A stretch of 34,642 nucleotides of DNA from Deltaproteobacteria bacterium PRO3 (GTDB taxonomy: Bacteria > UBA10199 > DSSB01), in assembly GCA_030263375.1 (NCBI GenBank), contig SZOV01000028.1, positions 1 to 34,642 on the forward strand. The letters run 5' to 3'. The position numbers were made by a program, and so were the translations under genes. The notes beneath the pieces were generated by a model. The model searched no databases. It was not told the origin of the DNA and worked only from the letters and a program-made list of their open reading frames with translations. This document shows positions 1 through 34,642 of this stretch, in pieces; the stretch's first letter is position 1, and the number at the start of each line of letters is the position of its first letter.

Positions 1-422
1 ATCTGCGCAACACGGTCGACATCCTCGACCCCGCCTCCGAAACCTGGCGTCGGCTGATCGACGACCTGGACGAGGCGGCCTTCCGCAAGATCGTCGAACG
101 CGGCGAATACGCCCTGCTCAGCCAACGCCTCAACATTTTAAGCGGCGTCAAAAACGGCTTCGAGCTCGACTTTCACGGACACCGCGCCTTCGCGGTCAAT
201 TGGAGCCTCGAGGCCAGCGACATCGGAGAGTATATCTACAAGGAAATGGGCTATGCCGTGGCGATCCTTTTTTATTACACGGGCAAGGTGTGGAGCTTCA
301 GCCTGCGCTCGCCCATCGTCGACGTCAGCGAGCTGGCGCAGAAGTACGGCGGCGGCGGGCATCCGGGTGCCTCGGGCTTTCGGCAAGACTCGATCGACTG
401 GCTCCTGAAGCTGAAAAAATAA
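1..422 (+). CDS. DHH/DHHA1-family phosphoesterase, C-terminal part
   Basis: An open frame enters from the left edge (codons start at base 3) and stops with TAA at 420-422, giving about 139 residues. Near the end it carries GGGGHPGASGF, the glycine-rich DHHA1 signature of DHH phosphoesterases such as nano-RNases, cyclic-dinucleotide phosphodiesterases and related hydrolases. The preceding stretch (FSLRSPIVDVSELAQKYGG) also fits the substrate-binding DHHA1 domain. The catalytic DHH domain would lie upstream, outside the window, so the exact substrate cannot be told. No start is visible because the gene is truncated by the window. A hairpin terminator follows at once. The family call is firm; the specific enzyme is not. 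Confidence 0.85.
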   Translation, partial: LRNTVDILDPASETWRRLIDDLDEAAFRKIVERGEYALLSQRLNILSGVKNGFELDFHGHRAFAVNWSLEASDIGEYIYKEMGYAVAILFYYTGKVWSFSLRSPIVDVSELAQKYGGGGHPGASGFRQDSIDWLLKLKK

Positions 423-446
423 AGGGCGGATCGCTCCGCCCTTTTG
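421..446. terminator. bidirectional intrinsic terminator
   Basis: A perfect 9-bp stem (AAGGGCGGA / TCCGCCCTT, 422-430 and 435-443) with loop TCGC is flanked by T residues on the plus side and an A-run on the left that becomes a T-run on the minus strand. It lies between two convergent genes and can end both transcripts. Confidence 0.85.
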
Positions 447-469
447 GGAATACTCCAAAATATTTCAAA

Positions 470-982
470 TCACTTCGCCGCGGGCTTCTTGGCCGGGGCC
501 GCCTCGGGCTTGGCCGCGGGGGCCGCGTCCTTATGCGCGGTGGTCACCGCCGGGGCCGCGGGCTTCGCGGGGGGCTGGGCGGAGGCCGTCGGATTTTCCG
601 ACATGCAGAACTGGATGATCTTCTCGTACTTGCCGTCCTCGAAGGAGAAGGTCGACTTGGTGCCACTGCGGTGCGCGGCAACCGCCGCAACCGGCTGGCC
701 GCCGGCGCCGAAGGTGTAGCCGATCAGGCAGCCGGTGTCGCTGAAGTAGGTGTAGCGGGTCGGCGCGCCTTCTTGAAAGGTGTTGATGGTCAGGTAGACC
801 AGGTTGTGCCCGGTGCCGGTGATCGTGTCCCTGCCGTTGGGCAAGCCGCCCTTGCAGGTGACGGTGACGCCCTCCTTGCCGCAGACGAAACCGTTGGCCG
901 AAAAGACCGGCGTGGCGGCCGAGGCGGGGGCGGCGGCCAAGACGAGGGCCGCGAGGGCAAGGGCGATAAACGTGTGCTTCAT
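470..982 (-). CDS. secreted hypothetical protein with Ala/Pro/Lys-rich tail
   Basis: A 170-residue protein with a clear Sec signal peptide (MKHTFIALALAALVLAAAPASA, cleavage predicted after ASA at about 22). The mature part of about 100 residues has four cysteines (FVCGKEG, VTCKGG, TGCLIG, QFCMSE), suggesting two disulphides in the periplasm or outside the cell. The last 40 residues are a low-complexity Ala/Pro/Lys tail (PPAKPAAPAV... PAKKPAAK), probably disordered and possibly wall- or envelope-binding. The ATG at 982 is preceded by AGGAG at good spacing. I do not recognise a named domain. It reads in the same direction as mpl but is separated from it by 79 bases, so it may have its own promoter. 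Confidence 0.8.
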   Translation of the reverse strand: MKHTFIALALAALVLAAAPASAATPVFSANGFVCGKEGVTVTCKGGLPNGRDTITGTGHNLVYLTINTFQEGAPTRYTYFSDTGCLIGYTFGAGGQPVAAVAAHRSGTKSTFSFEDGKYEKIIQFCMSENPTASAQPPAKPAAPAVTTAHKDAAPAAKPEAAPAKKPAAK

Positions 983-1061
983 AGAATCTCCTATAGAAAG
1001 AACCCGAGGGACGGGGTGAAGCCTTAATGGAATCCAGGCGTCTTACGCAATAGCCTTTCCT

Positions 1062-2489
1062 TTAGGTCGTTTTATTTCGCAAAGCCTGCAATATCTTTTG
1101 GTGAATCCCGCCGAAGCCACCGTTGCTCATGAACAGCAGGACGTCGCCGGGCCGCGACTCCTCGGCCAGGGCGGCCACCATGGCCTCGACCCCGGAAATA
1201 TGCCGCGCCTTGGGCTCCGGCGCGGAACGGTTGACCGCCGCGGCCACCGTGTCGACGTCGAGCACCTTCCCGCTCTTCACCTTCTCGGGCATGAAGACGT
1301 CGGCCAAAAGGACCCGGTCGGCCTCGGCGAAGGCGGCGGGGTAGTCTTCTTGGAAGACGTCGCGCTTGCTGGAGTTGCTGCGCGGCTCGAAGACGGCCCA
1401 GAGCCGACGGCCGGGGTACTTTTTGCGCACCGCCGCGACCGTCTCCTTCACCGCGGTCGGGTGATGCGCGAAGTCGTCGATCACCAGGACGCCGCCGATC
1501 TCGCCCAGCACGTCCTGGCGGCGCTTGACCCCCTGGAAGGTCGCCAGGCCTTGGCGGATTTCCTGCCAGCTCAATCCCAAATTCAGACAGAGGGCGACGA
1601 CGCCCAGGGCATTGCTGACGTTGTGGGCGCCGGGCATCTCCCAGGAGACTTCGTGGTGGCAGCACTCCTTGCCGTGCTCGCGCGAGGCGACGCAGAAGCT
1701 TGTCCGCTCGCCCGTGGCGAGGATTTCGCCGAAATAGTCCGCCCGATCGTGCAGCTCGGGATTCATGGCGTAGGTGACCGACGGATGGGCGAAATCCCGA
1801 AGAAGCTCGGCGACGACGGGAAAATCCAAGTTGGCGACCAGGCTCCCCTCGGCGGGGAGGATCCCGAGCAGGCGGCGGAAGGCGGATTTGACGTGCTCGA
1901 GGTCGGTGTAGATGTCGGCGTGGTCGAATTCGACGCTGGTGAGCAGGACGTGCCGCGGCCGGTAATGCAAGAACTTCGGCCCCTTGTCGAAGAAGGCGGT
2001 GTCGTACTCATCGCCCTCGAGGACGAAATACTCGCCCTTCCCCAGCTTGAAATTGCTCCCGAAGTTTTTCGGCAGACCGCCGATGAAGAAGCTGGGGTCT
2101 TTCCCGGCGGATTCCAGCACCCAGGCCAAGAGCGAGGCGGTCGTGGTCTTGCCGTGGGTCCCCGCGACGACCAGGGGCGTCTTGCCCTCGAGGAAGAAGC
2201 GCGAGAGCGCCTGAGGCATGGAGACATGCGGGATGTTTTTCGCCAGGACCTCCTCGGCCTCCGGGTTGCCGCGCGAGATGGCGTTGCCGACGACGACCAG
2301 GTCCGGCGGGGATTTCAGATGGCCGGCGCTATAGGGAGAGAAAATCGGGATCCCCGCCTGCTCGAGGATAGTGCTCATCGGCGGGTAAACGTTCTGGTCG
2401 CTGCCCTGCACCTCGTGTCCCGAGGCCTTCAACATGCCCGCCAGGCTGGCCATTCCGGTGCCGCAGATGCCGATGAGGTGGATCTTCAT
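1062..2489 (-). CDS. mpl: UDP-N-acetylmuramate:L-Ala-gamma-D-Glu-mDAP ligase (Mpl)
   Basis: A 475-residue Mur-ligase-family enzyme that joins a recycled murein tripeptide to UDP-MurNAc in the cytoplasm. Visible are the N-terminal Rossmann nucleotide loop (HLIGICGTGMASLAG), the ATP-binding GTHGKTTT loop, the central EGDEYDTAFFDKGPKF stretch and FEPRSNSSKRDVF in the C-terminal ligase domain, all typical of Mpl rather than MurC. I place the start at 2489 (MKIHLIGICGTG), which matches the family N-terminus. The frame stays open to a GTG at 2642, but that extension encodes a hairpin element and an out-of-frame copy of the gene start, so it is not family-like. ldcA and a serine hydrolase lie upstream on the same strand, supporting a peptidoglycan-recycling unit. 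Confidence 0.95.
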   Translation of the reverse strand: MKIHLIGICGTGMASLAGMLKASGHEVQGSDQNVYPPMSTILEQAGIPIFSPYSAGHLKSPPDLVVVGNAISRGNPEAEEVLAKNIPHVSMPQALSRFFLEGKTPLVVAGTHGKTTTASLLAWVLESAGKDPSFFIGGLPKNFGSNFKLGKGEYFVLEGDEYDTAFFDKGPKFLHYRPRHVLLTSVEFDHADIYTDLEHVKSAFRRLLGILPAEGSLVANLDFPVVAELLRDFAHPSVTYAMNPELHDRADYFGEILATGERTSFCVASREHGKECCHHEVSWEMPGAHNVSNALGVVALCLNLGLSWQEIRQGLATFQGVKRRQDVLGEIGGVLVIDDFAHHPTAVKETVAAVRKKYPGRRLWAVFEPRSNSSKRDVFQEDYPAAFAEADRVLLADVFMPEKVKSGKVLDVDTVAAAVNRSAPEPKARHISGVEAMVAALAEESRPGDVLLFMSNGGFGGIHQKILQALRNKTT

Positions 2490-2623
2490 GATTTTTTCGC
2501 CTTGGAAATAATGTCTTGCTGGGGGTTGAAGGGGGAGGGCATCCGCCCCCTGAGCTTTAGCCAGCCCGAACTTGCTTCGGGCTGGCGAATCACCCCGCAG
2601 ATGCCGATGAGGTGGATCTTCAT
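2486..2623 (-). other. possible 45-aa leader ORF overlapping the mpl start
   Basis: Starting from the upstream copy of the duplicated mpl start, an ORF of 45 codons begins with the same ten residues as Mpl (MKIHLIGICG), then runs through the hairpin region and stops at a TGA that overlaps the mpl ATG as ATGA. That overlap is the classic arrangement for translational coupling. No good Shine-Dalgarno sequence precedes the upstream ATG. It may be a leader peptide or simply the by-product of a duplication. Confidence 0.25.
2560..2586. repeat. palindromic hairpin in the mpl leader
   Basis: Perfect 11-bp inverted repeat GCCAGCCCGAA / TTCGGGCTGGC with a 5-base loop. It has no following T-run, so it is unlikely to be a terminator. 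It could be a REP-like extragenic palindrome or an mRNA structure ahead of mpl. Confidence 0.6.
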
Positions 2624-2674
2624 AGCTTGAGGGTCCTGGCACAAATGAAGGGCTTTGTCATGGGGGAAACGATT

Positions 2675-3745
2675 TCAAGCGGGGGGATTTTCCCAAAAGA
2701 GGTCGTAGATCCTCGGCCGAAATTCCTTGATCGCCTCGTTGTCGCGCGAGGGGTGGACGCGGTTGGTGAGCAGGACGGCGTATTTCTCGTCGGCCAAGTC
2801 GATCCATAGGCTGCAGCCGGTGAAGGCGAGGTGGCCGATCGAGCTATTCGGCGCGAAATACCTCCCGGCCTGGCTGCCGGAGGGACTGACGGTGTCCCAA
2901 CCCAACTTGAGCGGAGCCTCGCCGTCGAAGAAGGCCAAAAAGGCCTCGCGGCGCAGCAGCCTCCCGGCGCCGCGGCGGGCGGCCAAAATTTCCCGGGCGA
3001 AGATCTCCAGGTCCAAGGCGTTGCCGAAGAGCCCCGCGTGGCCCGCCGCCCCGCCCAGGACGTGGGCGTTGTCGTCGTGGACCTCGCCGCAAAGCAGGCG
3101 GCCGCGCCAGGGGCAGAGCTCGGTGGCGGCGATGTCCTGCGGCATGACGCGGTCGGGGTGGTTCAAGGGGTGGAACATCGTGCGCGTCATCCCCAGCGGC
3201 ACGGCCACCTCGTCCCAAAACAGGCCTTCCAGGCGCCGGCCCGCGAGCTCTTCCAGCAGGAAGCCCAGGAGGATGAAGCCCAAGTCGCTGTAGATCCGCT
3301 TCGTCACCGGCGGCGCCTCCAGCGGCACCTCGGCGATGCGCGCCAGGTAAAACTCCCGCACCTGCTCGTAGCTCCAGCCCTTGCCGCGCGCGGCCTCGAA
3401 GAGCGGCAACCATGCCGGTAGGCCGGAATGGTGCTGCAGAAGCTGCCGCACGGTCAGGGCCTCCTTGCGCCGGAACTCGGGGAGGTAGTCCTGGAGTTGC
3501 GCCTCCAGATCCAGGCGGCCCGACTGCCAGGCCAGCATGCAGAGCGTGGTCGTCGCCACCGGCTTGGTCAGCGAGGCGATGTCGAAGAGGGAATAGTCGC
3601 CGACCGGACGCGCGCCGGGCTCGTGGCTCAAAGACCCGAAGGCCCCGCGGTACAGGGTTTTGGCGCCGCGCCCCGCGATCCACTGCGCCCCGCTGAAGAC
3701 CTTGCCGGCGATGGCCTCGCCGAATGCCGCGGCAATCTTATCCAT
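2675..3745 (-). CDS. beta-lactamase-family serine hydrolase
   Basis: A 356-residue class C beta-lactamase/penicillin-binding-protein-fold hydrolase. The catalytic SxxK is S58-L-T-K61 (DIASLTKPVATT), the second motif is Y152-S-D (RIYSDLGFILLG), and a GHLAFTG stretch near residue 305 stands where the KTG box is in this family. There is no signal peptide, so it probably acts in the cytoplasm. Family members include esterases, D-aminopeptidases and murein peptidases. Its ATG overlaps the end of ldcA by 8 bases, which indicates co-transcription and coupled translation. A role in trimming murein peptides alongside LdcA and Mpl is a reasonable inference, but substrate specificity cannot be read from the sequence. 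Confidence 0.88.
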   Translation of the reverse strand: MDKIAAAFGEAIAGKVFSGAQWIAGRGAKTLYRGAFGSLSHEPGARPVGDYSLFDIASLTKPVATTTLCMLAWQSGRLDLEAQLQDYLPEFRRKEALTVRQLLQHHSGLPAWLPLFEAARGKGWSYEQVREFYLARIAEVPLEAPPVTKRIYSDLGFILLGFLLEELAGRRLEGLFWDEVAVPLGMTRTMFHPLNHPDRVMPQDIAATELCPWRGRLLCGEVHDDNAHVLGGAAGHAGLFGNALDLEIFAREILAARRGAGRLLRREAFLAFFDGEAPLKLGWDTVSPSGSQAGRYFAPNSSIGHLAFTGCSLWIDLADEKYAVLLTNRVHPSRDNEAIKEFRPRIYDLFWENPPA

Positions 3746-4670
3746 CGGAGAGCGCGCCTTCCTCGAAGATCAGGGCGGGGCGATCCGCGTCGAGGGTCAC
3801 TCGCGTCCCGAGGGGGATGGTCCAAGAATCGTCGAGGTGGCCGGAGGGAAAGCCGAACAGGATCGGCACCTGCAGGTCGGCCAGCAGGTCGAGCAGGAGG
3901 TCCATGATCACCGCGGGCAGGTCGTGGGCGTCTTTCAAGGGCCCGAAGACGATGCCGCGGACTTCGTCCAACAGACCGGCGAGCCGCAGGTGGGTAATCA
4001 TCCGGTCGATCGAGTAGAGCTTTTCGCCGACGTCCTCGAGGTAGAGGATCGCGTCGCGGGTGTCGAGCTGGTAGGGCGTCCCGAGGGAGCAGACGATGAG
4101 CGAGAGACAGCCTCCGACCAGGCGCCCCTCGGCCCGGCCGGGGTGCAGGGCGGCCAGGCCCTCGGGCTGCAGGGCGCCGAGCGGCCGGGGGTCGCCCAAG
4201 CTGCGCAGGAGCGAGGCCTCGCCCGGCGCCGCCATCCGCGCACCGATGTCCTTCGCCACGACCGGTCCCTGGAAGGTCACCCAGCCCCAGCGCTGCTGCG
4301 CGAACATCAAGAGCGAGGTGATGTCGGAGTAGCCCATCAGGATCTTGGGCGGCAAATCCTTGGGCAGGGTCTCCAAGAGGGGCAGCAGCCGCATCGAGCC
4401 GTAGCCGCCGCGGGCGGTGAAGATGGCGCGCACCTCGTCGTCGAGGAGATATTCCTTCAATTCATGGAAACGCCGCGCATCGTCGCCGGCGAGGAAGCGT
4501 TTTTTGGAAAAGATGTCTTCGCGGAAGCGGACCCGGAAGCCCAGGCCCTCAAGCCGGGCCACCCCTTGGAGGAAGGCCTCGCGGTCGAAGCAGCTGGCCG
4601 GGGCCGCGACGGCGAGGGTGTCCCCCGGGCGCAGGGGCGGGGGTTTTTTGAGGGTCCTTAAGGGGGACAT
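3738..4670 (-). CDS. ldcA: LD-carboxypeptidase, peptidase family S66 (LdcA)
   Basis: A 310-residue S66 peptidase that removes the terminal D-alanine from murein tetrapeptide, giving the tripeptide that Mpl uses. The N-terminal APASCFDREAF and the nucleophile loop ARGGYGSMRLLP (Ser92) are typical, followed by GYSDIT. The C-terminal domain has YLEDVGEKLYSIDRM, containing the family's conserved Glu, and FGFPSGH, containing the catalytic His. No signal peptide is present, fitting a cytoplasmic recycling enzyme. It heads a minus-strand unit ldcA, serine hydrolase, mpl. The ATG at 4670 has GGGGG just downstream of an A/T-rich divergent intergenic region shared with the gene at 4760. Confidence 0.93.
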   Translation of the reverse strand: MSPLRTLKKPPPLRPGDTLAVAAPASCFDREAFLQGVARLEGLGFRVRFREDIFSKKRFLAGDDARRFHELKEYLLDDEVRAIFTARGGYGSMRLLPLLETLPKDLPPKILMGYSDITSLLMFAQQRWGWVTFQGPVVAKDIGARMAAPGEASLLRSLGDPRPLGALQPEGLAALHPGRAEGRLVGGCLSLIVCSLGTPYQLDTRDAILYLEDVGEKLYSIDRMITHLRLAGLLDEVRGIVFGPLKDAHDLPAVIMDLLLDLLADLQVPILFGFPSGHLDDSWTIPLGTRVTLDADRPALIFEEGALSDG

Positions 4671-4759
4671 TCGCCCGATAAATAGCGCGAAGCGCGGCCC
4701 GCATACAGGAATATTTATTTGGTGCAGGGCCGAAGCCCGGCGTGTTAAAGTTTTCGACG

Positions 4760-5119
4760 ATGAAGGTCTATCTCACCCTCCTCTTTCCCAAGACCGCCGC
4801 CTCGGGGGCCACCCTCGAGCGCTGGCTGCACAAGACGGGGACCGAGCTTAAGGCGGGCGACGCCTTGCTTGCCTTTCACGCCAACGGCCGCTCCGAGACC
4901 CTCCCCTGCGCGGCCTCAGGCACCCTCAAGGTCACCCTCTGCCGGGAGGGAGAAGAACTCCCGCGCGGCGCGGGGATCGCCGTCCTGAACAGCCCCGAAG
5001 TCCAGGCCCGCGAGATCGAAAAACGAGGCCTGGGAAAAATTCTCACCCCCGACGAATACCAAGACGCCCTCGCCCACGCCGAGGCCGCCAGCATCCGTCT
5101 CCCTCCCGAAGAACTTTAA
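4760..5119 (+). CDS. lipoyl/biotinyl-like domain protein lacking the attachment lysine
   Basis: 119 residues from the ATG at 4760 (a GTG at 4742 would add six residues; neither has a clear ribosome site). Residues 1-80 align by eye with a lipoyl domain: FPKTAASGATLERWLHKTGTELKAGDALLAF, then PCAASGTLKVTLCREGEELPRGAGIAVL. In a lipoyl domain a Lys sits in a tight DKA turn between these halves; here the turn reads HANGRS, with Gly43 at the Lys position. The last 40 residues are a charged helical tail. It sits 54 bases upstream of lipA on the same strand. It could be a non-modified protein partner, a scaffold or a decayed carrier. The fold assignment is by pattern only. Confidence 0.65.
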   Translation: MKVYLTLLFPKTAASGATLERWLHKTGTELKAGDALLAFHANGRSETLPCAASGTLKVTLCREGEELPRGAGIAVLNSPEVQAREIEKRGLGKILTPDEYQDALAHAEAASIRLPPEEL

Positions 5120-5173
5120 TCTAGACAGCCCCAGGCCGGGGTGCTTGACTGATGGCATGGACGGTCGCCCCGC

Positions 5174-6076
5174 ATGAAACCCGCTTGGCTCAAATCGAGG
5201 ATCCCCTCCGGGCAAAACTACCTCCAGCTGAAGGGCATGCTCAAAGAGCTGCGGCTGAACACCGTCTGCGAGGAAGCCCACTGCCCCAACATCGCCGACT
5301 GCTGGGAGCGCCAAACCGCGACCGTGATGATCATGGGCGACATCTGCACTCGGAGCTGCGGCTTCTGCGCGGTGAAGACGGGCAAGCCTTTCGAGCTGGA
5401 CGCGCAAGAGCCCGAGCACGTCGCCGAGGCGATCGCGCGGCTGGGACTGAAGCACGTCGTCATCACCTCGGTGGACCGCGACGACCTGCCCGACGGCGGG
5501 GCCGGGCACTTCGCCAAGACCATCCGCGAGGTCAAGGCACGCTGTCCCGAGACCCAGGTGGAAGTATTGATCCCGGACTTCCGCGGCAAGGGCGACAGCT
5601 TGCATCGCATCTTCGAGGCCGAGCCGCACATCCTCAACCACAACCTCGAGACGGTGAAGCGGCTCCAAAAAACAGTTCGCCCCCAGGCCAGCTACGAGCG
5701 CTCGCTGGAGGTGCTGCAACTCGCTTCGCAGGCGGGAATGGTGGCGAAGAGCGGCCTGATGCTGGGCTTGGGCGAGAGCGACACGGAATTGCGCGAGGCC
5801 CTGCGCGACCTGCGCGAGGTCGGCCGCGTGACGATCCTGACTTTGGGGCAATACCTGCGCCCGACGCCGCAGCACCTCGAGGTGCAACGCTACGTACCGC
5901 CGCTGGAATTCGAGGCCTGGGGGAGGTTCGCCGAGGATCTGGGCTTCGAATACGTCGCCAGCGGGCCGATGGTCCGCAGCTCCTACCACGCCGACGAGGC
6001 GGCGCGCCGCTTCGCCCCGACGCCCCCCGAGGCGGGCAAATCGGACCTACCTGGGCTTACCTTGAAAACGCCTTAA
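5174..6076 (+). CDS. lipA: lipoyl synthase (LipA)
   Basis: A 300-residue radical-SAM enzyme that inserts two sulphurs into protein-bound octanoyl groups to make lipoyl cofactor. The auxiliary 4Fe-4S cluster motif is C32-EEAH-C37-PNIAD-C43, the radical SAM motif is C58-TRS-C62-GF-C65, and the RSSY motif near the C-terminus supplies the Ser ligand of the auxiliary cluster. VVITSVDRDDLPDGGA and LNHNLETV are also diagnostic. Length is normal for the family. No lipB or lplA is in the window. The 3' end overlaps by 30 bases the end of the convergent giant gene at 6047. The start ATG at 5174 fits the usual short N-terminus (KPAWLKSRIPSG). Confidence 0.97.
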   Translation: MKPAWLKSRIPSGQNYLQLKGMLKELRLNTVCEEAHCPNIADCWERQTATVMIMGDICTRSCGFCAVKTGKPFELDAQEPEHVAEAIARLGLKHVVITSVDRDDLPDGGAGHFAKTIREVKARCPETQVEVLIPDFRGKGDSLHRIFEAEPHILNHNLETVKRLQKTVRPQASYERSLEVLQLASQAGMVAKSGLMLGLGESDTELREALRDLREVGRVTILTLGQYLRPTPQHLEVQRYVPPLEFEAWGRFAEDLGFEYVASGPMVRSSYHADEAARRFAPTPPEAGKSDLPGLTLKTP

Positions 6077-9000
6077 GCGGACCGACGAATCGACTTCGGA
6101 TGCTTTGAACCCGTCGGACACCAAGGCCCGTTTGAGTTCCGAAAACCGGCCCGTCGGGAGGGTGACGCTGAGATAACCGCGCCCCCGCTCGACTAACACC
6201 GGCGGGAGCGGGTCGGGAAAGCTGAGCGGAGCAGGGACCAGCAAGGCGACGGAAAAATCCGATTTCGGGTCCGGCAAACTCCGGAGCGCCACCCACACGG
6301 CGCCATACCAAAACCGCCTCCGTGCCTGGATGTCGCGGGAATCTTCCGGCGTCGGCAAAGAGACAAGCTTCGGGTTGGCGTAATTCCACACGCGCCGCGC
6401 CTCCAAAAGCCCTCGCTTCCGCAAAATTCGCAGGGCCAGCGTCAGCTGGGGATTTCGGTAGGTCCCGTATTGATGAATTTCTTTGGTGACGTCCCGAGCC
6501 AGGGTCCAGTCCATTTGCTTCGGGTAGCGCGGGGCGAGCCCGGCGATGCCGGCCAAGACGTATTCCTGCGCGACCTTCCAAAGGTGGTGATCTCTCGGCA
6601 GGTTCTGGCGGCGCAACAAGAGGACCGCATCCAAGATCAATCCCGGCCTCTCGAGGGCGAACAGCCTCAACAAGATCGGCGGGACCGCGGGCGGATTCGC
6701 CTCGAGGATTCTCGACAACTCCCGCCAAGCCGCCTTGTCGCCGGCCTCGACCCGCTCGATCAAAGGCAAGTACCGTCGAATGTAGGAATAGCTCTCGGAC
6801 GTCGGCCCCTGCCGCTCTTGGACCTCCGGCACGGGGAGCCATCCGCGTCGTGCCAAGGCCTGATTGACGTCCTGCAATACATAATCACGGAGCGCCCCGA
6901 ACCGTTCGAAGAAATTTTCGGTCAAGGCTCGCAGGTCCCCCAACTGGGTCAGGCCGTTTTCCGACATCAGCCGCTGGGTGAGGGTGGCTAGGCCCAGGCT
7001 TCGGAGGGGCGTGGCCATTTCTCCCTCCCAATTCGGCCGATGGAACGGATCCGCGGGCTCTTCCCGGTGAAAGGGGAGAAGGTACCGGCTCATGGAGGGA
7101 TGCCGCAGCTTGCTTAAGGTCTCCAGCTCGATCTGCCGCACCCGCTCGGGGGTTATCATGCCTAGCCTAGGCGCTATCTTATTGAGAGTCGAGGGCTCGG
7201 CCTCGCCCAGCCCATAGCGCAGCTCCAACACTTGCCTTCTATTGTCGGAAAGCTGGGACAACACGGCCCGAACATTCTCCGCCAATCTTTTCGCATCCAA
7301 TCTCTCGACCGGCGTCTCCGCCTCCGGAGGCAGGCGCGGCTGCTCGCTCCCCCATAGCGAAGACAGCTTGACGTTTCCCGCGACGTCCAAGGCGTCCAAA
7401 TAGTTGGGATCGAATCTTTCTTCCAAACCCTCGACCGCCGCCTCGCGATCCTTGGCCCCGCGGCCCCGCTCGGTCACAAAGGCTCCGATCGCATTGCGCA
7501 GGACCTCCGAGTCAGCGACGCCGGAGTCGAGTAGCCAGCGATAGACTTCCTCCAAACTTTGCGGCTGAAGGGAAAACTGGCCTCGAAACCGGTGGATCAT
7601 CGTGCTGTATTGCGTTTTGGAAATGGCGCCGCTTCCCACCAAGGACCGCAAGCTTCCACTCCCCGCCTGGAGTAGGACCGCCCTTCGGAACAAGCGCGTC
7701 AGGTTCCTCTGGGCCTCCCCCATCTCCGCAGGAAAGGGATAGGCGGTTTCCAATAAAACCATTTTGTCCTGGAGCCAGGCCTCGCCCAAAGCGGTCGGGG
7801 AAATTCCCAACCGCTTGGCAAGCTGAACCGCCTCCAGATGGGTCTCCGGCAGGATACCGTGCAGCAGGGCGTCGCACTCGGCGAGCCGCAGCTTCGCCTG
7901 CTCGGACATGCGGAGGACGTCGCCGCCGAATTGCTCCTGCAAGACCTCCCGAATTTGCCGAGCGAAGGAGTCCGTCTCCGCTTGCAGAGACGCCGTCTCC
8001 CCCGAAGCGCCCGGCGTCAAGAGCGGCTTGCGGCCCCGCGGCGGCTTGGCGGGGGCGGACCCCTTCGCTCCCACCTCGGTCTCGCCGGGGCGGTAGACCC
8101 GGCCGGGGGGTGGCTTGCGATACGCGCCCAAGAGGGTGGCGGCGCTCTGCGCCCGCTGCAAGGGCATCGCCCTGCCCTCCATCGTGACGATCAAGACATC
8201 GCGCTGCGCCTCGCCTTCCTGGCGGGCCAGCGGGCGGCTGGAACGCTGGGCGAAGAGATTCCAGGACGAGGTCTGGTAGCCGTGGATCACGCCGTGGACG
8301 CCCAAGGCGCGAAACGAGGCGGCGAGGCGGCGGACGCCGATCAAGACCTTAGCGCCCTCCCCGCTCGAGAATCGCTGCGTAACCAAGTCGACGTTTCGGT
8401 CGGCGGTCTCGCCCGTGACCGCCACGGCATAAGCGGGGCCCAGGCGGGCGTTGAAATCCGCCTCCAAATCCTTCGCGGCCTGGACGGACTGGACGAAGAC
8501 CATGGCCTTCTTCCCGCCCAAGTACTGCTCGTAGGTTTCCAGGATCCTGCGCCGATTTTCCGGGGTATTGCGCATCGCCACGAGGGACTCCGCCCCGTCC
8601 TCGACCCGCTCCGAATCCTCCGCCGTTTTTCCGTAGGGAACCTCCAGGCCGTAGACCCGATGCAGGTAGCCCTCTTGGACGAACCAATTCAGCCCGCGAC
8701 CGGCGAGGAAGGTGTCGCCGAAGAACTCCCGCACGTGACGGCCGTCTTCGCGCTCCCCAGTCCCGCCCAGTCCCAGGGCGAACTTGTCCCGGCTCCGCGT
8801 CGGACGTCCTTCGCCGTCGACGAAGCCCAAGGTGCCCAGGATGAGCCGCCAGCTGTCGGCCAAGACGTAGGTCAGCTCGTCGACGACGACCAGGCCGAAA
8901 CGCTCCGGTTGAAAGGGAAGGTCCCCGGCCGCGGCCTGCTTTAAATACCTCGCCAGGCTGTAGACGCTCGCCACGACGACCTCGCCGTCCAGATTTTTCT

Positions 9001-10522
9001 GTTGGGCGTCGAAGACGCTGACCCGGCCGCGGAAGGTGGTGGCGAGGTCCCTCAAGACCTGGGACTGGACGATCTTGAAGGGAGAAAGGACCAGGGTTTG
9101 CTTTCGGGGGAAGATGCCGCGGGCCGCCTCGGCCAAGGGGCCGATGATCAGGGATTTGCCGGTTTGAAAGGGCGAGAGGATGTAACCTCGATCGAGCAGA
9201 GTTGGGACGGGCCCCTGGCCGCCCTGGCTCGCGGCCTTGCGCATCGCCTCGACGGCGGCTTTCAGGTATTCGCGTTGGTAGGGCCGCAGGCGCAGGCCGG
9301 CCGCTTCGGGAGGCAAAGAGGGTTCGGCGGGGTGCCCTCCGCGGGCCTCGAGGGGTGCGACCTCCGGGGCCTTCCCGGCGGGGGACTTGCCCTGGGCCTT
9401 CGGATCCAGGCTCGAAGCCAGATAAACCGGGGAGCGCGGACCGGGATCGAGGTTGGGGACGGCGACGGTCGGCCCGGACACCCCGCCCGCCATCGCCAAG
9501 GGACGAAGCGACTCGAGGCGATTTAGCGTCGGGACAGCTTCAGCGGCGCGCAGATTCAGCGCCCGTTGCAAGCGCGCAAATCTCTCGCCTAGGACCCGAT
9601 GGCCGAGCCGGCTGCCGATGCCCAAGCTGAACATCGAGGCCAAGGTGTCGGTGACGGCCGTCGCGCCGTCGACGTGCGGGCGCAGACCGACCTCCGCCTC
9701 GACCCGATGAGCCGCCATCAGGCCTAGGAACATCGCGACCTGCGGCAACGCCGCATGCTGAAACTTCTGAATCCTCCCGCCGAGGGAGGGCGCGCCCTGC
9801 AGCGCCCGCTGGGCCAAGTATCCAGAACCCTTCAAGGCCGCGAGGGTGATGGCCGCCCCCGCCAAGTCCTTGGCGACGCTCCCGCCGTCCCAGGAGACCG
9901 CTTCGCCTCCTAAATCCCGCAGTCCCCGGCTGGACAGCGCGAAGACCGGGACCTCCGCAGCGTAACCGAGCAGCCCGGCCGAGAGACGGGCGCCGAAGCC
10001 CCGCCGGTGCCAGGCGGCGCTCGCGCCGGAAAGCAGGCGGCCGAGGCTCGCCGCGCGCACCGACTGAAAGACGACCGAGCCCGCGATCATGGGGACGATC
10101 ATCCGGTAGTCGGTCGCGTCCCGCACGAAGCGCCCGGCCAAGACCTCGAAGCGGGCCCCGAAGGCGCCTTGGCCCTGCAAGGCCTCGAGGCGGGACCGGG
10201 CGCGCGAAACCACCTCGGCGGCGGGGCCCGGCGGCGGCTGCGAATCCAGCGCGGCGATCGCGGCGTAGAGCTCGGCGGCCGACGCGAGCTCTCCGCCCTC
10301 GCGCAGCCGGTCCGCGAAGCCTAGCGCGCCTTGAAAAAACAAGGTCGGATCGGTCTCCAGACCCAGCTGCCGCCATTCGCGCGCGTAAGCGGGATGGGCG
10401 AGGCAGGGCAATGCTTGGAAGGCCTCCAAGAACTGAGACACGGAGTTCGACGGCGCGGTTCCCGGGAGGGGATCGCGATGTGCATGGCCGCGCGACAGAC
10501 GCGGGCCGGCCCCGGCATGCAT
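6047..10522 (-). CDS. giant fusion: membrane-like module + SF2 helicase-like + sigma-70 region 4-like + alpha-CTD-like
   Basis: 1491 residues from the ATG at 10522, which has AAGG at good spacing; the frame is open to a TTG at 10708 (1553 aa). Residues 1-140 are helical. Residues 142-325 form a hydrophobic Gly/Ala-rich module shared with two other genes here. A linker follows, then a DEAD/ResIII-like helicase region at about 410-800: RLRPYQREYL, a Walker A-like SPFQTGKSL (451-457), VVVDELTY (DELT at 548-551), LGLGGTGEREDG where TATPERxDG is usual, and QRSSRPLARQ as a motif VI remnant. Residues 1069-1141 resemble sigma-70 region 4 (LSDNRRQVLELRYGLG, ERVRQIELETLSKLRHP). Residues 1171-1228 resemble the RNA polymerase alpha C-terminal HhH domain. 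The last 260 residues are unrecognised. Altered helicase motifs leave catalytic activity uncertain. DNA binding and contact with transcription are inference. Confidence 0.85.
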   Translation of the reverse strand: MHAGAGPRLSRGHAHRDPLPGTAPSNSVSQFLEAFQALPCLAHPAYAREWRQLGLETDPTLFFQGALGFADRLREGGELASAAELYAAIAALDSQPPPGPAAEVVSRARSRLEALQGQGAFGARFEVLAGRFVRDATDYRMIVPMIAGSVVFQSVRAASLGRLLSGASAAWHRRGFGARLSAGLLGYAAEVPVFALSSRGLRDLGGEAVSWDGGSVAKDLAGAAITLAALKGSGYLAQRALQGAPSLGGRIQKFQHAALPQVAMFLGLMAAHRVEAEVGLRPHVDGATAVTDTLASMFSLGIGSRLGHRVLGERFARLQRALNLRAAEAVPTLNRLESLRPLAMAGGVSGPTVAVPNLDPGPRSPVYLASSLDPKAQGKSPAGKAPEVAPLEARGGHPAEPSLPPEAAGLRLRPYQREYLKAAVEAMRKAASQGGQGPVPTLLDRGYILSPFQTGKSLIIGPLAEAARGIFPRKQTLVLSPFKIVQSQVLRDLATTFRGRVSVFDAQQKNLDGEVVVASVYSLARYLKQAAAGDLPFQPERFGLVVVDELTYVLADSWRLILGTLGFVDGEGRPTRSRDKFALGLGGTGEREDGRHVREFFGDTFLAGRGLNWFVQEGYLHRVYGLEVPYGKTAEDSERVEDGAESLVAMRNTPENRRRILETYEQYLGGKKAMVFVQSVQAAKDLEADFNARLGPAYAVAVTGETADRNVDLVTQRFSSGEGAKVLIGVRRLAASFRALGVHGVIHGYQTSSWNLFAQRSSRPLARQEGEAQRDVLIVTMEGRAMPLQRAQSAATLLGAYRKPPPGRVYRPGETEVGAKGSAPAKPPRGRKPLLTPGASGETASLQAETDSFARQIREVLQEQFGGDVLRMSEQAKLRLAECDALLHGILPETHLEAVQLAKRLGISPTALGEAWLQDKMVLLETAYPFPAEMGEAQRNLTRLFRRAVLLQAGSGSLRSLVGSGAISKTQYSTMIHRFRGQFSLQPQSLEEVYRWLLDSGVADSEVLRNAIGAFVTERGRGAKDREAAVEGLEERFDPNYLDALDVAGNVKLSSLWGSEQPRLPPEAETPVERLDAKRLAENVRAVLSQLSDNRRQVLELRYGLGEAEPSTLNKIAPRLGMITPERVRQIELETLSKLRHPSMSRYLLPFHREEPADPFHRPNWEGEMATPLRSLGLATLTQRLMSENGLTQLGDLRALTENFFERFGALRDYVLQDVNQALARRGWLPVPEVQERQGPTSESYSYIRRYLPLIERVEAGDKAAWRELSRILEANPPAVPPILLRLFALERPGLILDAVLLLRRQNLPRDHHLWKVAQEYVLAGIAGLAPRYPKQMDWTLARDVTKEIHQYGTYRNPQLTLALRILRKRGLLEARRVWNYANPKLVSLPTPEDSRDIQARRRFWYGAVWVALRSLPDPKSDFSVALLVPAPLSFPDPLPPVLVERGRGYLSVTLPTGRFSELKRALVSDGFKASEVDSSVRLRRFQGKPR

Positions 10523-10682
10523 AGACACCTTCAAATCTTTGAATTTAAGCCTTAGGTAGGTAAGCCACGACTTATCGTTGGGAGGACCGAAAAGTTGCGC
10601 CGCCGCGGAACCGAAGACTGCGGCAACTGCCGCCGCCTGCCGCCGATAATCTCTCACACCTCGGGGGCCCCGACGGAGCCCC
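10523..10682. promoter_or_regulatory. divergent intergenic region between two giant genes
   Basis: 160 bases separate the preferred starts of two divergent large genes. The left part is A/T-richer (CTTTGAATTTAAGCC around 10537-10551) than the surrounding GC-rich coding sequence, as expected of a promoter region. I see no convincing -35/-10 pair. GGAG ends five bases before the TTG start of the right gene, and AAGG precedes the ATG of the left gene. Confidence 0.35.
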
Positions 10683-13600
10683 TTGTCTCCCCCGTTTTTC
10701 AACTTCAACCGCCGCCTGCCGGGCCTCGCGACCCTGGCCCGCCTGCAGCCGACGCCGGTGAGGCCCGGCGAGCCCGACGCGTCCTATTTGGACGCCCGCC
10801 GGGAGGCCTTCCGCGACAGTTTCGCCCGCGCGGGGGAAGGGGATCCCGCCGCGCCGGCGGGCGACCTCGAGGCGGCGATCACCCTGGCCGAAAGCATGGC
10901 CCGCGGCGGCTCGCTCGGGGAGTACGCGGCGGTGCTCAACTTCCGCGCCCTGCAGCTGGAAAGGGCCCGCGAGCCGGCCGAGCGCGGTCGGATCCGCGCG
11001 GCGGCGCTGCGCTGGGCGGAGGAGGCGTTGCAAGCCGTCTCCACCGCGCCAGGCTTCACCCGCGACCGGGTCCGCGCCCTCTACGACAACGTCCTGGCCT
11101 TGAGCGCCGTCCTCGCCCGCGAGGGCCGGGCCGAATTACCCGAGGCAGAACGGGAATTGCTGCGGAGCTTCTTCGTCCAGATCCGCGGCGGCATCGAGCA
11201 GCACCGCCTCGAGAGCGGGTCCCATCCCGAGTACGCGCCCATCCCCGAATATTTCGAGAGCTACGCCCGCGCCGAGCAGGCCCTGTTAGAGGGCGAGACC
11301 GAGGCGGCGCTGCGGGCCTTCCTCGAGACGCGCGCGTCGATTCGCGACCTGCCCGGTGCGGGCCTGTTTCGTACCCGCGTCGAGCGCGGGACGGAGTACG
11401 CGATCCGCGCCCTGCAGGGCGACAGCTCGGGGACCTTTTTGGAAAACCTGCGCAGCCGCTCGAGCCTCGACGCCCTCCTGCTCTTCGACCAAGTCGACGG
11501 CGGCGCCCAGGCGGATCTACAAGCCTTAAGCCTGGCGGCCCTCGCCCTTGCGGAGGGAGACTGGCGCGGTGCCGGCGCCCGCGGCCTCTTGGAATTTCTG
11601 CGCGGCGTCCCCGCCTATCCGGAAGGCGAGGTCACCGCCGTCCTTCAGGATTTGGAGGCCATTTACGCCTCACGGCCCGAGTTTCGAAGGGCCTGCAAGG
11701 CCGGACACTTCGCCCCGGCCGACGCCTCTACGGACGCCGTATGCCGGGCCCTGCTCCGGCACGCCGCAATCGCTGCACGGCGCATCCTCGAACGGCAAGA
11801 TCAGGAACCCTATGCAACCGTCTTTCGCCGCGACGCCGAAGACCGACCGCTGCGCCTAGCTGTGGAACGATTGCAAGAGTCGCCGGAGCTCACGCGCGAA
11901 ATCCGGAACCTCTTGAACGTTCCCTCCAACCTGCCGCAGCGCCTCCTGGTGCAGCAGCTGGTGGAATACGGATCGCTGGCCGAGACGATGCTGGAGAGCC
12001 TGCCCGCCGCCACGCGCGAGCTGGCCGCCTATGCCGACTTCTCGCGCGCCGTCCTCCAAGTCGCCGATGGAGGCGCGGACCGACGGCGTCGGCGCCTCGA
12101 ACAGCCCCTGTCGGATCTGGTCGAATCGCTGGGCGCCCTCTCCCGCGACGACGAACGCTACGCCCCGGCTTATGAGTATTTCTTCCGCAACCTCGCCGAG
12201 ACCGAGGGCGAGATCGCGCCCGGCGTGACGCTTCCGGAGGCCCTGCGAAACCGCGCCGCCGCCCTGCGCGCCGCGCTCACCGACTTCAACGGCCGCCGCC
12301 TCTTCCGCCACCTGAGCTCCGCCGACTCGCTGCTCGGCCTGGCCGGCGGCATCGCGCTGACCGAGCTGATGCCCCTCGGCCTCCTGCGCTGGGCCCGCAA
12401 CGGCGGGACCTGGCTGCGGGCCGGACGCCTCACCTGGCAGTCCGAGCTGGCGGTGGGTCTGGGCGTCGGCGTCGCAATGTCGGCGGTCGGCGGCGTCCAC
12501 CACTTGGCGACCTCGCCGCGCCCCTGGCGCGAGGAGCTCCCGCGGGCCCTGCCCGCGCTCGCCCTCGGCACCCTGTTCAGCAGCCTCGGCATGGCGGGGA
12601 CCATGGGCCTCGGACATTTAAGTCGCCGCGCCTTCCTCGCCGAGGGCGTGGCCGGTCCCGCGGCGCTGCGCTACTGGGGCGCCCGCGGCCTGACCTTCTT
12701 GGGCGGCGGCGGGCTGATGTTGGGCGCCGGCGTCCTGACGGAGGGAACGACCACCGGACATTGGCGACTACCCTCGGCCGAGACCGCCGCCGAGACCTAC
12801 CTGCACTTCCTGATGTGGGACTTGGGCGCGGCCGGGCTGCGGCGCTTGGGCCACCGCTTCTGGTGGCGCGCGCAGCTGGGGCCGCAGCTCCTGCGCACGC
12901 GCGTCGAGCCGATGAGCGCTCGCCTGCAAGAGCGCAATCCCTGGCTGGCGCAAACGCCGGGTGAGATCGAGGCGCTGGAGGCCCATCTGGGGAGGCGGCT
13001 CCTCTCCGGACGCGACATGGCCGACCTTGAGAGCGGTCTCGCCGGAGGCCTGGAACCTTACTGGTACGATGGAACGATTGCCTTCCGCGCGCGCGCCGAG
13101 CCCGGGCCCCGCCGTGCGGAGCCGGCCCGAGTCGCGGCGCCTCCCGCCCCGGCCGACCGCGCCGACGAGGTCCGCGGCCCCGACCGGGCCTTGCCGGTCG
13201 AGCGGCGCCCGATGGACGCGATCCACAACATCACCTTCGAGACCCTCCAGGCCCTCTGGAACCTCCCGATGCGCGCCCTGCCCCGCGAGATCCTGAGCAG
13301 TCCCCTCCTGCGCCCGATCCACCACCTGCGAGTCGGCGGCCATGATTTTTACTTAAGCCGCGTGATCGAGGCGGTGCGGACCCGATCCAACGGCGAGACC
13401 GATCGGCGCCGCTACGTCTTGGCCTTGGTACCGGTCGAGGTGGAGGGACAAAGGGTCTTGAAGCGCCGGATGTTCTACGTCTCGGCCTCGGACGCGGGGG
13501 CCTGGCGGGCGAGCCCCTACATGGCCGGCGACGCCCACTTGGCCAAAGGCGTGGGCCGCCACTACACCCAAGAGACGCAGCCGGTCTGGGAGATCGCCGA

Positions 13601-14336
13601 GGCCCTGATGCGCCTGGAGCAAAGCGGACCTCGGCCCCACGAGATGCCCTTGACCCAACTCCTGCGCTACATCTCCACCGCCAGCGAGGCCCTGGGTCCT
13701 GCGGGGGTGCGCACGATGACCTTGGGCTTTCAAGAGGAAGTGGATTTTCCGCGACCCCTGGGCATCAGCAACCTGCGCGCCATGCGCCCCGGCAGCGCCT
13801 TCGCCCTGCCGCCCGGCTGGGGCTGGGGTTCGACCCACGACATCCAAAACACCCTGCGGCAAATGATCAGCCTCTCCTGGCCCGACGGTTTCATCCCGGA
13901 CTTCCACGGCTCTCCCACCCGCGCGATGGCCCAGCCCAACAGCCTGCTGGGCCCCTTGGTCTTTCGGGAGTTCCGCGGCGCCACCGCCGTCGACGGCAAC
14001 ACCGGCCGGACGCGACCCTTGGTCTGGATCATGGGGGAAGACGGCGCGGGCCGCGCCTGGGTGCGGCACATCCACTACGGCGACAGCGAGGTGAATTCCT
14101 ACGGCGTCTACGCGGACGTCCTCGAGTCCGGGATACTGACCTCGAAACCCCTGGAGTACTTCGAGCAGGCCGCCCTGCTGCCCGAGCCGCTGCGCCGCCC
14201 CTTCAACGGGGAATACGTCGACATCAGCCCGGCCCTCACCCTGCTCGAGCCGATCCGACGCTACCGCGAGTCCCGGGGCCTGAGGCCGATGCTCCGCGAG
14301 GAAGACACGCCGACGGTCCTGAACCCCGAACGCTAA
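10683..14336 (+). CDS. large protein: helical repeats, hydrophobic module, unrecognised C-terminal domain
   Basis: 1217 residues from a TTG at 10683 with GGAG upstream. Residues 1-540 are Ala/Leu/Arg/Glu-rich helices that look like TPR-type repeats (for example LAESMARGG, YAAVLNFRALQLERA, ALLEGETEAALRAF). Residues 545-730 hold several hydrophobic Gly-rich segments (LLGLAGGIALTELMPLGLL, ALALGTLFSSLGMAGTMGLG, LTFLGGGGLMLGAGVL) and resemble the module in the divergent gene at 6047 and in the gene at 32669. After a Pro/Ala linker (805-840), residues 845-1217 form a soluble domain (RRMFYVSASDAGAWRASPYM, KGVGRHYTQETQPVWEIAEAL, GWGWGSTHDIQNTLRQM) that I do not recognise. There is no signal peptide. 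Its stop overlaps the stop of the convergent CPBP protease gene. Confidence 0.8.
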   Translation: MSPPFFNFNRRLPGLATLARLQPTPVRPGEPDASYLDARREAFRDSFARAGEGDPAAPAGDLEAAITLAESMARGGSLGEYAAVLNFRALQLERAREPAERGRIRAAALRWAEEALQAVSTAPGFTRDRVRALYDNVLALSAVLAREGRAELPEAERELLRSFFVQIRGGIEQHRLESGSHPEYAPIPEYFESYARAEQALLEGETEAALRAFLETRASIRDLPGAGLFRTRVERGTEYAIRALQGDSSGTFLENLRSRSSLDALLLFDQVDGGAQADLQALSLAALALAEGDWRGAGARGLLEFLRGVPAYPEGEVTAVLQDLEAIYASRPEFRRACKAGHFAPADASTDAVCRALLRHAAIAARRILERQDQEPYATVFRRDAEDRPLRLAVERLQESPELTREIRNLLNVPSNLPQRLLVQQLVEYGSLAETMLESLPAATRELAAYADFSRAVLQVADGGADRRRRRLEQPLSDLVESLGALSRDDERYAPAYEYFFRNLAETEGEIAPGVTLPEALRNRAAALRAALTDFNGRRLFRHLSSADSLLGLAGGIALTELMPLGLLRWARNGGTWLRAGRLTWQSELAVGLGVGVAMSAVGGVHHLATSPRPWREELPRALPALALGTLFSSLGMAGTMGLGHLSRRAFLAEGVAGPAALRYWGARGLTFLGGGGLMLGAGVLTEGTTTGHWRLPSAETAAETYLHFLMWDLGAAGLRRLGHRFWWRAQLGPQLLRTRVEPMSARLQERNPWLAQTPGEIEALEAHLGRRLLSGRDMADLESGLAGGLEPYWYDGTIAFRARAEPGPRRAEPARVAAPPAPADRADEVRGPDRALPVERRPMDAIHNITFETLQALWNLPMRALPREILSSPLLRPIHHLRVGGHDFYLSRVIEAVRTRSNGETDRRRYVLALVPVEVEGQRVLKRRMFYVSASDAGAWRASPYMAGDAHLAKGVGRHYTQETQPVWEIAEALMRLEQSGPRPHEMPLTQLLRYISTASEALGPAGVRTMTLGFQEEVDFPRPLGISNLRAMRPGSAFALPPGWGWGSTHDIQNTLRQMISLSWPDGFIPDFHGSPTRAMAQPNSLLGPLVFREFRGATAVDGNTGRTRPLVWIMGEDGAGRAWVRHIHYGDSEVNSYGVYADVLESGILTSKPLEYFEQAALLPEPLRRPFNGEYVDISPALTLLEPIRRYRESRGLRPMLREEDTPTVLNPER

Positions 14337-14971
14337 CCGTAAAGGCTGTAGAGGTTGTTGGCGAAATGCGCGAGGATGCACAGCGCCAGATTGTTGCGCC
14401 AGTGCCGCAACCAGCCGAGGTAGGCCCCCAACAGGAAATAATAGACGAAGTACCAGGGATTGACGTGGGCGATCGCGAAGAAGAGCGCGGTCAAGAGGAT
14501 GCCCTTCCCGACGCCGAAGCTCGAGACCATCATCCCCTGCATGAGGCCGCGGAAGAAGAGCTCCTCGCAGACCGCGGGCACCGCCGCCAAGACGAAAAAC
14601 TTGAGCAGGGTGTCGAGGAAGGTCTCCCGCCGCATCAAGGTCTCGTAGAAGGCCTCGACGCTCTCCGGCAGGGGCCAGACCTTCGTTTGCAGCTCCACCA
14701 AGAGGGCGATCGGCACGATGACCAGGGCGGTGAAGAGCAGGACCCAGAGCACCTCCTGGAAGGGCGGCCGGCGGATCGGGAAGGTCTTCTTGAGCGAGAG
14801 GCCCGTGAGCTGGGCGTAGACCACCCCCGGCAGGGCAAGGATGAAGATCTCGTTGATGCTGATCCCCAAGAGGCCGAGCTTATACTGCAAGAGCCCGCCC
14901 ACCGACAGGTAGACGGCGACGAGGAAGCAGTAGAGGGCGAAGGCCTGGGTGGCGCGGGTGCCTTTTTCCAT
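14333..14971 (-). CDS. CPBP-family intramembrane glutamic protease
   Basis: A 212-residue multi-pass membrane protein of the CPBP (CAAX protease and bacteriocin-processing, ABI) family. The three active-site motifs are present: EELFFRG (EExxxR type), FFAIAHVNPWYF (FxxxH) and ILAHFANN (HxxxN). Family members cleave prenylated or bacteriocin-type substrates. In Myxococcota a CPBP subgroup (myxosortases) processes MYXO-CTERM tails, and the window holds two proteins with such tails (24577-26007 and 26167-26685). That link is inference, because CPBP proteins have many other roles. Stop codons overlap with the convergent large gene (CTAA at 14333-14336). Confidence 0.92.
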   Translation of the reverse strand: MEKGTRATQAFALYCFLVAVYLSVGGLLQYKLGLLGISINEIFILALPGVVYAQLTGLSLKKTFPIRRPPFQEVLWVLLFTALVIVPIALLVELQTKVWPLPESVEAFYETLMRRETFLDTLLKFFVLAAVPAVCEELFFRGLMQGMMVSSFGVGKGILLTALFFAIAHVNPWYFVYYFLLGAYLGWLRHWRNNLALCILAHFANNLYSLYG

Positions 14972-15168
14972 GGGGGGCCAAGAGATCCAAGGCCGTTCGG
15001 CCGTGCAAAGGGTGCGAGGGCTTAAGGCCTCATAGGCGTCTGCCTACGGGCTCCGAGCCGACTCCCAAAGTGCTGAAAAAACCCGCTCCCCTCAAGGGAT
15101 ATTTTTTCGAGGTGACAGATCGGCTGGTTTTGGTAAGGAGCTAGGCCCACACGGAGAAGGCAGGATTT
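14972..15168. other. 197-bp divergent intergenic region with several small hairpins
   Basis: The region between the CPBP gene and hisG holds short inverted repeats in series: GGCC-GTTC-GGCC at 14991-15002, TAGGC/GCCTA around 15033-15046, and GGCTCCGAGCC around 15049-15060. A CCCTCAAGGG palindrome with a following run of T lies around 15093-15110. This could be a structured hisG leader. I see no run of histidine codons marking a classical his attenuator peptide. Confidence 0.3.
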
Positions 15169-16065
15169 ATGAAAAAAGCCCCCAAAATCGAGACCCCGCA
15201 GCTGCGCTTCGGCTTCCCCAAGGGGAGCCTGCAAGACTCGACCTTCCGCCTCTTCCACAAGGCCGGCTACAAGATCTCGGTGGGCTCCCGCTCCTACGTC
15301 CCCACCGTCGACGACCCCGAGCTCTCCGGCCTGCTGATCCGCTCGCAAGAGATGGCCCGCTACGTCGAAGACGAGGTCCTCGACGCCGGGATGTGCGGCC
15401 GCGACTGGGTGCTGGAAAACGACTCCGACGTGGTCGAGGTCTGCGAGCTGAAATACTCCAAGCAGACCAACCGCCCGATCCGCTGGGTGGTCGCCGTCCC
15501 TAATGATTCGACTATCCAAAGCATCAAACAATTGAAGGGCAAGCGCATCGCCACCGAGCTGGTCGGCTACACGCGGCGTTACCTCAAGAAGCACGGCGTG
15601 ACGGCCAACGTCGAGTTCAGCTGGGGCGCCACCGAGGTGAAGCCGCCCGTGCTGGCCGACGCCATTGTCGAGCTCACCGAGACCGGCTCCTCGCTGCGCG
15701 CGAACAACCTGCGCATCCTCGAGACCATCCTCGAATCGGTCACGGTCCTGATCGCCAACAAGAAGGCCTACAAAGACCCCTGGAAGCGCCAGAAGATCGA
15801 AAACATCGCCATGCTCCTGCAGGGCGCCATCCTCGCCGAGGAGAAGGTCGGCCTCAAGATGAACGTCCCCAAGAAGAGCCTCAGCACCGTCCTGGCCAAG
15901 CTGCCGGCCCTCAATTCCCCGACCATCTCGCACCTGACCAACGAGGAGTGGGTCAGCGTCGAGGTCATCCTGAACGAGCAGGTGGTCCGCGACATCCTCC
16001 CCGAGATCAAGCGCGCCGGCGCCTCGGGGATCGTCGAATACCCGTTAAACAAGGTGATTCCCTAG
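15169..16065 (+). CDS. hisG: ATP phosphoribosyltransferase, long form (HisG)
   Basis: A 298-residue enzyme of the first step of histidine biosynthesis (ATP + PRPP to phosphoribosyl-ATP). Seen are [14 protein letters not shown] at the N-terminus, the [12 protein letters not shown] substrate region, and [19 protein letters not shown], the PRPP-binding signature with its Glu-Thr-Gly-Ser-Ser loop. About 75 C-terminal residues ([24 protein letters not shown]...) form the ACT-like regulatory domain, marking the long, histidine-inhibited HisG that needs no HisZ. No other his gene is nearby, so hisG is detached from the rest of the pathway. The gene after it encodes a ferredoxin, 56 bases on. Confidence 0.96.
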
Positions 16066-16121
16066 GCTTGACAGGCCTTCCCCCTAGCCGCTAAGGGGAA
16101 AATCCGTTAAGGTATGGATCT

Positions 16122-16553
16122 ATGTCCGAAACTCCCGAAGTCAAAAGCGAAACGCCCGCCGACCCCAATGCCTGGGTGCCCAATTTCACCCTGCCCAAGG
16201 CGGCCGAGGGCAAAGAAGTCTTAGTGGCCTCCTGTCCCCCGGAAGAGGAGTACAAGAAGGTCAAGCTCAAGAAGAAGCCGAAGACCGTCGCCGTGGTCGA
16301 CGAGGACTCCTGCGTGGGCTGCGAGTACTGCGTCCACGTCTGCCCCATCCCCAACTGCCTGGCCCTGGTTTCCCGCGAGGACAACCCGGCCCAGATCGAG
16401 ACCACCTGCGTGGTCAACGAGGACACCTGCATCGCCTGCCGCAACTGCGAGACCGCCTGCCCCTACGACGCCATCCACGTGGTCAAACGCGAGGAGATCG
16501 AGCAGTGGAAGCACTCGGTCAACCTGCCCAAGCTGGCGGTGGGCGAAGAATAA
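16122..16553 (+). CDS. 2x[4Fe-4S] ferredoxin-like protein
   Basis: A 143-residue soluble protein with two bacterial-type 4Fe-4S motifs: C64-VG-C67-EY-C70-VHV-C74-P and C103-IA-C106-RN-C109-ETA-C113-P. The ligands normally cross-pair (three from one motif, one from the other). Between them is an insert with two more cysteines (PIPNCLAL and ETTCVVN). The 60-residue N-terminal extension is acidic, then lysine-rich (KKVKLKKKPK), and may dock a partner. It is an electron carrier; the partner is not identifiable. A strong terminator follows about 100 bases on. TTGACA at 16068-16073 lies upstream, but I find no good -10 at the correct spacing. Confidence 0.93.
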   Translation: MSETPEVKSETPADPNAWVPNFTLPKAAEGKEVLVASCPPEEEYKKVKLKKKPKTVAVVDEDSCVGCEYCVHVCPIPNCLALVSREDNPAQIETTCVVNEDTCIACRNCETACPYDAIHVVKREEIEQWKHSVNLPKLAVGEE

Positions 16554-16652
16554 CTATTTGATTTTATTAGATTTATAATATTGTTTGGAAATACTTCGCA
16601 ACGGATCGTCGAAGCCCTCGATAATAGGTACAGAATTCCAAAACGATCCTCC

Positions 16653-16687
16653 TTTTAAAGGGCCCCTTCGGGGGCCCTTTAAGTTTT
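16653..16687. terminator. bidirectional intrinsic terminator
   Basis: A 10-bp perfect stem AAAGGGCCCC / GGGGCCCTTT (16657-16666 and 16671-16680) with a TTCG loop. It is followed by AAGTTTTT on the plus strand and preceded by TTTT, so AAAA on the other strand. It sits between convergent genes (ferredoxin and the minus-strand secreted pair). Confidence 0.88.
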
Positions 16688-17175
16688 TATAAGCCCCTGC
16701 CTTTTTTCACCACCAAGGGATCCAGATAGACGTCCGGGACGCAGACCCCCACTTCCTCCACACGACTCAGCGCCGGCGTATAGGTCGTTTGATGGGTCTC
16801 GCTGATCCAACCGCCCTCGGACGCCTTCACGTAGTATTGAAACTTCACCGCCCGCGGGTACCAGAACATCATTGGGATGTAGATATCCGTCGGCTCGCGC
16901 TTGCGGAAGCCGGCGAAGGTGATCTGAAAGTCCTTCTGGCCCAGCGGGAGGTTGATCTTGAGGTAGGCCGGGTGCTTTTGAAAATTCATCTGGTAGGCGA
17001 GGGTCAGCTCGAGGGGGCGCTCGGACTTATAATCCGGCGGCACCTGCACCTGGCCGTGGAGGCGGATGGTCTGGCAGGACTCGTCGTAAAAATTTCCACG
17101 CGCCCCAGACGGGGCGAAGGCGGCGGCCAGGAAGAGGGCTATCGCGAGGCAGGTCTTTCGAAAATCTCGTCTCAT
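16687..17175 (-). CDS. secreted protein, paralogue of its upstream neighbour
   Basis: 162 residues with an N-terminal signal peptide (RRDFRKTCLAIALFLAAAFA, cleavage probably near ARG). The mature part has an N-terminal Cys motif (ESCQTIRLHGQV) and a C-terminal Cys (VGVCVPD), which probably pair. In between is a beta-rich domain: LTLAYQMNFQ, INLPLGQKDFQITFAGF, YIPMMFWYPRAVKFQYYVKA. These blocks line up with the protein encoded just upstream (17172-17654), so the two arose by tandem duplication. The ATG overlaps the upstream stop as ATGA, indicating translational coupling. No known domain is recognised. Periplasmic or surface location is inferred. Confidence 0.82.
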   Translation of the reverse strand: MRRDFRKTCLAIALFLAAAFAPSGARGNFYDESCQTIRLHGQVQVPPDYKSERPLELTLAYQMNFQKHPAYLKINLPLGQKDFQITFAGFRKREPTDIYIPMMFWYPRAVKFQYYVKASEGGWISETHQTTYTPALSRVEEVGVCVPDVYLDPLVVKKGRGL

Positions 17176-17654
17176 CGGCGGCCCACCTTCAAAGTCTCGA
17201 GCTGGAGGGCGGTCTGGCAGAGCACCTTCCCGTCCTTTTTAATGCGCTGAGGATGATAAACGCTGCGATGGTACTCGCTTCGTCCCCTGCCGCCGGGCAA
17301 GGTCGCGAAATATTGGAACTCGATCTTGTCGGAGAAAAAAAACATCGGGGGGACGAAGATCGCGCCTTGGATATTCTCTTCGAAGCCCGAGAGGACGAAA
17401 AAGAACCGCGAGCCTTCGATCGGATAATTGGTCAGCAGGGTCGCGGGCGTCGCCTGGCCCGGCAAACGATAGGTCACGGTGAGCAGCACCGGAGCCCCCG
17501 CCTCCATCCCCGCCGGGCGCTCGATCGCGCCGCTCAGGCGCAGCCACTGGCAGGCCGGGCCATAGTCGTCCCAGGGAAAGACCCGCGCCTCGGCGACAGG
17601 CGCGGCCAGGCACCAGCACAGCGCCAAGAGCCAAACTTGTCTCGCCCTTCTCAT
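17172..17654 (-). CDS. secreted protein, first of a paralogous pair
   Basis: 160 residues from the ATG at 17654 with a signal peptide (RARQVWLLALCWCLAAPVAEA). The open frame continues upstream to 18359, but that part is antisense to apaH and has no family resemblance, so the start is the ATG followed by the signal peptide. Domain blocks matching its paralogue are PACQWLRLSGAIERP, LTVTYRLPG, LTNYPIEGSRFFFVLSGFEE, IFVPPMFFFSDKIEFQYFATL and a C-terminal VLCQTAL. Only 30 bases separate its start from that of apaH on the other strand, so at least one promoter must reach into the opposite gene. Function unknown. Confidence 0.82.
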   Translation of the reverse strand: MRRARQVWLLALCWCLAAPVAEARVFPWDDYGPACQWLRLSGAIERPAGMEAGAPVLLTVTYRLPGQATPATLLTNYPIEGSRFFFVLSGFEENIQGAIFVPPMFFFSDKIEFQYFATLPGGRGRSEYHRSVYHPQRIKKDGKVLCQTALQLETLKVGRR

Positions 17655-17684
17655 CCCGATTATCCTATATAGAGAATCCCCGCT

Positions 17685-18500
17685 ATGTCCACTTATGCCA
17701 TCGGCGACATCCAGGGCTGCTTCCTCACGCTGCAAAGGCTGCTCGAGCGCATTGCCTTCGATCCGGCTCGCGACCGCCTCTGGCTGGTCGGCGACCTCGT
17801 CAACCGCGGCCCGCGCTCGCTCGAAGTGCTGCGCTGGGCCCGCGGCCTGGGCGAGAGCGTCGTCGCGGTCCTGGGCAACCACGACCTGCACCTGCTGGCC
17901 CGTGCCGCCGGGGTGACCCACGCCAGACGCCGCGACAGCCTGGAACAGGTCCTTCAAGCCGCCGACCGCGAAGACTTGCTCGACTGGCTGCGGCATCGGC
18001 CGCTGCTGCACCGCGAGGGAGACCACGCCTTGGTGCACGGCGGCCTCGATCCCTCTTGGACCTTGGAAGAGTCGGAAGGCCTGGCGCGCGAGGCCGAAGC
18101 CGCCCTGCGCGGCCCGCGTGGCCGCGAGGCCTTGGCCGCGGTCTACGCCGGGCGTCCTGAGCGTTGGGAGGGCTCGGCCACCGGCACGCAGCGCTTGCAA
18201 TCCACCCTGCACATCCTCACACGGATCCGCGTCTGCCACCCGGACGGCCGCATCGACTTCGCCTTCAAGGGAGAGCCCGAGGCGGCGCCCGAGGGATTCC
18301 TGCCCTGGTACGAGATCCCGGGCCGCAAGAGCCGCGGGGCCACCCTCGTCTTCGGCCACTGGGCGGCCCTGGGCCTGCGCCTGATGCCGGGCGCCCTCGC
18401 CCTGGACAGCGGCTGCGCCTGGGGCCGGGAGCTGAGCGCCCTGCGCCTGGAAGACCGCGCGGTCTTTCAGCAGCCCTGTCTCGACCTCACCACTTCTTGA
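17685..18500 (+). CDS. apaH: symmetrical bis(5'-nucleosyl)-tetraphosphatase (ApaH)
   Basis: A 271-residue metallophosphoesterase that splits Ap4A into two ADP and can remove Np4 caps from RNA. The motifs are YAIGDIQGCFLTLQ (metal ligands D and H-site region), WLVGDLVNRGPRSLEVLRW, AVLGNHDLHLLA, VHGGLDPSW and FGHWAALGL. Length is normal for ApaH. The 3' end overlaps by 14 bases the end of a convergent membrane protein gene. It is not linked to ksgA or apaG here, unlike the enterobacterial operon. Confidence 0.95.
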   Translation: MSTYAIGDIQGCFLTLQRLLERIAFDPARDRLWLVGDLVNRGPRSLEVLRWARGLGESVVAVLGNHDLHLLARAAGVTHARRRDSLEQVLQAADREDLLDWLRHRPLLHREGDHALVHGGLDPSWTLEESEGLAREAEAALRGPRGREALAAVYAGRPERWEGSATGTQRLQSTLHILTRIRVCHPDGRIDFAFKGEPEAAPEGFLPWYEIPGRKSRGATLVFGHWAALGLRLMPGALALDSGCAWGRELSALRLEDRAVFQQPCLDLTTS

Positions 18501-18816
18501 AGATGAAGAAGACCGCGGCGACCAGGCAGGCGAAGCCGACCGCGTAATTCCACTTGAAGGGCTCTTTCAGATAAAGCACCGAGAAGATCCCGAAGACGAC
18601 GAGGGTGATGACCTCCTGGATGGTCTTCAACTGGGCGCCGTTGTACTGGTAAGAACCGATCCGATTGGCCGGCACCTGGAAGCAGTATTCCAAAAAGGCG
18701 ATGCCCCAGCTGATGATAATAACCTTCCAGAGCGGGACCTCGCGGAACTTGAGGTGCCCGTACCAGGCGAAGGTCATGAAGACGTTGGAAATGGTCAGCA
18801 AGATGATGGTCGCCAT
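18487..18816 (-). CDS. small DMT-type membrane protein (DUF486-like)
   Basis: 109 residues with four predicted membrane helices (ATIILLTISNVFMTFAWYGH, WKVIIISWGIAFLEYCFQVP, TLVVFGIFSVLYLKEP, GFACLVAAVFFIFKKW). The FMTFAWYGHLKF, EYCFQVPANRIG and QLKTIQEVITLVVF blocks match the small DMT/DUF486 family, distant relatives of EmrE-type transporters. The transported substrate is unknown. It is convergent with and overlaps apaH. No clear ribosome site precedes the ATG. Confidence 0.88.
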   Translation of the reverse strand: MATIILLTISNVFMTFAWYGHLKFREVPLWKVIIISWGIAFLEYCFQVPANRIGSYQYNGAQLKTIQEVITLVVFGIFSVLYLKEPFKWNYAVGFACLVAAVFFIFKKW

Positions 18817-18938
18817 GGGGCGAGCCCTAAAAAAGGCCCGCTAAAAGCACAAATAAAATCCATTTGGCCTTTTTCGGGCAATTTTGCTAGCTCCCCGCCA
18901 TCCGCAAATCGACCCCTTCCCTGTTTCGAGGAGGAAAT

Positions 18939-19808
18939 ATGTCGCTCACCGCGAAGGAATGCGTCGCCGAGATCCTCGGCACCTTTATCTTGGTCTTCTT
19001 CGGCGACATGGCCGTGCACATGGCCGTGCACACCGGCGGCATGGATCTCTGGGGCGTCTCGATGCTCTGGGGACTCGCGGTGGTCATGGCCTGCTACGCG
19101 GTCGGCCCCGTCTCCGGCGCCCACCTCAATCCCGCGGTCACCCTCGCGATGGCCTGCTACCGCGGCTTCTCGTGGAAAAAGGTCGTTCCCTACATCGCCA
19201 GCCAAGTGATCGGGGCCTTCGGCGCGGCGGCGCTGGTCGCATGCCTCTGGCGGGGCTTCGTCCCCGGCCTCGCGGAGAAGCTGGGCGTCGTCATCGGCCA
19301 GCCCGGCTCGCAAAAGATCATGATGGCCTTCAGCTGTTTCTTCCCCAACCCCGGCATGATCGGCGTCGACGCGGCCTCCTGGGCCAAGGTCACGCCCGGC
19401 ATCGCCTTCACCGTCGAGGCCGCGGCGACGGGCGTCCTGGTCTTCATGATCCTGGCCCTCACCGAGGACCGCCACGAGGGCGCGCCGAAGTCGAACCTGG
19501 TCACCTGGTTCATCGGCCTCCTGGTCGCCGCCCTGGTCGGCGTCACCGCGCCGCTGACCATGACCTGCCTCAACCCCGCCCGCGACTTTGGGCCCCGCGT
19601 CTTCGCCTACCTGCAAGGCTACGGCTCGATCGCCTTCCCTGGCCCCCGGGGGGTCGAGTGGTGGCTCTACATCGTCTCGCCCATCGCCGGCGCGATCCTG
19701 GGCGGCGCGCTCTACGAGCTGGCCCTGCGCCCGCTCTTCGGCAAGGTCGACTTGAAGCCGAACCAGGGCCTCGACCTCCCCAGCGGCGGCAGCAACGTCA
19801 AGGGTTAG
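18939..19808 (+). CDS. aquaglyceroporin (MIP family)
   Basis: 289 residues, six membrane helices and both MIP signature loops: SGAHLNPAVT (NPA at 64-66) and CLNPARDFGPR (NPA at 212-214). The Asp at 216 right after the second NPAR, and the overall size, fit the glycerol-facilitator branch more than water-only aquaporins. It acts in the inner membrane for glycerol, water or another small neutral solute. GAGG precedes the ATG at correct spacing. There is no glycerol kinase or glycerol-3-phosphate gene in the window, so the physiological solute is open. The next genes are a two-component pair, possibly unrelated. Confidence 0.93.
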   Translation: MSLTAKECVAEILGTFILVFFGDMAVHMAVHTGGMDLWGVSMLWGLAVVMACYAVGPVSGAHLNPAVTLAMACYRGFSWKKVVPYIASQVIGAFGAAALVACLWRGFVPGLAEKLGVVIGQPGSQKIMMAFSCFFPNPGMIGVDAASWAKVTPGIAFTVEAAATGVLVFMILALTEDRHEGAPKSNLVTWFIGLLVAALVGVTAPLTMTCLNPARDFGPRVFAYLQGYGSIAFPGPRGVEWWLYIVSPIAGAILGGALYELALRPLFGKVDLKPNQGLDLPSGGSNVKG

Positions 19809-19842
19809 CCCCTCCGAATCTGAGCTTGAAAATCCTGCCGCG

Positions 19843-19878
19843 GCCCGGGAATATATCCGAAATATTCCTATTCCGGGG
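19843..19878 (+). promoter_or_regulatory. nested dyad just upstream of the kinase start
   Basis: A perfect 7-bp inverted repeat GGAATAT (19848-19854) and ATATTCC (19862-19868) is followed directly by a third half-site TATTCC (19869-19874). An outer pairing of CCCGGGAATA with TATTCCGGGG (one mismatch) would bury the GGGG that is the only plausible Shine-Dalgarno sequence of the kinase gene. It may be an operator for autoregulation or an RNA structure controlling translation. Confidence 0.5.
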
Positions 19879-19883
19879 CACGC

Positions 19884-20930
19884 ATGAAAAAATCCGCCGG
19901 TATCTTGGGTACCCTACTCAACGCGCCGGAGGTCATGATCTGGATGACCGACGAGCGGCATCTCTGCGTCTACGTCAATGCCGCGGTCCTGAACTACACC
20001 GGAAAAAAGGCGCACGAGATGATGGGGCTCGATTGGATGTCCATCGTCCACCCCGACGACCTCGAGATGGTCCGGCGCAACCATGCCGAGGCGAGGAGAC
20101 GCCCCCATAATTTTCGGCAGGAATACCGAGTCGTCGCGCCCGGAGGCGAGCCGCGCTGGGCCCTGGATCTTTCCATCGCCCGCTTCGACCGGCGAAAGAA
20201 ATTTCTCGGCTATATCGGGGTGGTCACCGACATCACCGAGCAGAAGCGGGAAGAGCTGCAACTGCGTTCCGAGCGCCGCGCCTTGGAGCGGCAGGTCCTC
20301 GAGATCGCGGATCGCGAGCAGCGCCGCCTCGGCCAAGACCTCCACGACGGGCTTTCGCAGCGCCTCTTGGCCCTTGCCTTGAAATGCGGCCTGCTCGAGG
20401 AAAGCCTTTCGCGAAAAAATCCCCGGGAGGCCGCCGCCACGGGCCGGATCTTGGCCGAGGTCAACCGCGCCATCCAAGAGACGCGCGAGATCTCCCGCAG
20501 CCTGGCGCCCGTCGCCCTCGGCAAAAATCGCCTGGGCCCCGCGCTGCAGGAGCTGTTCCATTTCGTCCGCAATCAATTCCGCGTCGCCGTCCGGGCCCGC
20601 GGCCTCCCGCGCGACTTCGGCCTGGACGCCGACTCCTCGGTCCATCTCTACCGTATCGTGCAGGAAGCCCTGACCAACGCCGTCCGCCATGGCCGCGCCA
20701 AGCGTATTGAAGTTTCCGTGCGAAAAGGAAAAAATGGCGGCCTGACCCTGAAGGTCCGCGACCGCGGCAAGGGCTTGCCGCGCCGGATCGGCGCCGGAGG
20801 GATGGGACTCGCCACCATGCGTTACCGCGCCGAATTGCTGGGCGGAAGTTTCGAGCTCCGCAATGCCGCCGGCGGCGGCGCCGAGCTGAGCCTGACCCTG
20901 CCCACGTCGAAACGAAGGAGCCCGCGATGA
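19884..20930 (+). CDS. PAS-domain histidine kinase of the NarX/DegS type
   Basis: 348 residues, no membrane helix, so cytoplasmic. An N-terminal PAS domain at about 10-120 (MIWMTDERHLCVYVNAA, WMSIVHPDDLEMV, YIGVVTDITEQK) runs into a coiled coil. Then comes a HisKA_3 dimerisation domain with the phospho-acceptor box RRLGQDLHDGLSQRL, and an HATPase_c domain with N-box VQEALTNAVRHG, G1 RDRGKGLP and G2 GGMGLATMRYRAE. Kinases of this type phosphorylate LuxR/NarL-family regulators. The stop overlaps the ATG of the regulator gene (ATGA), so the two are co-translated. The signal sensed by the PAS domain is unknown. Confidence 0.95.
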   Translation: MKKSAGILGTLLNAPEVMIWMTDERHLCVYVNAAVLNYTGKKAHEMMGLDWMSIVHPDDLEMVRRNHAEARRRPHNFRQEYRVVAPGGEPRWALDLSIARFDRRKKFLGYIGVVTDITEQKREELQLRSERRALERQVLEIADREQRRLGQDLHDGLSQRLLALALKCGLLEESLSRKNPREAAATGRILAEVNRAIQETREISRSLAPVALGKNRLGPALQELFHFVRNQFRVAVRARGLPRDFGLDADSSVHLYRIVQEALTNAVRHGRAKRIEVSVRKGKNGGLTLKVRDRGKGLPRRIGAGGMGLATMRYRAELLGGSFELRNAAGGGAELSLTLPTSKRRSPR

Positions 20931-21598
20931 GCGCCCAAAAGATCTCCAAACCCAAGGCCGAGCCGACCTCCGTCCTGGTGGTCGACGACCACCCCGTCGT
21001 GCGCCAAGGCCTCGCGCAGGCCTTGCGCCGCAGCCGCGAATTCAAGGTCTGCGGCCTCGCCGCCGACGCCGAGGGCTGCTGGCGGGCCCTCGAGTCCGAG
21101 CGCCCGCGGCTTTTGCTCCTCGACCTGTCCTTGGGCGGCGCTTTGGCCTTCGACCTCATCCGCCGCGCCCGCCGCGCCTATCCCGAGCTCGGCATCCTCG
21201 TCATCTCGATGCAAAATGAGGCCTTCTTCGCCCAGCAGGCCATGGACGCGGGCGCCGACGGCTACATCATCAAGGAGGAGGCCACGGCGCGCATCCTCCA
21301 TGCCTTGCGCCGCGTCCGCGAACGCAAGACCTATATCAGCTTTCCCGTAATGAAGAAGATGCTCTACCAATACGCGGAGGAAGGGAAAGGCAAGGACCCG
21401 GTCCGCAAGCTGAGCGCCCGCGAGTTTCAGGTCTTCCGGATGCTGGGCGAGGGTCGCAGCAGTCGGGACATCGCCAAGGAGCTCGCCGTGGGGATCAAGA
21501 CCGTCGAGACCTATTGCGCGCGGGTGAAGCAGAAGCTCCAGCTGCAAAGCGCGAAGGAGCTCTTGAAGCACGCACTGCGCTGGCAGCCCCGGCTGTAG
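20927..21598 (+). CDS. LuxR/NarL-family response regulator
   Basis: 223 residues. The receiver domain has the acidic pair VVDDHP, phospho-acceptor Asp in LLLLDLSLGG, the T/S-position region VISMQNE and the Lys in GYIIKEE. The C-terminal LuxR helix-turn-helix is KLSAREFQVFRMLGEG...SRDIAKELAVGIKTVETYCARVKQKLQL, a normal DNA-binding output. It is the partner of the kinase encoded just before. Its targets are unknown; candidates are its own operon (dyad at 19843) and the cyclase gene downstream. Confidence 0.95.
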   Translation: MSAQKISKPKAEPTSVLVVDDHPVVRQGLAQALRRSREFKVCGLAADAEGCWRALESERPRLLLLDLSLGGALAFDLIRRARRAYPELGILVISMQNEAFFAQQAMDAGADGYIIKEEATARILHALRRVRERKTYISFPVMKKMLYQYAEEGKGKDPVRKLSAREFQVFRMLGEGRSSRDIAKELAVGIKTVETYCARVKQKLQLQSAKELLKHALRWQPRL

Positions 21599-21939
21599 GG
21601 TTTTCACCGACAGCCTCTTCCCGCCCTCCCTTCAATCTCTCCTCGGTTTCGGCCCCAAGGACGTTTTTCCGAAAAAAAATCCACCTCCTCCCGTGTCGGG
21701 TTTTCACGGACGCCGCCCGGACTTCTCTTGCCGCCTGACGGCGCGCGAATTTCTCCGTCGAGGAATTTGCCGCGCCAGCTGCGACTCTCCGCCGGCAAAT
21801 TCTCCTTTACAAGCCGCGGGGCGCCTCCGTCCGCGGCGGCGGGCGGCGACGTGGCGCCCTCGCCACCGCGCACCACCGCTTGACCCTCGCGGGGACTCCT
21901 CGACAATGTCCGAAACATCCAAACACGGGGAGGTACAAA
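21599..21939 (+). promoter_or_regulatory. 341-bp intergenic region with candidate promoter for the cyclase gene
   Basis: No convincing gene lies here. Two similar 14-base elements, GGGTTTTCACCGAC at about 21598 and GGGTTTTCACGGAC at about 21699, sit 101 bases apart. A reasonable sigma-70-like promoter is TTGACC (21880-21885), a 17-base spacer and ACAATG (21903-21908), placed 31 bases before the cyclase start. GGGGAGG at 21927-21933 is its ribosome site. A/T-rich patches at 21665-21680 have no evident role. Confidence 0.5.
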
Positions 21940-22980
21940 ATGCTGAAGCGAAAATTCGCCGCGCTCTTATCCGCGCTCACCCTCACGCTGGCCGCCGGCA
22001 CCGCCGCGGCCTCGGGCCTGCAGACGCCCCTGCCGCCCTGGGGCCCGGACGACGAGGCGGGCAACAGCAACACGCAGGGCTATTCCACTTATTTCCGGGC
22101 AGCCCTGCAAATGCTCCGGCCCGGCGCCAAGGCCTATCGCCTGGCCCATCTCTTCTCCGGCAATATGCCCCAATCGCCCTTCGCGGCACCCTGGGAACAG
22201 AGCTCCAATCCCACCGCATTCATCCCACCCTTCCTGCACGCCGCCAACAGCGAGATCATCTCCGGCGACATCGGGAACCAGGGCACCCAGATGGATGGCC
22301 TCGGCCACTTCGGCTACAAGCCCGATGCGAGCAGCGACGAGGTGCTCTATTACAACGGCTTCACGCAGGAGGAAGTCAAAGGACCCGACGGTCTATTGAA
22401 GCTGGGCATCGAGAAAAGCAAGCCGATCGTCACCACCGCGATCCTGCTCGACGCGCAGAAACACCTGAACGGCGGGGTGCCGATGAGCGCCGGCCAGCTG
22501 ATCACCGCCGACGACATCGAGTACATGATCGCCGCGCAGCGCCTGCGCCCGCTGCTCCCGGGCGACGTGCTCTTCATCTACACCGGCTGGAGCGAATTGT
22601 GGGAGGACGACAACCCGAACCCCTTCCAGACCCAGTACTACAGCGCGGGTCCGGGTCTGTCCTACGACGCGGCCCTGTACCTGGAGGAGAAGGTCGTGAC
22701 CCTGGTCGGTCTCGACAATCCCTTCACCGATCCGGTGAACCAGGGATTCCTCCAGGGCCAGGCCCCGCCGCCGGCCGGCACGCCGCCGGGCCTGCCCTTC
22801 GCCGTGCACCACCACAACCTGACTCAGGCAGGGATCTACCAGATCCAAAACGTCAATCTGAAGGCCTTGGCGCAAAACCGCGTCTATCTCTCGGCGGTCT
22901 TCATCTCGCCGCTGCCGATCCGCGGCGGCTCCGGCTCGCCGGTGGCCCCGATCGCGATCGGGGCGCCCTGGCCCTTCTAG
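21940..22980 (+). CDS. secreted cyclase-family (kynurenine formamidase-like) protein
   Basis: 346 residues from the ATG at 21940, chosen for its strong GGGGAGG site and the signal peptide that follows (KRKFAALLSALTLTLAAGTAAA). The mature protein matches the metal-dependent cyclase fold: the region GNQGTQMDGLGHFGYK stands where the family has HxGTHxDxxxH, followed by ITADDIEYMIAAQ, PLLPGDVLFIYTGWSELW and YDAALYLEEKVVTLVGLDNP. Here the first His of the motif is Asn and the second is Gln, while Asp and the last His are kept, so metal binding may be altered. Export is unusual for formamidases. A strong terminator follows. The substrate is unknown. Confidence 0.85.
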   Translation: MLKRKFAALLSALTLTLAAGTAAASGLQTPLPPWGPDDEAGNSNTQGYSTYFRAALQMLRPGAKAYRLAHLFSGNMPQSPFAAPWEQSSNPTAFIPPFLHAANSEIISGDIGNQGTQMDGLGHFGYKPDASSDEVLYYNGFTQEEVKGPDGLLKLGIEKSKPIVTTAILLDAQKHLNGGVPMSAGQLITADDIEYMIAAQRLRPLLPGDVLFIYTGWSELWEDDNPNPFQTQYYSAGPGLSYDAALYLEEKVVTLVGLDNPFTDPVNQGFLQGQAPPPAGTPPGLPFAVHHHNLTQAGIYQIQNVNLKALAQNRVYLSAVFISPLPIRGGSGSPVAPIAIGAPWPF

Positions 22981-23000
22981 CAAGATTCCGTCAAGCCCGA

Positions 23001-23042
23001 GGCCCGGGGTGAACCATGGTGGCGCGCCCCGGGCCTTTTTTT
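23001..23042 (+). terminator. intrinsic terminator after the cyclase gene
   Basis: A 9-bp GC-rich stem GGCCCGGGG / CCCCGGGCC (23001-23009 and 23027-23035) is followed by seven T residues (23036-23042). The loop is 17 bases. Confidence 0.88.
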
Positions 23043-23213
23043 GCCTTTGTTCACACTTCGAGAAGTTCCCCAAAAGAAAACAGGCGGAAGAGTTTGGGCA
23101 GAGCCATATTTACCCCTGGATATTATTGATATTTATCGCAGAGGCCGCTTCGAGGACTTTGGCATGAAGACTGCTTACTAGACTCAGGAAGCATTGTTGA
23201 TAGGAGGACCTTC

Positions 23214-23573
23214 ATGTCGACCCAACGCATCCCCGCCCCCTTCGCCACCGCGCTCCTTGCCGCCGAAGGCGGCGACTTTCAGTCCCTTCGCGCCGCGGCT
23301 TCGCAGCTCCCTCAGGCCGTTTCCTCCGCAGACAGCGGATTCGAAACGGCCCGGCCCCGGCTGGTCGGAGAGATTCGCAGCACGCGAGCGGGAATTTGGG
23401 GCGGCAACGACGGCAAGGCCCTCCTCCAAAATTTTAAAAACGGAAAAGACTCCTCGGCTCCCGCGGGCAAGCTGGACAACGGCGAATCGGGACAAGAAGA
23501 GGTCGACGGTTTTGAAGGACGCTTCCGCTTTTCCGTCCCCCAGCCCCAGCCTAGGCCCAAGCTGGACATTTAA
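23214..23573 (+). CDS. small hypothetical protein
   Basis: 119 residues, no signal peptide or membrane helix, with a strong ribosome site (AGGAGG) before the ATG, which makes it a likely real gene. The sequence is polar and low in complexity (ETARPRLVGEIRSTRAGIWGG, FKNGKDSSAPAGKLDNGESG, FSVPQPQPRPKLDI) and looks partly disordered. It ends three bases before the start of the metallopeptidase lipoprotein gene, so the two form an operon and may work together. I recognise no family. Confidence 0.65.
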   Translation: MSTQRIPAPFATALLAAEGGDFQSLRAAASQLPQAVSSADSGFETARPRLVGEIRSTRAGIWGGNDGKALLQNFKNGKDSSAPAGKLDNGESGQEEVDGFEGRFRFSVPQPQPRPKLDI

Positions 23574-23576
23574 GTC

Positions 23577-24353
23577 ATGCCCTTACCCATCCTCGCCGGC
23601 GTCGTTTTGCTGGGGGCCCTTGCGGGCCTGACCGGCGGCTGCGCCGCACGACATCCAGAAAGCGAGACGCCGAAGGAGCCGTCGGGCGCTCCCGGCGCCG
23701 AGGCCTTGGCGAAAGCGCCGCGGGAAGTCTCCGACCCATGCCCCTCGGACCGGGAGATCCCGGTCGAACGCGGCGCCTTTTTCAGCGGGGCCTCGCGACC
23801 TTTGGACGTGCACGGCGACCTCAAGGCCCTGCGCCGACTGAATCCTCGATTCCTCTGCGGCCTAGAGCGCATCACCGTCTACCCCTTCACCGACGCCCTC
23901 GGAAATCCCTGCGAGATCGAGTCGAAAAAAGTGCGCGGCTGCTACGACCCGCCGCGCAAAATGATCTACATCGATGAGGTGGACTACGACTCCCATGTCC
24001 TGTTCCATGAGGTGGGCCACCATCTCGAGCGCTCGGCAGGGCGTTATTTGCATTTGGATTGGAACAATTATTTTTCGGAGTTCCTTGACTTCTCATGGCG
24101 CCACGATCGCGCCCAGGGGACCCTCAAGCCCCGCAAAGCCCACGGCGACCTCCTCTTTGCCACGGCCTACGCCACGGTCAGCCCCCGGGAGGACTTCGCC
24201 GAGACCTTCGCCGCGGCGGTCGCGCAGCGCCTGAAGACGGAGGGCTATATCCCGAGATCCGACATATCCGGCAGCGAGCCGGAACCGCTCCAACAAAAAA
24301 TCCGCCACGTCTCCCAGCTGTTTCGGCCGGATCCTCTCGATATCGGAAATTGA
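23577..24353 (+). CDS. lipoprotein zinc metallopeptidase (HExxH, gluzincin-like)
   Basis: 258 residues. The N-terminus is a lipoprotein signal peptide with lipobox LTGGC (Cys21), so it is anchored to a membrane facing the periplasm or the outside. The catalytic motif is HVLFHEVGHHLERS (HEVGH) and, about 65 residues on, SPREDFAETFAAAV supplies a Glu that fits the third zinc ligand, as in anthrax-lethal-factor-like and related putative metallopeptidases. Preceding strands include MIYIDEVDYDS. Four cysteines (DPC, FLC, NPC, GCY) lie in the mature N-terminal part. The substrate is unknown. It follows the small gene at 23214 by three bases. Confidence 0.85.
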   Translation: MPLPILAGVVLLGALAGLTGGCAARHPESETPKEPSGAPGAEALAKAPREVSDPCPSDREIPVERGAFFSGASRPLDVHGDLKALRRLNPRFLCGLERITVYPFTDALGNPCEIESKKVRGCYDPPRKMIYIDEVDYDSHVLFHEVGHHLERSAGRYLHLDWNNYFSEFLDFSWRHDRAQGTLKPRKAHGDLLFATAYATVSPREDFAETFAAAVAQRLKTEGYIPRSDISGSEPEPLQQKIRHVSQLFRPDPLDIGN

Positions 24354-24376
24354 GAAATTGCAACCTCGGCTCCCCT

Positions 24377-24411
24377 AAAAAAACAACCCCCGGCTTGCGG
24401 CCGGGGGTTGT
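24377..24411 (-). terminator. intrinsic terminator for the minus-strand surface protein gene
   Basis: A 12-bp stem ACAACCCCCGGC / GCCGGGGGTTGT (24383-24394 and 24400-24411) is preceded on the plus strand by seven A residues (24377-24383), which form a T-run after the hairpin on the minus strand. The plus side has no T-run. It would end transcripts from 26007 after crossing the element at 24452-24583. Confidence 0.8.
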
Positions 24412-24451
24412 CGGAAGGGGATAGGTTATGGTTTTTCAAACGTCTATCAGG

Positions 24452-24583
24452 CTGTTGAAAAACTTGTTTTATTCCTGCCGGAGTGAATCCGGCTCCATAC
24501 ACCGCCCAAAAATCCTTCGGATTTTCGGGGCCCGCCAATCCGCCTGCGGCGGCTTGGCCCAACCACCGGTGGTTTTTCAACAG
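24452..24583. mobile_element. 132-bp palindromic MITE-like element
   Basis: Bounded by a perfect 12-bp terminal inverted repeat, CTGTTGAAAAAC (24452-24463) and GTTTTTCAACAG (24572-24583). Inside are further stems: GCCGGA/TCCGGC (24477-24493), AAAATCC/GGATTTT (24509-24525), GGGCC/GGCCC enclosing CCGCC/GGCGG (about 24528-24560) and the palindrome AACCACCGGTGGTT (24561-24574). It has no coding capacity. Its right end supplies the last codon and the stop of the adjacent surface protein gene. Confidence 0.7.
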
Positions 24584-26007
24584 TTGTTGCGGCGGCGCAG
24601 GAGAGGGAGGGCCAGCGTCAGCCAGGCCAGGTCCCAGCCGGGGGTCGCGGTCGCCGTCGCGGACAGGCTGCAGCCCGCCCAGCCGCTGCCCGAGCTGCTG
24701 GGGCTCAGACCCTCGCCGGGCACCACGCCCTTGTTCGCGGCGTCCTCGCCGTCTTGCGGGGCGTCCGTGGCCTCCGGCTCGTCGGTGGGCACCGGCTCGA
24801 AGTGAGGGATCGCCAGATCCGTCGGACCGTCGAAGCCGGCCTTCGGAGGCTTGGGGGCTAACTTCATCCCGCCGGCCTGCACCGTCGTGAACATCTCGAT
24901 CTTAGCCACCTCGCCCGACTGCACGATCGAGGTCTTACCGTCCGGCAAGGCAAACTGCTGGGAAGCGCCAGAGCTTTGGTAGCCGGCCGCGCCGCCGGAG
25001 GAAACGATCGCCACCGTGGTATCCTCCGCCAAGGTGATCCAATCGCCGCCGTTGACCTGCACCGACTTTAGGGGACGGTCCGCGGCGATGCGAGAAATCT
25101 GCAGCAGAGAACCGTTGTTGCCCTCGGTCGCGGAGAAGGCGAAGTCTTGGCCTTCCGCGCCGCCCTTCACGCGGACCACATCGCCGGCGCGCAGCGGGAG
25201 CTTGAAATGGTTGTCGCCCTGCGGGCCGACGTCGAACTTCGCGGTGAAGCTCAGCTCGCCGACCGCCGCGGTCTGGCCCAGGGCGGGCCCGGCCTTCTTC
25301 ACCTCGGCCAGGTGGTAGAGCAGCTTCCCGTCGGTCGCGAGGAACTTGTGCGCGGGCGCGGCCTCGACCTTCAGCTGGAGGCTCTGCCCGGCGGAAAGGC
25401 GCAGGAACAGCGCCTCGTCCGCGGCGATCCCGTGCTTGTCGTTCTCCGCCGCCAATCGATAGGAGACCTGGCCGTGGACGGTGGCGATCTCCAGGCCTTG
25501 ATCGAGGTTGATCCGAGCGAGGGTCCCCTCGAATTGATCGGGACGCGTCACGACCAAGCCGTGCTCGAAACAGGTCTTGCCCGGGCCCTCGCCGTGCGCG
25601 ATCCCCGGTCCGGGCTCGTCGCCGCCGACGCAGCGTTGATAGTTAAAGCCCTCGTGGTTGACCAAGCGGATCAGCAATCCGCCCTGGGCGCTGCGCTCCA
25701 CCAGCAGTTCCGCCGTCTTGGCCTTGTCGCCGCCGGTGGTGTTGCTGAGGGTGACGGAGTCGCCCGCCGCCATGTCCCGCTCGATCGGTATCTCGATCCC
25801 ACCCGTAAAGCTGTAGTCCGGCGGAAAGCTCAGCCGGGTCGCGTCCTTGGCCCCCAGGCCGGGTTGCAACAGGACCTGAGCGCCCGCGTAGGCGGTATAG
25901 GGTCCCACAGTCTGTTTCGCGGCATGGCTGCTGGCTAAAAATCCCAGAGACGCCAGCGCGAGACCGGCGATCCATGCGGTGTTCTTCAAGGTATTTCCAA
26001 ACGACAT
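24577..26007 (-). CDS. secreted surface protein with MYXO-CTERM-like tail
   Basis: 476 residues. The signal peptide is TLKNTAWIAGLALASLGFLA, with cleavage near SHA. The long beta-rich ectodomain (30-400) includes AKFDVGPQGDNHFKLPLRAGDVVRV and a paired-Cys segment (YQRCVGGDEPG, KTCFEHG). An acidic Pro/Thr linker (PVPTDEPEATDAPQDGEDAA) leads to the C-terminal tail: GSGWAGCSLSATATA, a hydrophobic helix (WDLAWLTLALPLL) and RRR. The GCS, helix and Arg layout resembles MYXO-CTERM sorting signals. The final Cys and TGA stop lie inside the terminal repeat of a palindromic element, so the original C-terminus was probably altered. The ribosome site is GAAGGAGG. The ectodomain family is not recognised. 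Confidence 0.85.
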   Translation of the reverse strand: MSFGNTLKNTAWIAGLALASLGFLASSHAAKQTVGPYTAYAGAQVLLQPGLGAKDATRLSFPPDYSFTGGIEIPIERDMAAGDSVTLSNTTGGDKAKTAELLVERSAQGGLLIRLVNHEGFNYQRCVGGDEPGPGIAHGEGPGKTCFEHGLVVTRPDQFEGTLARINLDQGLEIATVHGQVSYRLAAENDKHGIAADEALFLRLSAGQSLQLKVEAAPAHKFLATDGKLLYHLAEVKKAGPALGQTAAVGELSFTAKFDVGPQGDNHFKLPLRAGDVVRVKGGAEGQDFAFSATEGNNGSLLQISRIAADRPLKSVQVNGGDWITLAEDTTVAIVSSGGAAGYQSSGASQQFALPDGKTSIVQSGEVAKIEMFTTVQAGGMKLAPKPPKAGFDGPTDLAIPHFEPVPTDEPEATDAPQDGEDAANKGVVPGEGLSPSSSGSGWAGCSLSATATATPGWDLAWLTLALPLLRRRNNC

Positions 26008-26166
26008 AAAAGCCTCCTTCGAATGTCGAATGGAGTAGATTGCACCGCATGTGCCAGAGGGAGCCTAAGAAACAGGCCATTGATATTATTAGATTTTTAC
26101 AGAAATCCCTTCACTTATCGGGGGGTGGGGCCCATAAATCGGAAATTTCGTGAAGTGGATAAAGAC

Positions 26167-26685
26167 CTATCTGGGGGCGCGCCACCGGCCGACCGCTAGG
26201 GTCGCCAGGGGCAGCAGGAAGAGCCAAAGGCCGGAGGCCCCGGGCATGGCCCCGCCTAGGGAACAACCGCCGGTGTCGGGCTCGGGGGCCTCGCCCAGAA
26301 AACGGGCGTTTACGGAGAGGTCGACCTGGCCGTTGGGGGTAAAAGAGACGCTGGCGGAAGACGATTCGGGAAAGGTCGGCGCGTAGGTGACTACCATCGT
26401 GCAGAAGTCGTCGGGCGCGATCGTCGGGTTTTGACTGCCGCAGGGTTGAGAGCCCCCGTTGACGTCGATGGAAAAGCTGGCGTCGCCGCTGGCGGTGAAA
26501 CCGGTGATGGGCAGGGGCGCCGCAGTGAGATTGGAGAGGGTGATTTCTTGGGACTCCGAGGCGCCGACCTCGACGGTCCCGAAATCGATCAAGATGGGGG
26601 TCACGTCCAAGACGGGGGTCTGCGCCCGCGCGGCCGTCGCCCAGAGTCCGAAGAGACAGAGAGTCAAGAGACGAATCGTGTTCAT
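26167..26685 (-). CDS. secreted ASH/choice-of-anchor-D-type protein with MYXO-CTERM-like tail
   Basis: 172 residues from the ATG at 26685, chosen because the signal peptide (NTIRLLTLCLFGLWATAARA) follows directly; upstream in-frame starts at 26715 and 26724 are less likely. The mature part is one Ig-like domain of the ASH/HYDIN or choice-of-anchor-D type (ILIDFGTVEVGASESQEITL, CTMVVTYAPTFPESSSASVSF). The tail EPDTGGCSLGGAMPG, a hydrophobic helix (LWLFLLPLATLAV) and GRWRAPR match the layout of the next protein downstream (24577-26007). Both may be anchored or processed by the same enzyme. Surface exposure is inferred. Confidence 0.82.
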   Translation of the reverse strand: MNTIRLLTLCLFGLWATAARAQTPVLDVTPILIDFGTVEVGASESQEITLSNLTAAPLPITGFTASGDASFSIDVNGGSQPCGSQNPTIAPDDFCTMVVTYAPTFPESSSASVSFTPNGQVDLSVNARFLGEAPEPDTGGCSLGGAMPGASGLWLFLLPLATLAVGRWRAPR

Positions 26686-26805
26686 ATCCGTCCCGTAGCA
26701 AAGAACGCCGTCCATTTCAAACAAGCTTTTGGGAATTTCTTGCCGACGCGGCGGACCGTCGCTGGCAAAAACCGAGGCCCTGGGCCGGCAGGCCTCCGCC
26801 CCGCC

Positions 26806-27360
26806 TCAGAAGAGATACTGGCCTTGGGCGTCCTTCTTCACCCCGCCGATGCCGATATTGGGGAAGACCTTGAATTTGATGACGAGACTCAAGGCCGCGA
26901 TCAGCAGCAGGAAGGCCCCGTCAATCAAGGCGCCGACCAGGTCGCCGTCATAGCGCCGCAGGATCTGCGTCAGGCCGAGCAGGCAGAAGATGGGGATGAG
27001 CAGGTAGATCTGTCCACTGAAACGGTAAACTTCGACGGCACAGGCGACCGGAATAAGGAGTCCCAGCAGCGCCACGCCGAGGGCGGGAAGCACGCCGAAG
27101 TCCTGGAACATCGCGAAGACCGAGAGCAGCTTCGAGAGGGCCGCAAGGAGCAAGAGGACGAAGAGCACGGTGTTGAGGACCCGGTACTTCGCCCGCAGCT
27201 CCGGGGTGGGGATGTTGGCGATCGCCACCGCCAGTTTCACCGGCCGCCGGATCTGGTCTTTGAGGGAATCGTAGACTTGGCGCCGGTCCTGGCCCGCGTG
27301 GACGGCCTCGCGGGCACGTCGGTAGATCTCGGAGTTTCCCATCCCCCATTCGTAGCGCAT
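26806..27360 (-). CDS. membrane protein of unknown function
   Basis: 184 residues (an ATG at 27342 would remove six). A soluble N-terminal part of about 55 residues (NSEIYRRAREAVHAGQDRRQVYDSLKDQI) looks helical. Then come four predicted membrane helices (NTVLFVLLLLAALSKLLSVF, VLPALGVALLGLLIPVACAV, IYLLIPIFCLLGLTQIL, GALIDGAFLLLIAALSLVI), followed by a short tail. I recognise no family. It stands alone between the Ig-like protein gene and yceI; upstream 165 bases hold no firm gene. Confidence 0.75.
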   Translation of the reverse strand: MRYEWGMGNSEIYRRAREAVHAGQDRRQVYDSLKDQIRRPVKLAVAIANIPTPELRAKYRVLNTVLFVLLLLAALSKLLSVFAMFQDFGVLPALGVALLGLLIPVACAVEVYRFSGQIYLLIPIFCLLGLTQILRRYDGDLVGALIDGAFLLLIAALSLVIKFKVFPNIGIGGVKKDAQGQYLF

Positions 27361-27525
27361 CCCGGAAAAAACCGCCAGCGTCCCTTCTTCCGATTCCGGC
27401 CCGCGCTCTTGGCGGGCGGCAAGGCCTTGGAGCAGCTCTGGCTCTTCCTCGTCGTGCCTTCGGTCGCGGGCATCGCGAGGGGCCTGCTGTTTCGGCTGAA
27501 GGCCTTGGGAAAATAAGGGTCGGGC

Positions 27526-28164
27526 CTAGCGGAGAGCGACGAGGTTGAAGGAGATCTTCACCTCGTCGGCGACGCGCAGGGCGCCGCCCTGGTAGGCATA
27601 GGACTTAATCTTGAATTCCTTCTGGCTGAGCGTCGCCTCGCCGGCGGCCTCGAGGCGGTTGCCGCGCACCTGGACGGAGGCGCGCAGCGGCACCGAACGC
27701 GTCACGCCGTGGAGCGTGAGGTGGCCCTGCACGTCGACGTCGTAGCGGCCTTCTCCCGTCTTCCAGACCTGGACGCGGTCGCTGACGTATTCGATCTGGG
27801 GGAATTTCTCGCTCTGCAGCACCTTTTCGTGAGTCCGCATCTCGATGTTCATGCGGTCCTGCTCGGTGGCCTGGCTCTTGAGCGCCAGGGTCTGGGACTT
27901 GACCTGGAGCTTCACGGAGGAGGCGCCGGACTCCTTGGGGTCGAAGCGAATTTCGCCGGAGTAATCCCTCACCTCGAAGGTCAAATTTCTCCCGAATTTC
28001 TTGAAGAGGCCCGAGACGCCGGTGTTGACCAAAAAGCCGCTCTGCTTGGGGTCGATCTTATAGGCGCCGGCCTGGGCCCGGAGAGCGGCGGGCGCCCCGA
28101 TCAGGCCCAAGGCGAGGCCGAAGAGGGCCAGGCAAAAAATCCGTCGATGCATCCATACTCGCAT
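27526..28164 (-). CDS. YceI-family periplasmic protein
   Basis: 212 residues with a signal peptide (MHRRIFCLALFGLALGLIGAPAALRAQA; the start could also be the Met at residue 5). The mature part is a YceI lipocalin-like barrel: AYKIDPKQSGFLVNTGVSGLFKKF, VRDYSGEIRFDPK, FPQIEYVSDRV, VDVQGHLTLHGVTRSVPL and FKIKSYAYQG. Members bind polyisoprenoids or amphiphiles in the periplasm, sometimes in stress response or acid tolerance. No cytochrome b561 or other usual neighbour is present. Function here is inferred from the family only. Confidence 0.93.
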   Translation of the reverse strand: MRVWMHRRIFCLALFGLALGLIGAPAALRAQAGAYKIDPKQSGFLVNTGVSGLFKKFGRNLTFEVRDYSGEIRFDPKESGASSVKLQVKSQTLALKSQATEQDRMNIEMRTHEKVLQSEKFPQIEYVSDRVQVWKTGEGRYDVDVQGHLTLHGVTRSVPLRASVQVRGNRLEAAGEATLSQKEFKIKSYAYQGGALRVADEVKISFNLVALR

Positions 28165-28270
28165 GATTCGTCCCTCGAATATTGCGGAGCGCCCAGGCCC
28201 TTATCGCGCGGCGCGGGGCGGCGTTGCGGGGAAAGTCCCTAAAGGTTGAGGGGATGTCAAGCCGCCCGAT

Positions 28271-28693
28271 TCAGCTTTGGATGTAGTTCTTGAGGAAGAG
28301 GTTCTCTTCCTTGATCTGGTCGGTGAGCCATTCGAGGATGTTCCGCATCGTCACCACCCCGACCAGGCGGCCGTCCTCCTCGATGGGGATGTGCCGGCAC
28401 TTGGTCTCCTCCATCTTCTTGAAGCAGGCCTCGACCGTCTCATGGACCGAGACCGTCTTCAAACCCTGGGACATGACCTGGGAGAGGGGGGTCTTTTGCG
28501 GGTCGAGGCCCCTGGCCACCACGCGGTTGAGTAAGTCGCGCTCGGTGAAGATCCCCAGCGGACGGTCGCCCTCCAGGACGATGACGCTGCCGATCAGGTG
28601 CTCAGCCATTTTCTTGCTGGCCTCGAGGACCGTCGCGGAAGGGGGGAGCGTGACGACGTCCGTCTTCTTCACCAGGGACTTGAGGTGGCTCAT
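28271..28693 (-). CDS. CBS-domain pair protein
   Basis: 140 residues consisting of two CBS domains (a Bateman module): residues 8-62 (VVTLPPSATVLEASKKMAEHLIGSVIVL...GIFTERDLLNRVV) and 72-130 (VSVHETVEACFKKMEETKCRHIPI...GVVTMRNILEWL). Such stand-alone modules bind adenine nucleotides or similar ligands and act as sensors in the cytoplasm. The ribosome site AAGGAGG is strong. No obvious partner is encoded next to it. Confidence 0.94.
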   Translation of the reverse strand: MSHLKSLVKKTDVVTLPPSATVLEASKKMAEHLIGSVIVLEGDRPLGIFTERDLLNRVVARGLDPQKTPLSQVMSQGLKTVSVHETVEACFKKMEETKCRHIPIEEDGRLVGVVTMRNILEWLTDQIKEENLFLKNYIQS

Positions 28694-28753
28694 GGGACCT
28701 CCTTTGCCGATCCAAGGCCTAGGATAGCGAAAACGCCGCGCCCTGGCGAGGGA

Positions 28754-29974
28754 TTACTGCGGCGCGACGATCGCTCCCAGGAAGAGGACGAGCCCCGTCG
28801 CCCCGTCCTCGATGGCGGCGACGAAGGGCCGGTCCACCACCATCGTGAAGGGGGCCTCCGGGGGCGGCGGGGCCGAGCCCGCCAACATGGTGATGGCCGT
28901 CGCGGCCGCGGCTTCGGTGCCTTCCTCGCTCACCTCGACGAAGGTCTTGTGAAACACCGCGCTGATCTTGACCCACCAGCCAGGCGGGACCTGGGCGAGC
29001 TTTCGAAAATCGGCGTGATCGGTGAAAGGCAGATCCATGCCCATCCCCTTCAGGATCGGGGAGAGCTCGGCGGCGTATTCCGCCTTGAAGCGAGGCAGGA
29101 CAATCTTGCCGGGTCGCTCCTTCAGGCCCGAGACCAGGTTGCGCCAGCGGCCGGCGTCCAGTCCGGCCAGCAGGGCCTTCAGGCCGGAGCCCTTCGCCGG
29201 CAGGAGCACGATCATGCCCAGGCGGCCCGAGCCGTAGGGCAGGCGTATCGCCTGCAAGGCCGCGTCCTCGTAATATCGGAAGCGCGCCGAGCGGCTCATC
29301 ATCGGGTGCGGCTTGGCGGAGCCGTCGAGGAGGTAAAAGGGCTGCGGCGCGGTGGCGGCCTTGGGGAAGGGCTTTTCCCAGAGCCCCTTGAAATAGATCG
29401 CGTTGACCAGGACCAAAATGGTTTGGGGCGTGATGTTCTCGGGCCTGAGGATGGTTGGAATCTTGCCGCGGGTCTTCTCGTTCACCCAGGCATTGACCGT
29501 CTCGGCGCTCTCGAGGGCGGCGAGCTTGGCGGCGTAGTACTGCCGCACGGGCTCGAGGAAGGCGGGCAGGAAAGACACCCCGGCCTTGCCGAAGAGGCCG
29601 TTGGCGATCGCGATCTCGACCTTGGGGTCGGCCGACTCGAGGGACTGCCGCAGGGCCAGGTTCGCGGCGTTGAGCTGGGCGAGGCTCAGGCCGCCCGTCT
29701 CCAAGGCCTTTGCCATCGCCTCGAGGGTCAAGCCGTCGGCGCCGTTCAGCAACATGTCGAAGGCCCAGGCGATGCTGGCGGGGGAGATGAAGAGGTTTTC
29801 CGCCGGCTTGGGGCCGGCGAGATTTTCCGCGGCCAGGCGGGAGAAGAGGGAAAAACCGAAGCGGTTGACGGAGTCCGCGACCTGGGCCGCCTCCGCGGGC
29901 GCCGCGGCCGCGCGGGCACCGGCAAATATCCAGGAGATCAGGGCTATCGCCAAGAGACCACGCAGGGTTTTCAT
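28754..29974 (-). CDS. secreted serpin (serine/cysteine protease inhibitor)
   Basis: 406 residues from the ATG at 29974, which has a strong GGAGG site and is followed by a signal peptide (KTLRGLLAIALISWIFAGARA); the open frame to 30103 is non-coding. The serpin fold is clear: NLFISPASIAWAFDMLLNGA, VLVNAIYFKGLWEKPFPKAAT, RLPYGSGRLGMIVLLP, the reactive-loop hinge EEGTEAAAATAITM (350-363) and the signature VDRPFVAAIEDGATGLVLFLG. The short-Ala hinge indicates an inhibitory serpin. By standard numbering the P1-P1' bond falls at about Gly366-Ser367, which would favour elastase- or subtilisin-like targets; this is inference. It is exported, so it may protect the cell from foreign or its own proteases. 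Confidence 0.93.
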   Translation of the reverse strand: MKTLRGLLAIALISWIFAGARAAAAPAEAAQVADSVNRFGFSLFSRLAAENLAGPKPAENLFISPASIAWAFDMLLNGADGLTLEAMAKALETGGLSLAQLNAANLALRQSLESADPKVEIAIANGLFGKAGVSFLPAFLEPVRQYYAAKLAALESAETVNAWVNEKTRGKIPTILRPENITPQTILVLVNAIYFKGLWEKPFPKAATAPQPFYLLDGSAKPHPMMSRSARFRYYEDAALQAIRLPYGSGRLGMIVLLPAKGSGLKALLAGLDAGRWRNLVSGLKERPGKIVLPRFKAEYAAELSPILKGMGMDLPFTDHADFRKLAQVPPGWWVKISAVFHKTFVEVSEEGTEAAAATAITMLAGSAPPPPEAPFTMVVDRPFVAAIEDGATGLVLFLGAIVAPQ

Positions 29975-30047
29975 AAAACCTCCTTTTCCTCGAGCGTCGG
30001 GAAATCTATTCCAAATCCCCGAAAATCGTGAGAAAAATTTACGAATC

Positions 30048-30404
30048 ATGGTCGAACTGCTTATTTTTGTCGGAATTTTCCTGCTGATCGTGGGAATCGC
30101 CATTTACTCGATCGTCAAGCGCGGGCTCGACCTCAAGAAACTGGCGGCCGAGGGCACGGCGACAACCGGCAAGATCGTCGCCAAGGAATACCGCAAGGTC
30201 GGCAAGGGCCGCCGCTCTCCGACCCTCACCTATGAGTTTCAGGATGCCTTGGGGACCTCGCACCGGCGCACGATCCACGTCGCAACCTCGGTCTACGAGG
30301 CCCACCAGCCCGGCGGCCCCATCGCGGTGGTCTACCTCCCCGACCGACCCCAGACCAACGCAGCGCAATATATGGTCGACCAAATTCGCGGCGTCGCCCA
30401 TTGA
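30048..30404 (+). CDS. DUF3592-like membrane-anchored protein
   Basis: 118 residues from the ATG at 30048. One N-terminal membrane helix (LLIFVGIFLLIVGIAIYSIV) is followed by a small soluble domain (AEGTATTGKIVAKEYRKVG, TLTYEFQDALGTSHRRTIHVA, GGPIAVVYLPDRPQTNAA), which matches the DUF3592 pattern seen in many small bacterial membrane proteins. Function unknown. The frame is open further upstream, antisense to the serpin gene, but those earlier starts are not credible. It is close to the desaturase gene and likely co-transcribed with it. Confidence 0.78.
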   Translation: MVELLIFVGIFLLIVGIAIYSIVKRGLDLKKLAAEGTATTGKIVAKEYRKVGKGRRSPTLTYEFQDALGTSHRRTIHVATSVYEAHQPGGPIAVVYLPDRPQTNAAQYMVDQIRGVAH

Positions 30405-30463
30405 AAGCCCGCTTGCGCCCGTGCGACAATCCGCTTGTGGAAAACCCGCAACCGGGTTACGCG

Positions 30464-31624
30464 ATGCATCCACATTTGCTCGGGGTTTTCGTGATTGCGA
30501 CTTTGAAAAAGATCCAGTGGTTGACCGTCCCGGTCCTGACTCTCACCCTCTTCGGCGGCCTCATCGGCCTGGCGTTCTACATCCCGCGCCACGGCATCCA
30601 CCCGCTCGAGCCGATCTTCTGCGCGGGCTTCGTCTTCGTGGTCGCGATGGTCGTCTCCGGCGGCTATCACCGTTACTTCGCCCACAAGGCCTTCCAGTGC
30701 CATCCGGCCCTCAAGCTCTTCTACCTGATCGTCGGCTGCGCGGCGCTTCAACAGTCCGCGCTGGTCTGGGCCTCCGACCACCGCTGCCACCACCGCTACG
30801 TCGACACGGACAAGGATCCCTACAACGCCAAGAAGGGCCTGTGGTGGTCCCACATCGGCTGGCTGCTGGCCGAGGACCCCGCCAGCCGCAAGAACCTGCT
30901 GCGCAACGCCCCCGACTTGGCCCGAGACCGCTGGGTCATGTGGCAGCACAAGTATTGGATCTGGATCTCACTGCCCCTGGCGATCGGCCTGCCCTTGCTG
31001 ATCGGCTTTCTCATCGGACGGCCGATGGGCATGTTCCTCTGGGGGGTGCTGCTGCGCATCGCGATCACCCACCACACGACCTTCACGATCAACTCGCTGG
31101 CCCACCGCTTCGGCAGCCAGCCCTATTCCGACGCCTGCACGGCGCGGGACGTCTGGTGGCTGGCCCCCATCCTCTGCGGCGAGAACTACCACAACTACCA
31201 CCACTGCTTTCAAAGCGACTACCGCAACGGGGTGCGCTGGTACCATTGGGACCCGACGAAGTGGGCGCTGTGGACGCTGGCCAAGCTGCGCCTGGTGAAG
31301 GGCCTGAGGCGCACGCCCCAGCACCTGATCTTGAAGGCGCGCCTCGAGATGGAATTGAAGCGGGTCCCGGCCCCGGCTCCGGTCTACGACCGCCTGTTGG
31401 CGCTGCGCCAGACCCTGCTCGACGCGGCCGAGCTCTACGCGAAGGCGCGCAAAAATTACTACGAGTTCAAGCGCAGCACCGCCGACCGCTCCCGCGAGTC
31501 GCTGCTCGCCGCCAAAGAAAATCTCCGCGCCCGGCGCGAGGCCTTCGAGGCCCGCCTGAGCGAGTGGCGCGAGACCGTCCGCCTGGCCTTCCGCGGCTTG
31601 GCGTCCTCCGGCGGCATTTCCTAA
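30464..31624 (+). CDS. fatty acid (acyl-CoA delta-9 type) desaturase
   Basis: 386 residues from the ATG at 30464; a TTG at 30401 overlapping the previous stop (TTGA) would add 21 residues. It is an integral-membrane di-iron desaturase with the three histidine boxes HRYFAHKAF, DHRCHHRYVD and GENYHNYHH, four membrane helices, and the extra His at ITHHTTFTINSLAH. This is the stearoyl-CoA/acyl-lipid delta-9 family that introduces a double bond in membrane fatty acids. A coiled-coil tail of about 90 residues (RLLALRQTLLDAAELYAKARKN, SLLAAKENLRARREAFEARL) extends the usual core. It may be coupled to the DUF3592-like gene before it. Confidence 0.93.
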   Translation: MHPHLLGVFVIATLKKIQWLTVPVLTLTLFGGLIGLAFYIPRHGIHPLEPIFCAGFVFVVAMVVSGGYHRYFAHKAFQCHPALKLFYLIVGCAALQQSALVWASDHRCHHRYVDTDKDPYNAKKGLWWSHIGWLLAEDPASRKNLLRNAPDLARDRWVMWQHKYWIWISLPLAIGLPLLIGFLIGRPMGMFLWGVLLRIAITHHTTFTINSLAHRFGSQPYSDACTARDVWWLAPILCGENYHNYHHCFQSDYRNGVRWYHWDPTKWALWTLAKLRLVKGLRRTPQHLILKARLEMELKRVPAPAPVYDRLLALRQTLLDAAELYAKARKNYYEFKRSTADRSRESLLAAKENLRARREAFEARLSEWRETVRLAFRGLASSGGIS

Positions 31625-31645
31625 AAACGATCCTGGTCGCGAATG

Positions 31646-31894
31646 CTATTCCTTGCTTTTCAAGGCCGCGTCGTTGGCCTTGAGAAAGGCCCGGATGTCG
31701 TCGGCCAGGTCGAGGAGCTTGGCCCACTGCTCTTTGTAGAGGGTGACGGGGAAGCGGCCGAGGCCGTAGACCGAGAGGGCCCCCTTCTCGCTGACCTTGA
31801 GGGACAGGCCCCGCGCCGAGGTCTTTTTCAGCGCGGCGTTCTCCGCGCGCAGCTTTTCCAATTCCGCCTTGATGTCTTCGTTGTCCTGGCTCAT
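31646..31894 (-). CDS. small coiled-coil protein, conserved hypothetical
   Basis: 82 residues from the ATG at 31894, which has AAGGAG at correct spacing; a longer frame to 31945 lacks support. Residues 1-25 form a short coiled coil (EDIKAELEKLRAENAALKK). The rest is a compact domain, LKVSEKGALSVYGLGRFPVTLYKEQWAKLLDL..IRAFLKAND, a pattern I associate with small conserved proteins of unknown function in myxobacteria-like genomes. It is divergent from efp with 109 bases between. Cytoplasmic. Confidence 0.82.
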   Translation of the reverse strand: MSQDNEDIKAELEKLRAENAALKKTSARGLSLKVSEKGALSVYGLGRFPVTLYKEQWAKLLDLADDIRAFLKANDAALKSKE

Positions 31895-32003
31895 GGCAAA
31901 CTCCTTTTCTGCCGCGATCATGCCCAGGCCGCCGCCGGGGCGCAAGCGATAAAGCCTTAGTCCTTGGGTTGCGCTGGGGATGCGACTGGGTTAAGGAGCC
32001 CGC

Positions 32004-32555
32004 ATGATCAACGCGACCCAAATCCGCTCCGGCCTCTGCCTCAAGATCGACAACGAGCTGTTCAGCGTCCTCAAGGTCCAGCACGTCACGCCCGGCAAGG
32101 GCAACGCCGTGGTCCAGACCGAGCTGCGCAACCTGCGCACCGGCATCAAGATCAACCAGCGTTTCCGCTCCACCGAGACCGTCGAGGAGGTCGAGCTCGT
32201 CACCCGCAAGATGAACTTCCTCTATCAGGACGGGGCCGCTTACCACTTCATGGACCCCGAGACCTACGAGCAGATCGAGCTCTCCGAGACGATGCTCGGC
32301 GACGCCATCCGCTACCTGAAGCCGGAGGCCCAGATCACCGTGTTCCGCCATGGGGAGCGCCCGGTCAGCGTCAGCCTGGCCGCCCGCATCGCCTTCGAGG
32401 TGACGGCTTGCGACCCGCCGACCAAGGGCTTCGCCGGTGCCACCAAGGACGCCACCCTCGAGAACGGCAACGTCGTCAAGGTCCCCCTCTTCATCAAGCC
32501 GGGAGACGTGATCGTCGTGGATACGGAGAACAATTCCTACCTAGAAAAGGCTTGA
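32004..32555 (+). CDS. efp: elongation factor P
   Basis: 183 residues. EF-P relieves ribosome stalling at polyproline. Seen are the KOW-like N-terminal domain with TPGKGNA, whose Lys corresponds to the modified Lys34 of E. coli EF-P, the OB domains (YQDGAAYHFMDPETYEQIELSE), and the C-terminal PLFIKPGDVIVVDTENNSYLEKA. The TTAAGGAG site precedes the ATG at good spacing. The many proline-rich tails encoded in this window would be among its clients. No epmA or epmB lies in the window, so the type of Lys modification is open. Confidence 0.96.
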   Translation: MINATQIRSGLCLKIDNELFSVLKVQHVTPGKGNAVVQTELRNLRTGIKINQRFRSTETVEEVELVTRKMNFLYQDGAAYHFMDPETYEQIELSETMLGDAIRYLKPEAQITVFRHGERPVSVSLAARIAFEVTACDPPTKGFAGATKDATLENGNVVKVPLFIKPGDVIVVDTENNSYLEKA

Positions 32556-32668
32556 GTTTGGCCTGTCCGCCCTCCGCCTTCCCCCCATTGACATTTTTCG
32601 CCAAACCTGCGAGTCCGCCCCTACCAAGGTTTTTCGGGTAATCGCATCATCTTTGTAGGGAGTTCCGA

Positions 32669-34642
32669 ATGCTGTTACCCGGTCTTTTCGATCGTTCCGT
32701 TTCCCCGCGCCACACGACAATACACGACCCCGAAACCCTCGAGCCTTCGAGCCGTGCGGCCCTGCGCCGCGCCCTGGGCGAGGCTGGATACGCGGAATAC
32801 CGCTCTATCTTGTCCGACCCTGAGGCGGAGCTCCGCGCCGAAGCCCTGCTTCATTTCGCCCGCCGTCAGGAGCTATCCGGCAACCTCGCGGTGGCCTCGG
32901 AGCTTTACCAGGGCCTCGATGCCGCTGACGCGGAGGTTCCGGCGAACATCGCCGCCCGGGCTCGATCCCAGCGCGACGCGATTCTCGGCGTCGGCGACGG
33001 CGGGCGGCGTGCCGAATTCCTGCTGCGCCGCCTCGCCCTCGAGGCCTGCGACCCGGCCGGCATCGCCGGCATGGTCCTCGCCGGCGGCGTCTTCCGCGTC
33101 ACGCGCCTGGCCGCGCTCGGCCGCCTGGCGGCGACGCCTTCCCTAGGAATGATCTCCCGCGGCTTTCTCGCCCGCGCCGCCGCCTCGACCGCGGCCTTCG
33201 CCCTCGAGGCCCCCGCCTTCACGCTGGGCGCGCGGGCGGCGCACCAGGTGCTGGGCCGCGAGGTCGACTGGAGCGGCCGCGCCCTGGCCAGGGATATTGC
33301 GTCGAGTTATTTGGTGTTGGGGGGATTGAAGGTCGCAGGCTGGGCCGGAGGGGCGGCGTATCGCCATCTTGCGGGATCCGCAGGGACCCTTCGCGAAGGG
33401 CCCCTCCAGCTGCTGTTCCAGCAGGGCGGGATGTTCGGAGGCATCCTCTTCGGCCACTGGCTCGAGGCCGAGGCGGGCTTGAGGCCGCGGCAGTCCGGCG
33501 CCACCACCCTCGTCGATTCCCTGGCGATGCTCGCGCAATTTAACGTGGCCGGTCGCCTCGCCTCGCGGGCCCTGGGCGAAGGCTTCCATGCGCGGGAGCG
33601 TGCCCTGGACCTGCAAACCGAGGCCCTGGCTCGTTCCCTTCCCTGGATACGTCCCCTCGCCCCCCGTCTCGCGCCGCAGCCGGCCTTCGCCGGGGTGGGC
33701 ACCGAGGCCGCATCGTCCGGCGCCGTCCACGACCTGATCCGTGGGGCACAGATCCTGCAAATGTCCATCTTCAAGGACAGCAAGGGCTCGCGCGGCCCCG
33801 AGCCGACGGGCGCCCGCGAGTCCGGCGTCACGCGCAGCGCCGAGCCGAGGGTCTCTCCCGAGGCCATGACCGAGGAGGTCGATTTTTTCCTGAGGGGGGT
33901 CGAAAACCCCGAGCTGGGCCTGCGCGCCTTCCTCGATTCCCTGCCGATCGCCGCGGCGGTCGCGCGCATCAAGGGCGAGGAGGGCTTCGGCCGCATTTTC
34001 GTCGTGAACCAAAAATTCACCGAACTCTTCGGCTACACCGAGCGCCAAGCCGGGGAGCACCCGATCACCCATTTCTTCAGCTTAAAATCGGCTCCCTTCA
34101 TCGCGGCGCGCATCTGGACCATCCTGCGGGGCGGCATCTTCCAGGCCACCAAGATGGATTTCCTCTGCCGCGACGGCAGCTATCGCCAGATTTGGGGAAG
34201 CGGGGTGGTGCGGAGCGTCTACGGCGAGACGCTGGCCTTCGGCTTTTACCAACCGCGGGACGAGAGCCAAACGACCCAGCCGCCGGTACTCGCGCCGCTG
34301 AAGGTCTTTCAGGCCGCCGACCCCGCCCGGCTGCCGTCCCGGGACGCGCAGGGGTTTTTCGAACTGCGCTCCACGATCGAGCTCAGCCTGCAGCTGACCA
34401 ATCCGGACTCGCCCCTGATTCGCCATTTTTTGGAAAATGATTTGAATGTCCGCGTGACCGTTCCGGACAATTACGCCACCCAGAGTTATGCGGAATCCCT
34501 GACGCGGGGCTTGAATCTCTTGGGCCGCCGGACCCAGATCCCAGCCGGCCGGCGCTTTTCGGTGGAGCTGGTCGACAGTTCGGGACGACGCCACAGCTTT
34601 TTGCAGTGGCTGAAACGGCCGGATGGATTCGTTCCCAGCGAG
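32669..34642 (+). CDS. large protein with shared hydrophobic module and PAS domain (3' end outside window)
   Basis: An ATG at 32669 with AGGGAG upstream opens a frame of 658 codons that reaches the window edge without a stop. Residues 30-125 are helical (EAELRAEALLHFARRQELSG). Residues 130-318 are a hydrophobic module that aligns by eye with the one in the gene at 6047: FALEAPAFTLGARA, EVDWSGRALARDIASSYLVLGG, FGHWLEAEAGLRP, SGATTLVDSLAM, RALGEGFHARERALDLQ. After a disordered linker comes a PAS domain at about 415-530 (LDSLPIAAAVARIKGEEG, NQKFTELFGYTERQAGEHP, FLCRDGSYRQIWGSGVVR). The C-terminal part beyond 540 is not recognised. It is probably a signal-sensing member of the three-protein family in this window. 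Confidence 0.85.
   Translation, partial: MLLPGLFDRSVSPRHTTIHDPETLEPSSRAALRRALGEAGYAEYRSILSDPEAELRAEALLHFARRQELSGNLAVASELYQGLDAADAEVPANIAARARSQRDAILGVGDGGRRAEFLLRRLALEACDPAGIAGMVLAGGVFRVTRLAALGRLAATPSLGMISRGFLARAAASTAAFALEAPAFTLGARAAHQVLGREVDWSGRALARDIASSYLVLGGLKVAGWAGGAAYRHLAGSAGTLREGPLQLLFQQGGMFGGILFGHWLEAEAGLRPRQSGATTLVDSLAMLAQFNVAGRLASRALGEGFHARERALDLQTEALARSLPWIRPLAPRLAPQPAFAGVGTEAASSGAVHDLIRGAQILQMSIFKDSKGSRGPEPTGARESGVTRSAEPRVSPEAMTEEVDFFLRGVENPELGLRAFLDSLPIAAAVARIKGEEGFGRIFVVNQKFTELFGYTERQAGEHPITHFFSLKSAPFIAARIWTILRGGIFQATKMDFLCRDGSYRQIWGSGVVRSVYGETLAFGFYQPRDESQTTQPPVLAPLKVFQAADPARLPSRDAQGFFELRSTIELSLQLTNPDSPLIRHFLENDLNVRVTVPDNYATQSYAESLTRGLNLLGRRTQIPAGRRFSVELVDSSGRRHSFLQWLKRPDGFVPSE

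Follow-up and report, generated by a model that had tools for sequence, protein, structure and literature searches.

Transcription initiation of the sigma-70 type in bacteria normally proceeds without an ATP-driven motor for opening the DNA. ATP-driven motors that act on RNA polymerase, an activity that we also propose for the protein described here, include RapA, Mfd, and HelD; these polymerase-associated ATPases bind the enzyme via other domains, and we know of no sigma region 4 or alpha-CTD in any of the three. By fold, the closest described proteins are RadD (YejH), an SF2 DNA-repair ATPase, and XPB/Ssl2 of TFIIH, which has an SF2 dsDNA translocase fold. R-loops are kept in check by RadD (PMC6606805). 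This ATPase by itself shows no helicase activity on branched DNA, and its homology to XPB is limited (PMC8887467); PMC9049331 describes a zinc ribbon in it. A third group of comparable proteins consists of MzaA and PglW, large multidomain defense proteins that carry, as here, a sigma-70 region 4 or an alpha-CTD-like domain; in PglW, the domain is like the CTD of the alpha subunit (PMC12839542). Our literature search found no description of a helicase fused to sigma region 4, and a search on MzaA returned unrelated papers only.

We analyzed a 34,642-nt stretch of DNA from Deltaproteobacteria bacterium PRO3 (contig SZOV01000028.1), hereafter the window, in which one gene joins a RadD/XPB-like ATPase core to sigma region 4. 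The features of this gene are as follows:

6047..10522 (-): whole gene, 1491 aa plus stop, ATG start at 10522, one uninterrupted ORF
10572..10597 (-): promoter motif CAACTTTTCGGTCCTCCCAACGATAA, 49 nt 5' of the ATG; the site of ortholog L009 is identical
9533..10453 (-): N-terminal helical domain, residues about 24-330, common to ~80 proteins of the genome (AlphaFold2)
8123..9316 (-): SF2 ATPase core, RadD/XPB-like, residues 403-800 (Pfam ResIII, Foldseek, motif alignment)
7742..7969 (-): XRE-like helix-turn-helix (HTH) region, tentative, residues about 852-927 (model and weak Pfam matches in homologues)
7070..7318 (-): sigma-70 region 4 of RpoD type, residues 1069-1151 (Pfam, RpoD-type models, RpoD alignment)
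6839..7006 (-): alpha-CTD-like helical segment, weak, residues about 1173-1228 (hhalign)
6050..6805 (-): C-terminal region without family, residues 1240-1491 (no credible Pfam match; dN/dS 0.60)

A sequence-only reading of this DNA had proposed that helicase and sigma region 4 lie in one polypeptide, and this was borne out: both domains exceed their Pfam cut-offs within the 1491-aa ORF, and the combination is kept in L009, an ortholog from a second MAG of the genus that is a single chain of the same architecture with 86% identity. All sequences compared come from MAGs or draft genomes. Chance or chimera can be dismissed as the source of the fusion, since L009, on an independent contig, and relatives in G012 and G009 have the architecture. 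The ATG at 10522 is taken as the start because it fits the promoter motif; an in-frame TTG exists at 10708, but it lies upstream of the motif and is disfavored by that position, and the few differences upstream of the ATG show no bias to third codon positions. Rfam gave no match in the window. In an AlphaFold2 model of residues 395-1491, confidence (pLDDT) was about 85 for the helicase, about 80 for the HTH region (whose counterpart in homologues gives weak Pfam matches to HTH_3/HTH_8), about 77 for sigma-4, and about 42 for residues 1161-1234. Adjacent to the gene, at 10683-14336 (+), is a divergent neighbor of 1217 aa with a glycine-rich hydrophobic middle and no Pfam match.

The same reading had placed a sigma-70 region 4 at residues of about 1069-1141, and this is confirmed. 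Pfam Sigma70_r4 (PF04545) matches residues 1087-1141 (E 9.2e-10, 38.3 bits vs. a cut-off of 24.1), RpoD-type models and solved sigma-A chains widen the match to 1067-1151 (sigma-A chains: E 1e-11 at 1067-1149), and regions 4.1 and 4.2 align with the genome's own RpoD across the whole module. In the recognition helix, xERxRQ, the E, R, and Q, which we take to be the RpoD contacts to the -35 element, are kept in the query and its ortholog; R584, the first arginine of the helix, is replaced by P or V. Sigma regions 2 and 3 gave no Pfam match anywhere in the chain. The protein has region 4 in common with RpoD but lacks regions 1-3, and therefore cannot be a sigma factor. Sigma-4 is also the fastest-evolving folded module, with 66% identity and a dN/dS of 0.73 between congeners, compared with 94% identity for the N-terminal domain and 92% identity and a dN/dS of 0.24 for the helicase. 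This rapid change suggests relaxed or diversifying use, and because of it, a plain DNA-binding role is still conceivable; the low constraint is what speaks most against a contact with RNA polymerase that is under tight constraint.

The ATPase core is recognized by Pfam ResIII (PF04851) at residues 410-562 (31.6 bits vs. a cut-off of 22.5, E 1.8e-7). Its top Foldseek match is RadD (6jde, 8h5y; 2.6e-15 over about 410 columns), the closest PDB fold, followed by SauUSI and then by XPB/Ssl2 of Pol II initiation complexes (4e-12). The ResIII-type core is shared with RadD, and the NCBIfam RadD model NF053632 matches the query at 4.9e-9 and 35 bits, below its equivalog cut-off of 720. Unlike RadD, the query has altered motifs I, III, and V; an added HTH region, sigma-4, and N-terminal domain; and, because no cysteine occurs in residues 403-845, no zinc ribbon. 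The likeness to XPB is at the level of fold, and association with an initiation module is a parallel that we propose: XPB is a subunit of a complex, whereas in the query, a bacterial sigma region 4 fused to the ATPase would provide the link.

The helicase motifs had been described as altered, and the protein as perhaps a structural relic. The first of these statements stands for motifs III and VI: in an alignment of helicase cores, the canonical motif III [S/T]AT is absent with GGTG in its place, and motif VI (QRSSRPLAR, with Q759 and R763) retains its arginines shifted relative to the canonical QxxGRxxR. Yet the protein retains Walker A GK[S/T] (K456) and the motif II DE (D548, E549), which runs counter to a relic, as do the clade-wide distribution of the alterations and the low dN/dS of the helicase. 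The kept motif I lysine and motif II DE, together with that dN/dS, argue for a working but specialized ATPase.

In a tree of 16 helicase cores, every member with sigma-4 or alpha-CTD falls into one clade of seven (support 100/99), and the only other clade member, L125, is cut by a contig end before its C-terminus. All seven have the Walker A form P-x-Q-[TV]-GK-[ST] and the FR or YR version of motif V; GTG replaces the ATP of motif III in six, the sigma-4 protein of G012 being deleted there. The other nine cores have PTGxGK[T], mostly TATP, and an acidic motif V, and the motif I lysine and motif II DE are retained in all 16. These changes across motifs I, III, and V suggest that the protein is a translocase and not a strand-separating helicase. 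Proteins that pair helicase with sigma-4 but lack the N-terminal domain occur in two further families of the class, which brings the pairing to three families in all: the G012 relative has 919 aa (sigma-4 Pfam 2.3e-8), and the gene of the G009 relative is split between two contig ends (6.5e-16). Other clade members, from G010 and G012, end in a true alpha-CTD at the same place as the RNA polymerase-type module of the query, in two copies in L027 (Pfam 6.6e-34) and together with a weak sigma-4 in L026 (2e-13). Judged by this distribution, the pairing of helicase with sigma-4 is older than the query gene, and its recurrence in distant relatives speaks for an as yet undescribed class of motors, which would act on or near the transcription machinery. 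In a search beyond the phylum, a contig scan with strict peptide patterns gave only three loci with the architecture, each from this same lineage, so that its absence elsewhere is tentative. Matches in plasmids and phages were helicase-only or sigma-only, and IMG/VR gave no match to the architecture.

A genome-maintenance ATPase of the RadD kind, with the sigma-4 and alpha-CTD-like parts serving as DNA-binding units that make no contact with RNA polymerase, is the main rival to a role in transcription, and we regard it as unlikely but serious. RadD is the closest fold and its NCBIfam model matches weakly; sigma-4 is poorly constrained; the canonical relatives end in HNH_repeat or other repeats, and HNH_repeat arrays in the place of sigma-4 make it possible that the latter is also a DNA-binding add-on; and a UvrD/PcrA gene is the head-to-head neighbor of the G012 relative. 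What tells against it is that one clade contains two different RNA polymerase-type modules, whereas the nine canonical relatives in the tree have neither, and that the query sigma-4 is RpoD-like across both 4.1 and 4.2.

For the alpha-CTD-like domain that the sequence-only reading had placed right after sigma-4, this chain shows a remote resemblance only. PF03118 gave no match at residues 1165-1235 even at E<=1 in a search of the own genome, an alpha-CTD HMM specific to the class scored the segment at 1.3 bits, and its pLDDT is about 42. On the other hand, hhalign matched the segment to the class alpha-CTD alignment over 54 columns with 46% probability, and when 48 windows of the protein were compared, more than 18 columns aligned only in those that overlap 1141-1255, with none outside exceeding 3%. 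The residues with which a true alpha-CTD contacts DNA appear to be missing from the segment, which is probably a degenerate relative that no longer binds DNA as alpha-CTD does. Elsewhere, a 501-aa frame of G015 (L124) consists mostly of alpha-CTD-like repeats (at least six matches), and proteins of about 890-950 aa in G042 (L121) and G028 (L122) have sigma region 4 at the end, two genes of the L121 kind lying side by side in G042.

The recurrence of these modules in defense proteins raises a further reading, in which the ATPase would act against phages or plasmids and would use its sigma-4 or alpha-CTD to detect RNA polymerase or invader promoters, as MzaA and PglW may do with their modules. 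The PADLOC models for MzaA and PglW match the query sigma-4 region (1.1e-7) and the alpha-CTD of L027, respectively, and SauUSI is a near fold. However, the PADLOC matches span the shared module only, to which the likeness to MzaA and PglW is limited. The neighbors are housekeeping genes for the query (Mur ligase, LD-carboxypeptidase, lipA, hisG) and for the G012 relative (AsmA, UvrD) alike, no MZA or BREX type 2 partner genes or defense-island context were found at either locus, and the promoter and N-terminal domain of the query are held in common with enzymes and kinases. We therefore consider a defense role improbable, the least probable of the readings weighed here.

Two further features, the N-terminal domain shared within the genome and the promoter shared across the phylum, had been missed by the sequence-only reading. 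The N-terminal domain is all-helical, of ~330 aa, and modeled with a pLDDT of mostly 85-97; no PDB fold matched it at E<0.4. In the 3.55-Mb genome, residues about 40-400 match ~80 further ORFs, and these each continue with a different region. Pfam found 59 families in these C-terminal regions (56 regions of the window's genome, plus L119 of G001), including PAS/HATPase kinases, acetyl-CoA carboxylase, fatty-acid-synthase parts, protein kinase, GGDEF, permease, and PLP enzymes. Among the 46 genomes of our phylum set, the domain is plentiful in five of the seven that belong to the family and occurs in one further genome of the same order; elsewhere, it is scarce or missing. We infer that it serves as a common scaffold or location tag. 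A stronger version makes this domain decisive, as a delivery or compartment tag, with the protein acting in another cell or in an internal structure beside ~80 differently armed proteins. The sharing of one domain among unrelated C-terminal parts is indeed what a sorting tag would show, and the fold is confident and without PDB match; but the attached acetyl-CoA carboxylase-like enzymes, permease, histidine kinases, and sigma factors suit the cytoplasm over export, the G012 and G009 relatives do without the domain, and transmembrane-level hydropathy is rare, all of which makes this version improbable as well, if marginally less so than a defense role. A plain transmembrane anchor is likewise not supported, as only five of 59 rows reach a hydropathy of 1.6.

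Other members of the domain family are of separate interest. A second one lies in the window at 32732-33808 (+), its ORF passing the window end and its C-terminal part having no Pfam match. Two proteins of ~2400 aa in the window's genome (L062, L093) carry it fused to biotin carboxylase, ACC_central, and carboxyltransferase domains, in a layout like that of eukaryotic acetyl-CoA carboxylase. In L176 (G001), L177 (G002), and L178 (window's genome), a single chain joins it to sigma-70 regions 2-3 and to a flavin amine-oxidase domain (Pfam covered L176 alone), and the FliA/WhiG model also matches related ORFs of two congeners. L119 joins the domain to sigma region 4 (2.9e-15) without a helicase, and in L120 (G004), it precedes several alpha-CTD-like repeats, one above the Pfam cut-off. 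The 1217-aa neighbor and the N-terminus of L027 were considered as distant members, and no support was found.

Genes of the domain family are also linked by the motif CAACTTT-N13-CGATAA. With up to one mismatch allowed per half, 18 of 58 upstream regions contain it, compared with three occurrences within 180 kb of coding sequence. The window's genome has 15 exact matches (0 for the reversed pattern), and G009 has 54 (1 for the reversed pattern); in G009, an ORF follows at a median distance of 22 nt from motif to ORF start, as expected of a promoter. In the wider helicase family, eight of the 16 genes, among them two near-copies, have the motif within 300 nt, and in G009, it precedes a three-gene operon whose last gene is the sigma-4 helicase. 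In its GCCGATAA half, the motif is similar to the -10 element of sigma-28 promoters. The FliA/WhiG model matches 45 of the 46 genomes, some by RpoD-like matches only, and most also encode a FliA-like sigma of 260-340 aa, below the curated cut-off, which we infer to read the motif. Found across the phylum, the motif would then be a shared sigma-28-like promoter. Most of the 30 G009 genes scanned behind the motif (L156-L195) have no Pfam match, and the remainder include GGDEF/HAMP, HEAT, SLT, MFS, and collagen-like repeats.

Taken with the fold and the modules, we favor, tentatively and at just short of an even chance, an ATP-driven dsDNA translocase of RadD/XPB type that is brought to RNA polymerase or promoters by sigma-4. 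The recruitment of polymerase, also suggested by the sequence-only reading, gains support because RNA polymerase-type modules recur in one helicase clade; the contact itself, like translocation and the biological role, is what this model predicts. The gene would be expressed from the sigma-28-like promoter within a phylum-wide regulon, and the N-terminal domain would put the protein at a site or scaffold of the ~80 domain-bearing proteins. The RpoD-derived sigma-4, perhaps assisted by the HTH region, would bind the beta-flap of RNA polymerase and/or -35-like DNA, and the two RecA-like lobes would hydrolyze ATP and pump DNA near the polymerase. The outcome could be promoter opening, as by XPB in TFIIH, or clearing of polymerase and R-loops, as proposed for RadD.

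More speculative, and less probable than RadD-like maintenance, is a bacterial analogue of TFIIH, in which XPB/RadD-like translocases docked via sigma-4 or alpha-CTD would open, remodel, or police particular promoters and would be expressed from a dedicated sigma-28-like regulon; in the taxonomic order of the organism, the protein would further have joined the large set that has the N-terminal domain in common. A motor clade that repeatedly acquires docking modules for RNA polymerase would be a natural ATP-dependent motor wired to sigma-70-type transcription, and sigma-4 plus ATPase would make compact constructs for testing how a motor engages polymerase. For the organisms themselves, the common N-terminal domain and common promoter mark a large unstudied regulon in an uncultured lineage.

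Follow-up and report, generated by a model that had tools for sequence, protein, structure and literature searches.

Here we describe a constant N-terminal unit, composed of a TPR-like helical hairpin and a Gly/Ala-rich helical module, which stands in front of a large set of mostly unrelated proteins in Deltaproteobacteria bacterium PRO3 and its relatives. We interpret the shared region, tentatively and with slightly less than even confidence, as a lineage-specific cytoplasmic docking or assembly module heading 80-90 different proteins in one bacterial family. The window, i.e. the whole stretch of 34,642 nucleotides that was analysed (contig SZOV01000028.1), carries two genes with this unit, referred to here as gene 1 and gene 3. 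A third gene in the window, gene 2, had also been proposed to carry the module.

The shared unit in the window

Comparison of the proteins encoded by genes 1 and 3 revealed 35% identity over 310 residues (BLASTP, E 2e-34), which bears out the clear match between their modules noticed in the original prediction. Since the alignment begins ahead of the hydrophobic part, the shared unit includes the TPR-like hairpin as well as the module. The stretch common to both proteins is about 300 residues long, with about 75 residues in the hairpin and about 200 in the Gly/Ala-rich module.

Gene 1 (6047-10522, minus strand) encodes a leader, the TPR-like hairpin, the module, a linker and a helicase/sigma-region-4 cargo. 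Its open frame spans 6047-10708 on the minus strand, with a likely in-frame ATG at 10522 (residue 63 of the translation). The hairpin precedes the module at 10154-10378 (minus), as aligned with gene 3, and is assigned from the helices predicted for the gene 3 homologue and from VIA matches to TPR and 14-3-3 helices. The six-helix, Gly/Ala-rich module occupies 9548-10153 on the minus strand (profile match E 2.2e-69; AlphaFold2 pLDDT 94.0); the original prediction had placed it at 9548-10099, with no strand given. In the cargo, a ResIII-type helicase at 8837-9295 (minus; PF04851, E 1.9e-7) and a Sigma-70 region 4 (Sigma70_r4) at 7100-7264 (minus; PF04545, E 9.9e-10) both scored above the Pfam cut-off, as anticipated, but the alpha-CTD expected beside them was not detected in a Pfam search of the protein.

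Gene 3 (32669-34642, plus strand) encodes a leader, the TPR-like hairpin, the module and a PAS-like cargo. Its frame is still open at the contig end; the orthologue in the metagenome-assembled genome SJ577 (L113) is an uninterrupted frame of 732 residues. The hairpin lies at 32783-33007 (plus), with AlphaFold2 helices within model residues 2-81, and the module, again six-helix and Gly/Ala-rich, at 33008-33616 (plus; profile match E 4.5e-79), where 33056-33622 had been proposed. The PAS-like stretch at 33989-34213 (plus) matched PAS_8, PAS_3 and PAS_9 with E of about 0.001, below the Pfam cut-off; the predicted PAS output thus falls short in gene 3 itself, but a paralogue (c18), 42% identical over 351 residues, just passes the cut-off with PAS_9 at 4.5e-6.

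In nearly all complete copies of the family the same order was found, namely a short, weakly conserved leader, the hairpin, the module, a Pro-rich linker and the cargo. AlphaFold2 gave pLDDT 91.7 and pTM 0.83 for hairpin plus module (of gene 3), and pLDDT 94.0 and pTM 0.84 for the module alone, which is thereby confidently predicted as a six-helix bundle; five of the helices have lengths of 27-43 residues. Sequence searches of Pfam and PDB turned up nothing related to the module, and with Foldseek no PDB or BFVD entry matched at E < 0.3. In a second look with VIA the module alone reached a Z of at most 5.4, mostly with membrane proteins, and no convincing relative emerged. A known fold was rejected on the basis of the Foldseek and VIA searches, which does not by itself prove a new one. 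The hairpin of about 75 residues resembles TPR and 14-3-3-like repeats (VIA Z about 7-8), although the best E with the TPR Pfam model was 0.031, a level of about 0.03 being reached by 2 of 31 family members, and the six-helix module behind it is not a TPR. With the mitochondrial carrier fold the predicted module shares a six-helix bundle and low hydrophobicity. UCP1 aligned with the longer model over 172 residues (VIA Z 8.0, rmsd 4.4), but this Z lies below the noise level for helical bundles and the module alone reached 4.4. As far as the libraries searched go, the domain itself is undescribed.

The weaker match claimed for gene 2 (10683-14336, plus strand) did not hold. BLASTP detected no similarity of its protein to those of genes 1 and 3, profile-profile comparison with the module (hhalign) stayed at noise with nothing convincing, and gene 2 was absent from the matches of the module profile search. 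In several comparisons the reversed gene 2 profile scored as high as or higher than the real one (26.0 versus 17.3 against the module profile). Gene 2 was therefore rejected as a third copy, the pairwise, profile and HMM tests having failed and the reversed-profile control being equal or better, and the three-gene module of the original prediction is retained for genes 1 and 3 only. By eye, the helix pattern of the Gly-rich region of gene 2 (12120-12917) parallels that of the module; at the sequence level its N-half (residues 1-765; 10683-12977, plus) has no demonstrable homology to it and is assigned to a smaller paralogous family, termed B type. The proteins of this second family (also L177 and L181) are large, their N-half being helical and their C-part varying from one to the next, and the gene 2-type N-half is common to a few other proteins, three of which are neighbours on contig C51. 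The gene 2 C-terminal domain (residues 775-1217; 13005-14333, plus) also follows a genuine module, diverged but clear, in a protein of 1215 residues from contig C48 of the PRO3 genome, so that one cargo now stands behind two different N-parts. It is present as well inside giant proteins of the PRO3 genome (G000:C7) and of G004, a genome of another genus in the family (G004:C98). These are L179:2-7366 (2455 residues), which by eye also has a RelA/SpoT-like stretch, and L180:1-13803 (at least 4601 residues).

Copy number, inheritance and cargos

When the 3.55 Mb PRO3 genome was searched, 73 module matches were obtained with a single sequence and 83 with a profile of 52 rows. The same profile found 69 and 68 copies in two genomes of the same genus, and 93 (G004) and 40 in two other genera of the family. 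In two further genomes of the family, G005 and G006 (73% and 82% complete, respectively), it found no module copy. Outside the family the number drops steeply: six copies in the sister family, and in the rest of the class one or two weak matches in two more genomes only. A longer profile, run against 385 genomes, gave matches confined to the class. The named relatives are metagenome-assembled genomes under the label 'Deltaproteobacteria bacterium': SJ577, a Lake Fargette / Lac Pavin MAG, and OFTM172. The module family belongs to a little-known lineage of lake bacteria. The proposal of an undescribed modular family is strongly supported by the 83 copies (with 93 in a related genus), the mostly unrelated C-parts, the lack of a Pfam or PDB relative and the restriction to one lineage. 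A viral or plasmid origin of the module was rejected, as no relative was present in viral_contigs or plasmids. The 74 well-defined PRO3 copies make up 5.9% of the bases of the genome when whole open frames are counted.

Palindromic elements of the form TAGGGGC...GCCCCTA, 26-137 bp long, were observed in frame inside genes of the module family, for example at L032:7688-7713, L044:1763-1827, L055:2295-2431 and L049:958-1022 in PRO3. Over 495 kb, 13 of them were located in the hairpin region, 7 in the module, 1 in a cargo and 6 elsewhere. Palindromic elements of Rickettsia were reportedly described by Ogata in 2000 and 2002. They are likewise palindromic DNA inserted in frame within coding sequences (PMC10969869), whereas those described here are concentrated in two places of one paralogous family.

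Comparison of PRO3 module genes with their SJ577 orthologues gave Ka/Ks values of mostly 0.04-0.26 for the module (0.42 in one short comparison) and 0.10-0.29 for the cargo. Module and cargo are both under purifying selection. The hairpin was looser (0.05-0.54) and the linker loosest (0.09-1.06). We also checked co-inheritance with 12 strong cargo orthologues in G004. For 8 of the 12, the best match, out of about 70 modules, was that of the same gene; in 3 of the remaining 4 the PRO3 module copy is truncated or split. Judging from these matches, most module-cargo pairs have stayed together since the ancestor of these genera. In the PRO3 gene for a sigma-70/amine oxidase protein an in-frame TGA in the module region (L040:7276-7280) splits the frame; the corresponding frames in SJ577 and G004 are uninterrupted.

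These data bear on the possibility that the module is a hitchhiker in evolution which duplication and fusion have spread, and whose only common function would be to help large proteins fold or stay stable. In its favour stand the burst restricted to one lineage, the truncated or split copies of PRO3 and the tandem copies: 16 adjacent pairs of module genes, one of them a split gene, point to tandem growth of the family. We nevertheless consider it quite unlikely, for purifying selection on the module is strong, the position of the module is nearly constant and 40-93 copies have been kept in five genomes of the family.

The cargos are mostly unrelated among themselves. The recognised ones comprise two acetyl-CoA carboxylase-like proteins of large size, a ketosynthase and a fungal-FAS-beta-like protein. 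Ser/Thr kinases are present twice and a histidine-kinase ATPase domain in four proteins; PAS, FHA, GGDEF with HTH, HTH, sigma-70 with amine oxidase, and helicase with sigma region 4 occur as well. Methyltransferase plus aminotransferase, transglutaminase-like plus TPR, permease and PLP-enzyme cargos were also present, and in a sister-family genome the module stands before a proline dehydrogenase/aldehyde dehydrogenase protein. For roughly half of the cargos no family is recognised, so that a description as enzymes and regulators covers the recognised ones only. Two large unknown cargos, compared with PDB sequences, matched nothing. Catalytic motifs were intact in one acetyl-CoA carboxylase (biotin AMKM), in both Ser/Thr kinases (HRDLKP and DFG) and in the GGDEF protein (GGEEF); the Cys-His-His set of the ketosynthase was read by eye from the sequence. 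Eight cargos with no Pfam match (group A7; L034, L039, L064, L067, L072, L078, L082) share an invariant HExxH and a downstream Glu, and are on that account read as putative zinc metallopeptidases. That the module is paired with signalling or transcription parts, as had been foreseen, holds in part; acetyl-CoA carboxylase, type I fatty acid synthase parts, aminotransferase and the putative metallopeptidases are equally prominent. Clustering was observed for the module-bearing parts of type I fatty acid synthase and the large, module-bearing single-chain acetyl-CoA carboxylases (L031, L050, L147), and the ketosynthase matches in the PRO3 genome were the module-bearing one and one partial match. 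Membership in a defence system was rejected: among the PADLOC matches listed there were at most two members each, mostly of kinase-type models, and these matches fit the two Ser/Thr kinases.

Membrane association, export and docking

To the earlier suggestion that the module is membrane-docked, hydropathy lent no support. With a 19-residue Kyte-Doolittle mean and a threshold of 1.8, none of 74 PRO3 proteins had a candidate transmembrane or signal segment in its leader or within the module, and for the cargo the number was only 2 of the 74; the aquaporin and desaturase encoded in the window were clearly picked up. The averaged hydropathy of the module was at most 1.23 among the windows listed, as compared with 1.67-2.13 for the aquaporin. 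The module is more hydrophobic than the cargos and has fewer charged residues (17% versus 26%; aquaporin, 11%). With no segment above 1.8 and 17% charged residues, a classical membrane anchor is unlikely as judged from the sequences. A polar-lined or peripheral membrane association of the module is possible in view of its hydrophobic, low-charge composition and of its weak structural matches, which are mostly to membrane proteins.

A related reading, to which we give a rather low probability, is that the module is a weakly hydrophobic membrane anchor, inserted as a polar-lined bundle or lying on the inner membrane, which gathers the cargos there. Its five Gly-, Ala- and Leu-rich helices, 27-43 residues long, would suit such a role, 5 of 62 module copies do pass a lower hydropathy threshold of 1.6, and some cargos are themselves membrane proteins, one kinase protein having a transmembrane segment after the kinase domain and others having permease-like segments. 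The VIA matches of the module, mostly membrane proteins such as aquaporins and carriers, with UCP1 at Z 8.0 for hairpin plus module, point the same way, but such Z values are noise for helical bundles, and the low hydropathy and 17% charged residues given above argue against an anchor.

The constant N-part and variable C-part, the absence of a Sec signal and the many paralogues, with kinases and HExxH proteins among the cargos, would also suit effectors delivered into other cells, the N-part translocating and the C-parts acting in the target. Polymorphic toxins are built from a conserved N-terminal part and variable C-terminal domains (PMC3482391), and it is this layout only that is alike. The recognised cargos here are largely metabolic or regulatory, including housekeeping-type enzymes and bacterial regulators (acetyl-CoA carboxylase, fatty acid synthase, sigma-70, histidine kinases, GGDEF), and they mostly stay with their module across genera, unlike the C-domains of polymorphic toxins, which are exchanged by recombination. 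Searches for the type VI secretion sheath protein VipB and for FHIPEP found no specialised secretion system; VipB was not found, and each genome has one FHIPEP protein, which fits with a flagellum and nothing more. Delivery into other cells is regarded as very improbable.

A cytoplasmic docking or assembly module would explain together the constant N-part, the diverse cargo, the lack of export signals, the flexible linker and the purifying selection. The TPR-like hairpin and six-helix bundle would bind a common partner, or themselves, and this binding would gather metabolic enzymes, kinases, regulators and proteases into one complex or place. The Pro-rich linker, with its relaxed constraint, may let every cargo work freely. 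Judging from their sequences, the module proteins would be cytoplasmic, and a self-assembling scaffold, as originally suggested, would be compatible with the data.

Dockerins are short calcium-binding modules on secreted enzymes. As in the cellulosome, one conserved module is found on many different enzymes and would gather them in one assembly; in contrast to dockerins, the unit here is N-terminal, all-helical and about 300 residues long, and the proteins have no signal peptides. By analogy, the module would work most like a dockerin, whose addressing role lies outside the cell, or like an encapsulation tag, which serves a compartment; it is likened and not assigned to these, and may be an address tag for use inside the cell. 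A bolder version, which we regard as doubtful, is that 2-3% of the genes carry one helical domain as an address inside the cell, by which functions in fatty acid synthesis, signalling, transcription and proteolysis are recruited to one undescribed compartment or super-assembly. A limited literature search returned no parallel for such a domain, with 83-93 copies per genome and such diverse partners, and we know of none of this size, copy number and partner diversity.

At the least, a large protein family has been defined, and with it a starting point for dozens of cargos whose function is unknown. The recurrence of one front piece on large proteins that are otherwise unrelated, more than 80 in number, suggests an internal 'address tag' or assembly system not yet described. 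If the module is a docking tag, a single interaction would underlie much of the cytoplasmic organisation of these uncultured bacteria, and the tag could be borrowed and studied as a general recruitment module.
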